Shown here piece after piece: positions 1-12,410 of a stretch of 12,410 nt of DNA (position 1 is the first letter of the stretch; every line of letters begins with the position of its first letter). The translations under genes were made by a program, and so were the position numbers. The notes under the pieces were generated by a model that did no database searches, was not told the DNA's origin, and saw nothing but the letters and a program-made list of their open reading frames with translations. Source of the DNA: Clostridiales bacterium (GTDB lineage Bacteria > Bacillota_E > Sulfobacillia > Sulfobacillales > JAIMBI01); assembly GCA_027318915.1 (NCBI GenBank), contig DAHVOH010000085.1:1-12410 (forward strand). Reading direction: 5' to 3'.

Positions 1-63
1 GCGCCGGTCGAATGGCGCCGTGGTCCACTCCAATCCAACCTCTGCCCCACTCAGCCTGTCCAT
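1..63 (-). CDS. Possible start of an unidentified gene running off the left edge
   Basis: A frame of 21 codons opens with ATG at 63-61 and runs off the window. The residues read MDRLSGAEVGLEWTTAPFDR followed by R, too few to assign a family. The main support is a good ribosome binding site on the minus strand, GGAGGGG about six bases before the ATG. The gene would be co-directional with the operon that ends at 259. A second ATG four bases upstream (67-65) opens another frame and shares the same ribosome binding site, so the frame choice is uncertain. The 195 bases up to 259 contain no convincing gene. Confidence 0.3.
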   Translation of the reverse strand, partial: MDRLSGAEVGLEWTTAPFDRR

Positions 64-74
64 GCATGTCCCCT

Positions 75-103
75 CCGGTCGGCGCGGCTCGGTGCCCGAC
101 CGG
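75..103. repeat. Perfect 8-bp inverted repeat next to a putative ribosome binding site
   Basis: CCGGTCGG (75-82) and CCGACCGG (96-103) are perfect inverted complements with a 13-base loop. On the minus strand the second arm to be transcribed runs directly into the GGAGGGG ribosome binding site of the putative left-edge gene. It could be an operator, an attenuating hairpin, or a weak end of the upstream operon. There is no T-run after it, so a standard intrinsic terminator is unlikely. Confidence 0.35.
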
Positions 104-258
104 CCGCGGTGACGTCGCACCCGGGCGTCGGACAAACCCCGCGGAGATGGCTTTCGCCTCCCGCCGGTCCCGGCACGACATCCACGAACCCCACGCGGAA
201 GGTCGGGCCACACGCCGCCTCAGCCCCGCGCCACCGACGGCAAAAGCCCTCCATATGC

Positions 259-1107
259 TCAACCGCTCTGTTGCCCCGAAGACTCAAACGCATCGGCCAG
301 CCGGCCGATATCCCGCGCACCAAAGCCGCGACCCGCCACCATGTCATAGAGGGTGAGCGACTGGACCGTCAGCGGAATGGACACGCCGGCCGCATCGGCC
401 ATTGCTTGTGCCAGAACCAGGTCCTTCTTCATGAGATCAATGGAAAAGGTGTCTTCGAGCGTCCCCGCCAGGATCTTCGGGACGCGAATCTCCCAGACGG
501 CGTTTTTGCCGGCGCTGCCGCTGTTGGTGATGGCGTCATACAATTTCCCGAGGTCGACCTGAAGGCGTCGTGCCAGCGTCAGCACCTCCGCGACGGCCGC
601 CGCATTGATGCCGGTGAGCATGTTGTTCAGGAGTTTGGCCCGGCTGCCCGCGCCCACCGGTCCGAAATGCACGACGCGCCCCATCGGGTCGACGATGCGA
701 GCGGCTTGGACGACATCGTCGCCGTCGCCCCCGGCGAGGAAGACCCACGCTCCCGCCTGAGGCGGGCCTCCCAGCACCGGAGCCTCCACGTACCGGCCGC
801 CGCCCGCGCGCACCATGCGCTCCGCCAGAATAGCGGTCTCCGGGTCGATGGACGTGGTGTCCACCACCAGAATGCCCGACTGCAGGACGTGGGGAATGAC
901 CGCTCGGACTTCCGCCGGACCCGGCAGGGCCAGCAAGACCACCTCCGCGCTCAGGGCATCAAGATGGGCGGTCGCATACTGCGTCTGAGCCGCCTCCAGG
1001 CGGCGGACATCGCGGTCGTACACCACGATGTCGTACGTGCCGGCCAACCGATTCGCCATGACCGTCCCCATCTGACCAAAGCCCACCACGGCCACCGTTT
1101 CCGTCAA
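259..1107 (-). CDS. NAD(P)-dependent beta-hydroxyacid dehydrogenase, 3-hydroxyisobutyrate dehydrogenase family
   Basis: The 282-residue product is a cytosolic dehydrogenase of the family that includes 3-hydroxyisobutyrate, tartronate-semialdehyde and sulfolactaldehyde reductases. Seen in the sequence: a Rossmann dinucleotide motif GFGQMG (9-14), the substrate-loop equivalent DTTSIDP (83-89), and the catalytic region GAGSRAKLLNN with the expected Lys158 and Asn162. A typical C-terminal segment FSIDLMKKDL also occurs. The substrate loop PVLGGPPQAGAWVFLAGG is about two residues shorter than in the paralogue at 3614-4510, so the two enzymes probably differ in substrate. The start is TTG at 1107. 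GGGGAGGG lies about seven bases upstream of it, and the GxGxxG motif would be lost with the next ATG. It is the last gene of the five-gene operon, 36 bases after the ThDP enzyme. Family is clear; substrate is unknown. Confidence 0.85.
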   Translation of the reverse strand: MTETVAVVGFGQMGTVMANRLAGTYDIVVYDRDVRRLEAAQTQYATAHLDALSAEVVLLALPGPAEVRAVIPHVLQSGILVVDTTSIDPETAILAERMVRAGGGRYVEAPVLGGPPQAGAWVFLAGGDGDDVVQAARIVDPMGRVVHFGPVGAGSRAKLLNNMLTGINAAAVAEVLTLARRLQVDLGKLYDAITNSGSAGKNAVWEIRVPKILAGTLEDTFSIDLMKKDLVLAQAMADAAGVSIPLTVQSLTLYDMVAGRGFGARDIGRLADAFESSGQQSG

Positions 1108-1143
1108 TGCCGCGCCCTCCCCGTCGTGAAAAGTCAGCGTCGT

Positions 1144-2838
1144 TCAGCGATAGAGTCGGCGCACCGGCTTTTTGAGCGCATCGCGCCGCGCGGGAAGCGG
1201 AAATCGTTCCGGATCGACGGGGATCCGAATGACGTGGGTCTCGTGCGGCGCTGCCAACGCGTGCCGCAGGGCGTCGGCCACCGAATCCGGCGTCTCGGCC
1301 GTCACGGCGTCGACCCCGATGGCAGCGGCAACAGCGACCAAGTCGTGGGTGGTGAGATTGGTTCCGACATAGCGCGCGTCGTAGAAATATTGCTGGTTTG
1401 CCTTCTCCGCGCCCCACGCTTGGTTGTCAAACACCACGGCGGTTACGGGAATGCGATGCTCCACGGCCGTAAACAGGGCCGCGATGGACATCGAGAAGGC
1501 CCCGTCGCCCATCAGGGCTACCACGGCCCGCTCCGGACGGGCCAACTTCGCACCCAAGGCGGCCGGAAGCGAAAAGCCTACCCCGCCCAGTCCCAAGGGG
1601 GGAATCAAGGTCACCGGACCGGCATACGGCAGCATACTGTAGGCAAAGGAAGGGCTGCTGCCGATGTCCACCGTCCGGATGGCATCCGCAGGCAAAACGC
1701 GGGCCAGAGCCTGGTACGCCGCTTCCATGGTGAGCAGGCCGCCCGACCAAGCAGCGTTGCCGGCCAGTTCCTCCCGCCATTGGCTGGTCCAAGCGCCAAC
1801 CTGTTCCAGCGTATACTGCGAGTGGACAGTCATGCCCCGTAGAACCACACCCAGCGCCTGCGCGAATTGGCCGACATCGGCCACGATGCCTCGGTCTATG
1901 CGGTAGGTCCGGCCGATGTCCAAGCCGTTGTTGTTCACTTGGACGATTCGGGCTTCCGCCGGGAAATACCCTTCGCCGTAATACGGCAAGAAGCTGAACG
2001 GATCGAGGCGGGTCCCCAGGGCCAAGACCACGTCGGCCCGACGGAAGGCCTCCATGGCCGCCTTGGAGCCGCCGCGCCCCAAGGATCCCAGGTACCACGG
2101 GTGGTCGGATGCGACGGCATCGTTGTGCCCGTATGTCGTGCAGATGGGTGCGTGCAGGATCTCGGCCAGCCGCTCCACAGGAGATTGGGCATCGGCCCAG
2201 GCCACGCCGCCGCCCACCAAAATGATCGGGAACGCGGACCGTTCCAACAACGCGCGGACGGCCTGCACGTCTTCCGCGGCCGGCACGCCACGAACGGGGG
2301 CCACAATCAGATCCCGGGGACGGATGTCGACATCGGCCAACTCATACAGGAAGTCACGCGGGATATCCACAAAAGTCGGACCGAACGGCGGCGTCAAAGC
2401 AATCCGAACCGCTTGCTGAATCGCCTGCGCGATCCGATCGGTGCGATTGACCAGATGGCTCCACTTCGTAATGGGTTGCATGATGTGAACGTGATCAATC
2501 TCTTGGTAGGTGTCCGTGAACAGTTGGGTGGACGTGGGCGATCCGCTGATGACAATCATCGGCGATCGGGCACGGTAAGCCGTGGCCACCCCGGTCACGA
2601 GATTGGTGAGGCCGGCGCCATTTTGTACCAGACAAACGGCCGGTGTCCTCGACACGCGCGCATAGGCGTCGGCCATATGGCCGGCGACCTGCTCATGCCG
2701 CACACCCAAATACGTCATGGAGCTTTGGGGCAAGAGGTCGAACACCTCCAGAATGCTGGAACCGACAATACCGAACGCGTGCCGGATACCGGCCTGCGCC
2801 AGCTGCTCGACAACCTGTTCTCCACCGTTCAATTCCAT
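1144..2838 (-). CDS. xsc: ThDP-dependent enzyme, probable sulfoacetaldehyde acetyltransferase (Xsc-like)
   Basis: The 564-residue product has the three-domain layout of the acetolactate-synthase superfamily. Glu49 in VRHEQVAGHMADAY is the expected cofactor-activating glutamate. The ThDP/Mg motif is GDG (444-446) with DNQ at 471-473. Several segments match my memory of Xsc closely: YGHND (236-240), GSKAAME (257-263), ALGTRLDPFSFLP (273-285), IPVTAVVFDNQAWGAEK (463-479) and the C-terminal RRDALKKPVR (551-560). Xsc converts sulfoacetaldehyde and phosphate to acetyl phosphate and sulfite. Xsc is usually slightly longer (about 590 residues). The usual neighbour phosphotransacetylase is absent here, so a different aldehyde or 2-keto acid substrate is possible. 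Glyoxylate carboligase is less likely because it lacks that glutamate. ATG at 2838 is preferred over TTG at 2859 because it matches the Xsc N-terminus. The start overlaps the hydrolase gene by 10 bases. Confidence 0.75.
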   Translation of the reverse strand: MELNGGEQVVEQLAQAGIRHAFGIVGSSILEVFDLLPQSSMTYLGVRHEQVAGHMADAYARVSRTPAVCLVQNGAGLTNLVTGVATAYRARSPMIVISGSPTSTQLFTDTYQEIDHVHIMQPITKWSHLVNRTDRIAQAIQQAVRIALTPPFGPTFVDIPRDFLYELADVDIRPRDLIVAPVRGVPAAEDVQAVRALLERSAFPIILVGGGVAWADAQSPVERLAEILHAPICTTYGHNDAVASDHPWYLGSLGRGGSKAAMEAFRRADVVLALGTRLDPFSFLPYYGEGYFPAEARIVQVNNNGLDIGRTYRIDRGIVADVGQFAQALGVVLRGMTVHSQYTLEQVGAWTSQWREELAGNAAWSGGLLTMEAAYQALARVLPADAIRTVDIGSSPSFAYSMLPYAGPVTLIPPLGLGGVGFSLPAALGAKLARPERAVVALMGDGAFSMSIAALFTAVEHRIPVTAVVFDNQAWGAEKANQQYFYDARYVGTNLTTHDLVAVAAAIGVDAVTAETPDSVADALRHALAAPHETHVIRIPVDPERFPLPARRDALKKPVRRLYR

Positions 2839-3614
2839 CCGAACGTCCCGCCTTTCCAAAACCGCTCATCCAACACGTTGACCCCGTCGTACTTGCGCAG
2901 CCCCGGATCGTGCGACGGGAAGACGGTCCATTCACGCGGCAACTGTTGCAGCGTGACCGCCAAAACCAACCGATCCGTGGCAATGCCGTTGGGCGTCGGA
3001 GGCTCGCGGGCCAGATTCTCCCGTAAGGGAACGGTGTCGCCCGCCAGCAATATCGGCCCCCTCGGGCCCGCAATGAGGAGGCCCTGCGATCCGGGCGTGT
3101 GACCCGGCAACGGGATGACCTGCACGGCGGGGACATCCCTCCACGGACGCCAGGGTCCGTCGATCAAAGTGAACCGGTCCGGTTGGACGTAGGGAGCCGC
3201 CCTCTCGCGAAAATCGAAATAGATCCAATCGCCCGGCCCGGGCGATTGGGCGTATGCCGCCTCATTCCGCTGCACAAGGATGGTGGCCCCAGCGAACAGA
3301 CTCCAATTGGCGGCGTGGTCCCAATGGAGATGCGAGAGCACGACCGTCTCGACGTCCCCGGGCGCGGCGCCGATGGCGGCCAAACGCTGCAGTGGCTCTT
3401 GCGCCGCGGTTCGGCTGTAGTGCCGATGGCCCATCGCGTGGGCCCGCGGCACAGCGGTGCCCCCCGTATCAAACAGCAGACGGTGGCCCTGGTACTCCAT
3501 CCACCACATGACCATGGGGGCATTGATGGCGACATCAGCAGACAGGCCGGGGCAAAAGGTGGCGGGTTGCACCGCCAAATCGCCCACGACCAGCGGCACT
3601 AAACGCATCGACAT
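2829..3614 (-). CDS. Metallo-beta-lactamase-fold hydrolase, lactonase-like
   Basis: The 261-residue product is a metallo-beta-lactamase-fold protein of the N-acyl-homoserine-lactonase-like group. The binuclear metal ligands are all visible: HLHWDH (95-100), His172 in GHTPGSQ, Asp193 in AGDT and His235 in PSHD. No signal peptide is evident, so it is probably cytosolic. In this operon it more likely opens a lactone or cleaves an ester of the catabolic substrate than quenches a signal; that is inference. ATG at 3614 is chosen because AGGAGG lies six bases upstream; TTG at 3617 would sit too close, and ATG at 3608 is a weaker alternative. The start overlaps the stop of the preceding reductase by one base (TGATG), and the stop overlaps the next gene, suggesting translational coupling. 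Confidence 0.85.
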   Translation of the reverse strand: MSMRLVPLVVGDLAVQPATFCPGLSADVAINAPMVMWWMEYQGHRLLFDTGGTAVPRAHAMGHRHYSRTAAQEPLQRLAAIGAAPGDVETVVLSHLHWDHAANWSLFAGATILVQRNEAAYAQSPGPGDWIYFDFRERAAPYVQPDRFTLIDGPWRPWRDVPAVQVIPLPGHTPGSQGLLIAGPRGPILLAGDTVPLRENLAREPPTPNGIATDRLVLAVTLQQLPREWTVFPSHDPGLRKYDGVNVLDERFWKGGTFGWN

Positions 3615-4510
3615 CAAACGCCTCCTATGCGCGTCTCAATGATCTCTTCCCACCAAGGCACGATGGCGGCGACATCCCGGCCACCCCATCCTCGTGCGGC
3701 CAGCAGCTGATACACTTGCGCGGTTAGCGAACCGTGGAGCAACGGGACGCCAACCTCTTGGGCATAGCGGCCCGCGAGCCGGAGATCCTTCAACGCCAGA
3801 TCAATGGTGAACCCGGGATGATAATTTCCGGGTCCGATATTGACCCCCCAGCGACGGTCCATCGCCGTGCTTTGGGCGCTCCCCGTGCGGAGCACTTCAT
3901 AGACGCGGGCGGCGCTGATTCCAGCTTTGGCCCCTAGGGCAAACGCCTCGGCAAATACCAGCGTGTTGCCCAACGACACGAGGTTGTTCAACAGCTTGAG
4001 GGTCGCCGCTTGGGCGGGACTGTCCACCCAATGAATCTCACGACCGATGCGGGGCAGGACCTCCGCGAGAGCCGACCGCCCCGAGTCCGCGACCCCGGCG
4101 ATGACGGTCAGCGTGCCCTGCCGGGCGCCCGTCTGGCCTCCGATGACGGGACATTGGGCATAAATCAACCCGGATGCCGCGGCCGTCCGAGTAAACCTCT
4201 CCGCACTGTGCGGATCAACCGTGCTAGTGTCTGCGATGATAAGGTCGGAGACTCCTATCTTGCCTATGTCATCCAGGACCCGCTCCACCTGAGCGGGTCC
4301 CGGCAGCGAGAGCACCAACAGTTGAGCGCGGGCCGCCAGCTCCGCCAGGCTTTCCGCGCGCTCAATCCCTCCCAGGTCGTTTCCGGCCCAGACTCCGGGA
4401 TCAACATCCAGGCCCAGGACCGCGCAGGAGTCCGCTCCCAAGTGGCGAGCCATCTCGCGTCCCATCACCCCAAGTCCCACCACGCCGATGGTTCCGATCT
4501 GGCTGTTCAT
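3614..4510 (-). CDS. NAD(P)-dependent beta-hydroxyacid dehydrogenase, 3-hydroxyisobutyrate dehydrogenase family (second copy)
   Basis: The 298-residue product has all family marks: GLGVMG (12-17) for dinucleotide binding, DTSTVDP (94-100), the loop PVIGGQTGARQGTLTVIAG (121-139), the catalytic LKLLNN with Lys172 and Asn176, and FTIDLALKDL near the C-terminus. It is the more canonical of the two paralogues in the operon. Possible substrates include hydroxyisobutyrate, tartronate semialdehyde and sulfo-aldehydes; the sequence does not decide. The open frame continues upstream to 5434, but that part is antisense to nothing meaningful and overlaps the transporter in another frame. ATG at 4510 is the true start, with GGGGGAG eight bases upstream and the Rossmann motif beginning directly after it. 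The gene lies 20 bases after the transporter and overlaps the hydrolase by one base. Confidence 0.87.
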   Translation of the reverse strand: MNSQIGTIGVVGLGVMGREMARHLGADSCAVLGLDVDPGVWAGNDLGGIERAESLAELAARAQLLVLSLPGPAQVERVLDDIGKIGVSDLIIADTSTVDPHSAERFTRTAAASGLIYAQCPVIGGQTGARQGTLTVIAGVADSGRSALAEVLPRIGREIHWVDSPAQAATLKLLNNLVSLGNTLVFAEAFALGAKAGISAARVYEVLRTGSAQSTAMDRRWGVNIGPGNYHPGFTIDLALKDLRLAGRYAQEVGVPLLHGSLTAQVYQLLAARGWGGRDVAAIVPWWEEIIETRIGGV

Positions 4511-4530
4511 GCGGCGAACTCCCCCGTGGG

Positions 4531-5907
4531 TTACTGTGATAGTTTTTCCAGCGATTGACCTTTCGTCTCGGTTCCGAACAGGATCATCGCCGCCACAGCG
4601 ACGACGGCATCCAGGCAAAACACCAACATCGCGCCGGACAACCCGACCGACTTTAACAAGAGCGGCAGGATGAGGATGCCCACGATGGACCCCAGTCGAC
4701 CCAGCCCCGCCGCAAACCCCGTGCCCAGGGAGCGAATCTCGGTCGGAAAGACCTCCGGAGCCACCACGCCGACCAACCCGGCCGGTCCGATCCACGCCGA
4801 CAACTGGAACAGACTGAAGAGCGCCAGCAGCACACCGAAGATGAGATGGTGCGCCAGCAGGGATACGGTGAGGTCGACCGCCGCCAAGAGCGAGAATCCC
4901 AAGATGGCCAGCGTCTTGCGACCCGCCCGTTCGACCGACAGGTACATGATCGTCGAGCCCATAACGGCAAACACGGCGACGATCATCCCTCCCAGCAACG
5001 ATCGCGAGGCGGTGAAGCCCAAGGTCTTGAAGATGAATGGGGTGAAATATCCGATGCCGTACGTGTTGACCGTGATGCAGAACCACATGAACACGATGTA
5101 CAAGGTGCGGCGGGTTTGGGCCGGTGACGCGAACAGGGCAGAAAACCGGGGCCGTACCGGTGTCGGTCGCGACGCACGGTCGCGGGAGTCGGCGTGAAAC
5201 GAGGCGACGGATCCCGTGCCGCCGGCGACGGTTGACGCACTGACGGCCTCTGCTTCCTGTGTACGACCCTGAAGGAACAGCCAGCGGGGCGACTCCGGCA
5301 AAGCGCGTCGCCGGATCAACACGATGGCCGCCGGGATGACCGAGAGGGCAAAGAGAAAGCGCCACGTGTTGGGACCAAAGACCGGAAGGAACAAGTAACT
5401 GATGGCATAGGTGATCAGACTGCCGACCGTCCACATGATCCAGGTGCTGGCGTTGAGGCGTCCCCGAGCCTTGTTCGGTGCAAATTCCGCGATGATCGTG
5501 AAGCTGAGCGCTTGGTCAGCGCCGATGCCGAAGCCCAGGGCAGCCCGACAAAACAGCAGCATGCCGTAATTGACGGACAGTGCGCTGAGGATGGCAAACA
5601 GGCCATACAGCACGATGTCCCACGTGTACATGAACTTCCGGCCAAAACGGTCCGACAAGTACCCGACCGACAAAGCGCCGACGAATGTGCCCACGTATGT
5701 GGAGATGGCGAGAAACGAAATCTGCACGGCGCCCAGCTGGAAGTACGGCACCAGGAAAATCAGAGCCGAAGCAATATTAGTAAAATCATACCCTTCCAGG
5801 AAGACGCCCATACCGGACAGGAATGTTACCAGCCTGTGGAAACGGTTCACCGACGCATCGTCCAGCGCTTGCAGCGCGGACGCGGACACGCTTGGTGTCG
5901 TCGCCAT
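4531..5907 (-). CDS. MFS transporter, sugar/organic-acid porter type
   Basis: The 458-residue product is an inner-membrane major facilitator with about twelve hydrophobic segments and a hydrophilic central loop at roughly 210-265. Signature motifs are GYLSDRFGRK (82-91) between helices 2 and 3, PESPRWL (204-210) after helix 6, the repeat motif ERAGRK (326-331), and ETKGQSLE (447-454) at the end, as in the sugar-porter and aromatic-acid/H+ symporter groups. It probably imports the substrate of the operon by proton symport. ATG at 5907 is preferred over the ATGs at 5928 and 5923 because AGGAGGGG lies just upstream of 5907. It is the first gene of the operon and faces the LysR gene, so it should be the most directly controlled. 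The substrate cannot be read from the sequence. Confidence 0.9.
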   Translation of the reverse strand: MATTPSVSASALQALDDASVNRFHRLVTFLSGMGVFLEGYDFTNIASALIFLVPYFQLGAVQISFLAISTYVGTFVGALSVGYLSDRFGRKFMYTWDIVLYGLFAILSALSVNYGMLLFCRAALGFGIGADQALSFTIIAEFAPNKARGRLNASTWIMWTVGSLITYAISYLFLPVFGPNTWRFLFALSVIPAAIVLIRRRALPESPRWLFLQGRTQEAEAVSASTVAGGTGSVASFHADSRDRASRPTPVRPRFSALFASPAQTRRTLYIVFMWFCITVNTYGIGYFTPFIFKTLGFTASRSLLGGMIVAVFAVMGSTIMYLSVERAGRKTLAILGFSLLAAVDLTVSLLAHHLIFGVLLALFSLFQLSAWIGPAGLVGVVAPEVFPTEIRSLGTGFAAGLGRLGSIVGILILPLLLKSVGLSGAMLVFCLDAVVAVAAMILFGTETKGQSLEKLSQ

Positions 5908-5954
5908 GCTTCCCCTCCTGCATCTCATGCTAGTGGAACTTGTTCGGGCAACGG

Positions 5955-5967
5955 TAATATCGCGTTA
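5955..5967. promoter_or_regulatory. Candidate LysR box 1 (T-N11-A)
   Basis: The 13 bases TAATATCGCGTTA fit T-N11-A with TAA/TTA arms. The site lies about halfway between the divergent transporter and LysR start codons, where a LysR-type regulator normally binds. The arms are only three bases long, so this is the weaker of two sites. Confidence 0.4.
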
Positions 5968-5977
5968 TCATCAGGCA

Positions 5978-5992
5978 ATAGGCGAGCCCTAT
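5978..5992. promoter_or_regulatory. Candidate LysR box 2 (T-N11-A, perfect 5-bp arms)
   Basis: ATAGG-CGAGC-CCTAT is a perfect inverted repeat with a five-base spacer and fits T-N11-A at 5979-5991. It ends 20 bases before the LysR start, suiting a primary recognition and autorepression site. Its centre is about 24 bases from that of box 1, roughly two helical turns, so a regulator tetramer could bind both. Assignment rests on position and form only. Confidence 0.55.
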
Positions 5993-6012
5993 CACAGAGA
6001 GGACGGCGCGGC

Positions 6013-6951
6013 GTGCGACTGACGCAACTCATCTATTTGGACGCGGTGATCCGCCATGGCAGTTTTCACAAAGCGGCCGCGGCGCTGCACATCACGCAGC
6101 CCACCCTCAGCGAGCAGATTCATGCCTTGGAAGAGGAGTTGGACGTGCTCCTCCTGCAGCGTTCGCCAACCGGTACGATACCCACCGCGCAGGGCCAGCA
6201 GGTCCACACCCATGTGCAATCGATCTTGGCGGCGGTCGACGATATTTACCAGGAAACGCGGCTGGACCGACATATGGAAGTACGGGTGGGCATTATCCCC
6301 ACCGTGCAGCAGTGGGGATGTCTCGGCGAACTGGCCACGCGTATGGCCGGCATTCAACCGCACGTACAGCTGCAGGTCAATCAATACGGAGCCCTCGACA
6401 TCACGCACAAGATCGACGTCGGCGCGCTGGATGTGGGATGCGTGACCTGGACGGATGCGCTTGCCCCCCGGTTTCCCCACACCAGGGTGCGCAAGCTGGT
6501 GCCGGGCCGGATTGTGCTGGCCGTTTCCCCCCAACATCCGTTGGCGGAGAAATCTCGCGTGACTCTTCGTGAGATTGCGGCGCATCCTTTGGTCGTCTTC
6601 CCCGAAGGATACCTGATGCACGAGTTGGTTCTGGGACATTTTCGCCGGGAGGGCTACCCATTTCGCGTCCTGTACTATTCCGAGAACGGGGCGACATTGA
6701 TCCAGACCATTCGCCGCGGCGATGCGGTCGGGTTCTTATACGTTCTGGACCCTTCCTTCTCGTGGGCCAATCCGCGAGACGACCTCGTGCGCATACCCGT
6801 GCCGGAGTTGGCGGAGCCCATTTGGCTGGTGGTTGCCCACCATGCCGTGCTGCGGGGAACGCGTGGCCGCCTCATCCGTGAAACGACAGCGGTCATCGAG
6901 AATCTGTTGCGGGGTAATGATGCGCCGGATGCACCCGTCGGCGATCGATGA
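6013..6951 (+). CDS. LysR-family transcriptional regulator
   Basis: The 312-residue product has the normal length and layout of a LysR-type regulator. The N-terminal winged helix-turn-helix covers about residues 1-60; the recognition part is near 18-37, with AAAALHITQPTLSEQIHALE as the typical core. A linker helix follows, then a substrate-binding domain to about residue 300. GTG at 6013 is the start: it places MRLTQLIYLDAVIRHGSF at the N-terminus as in the family, and AGAGAGG lies about ten bases upstream. The longer open frame back to 5512 runs antisense through the transporter and is not real. The gene is divergent from the five-gene catabolic operon and probably activates it in response to a pathway metabolite, binding the two dyads between them. 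The inducer is unknown. Confidence 0.92.
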   Translation: MRLTQLIYLDAVIRHGSFHKAAAALHITQPTLSEQIHALEEELDVLLLQRSPTGTIPTAQGQQVHTHVQSILAAVDDIYQETRLDRHMEVRVGIIPTVQQWGCLGELATRMAGIQPHVQLQVNQYGALDITHKIDVGALDVGCVTWTDALAPRFPHTRVRKLVPGRIVLAVSPQHPLAEKSRVTLREIAAHPLVVFPEGYLMHELVLGHFRREGYPFRVLYYSENGATLIQTIRRGDAVGFLYVLDPSFSWANPRDDLVRIPVPELAEPIWLVVAHHAVLRGTRGRLIRETTAVIENLLRGNDAPDAPVGDR

Positions 6952-7281
6952 CCGCGGCCGTCATTCCGCCATCCGCGACGTCGACATGGAGAGGAGATCG
7001 CGCGGCGGCGCCCCCGACGCCTCCCGCCCCGGCGGCCCATCGATTCTAATGCCCCACCGGCGGTCGGCCTGGGTCTGACGCACGTCATCTTTCGTGGCAC
7101 ACAATTCGGCACTCCACTATCATTGGTGAGTGTAGGGTCCGAGCGGGTCCCGGGTCGGCATGGTGGGGGACCTGTATCGGGCTCAGAGTGTCGTAGGCAT
7201 GAGCTTCGGCCCAGTGCGGGACAGACGGCATGGACCATTGGCCCATCACACATCGGTGGCAGACGGGAAGGGGGCTCCGGC
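6952..7281. other. Intergenic region upstream of the formate dehydrogenase operon
   Basis: These 330 bases between the regulator and the formate dehydrogenase hold no convincing gene. They contain a 12-base palindrome (7076-7087), a possible -10 hexamer TATCAT (7118-7123) without a good -35 partner, and a six-base inverted pair GGTCCC (7146-7151) and GGGACC (7167-7172). The formate dehydrogenase promoter should lie here, since its neighbour upstream ends at 6951. No clear terminator for the regulator gene is visible. Confidence 0.5.
7076..7087. promoter_or_regulatory. Palindrome TGACG-CA-CGTCA, candidate operator
   Basis: Five-base arms TGACG and CGTCA flank CA. The two-base spacer is too short for an RNA hairpin with a full stem, so a protein-binding site is the better reading. 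It lies about 30 bases before the possible -10 hexamer upstream of the formate dehydrogenase operon. The binding factor is unknown, and a chance palindrome of this size is possible in 330 bases. Confidence 0.3.
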
Positions 7282-9210
7282 ATGGCTCACAGGGGACGTT
7301 TGACCCAGCCATTGATACGCGGTCGGGACGGGACGCTCCGTCGAGCGACCTGGGACGAGGCGCTCGATCGGGCCGCGGACGGGTTCCGACGCGGATTGGC
7401 GGAGCGGGGTCCGGACAGCATCGGCATTTTCAGCTGCTCCAAGGCCACCAACGAGGTCAACTTTCTGGCCCAAAAGTTCGCCCGGGTGGCACTCGGCACC
7501 AACAACATCGACAGTTGCAACCGCACCTGACACGCACCGAGCGTCGTCGGTCTGGCGACGGTTTTCGGAGCCGGGGGCGGCACCAGTTCTTATCGAGAAT
7601 TTGAAGACACGGATCTCATCCTATTGTGGGGGTCAAACGCCCGGGAAGCCCATCCCATCTTCTTTCATCATGTCTTGAAGGGCATCCGGCGGGGCGCCCG
7701 CCTCTACGTCGTGGACCCTCGGCGCACCCCGTCGGCCGAGTGGGCGCATCTCTGGGCGGGACTGGACGTGGGTACCGACATTGCTTTGGCCAACGCCATG
7801 GGCCGCGAGATCATCCATGCCGGACTGGCCAATATGGCGTTTGTCCGCCGGGCCACGGAAGGCTTTGACGCATACCGCGCCTCGGTGGAATCGTGCACGC
7901 TGGACTGGGCGGAAGGCGTCACCGGAGTGCCGGCGGATGTGATCCGCCAACTGGCGCACGACTATGCCCGGGCGGAACGGGCGGAACTCTGCTGGACGCT
8001 GGGCATCACGGAGCACCACAACGCGGTCGACAATGTGTTTGCCCTCATCAACCTCGCGCTCTTGACCGGCCATGTCGGGCGCTACGGCTCGGGTCTGAAC
8101 CCTCTCCGGGGCCAGAACAACGTGCAGGGCGGCGGGGACATGGGAGCGCTTCCCAACAAGCTGCCGGGCTTTCAGGACATCGAGACCGACGACGCCGCGC
8201 GGGCGCGCTTCGAAGCGGCGTGGAACACCGTCATCCGTCCGCAGCGTGGCATGCACCTCTCGCAAATGTTTGACGCCATGGAGGCCGGAACACTGCAAAC
8301 GCTCTATGTCATCGGGGAAAATCCGGCCCAGTCGGAAGCCGACAGCCGGCGGACCGTCAAATTGCTGCGCGGTCTGGACCATCTGGTGGTCCAGGACCTG
8401 TTTCTCACCCGCACGGCGGAACTGGCCGACGTGGTCCTGCCCGGCACCGCGTCCTGGTGCGAGTCGGAGGGCACCGTCACCTCCAGCGAACGCCGTGTGC
8501 AGCGTGTGCGCAAGGCGCTCGAACCTCCCGAGGGGACGCGGGATGACCTGTGGATCCTGTCCGAGCTGGCCGAGCGACTGGGGCATGGGTGGGGCCACCC
8601 CGCCGCCGAGGAAATCTGGGACGAATGCCGTGGACTCTCCCCCATGCACCGGGGCATGAGCTATGCGAGACTGGAGGCCGAGAACGGGATCCAGTGGCCT
8701 TGCCCGGATGCGTCTCACCCGGGGACGCCGTTTTTGCACGCGCGCCTGTGGGAGGACCCGCGCACCGGACCGCCGGCTCCGTTTCAGCCGGTGATGCATG
8801 AGGGCCCCCTGGATGCGCTGACCGACGACTTTCCTCTGCGACTCACCACCGGACGGCGGCTGGAGTCTTTCAACACCGGTGTCATGAGCACCCGCTACCG
8901 TCCGCCGACGGCGCCGGGCGCCCAATTGTACCTGGCTCCGGAGGACATGGCGCTGCACGACTTGCAGGACGGCGACCGCGTCCGCGTCGTGTCTCGGCGC
9001 GGCGCGGTCGAAACGCCCGTCCGGAGTGACGCGACGCTCCGTCCCGGCCTTGCCTTCATGACCCTGCATTTTCCCGACCAGGTTGACACCAACACCTTGA
9101 CGCCGGATTTCTGGGATGCCAAATCCGGGACGGCGGAGTTCAAAGCCAGCGCGGTGCGGCTGGAACCCATCCGTGCCGGTCGGACTGCGGTGACGGAGGT
9201 GCCGTCATGA
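7282..9210 (+). CDS. fdhA: Formate dehydrogenase catalytic subunit, selenocysteine-containing, lacking the N-terminal [4Fe-4S] domain
   Basis: The 642-residue product oxidises formate to CO2 (or runs in reverse) at a Mo/W bis-pterin centre. One frame runs from ATG 7282 to 9210, broken only by TGA at 7528-7530, read here as Sec83. The context NNIDSCNRT-U-HAPSV places it where family members have Sec or Cys, followed by His84. Arg276 in LRGQNNVQG lies 193 residues after Sec83, the same spacing as Sec140 to Arg333 in E. coli FdhF. The C-terminal pterin-binding domain begins near 517. AAGGGGG lies seven bases before the start. The protein begins at RLTQPLIRG, just after where the N-terminal CxxCxxxC domain should be; that domain is fused to the gene at 11057-11989. 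The stop overlaps the next start (ATGA). A conventional gene finder would split it into two open frames at the TGA. Confidence 0.93.
7528..7568 (+). other. Selenocysteine codon and bacterial SECIS hairpin
   Basis: TGA at 7528-7530 is followed by a stem-loop. CGTCG (7542-7546) pairs with CGACG (7556-7560), and CCGA (7537-7540) pairs with TCGG (7565-7568) across an internal bulge. The nine-base loop TCGGTCTGG contains GGTCT (7549-7553), the apical motif of the E. coli fdhF SECIS bound by SelB. Eighteen bases separate the TGA from GGTCT, the same as I recall for E. coli fdhF. The element also codes for protein in the same frame. Confidence 0.85.
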
Positions 9211-11060
9211 CGGATGGGACTCACGAACGACGGCGCGAGATTTCGGCCGCGGAGCAGGCAGCGGTGGACGCGGTGCTGGGACCCGCGCCGTCGACCTGGA
9301 CTGGGGGCGGACGCCACGCGCCCGATCTCCATGCCAGCCGCCGCGAAGCCGACCACCGCGATTTGCTCCTGCCGGCCCTAGAGGCATTGTCTCGCACCGC
9401 GGGATATGTGACCCCGGAGGGCCTTGCCTACATCGGCCGCCGCCTTGGCTTGGCGCCGGCCGAAGTGTATGGTGTGGCAAGCTTCTATGCCCTGCTGCCC
9501 GTCGACCCGCGCCCGCCGGTGACCGTGCATGTGTGCGACGATGCCGTGTGCCGTCTCCAGGGCGGAGAGGAACTGGCCGCCCAGCTGGCAGCCACATGGG
9601 GACCCGAAGGCAAGCCCTTGGGAACGGCCACGTGGTTGAGAAGCAGCTGTCTTGGCCATTGCGCCCAGGCGCCCGCCGTCTTTGTGCAGCGGGCCGGCGC
9701 GCCCCCGGAACAAGCCATCGTGGCGCCGGCCCAGGTGGCTCCTTTAGCCGCCTGGGCCGCTGGAGGCTCCCCGTTGTCGGAGACTTCACCCACATCGGCG
9801 GGAGCCGTTTCGTCGGTGGCTGACGGTTTGCTGACCCGCGTCGGGGTCGTGGATCCGACCGACATCGACGCCTATCGCGCCGCCGGCGGGTTTCAGGCGC
9901 TCCGGCGGGCGCTGGAGCTGGGCTCCGAGGGCATCCTCCAGGAGGTACGCGAGGCCGGTCTCTCCGGGCGCGGCGGCGCCGCATTCCCGACGGCCAGCAA
10001 GTGGCGCGCGGTGGCGGAGAATCCAAACCGACCCGCCTACGTGGTGTGCAACGCGGACGAATCTGAACTGGGCACCTTCAAGGACCGCGTCCTGCTGGAA
10101 GAGGACCCGTTTGCCGTCGTCGAGGGCCTGATGATTGCCGGGTACGCCGTGGGCGCGCATCACGGCTATGTGTTCGTGCGCGGAGAATATCCCCGCGCCC
10201 GCCGCCGGATTGAGGCGGCCGTATCCCAGGCGCGCGCGCGCGGCTATTTGGGAGCGAGCGTGCTGGGGCGCCCGTACGCCTTCGACATCAGTGTGCGTGC
10301 CGGACAAGGCGCCTACGTGGCCGGGGAAGAGACGGCGCTGTTCAACGCCATCGAGGGACGTCGGGCGGAGCCGCGCAACAAACCGCCGTTTCCCACCAGT
10401 CACGGCCTCTTCAACCGTCCCACCGTCATCAACAATGTGGAAACGCTGGCCAACGTGCCCCTCATTCTTCGCATCGGCGGCGCCCGCTACGCCGAGGGGG
10501 GCGCGGGAACCGTCACCGGCACCCGCCTCTTTTCGGTGTCCGGTCACGTGCAGCGACCGGGGGTCTACGAGGCGCCGTTCGGAACGCGTCTAGGGGCCCT
10601 GCTGGACCAGGCCGGCGGGCTCGCCCCCGGTCGCCGCCTGCAAGCGGTGCTGCTGGGTGGGGCGGCCGGGTCGTTTGTAGGGCCCGACGCCTTGGACATG
10701 CCGCTGTCTCCGGAGGGCGCGCAGGCGTGGCAAGCCAGTCTCGGCTCGGGAGCGGTCATGGTGTTTGATGACACGGCCGATGTGACGGCGGTTGTCCGAC
10801 GGGTGGCACGGTTTTTCCGCGATGAGTCGTGCGGGCAGTGCGTGCCCTGTCGCATCGGCACGGCGCGCCAGGAAGAGTTGGTGGAACGCTTGGCGGCAGG
10901 CCACGGCACGTTAGCCGACGGGCAGCGCCTGCACGCCGACCTGGTCGCCGTGATGCGCGACGCGTCCATCTGCGGCCTCGGGCAGACGGCGGGCAACGCC
11001 GTGGAATCCGCCCTGCGGCTCGGCTTGCTGGGTACAGCCATGAAGGAGGGAACACCATGA
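9207..11060 (+). CDS. NADH-oxidoreductase (diaphorase) subunit, NuoE-NuoF fusion of formate dehydrogenase
   Basis: The 617-residue product joins two subunits that are separate in complex I and in FdsG/FdsB. Residues 1-180 are NuoE-like, with [2Fe-2S] ligands Cys110, Cys115, Cys148 and Cys152 (CDDAVC and CLGHC). A low-complexity linker spans about 181-210. Residues 211-617 are NuoF-like: GLSGRGGAAFPTASKW (251-266) and CNADESELGTFKDR (281-294) bind FMN and NADH, and Cys542, Cys545, Cys548 and Cys589 (CGQCVPC and SICG) hold a [4Fe-4S] cluster. It should pass electrons from the formate dehydrogenase centre to NAD+. DESELGT differs from the usual ESEPGT by one residue. ATG at 9207 overlaps the upstream stop (ATGA), with GGAGG seven bases before it. 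No membrane segment is present, so the complex is probably soluble. Confidence 0.93.
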   Translation: MTDGTHERRREISAAEQAAVDAVLGPAPSTWTGGGRHAPDLHASRREADHRDLLLPALEALSRTAGYVTPEGLAYIGRRLGLAPAEVYGVASFYALLPVDPRPPVTVHVCDDAVCRLQGGEELAAQLAATWGPEGKPLGTATWLRSSCLGHCAQAPAVFVQRAGAPPEQAIVAPAQVAPLAAWAAGGSPLSETSPTSAGAVSSVADGLLTRVGVVDPTDIDAYRAAGGFQALRRALELGSEGILQEVREAGLSGRGGAAFPTASKWRAVAENPNRPAYVVCNADESELGTFKDRVLLEEDPFAVVEGLMIAGYAVGAHHGYVFVRGEYPRARRRIEAAVSQARARGYLGASVLGRPYAFDISVRAGQGAYVAGEETALFNAIEGRRAEPRNKPPFPTSHGLFNRPTVINNVETLANVPLILRIGGARYAEGGAGTVTGTRLFSVSGHVQRPGVYEAPFGTRLGALLDQAGGLAPGRRLQAVLLGGAAGSFVGPDALDMPLSPEGAQAWQASLGSGAVMVFDDTADVTAVVRRVARFFRDESCGQCVPCRIGTARQEELVERLAAGHGTLADGQRLHADLVAVMRDASICGLGQTAGNAVESALRLGLLGTAMKEGTP

Positions 11061-11989
11061 GCGACCGGCAGCGCCGCGTGGACGTCACCATCGACGGACG
11101 AAACCTCTCGGTGCCGGAGGGTCAAACCATTCGCGAAGCATGCGAGGGAGCGGGCATCGACGTGCCGACGCTCTGCTATCTCGAAAATCTGGCGCCGGTG
11201 AACGTCTGCCGCGTCTGCGTCGTGGAAGTGGAGGGCAGCCGCACGCTGGTGCCGTCCTGCTCGCGGCCGGTAACGGCGGGCATGGTGATCCGCACCGATT
11301 CGCCGCGTGTGAGGACCAGCCGGCGCATGGTGTTGGAATTGTTGGCCTCCGCCGTCGACCTGTCCGCCGCAGACGCCACGGTGGAGCGGTGGGCGGCCGA
11401 CTATGGCGCGGACCCCTCCCGCTACGGCGCGGCCGCAGACGCTTCCTGGACTCCGCAACCGGCCGGCCACCACCATCCGGTGCCACCCGGTCTGGCGGCC
11501 ACCGGCGCCCAGCCGGTCAAAGTGGATAACGAGCTCTATGTCCGCGACTACAGCCGCTGCATTCTCTGCTACAAGTGCGTGGAGGCGTGCGGGCAAGAGG
11601 CGCAGCACACTTTTGCCATTTGGGTCGCGGGCCGCGGCTTCGACGCGCACGTGGCGACGGAGTTTGAGGTTCCGCTGCCCGAGTCGACCTGCGTGTATTG
11701 CGGCAACTGCATCGGCGTGTGTCCCACCGGTGCCCTGATGTTCAAGAGCGAATACGATCTGAGGCAGGCGGGCGCGTGGGCGCCGGAGCGGCAGACGGTC
11801 ACGGAAACCATCTGCTCGTACTGCGGCGTCGGTTGCACGCTGGCGCTGCACGTCCAGGACAACCGCATCGTAACCGTCACCTCGCCGCTGGACCACGAGG
11901 TGGGACACGGCCACCTGTGTGTCAAAGGCCGGTTCGGCTACGCTTATGTACAGGACCTGGACCCTGAGGACCCGACTGCAAGCCCGTAA
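11057..11989 (+). CDS. Iron-sulfur subunit of formate dehydrogenase: NuoG/HoxU-like ferredoxin fused to the N-terminal [4Fe-4S] domain of the catalytic subunit
   Basis: The 310-residue product carries the electron chain between the formate site and the diaphorase. A [2Fe-2S] domain comes first, with Cys40, Cys51, Cys54 and Cys68. Two [4Fe-4S] motifs follow: Cys168, 171, 174, 178 (CILCYKCVEAC) and Cys212, 215, 218, 222 (CVYCGNCIGVC). The His/Cys cluster motif usual between them in NuoG is absent; the region near 95-120 has no Cys. The last 60 residues are the start of a catalytic subunit: CSYCGVGC (253-260), Cys288 and Lys290 in CVKG, matching Cys8, 11, 15, 42 and Lys44 of E. coli FdhF. The protein then stops at 310, before the pterin domains, which are encoded separately at 7282-9210. 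ATG at 11057 overlaps the upstream stop, with AAGGAGG seven bases before it. Confidence 0.92.
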   Translation: MSDRQRRVDVTIDGRNLSVPEGQTIREACEGAGIDVPTLCYLENLAPVNVCRVCVVEVEGSRTLVPSCSRPVTAGMVIRTDSPRVRTSRRMVLELLASAVDLSAADATVERWAADYGADPSRYGAAADASWTPQPAGHHHPVPPGLAATGAQPVKVDNELYVRDYSRCILCYKCVEACGQEAQHTFAIWVAGRGFDAHVATEFEVPLPESTCVYCGNCIGVCPTGALMFKSEYDLRQAGAWAPERQTVTETICSYCGVGCTLALHVQDNRIVTVTSPLDHEVGHGHLCVKGRFGYAYVQDLDPEDPTASP

Positions 11990-11993
11990 GCAC

Positions 11994-12034
11994 GGCCCGC
12001 GGCGGCCGCCGATGGAGCGGCCGCCCGGCGGGCC
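11994..12034 (+). terminator. Strong stem-loop after the formate dehydrogenase operon
   Basis: The hairpin begins four bases after the last stop codon. GGCCCGC (11994-12000) pairs with GCGGGCC (12028-12034), and GGCGGCCG (12001-12008) pairs with CGGCCGCC (12018-12025). This gives 15 base pairs, a nine-base loop and a two-base bulge. No T-run follows, so it may be a GC-rich terminator, a 3'-end stabiliser, or a two-way barrier against the minus-strand gene on its right. Confidence 0.6.
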
Positions 12035-12097
12035 GGGGGCCAGGCCGTGGTGTGCCGCCGGCCGCAGCGTTCCGTCGCGTCGAGAGGCTTGACGCAG

Positions 12098-12410
12098 CTA
12101 TTGTGCCGTCAATGCCGGGCGGCCCAGCGTCCTGGGTCTTGGGTTCTCGGCTCGTCTACCCGCTGCCACCCGCCGTCTCCGCCGCGTCGCCGCGCCCTCG
12201 CCCGGTTCGCGCCAGCCATGCGCTCGCGCCCAAGAGAAGAGCGATCGCCGCAAGCGAGACGCCGATGTCACCCAGAGCGTTCCCTTCCATCTCGATGTTT
12301 CTGGGGCTAGGCACACGCTGGTAGGTTGGGCGCACGGCAGCGGTATTTCCTGCTCGACCTCCCCGCTCGCGGCTAGCCGCACAATCTTGCTACCTGCCCA
12401 CATCGCGATC
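12098..12410 (-). CDS. Partial SMP-30/gluconolactonase-like protein, C-terminal part, possibly decayed
   Basis: This frame enters from the right edge and ends at TAG (12100-12098). Its first 50 residues resemble the last beta-propeller blade of SMP-30/gluconolactonase/regucalcin proteins: IAMWAGSKIVRLAASGEVEQ, then EIPLPCAQPTSVCL and GTLWVTSA, where the family has patterns like VARWGGxRVxRYxPDG, IxLPxxxPTS and TLYVTSA. The match ends near 12260. The rest of the frame is an arginine-rich tail of about 54 residues unlike the family's C-terminus, so a frameshift or decay after WVTSA is likely. The fragment converges on the formate dehydrogenase operon. About 60 bases of GC-rich spacer without features separate it from the stem-loop ending at 12034. 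Function, if intact, would be hydrolysis of a sugar lactone; this is tentative. Confidence 0.4.
   Translation of the reverse strand, partial: IAMWAGSKIVRLAASGEVEQEIPLPCAQPTSVCLAPETSRWKGTLWVTSASRLRRSLFSWARAHGWREPGEGAATRRRRRVAAGRRAENPRPRTLGRPALTAQ

Follow-up and report, generated by a model that had tools for sequence, protein, structure and literature searches.

Can a formate dehydrogenase (FDH), a kind of enzyme studied intensely for CO2 reduction, be assembled from an alpha subunit that is encoded in two pieces? This question is raised by three consecutive forward-strand genes in the 12,410-nucleotide stretch of DNA analyzed here (the window). The first gene, CAT (7282..9210), encodes a bis-PGD molybdopterin catalytic chain of an FDH without its N-terminal Fe4S4 domain, 642 residues long when an in-frame TGA is read as selenocysteine (Sec). 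The second, EF (9207..11060), encodes a 617-residue fusion of NuoE (thioredoxin-like, 2Fe-2S) and NuoF (FMN/NADH, 4Fe-4S), and the third, FES (11057..11989), a 310-residue NuoG/HoxU-type ferredoxin (2Fe-2S + 4Fe-4S) with an FDH Fe4S4 domain fused to its C-terminus. This displaced domain (Molybdop_Fe4S4; 11795..11953, forward strand) spans FES residues 247-299 and carries C253, C256, C260 and C288 together with K290. ATGA overlaps join the genes at both junctions, CAT/EF and EF/FES. Upstream of CAT lies a gene for a LysR-type protein (6019..6951, forward strand, start approximate), a possible regulator of the CAT-EF-FES operon. The window additionally bears an unrelated catabolic cluster.

Domain searches of the window proteins placed PF04879 on FES only and the molybdopterin and dinucleotide-binding families PF00384/PF01568 on CAT only, and the NuoG/HoxU-type ferredoxin domain likewise resides on FES, separate from the catalytic chain rather than fused to it. 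CAT corresponds to positions 50-671 of the 672-position Fdh-alpha model TIGR01591 (620.1 bits) and the FES C-terminus to positions 1-52 (51.6 bits); on FdsA of Rhodobacter capsulatus, CAT covers residues 304-931 and FES residues 25-305, jointly 25-931. Coverage of one alpha subunit is complementary, with an overlap of 2-3 positions, which bears out the preliminary description of an alpha subunit really split on a domain border, whose two parts jointly make up the whole with little missing. The cut falls exactly after the Fe4S4 domain, ahead of the RLTxPLxR stretch, with no notable part lost. The predicted structure of CAT (pLDDT 78.7) aligned from residue 301 of 6tg9_A and from residue 56 of E. 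coli FdhF; that of FES (pLDDT 57.9) was too poor for placing the displaced domain.

Conservation follows the same division. All four cluster cysteines and K290 were invariant in 40/40 aligned FES proteins; the cluster-to-cofactor lysine highlighted earlier is thus conserved, and would act across a subunit interface. Among 38 aligned CAT proteins His84 and Arg276 were invariant and residue 83 (Sec) nearly so, three positions which we take to be catalytic. A terminal CxxCGxGC...CxKG motif with a stop shortly after it was found in 90 of the 91 split loci, of which 81 matched a strict pattern and 9 of the remaining 10 a relaxed one; L025 had none. No Fe4S4 motif was detected in frame upstream of split CAT at any of 109 Sec or 32 Cys sites (duplicate loci included), nor within the first 120 residues of any of the 120 split CAT database proteins listed.

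The arrangement recurs far beyond the window. When FES candidates were limited to 0.55-1.75 times the length of FES, the best 7,999 all had E <= 1e-3, and the 120 listed carried PF04879. At least 586 of 592 pattern matches in genome contigs encode a relative, and the best 80 loci were analyzed. Inspection of gene order showed CAT, EF and FES in succession on one strand in 69 of these 80; in some of them the contig ends within CAT. The claimed order of C-terminal part, NuoEF and N-terminal part therefore holds, and the genome search that had been suggested, for pterin-less FES-type proteins, finds a truncated catalytic gene close by in the same 69 loci. Eight of the 11 loci without the full order have a contig end less than 0.5 kb from the upstream end of EF. 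In the other three, CAT was absent from the examined stretch: L073 has it some 7 kb upstream of EF, within one 21,025-base contig, L056 has it on a separate 3,363-base contig of the draft, and L070 gave no CAT match anywhere in its 1.6-Mb draft. Four loci have 1-4 kb between CAT and EF, and L030 carries a frameshift within CAT.

The 69 loci with the full order fall under nine phylum-level labels. The best 80 loci bear these labels, some of which come from MAGs and may be wrong: Actinomycetota, Bacillota, Chloroflexota/Thermomicrobiales, Acidobacteriota, Planctomycetota, Spirochaetaceae, Eisenbacteria, Dormiibacterota and Eremiobacterota, with one 3-kb alphaproteobacterial contig. Within an even sample of the phylum of the Actinomycetospora locus (L034), 44 of 296 genomes matched split CAT at E <= 1e-170; among those matches listed, 33 of the 296 genomes looked split by match range and identity, and 11 were Fe4S4-bearing relatives. 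The 33 split-looking genomes comprised 30 with TGA, two without a stop and one with its best match starting at residue 91. For one order, 31 of 119 genomes matched split CAT, all 31 without a stop, and a plasmid collection yielded no FES match at E <= 1e-60. The split FDH is therefore widespread and not a local oddity. The preliminary description had seen the split but overlooked both this distribution and the Sec codon.

That codon is an in-frame TGA (7528..7530, forward strand), a predicted selenocysteine at CAT residue 83, the active-site ligand position, in the context NNIDSCNRT-U-HAPSV. Because gene callers begin after it, one might suspect that CAT is simply part of a full-length alpha gene broken by a TGA, a frameshift or misjoined contigs. 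Against such an artefact, the codon is TGA in 72/72 split loci that cover residue 83 (window included; the codon was not selected on) and is accompanied by a covarying SECIS element, and the stop-free Cys copies of CAT are cut at the same place as the Sec copies. Since the arrangement is repeated in 69 of the 80 best loci, the frameshift or misassembly against which the preliminary description had cautioned is excluded, and we regard the probability of an artefact of any of these kinds as negligible.

A predicted bacterial SECIS hairpin (7543..7559, forward strand), with a 6-bp stem and the loop GGUCU, lies 15-31 nt past the T of the TGA. The Rfam gathering search found no SECIS in the window, and the hairpin was therefore tested by comparing Sec with Cys copies. 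The GGUCU loop was present in 90/90 distinct Sec segments as against 6/27 Cys segments, and its third codon position was T in 90/90 Sec copies but in only 6/27 Cys copies, among which it varies. Only three of the six stem pairs are informative (17-29, 19-27 and 20-26), as pairs 15-31, 16-30 and 18-28 form in 27/27 Cys segments because the codons force them. Pair 17-29 was formed in 90/90 Sec segments by compensatory combinations (C-G in 79, G-C in 11) and in 10/27 Cys segments; pair 20-26 was likewise compensatory in 90/90 Sec segments (C-G in 88, G-C in 2) and formed in 8/27 Cys segments; pair 19-27 formed in 1/27 Cys segments. Of 14 relatives' genomes, 13 had a tRNA-Sec scoring above the Rfam cut-off, versus 5 of 14 well-known control genomes, and the sole relative genome below the cut-off (G012) was also the sole one of the 14 without a split CAT match. 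Each of 13/13 split rows contained one TGA, and stops occurred in 0/15 of the other rows listed. From the in-frame TGA and the conserved hairpin, CAT is predicted to be a bacterial selenoprotein.

We also considered that the split family might always use Sec, and rejected this: despite the TGA in 72/72 loci, Cys copies are frequent. In the 120 database CAT proteins listed, residue 83 was Cys in 119 (117 by motif, 2 by sequence) and Arg in one; Streptomyces provides an example of the Cys version. Sec genes are truncated in the protein database, which for this reason shows mostly Cys copies, and the Sec and Cys sets are therefore not comparable as frequencies.

What, then, does the locus encode? 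Very probably, CAT, EF and FES together form one soluble NAD-dependent FDH with the usual electron chain, to which FES donates the proximal [4Fe-4S] domain in trans. Formate would be oxidised at the Sec-ligated Mo/W-bisPGD centre of CAT, and electrons would pass from the CAT pterin by way of K290 to the proximal [4Fe-4S] cluster of FES, and onward through the FES ferredoxin clusters, the NuoF 4Fe-4S cluster and FMN to NAD+. The displaced domain would dock on CAT as part of a separate subunit, with K290 reaching the pterin across the chain boundary. We infer this trans-cluster mechanism from the conserved cysteines and lysine, the complementary coverage and the co-conservation of the parts; that the domain assembles in trans, that NAD+ accepts the electrons, that formate is the substrate and that the reaction runs in this direction are likewise deductions from sequence. 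EF retains the NuoE, FMN and NADH-4Fe4S domains (PF01257, PF01512 and PF10589), and the domain search found no Fer4 family in it at E <= 0.001. Bifurcating Hyl-type FDHs bear extra ferredoxin-type 4Fe-4S domains on their NuoF-like subunit; EF lacks such added Fer4 domains, and electron bifurcation is therefore unlikely.

The same NADH module could in principle serve a related pterin oxidoreductase with another substrate. CAT, at 620.1 bits, falls below the TIGR01591 equivalog cut-off of 666.25 bits (a curated NCBI cut-off), and the unrelated catabolic cluster in the window would suit such a reading. However, the 50 absent N-terminal positions, over which FES scores 51.6 bits, may explain the shortfall; moreover, the Sec-His and Arg positions are conserved, and the solved structures nearest to CAT by sequence are formate dehydrogenases. 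We therefore consider a substrate other than formate improbable.

Known enzymes resemble the proposed NAD-dependent FDH in part. FdsA of R. capsulatus has Cys, not Sec, and FdhF-type chains, FdhF2 included, bear their own Fe4S4 domain. The FdsABG enzyme of R. capsulatus (6tg9, 6tga) is NAD-dependent, as proposed here, but FdsA, over which FES and CAT jointly extend, is one chain, and FdsG and FdsB are separate, unlike the fused EF. In the tungsten-containing MeFDH1 of Methylorubrum extorquens (PDB 7vw6, 8j83, 7e5z; PMC10869683), alpha is one chain, whereas in the window alpha is cut between the proximal Fe4S4 and pterin domains and the gene order starts with the catalytic one. The electron-bifurcating FdhF2-HylABC of Clostridium acidurici (PMC6085437) shares with the window the combination of a separate ferredoxin-like subunit, a catalytic FDH and a flavin-containing NADH-binding subunit; its HylA is a relative of the FeFe-hydrogenase HydA. 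In Sulfobacillus, a cytoplasmic Sec-FDH adjoins NuoEFG-like genes, and formate-NAD coupling has been proposed (Justice et al. 2014, PMC4378227). This enzyme perhaps belongs to the same family, although the available text of that description mentions neither a split alpha nor an Fe4S4 domain on the NuoG-like gene. We found no published description of a split alpha subunit in the open-access literature searched; the split FDH is probably unremarked there, and probably ordinary in function.

The nearest relatives of CAT are stand-alone Sec-FdhF proteins (L149-L154, L164, L199-L201 and L205, drawn from the phylum genome sample), which share a mean identity of 54% and the same Sec context but, unlike CAT, have their own N-terminal Fe4S4 domain. 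The flanking stretches examined, some of which were short, revealed neither a NuoEF nor a ferredoxin gene near them, and FdhD lies upstream in both loci scanned (L149 and L199). A CAT tree of 148 rows gathered the 71 split rows in one clade (support 93), whose sister group was seven stand-alone FdhF that have an Fe4S4 domain of their own (joint support 100), and a 52-row tree gave the same grouping (98 and 100). Rows L084-L088 were dropped as duplicates of other loci, short or stop-bearing matches were excluded from the trees, and thinned trees had 30 fused and 18 split rows or, for the 52-row CAT, Fe4S4 and ferredoxin topology-test trees, 20 and 16; the CAT tree is unrooted, and the roots of the trees were not fixed.

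The electron module has different neighbors. The ferredoxin part of FES was sister to Chloroflexota ferredoxins (support 99) from operons that run EF, ferredoxin (227-230 aa), FDH, with the Fe4S4 domain still on the FDH. An EF tree placed split and Chloroflexota EF in one weakly supported group (85); L159 stood away from the remaining split rows, and one split-type locus, L172, bore the label 'other'. For the NuoF part of the window, the nearest sequences outside the split family were those of the Chloroflexota operons, at 50-55% identity, compared with at most 46% for others. Topology tests used groups named after the trees had been seen. Forcing split CAT together with the Chloroflexota operon FDHs cost 218 log-likelihood units and was rejected (p-AU 7e-103); fused-FDH N-termini were weakly rejected as partners both of the split ferredoxins (p-AU 0.039) and of the Chloroflexota ferredoxins (p-AU 0.040), and a single clade of split, fused and Chloroflexota ferredoxins was not rejected (p-AU 0.47). 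As the CAT and ferredoxin/EF trees disagree, the catalytic chain and the electron module apparently differ in their nearest kin, which suggests a mosaic of different lineages. The displaced domain itself had a mean identity of 55.7% to Chloroflexota FDHs versus 40.9% to the sister clade of CAT, the opposite of CAT (39.7% versus 54.0%); in another comparison it was 44.2% identical to the stand-alone clade and 47.0% to fused FDHs. Its 54-column tree put split and sister weakly together (78/46), with the sister on a long branch, and its trees do not decide the side of origin because the domain is too short.

How the split arose can be read in several ways. The preliminary description, whose account of the split, the gene order and the lysine stands, had proposed that an EF-A operon with a full-length alpha (ferredoxin, Fe4S4, catalytic part) was tandemly duplicated and lost opposite halves. 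Such a permutation would yield exactly the observed order; FES resembles the FdsA N-terminus over its entire length, and the split proteins form a single clade. Yet, as far as sampled, each half has different nearest kin, stand-alone FDHs in the case of CAT and ferredoxins encoded apart from the FDH in that of the ferredoxin part. With an unrooted CAT tree, it is conceivable that the sister FDHs lost their partners, and so is a permutation in an ancestor outside the sample, but the rejected topologies also count against a permutation, and we do not favor this history, judging it rather unlikely. We give about an even chance to a handover of the domain, in which either the gene border in an EF-ferredoxin-FDH operon shifted by a single domain or the catalytic part was lost from a fused alpha, and a chain of the stand-alone FdhF lineage, which then shed its own, redundant Fe4S4 domain, took the place of the catalytic chain. 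The Chloroflexota operons, whose FDH has its own Fe4S4, provide a layout of this kind, and the ferredoxin tree, and less firmly the EF tree, connect the split family with these operons, a link that the CAT tree lacks; the contrasting identities of the displaced domain and CAT point the same way. The short Fe4S4 tree nevertheless does not confirm a handover, the EF tree has a support of just 85 with L159 apart, and the Chloroflexota FDHs could themselves be replaced ones. More tentatively, the family may be a chimera with obligate complementation in trans, in which a chain of stand-alone Sec-FdhF lineage, having lost its [4Fe-4S] domain, makes use of the one left on a ferredoxin subunit from another FDH lineage, within a selenium-gated operon; the identities of 44.2% and 47.0% and the weak grouping of split with sister in the Fe4S4 tree count against this fuller version, which we think possible but doubtful.

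Whatever its history, this family indicates that a different subunit can carry the proximal Fe-S domain, which usually belongs to the catalytic chain. Expression, loading and exchange of the pterin module might thus be separable from those of the electron relay, and a lysine acting in trans would allow the path of electrons between cofactor and cluster to be tested directly. Since CAT falls below the alpha cut-off in the window and species with Sec show an apparent stop, such enzymes are likely to be under-annotated. In the window, Sec is the 83rd codon of the first gene and the three genes overlap by ATGA; a failure of UGA decoding would therefore cost no more than a stub of 82 residues and, if the selenium-gated reading is true, could silence the whole NADH module by polarity.

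In the window, the strand opposite to the formate dehydrogenase (FDH) operon carries a catabolic-type gene cluster (259-5928, minus strand), whose products were assigned by domain and family matches. One product is an MFS transporter, two are enzymes resembling 3-hydroxyisobutyrate dehydrogenase, and another has a metallo-beta-lactamase fold. There is also a TPP enzyme, nearest to sulfoacetaldehyde acetyltransferase at a score (504 bits) below the cut-off of 620. Perhaps, and this is a guess, the cluster serves a glyoxylate/tartronate- or sulfonate-type pathway. At the right edge, an open frame (12098-12409, minus strand) continues past the window end.

In the relative's locus L204 (5795-7833), the match to split CAT, the catalytic chain lacking its N-terminal Fe4S4 domain, is interrupted directly after the Sec/Cys position: residues 6-85 fall in one frame and residues 87-633 in another, with about 160 nt between them. 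This break could be a frameshift, an insertion or an assembly error. In the early-branching split member L159 (1261-2825, minus strand), NuoE-like and NuoF-like matches form separate open stretches in different frames, the two being fused as EF in most members. Locus L058 (3,020 bp), from an alphaproteobacterial MAG, carries both EF and FES, the ferredoxin bearing the Fe4S4 domain; a search of that genome found neither a split CAT match nor a tRNA-Sec above cut-off, and the locus is possibly binning contamination.

Two Chloroflexota operons, L289 (8186-14130) and L290 (8609-13951), have two consecutive FDH catalytic matches after EF-ferredoxin, the first of those in L290 containing an in-frame TGA in Sec context.

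Other sequence separates CAT from EF by 1-4 kb in L031, L033, L046 and L048, and by about 7 kb in L073. The gap holds short ORFs in L031 and, judged by eye, an apparent MFS transporter in L046. The CAT and EF genes need not be adjacent.
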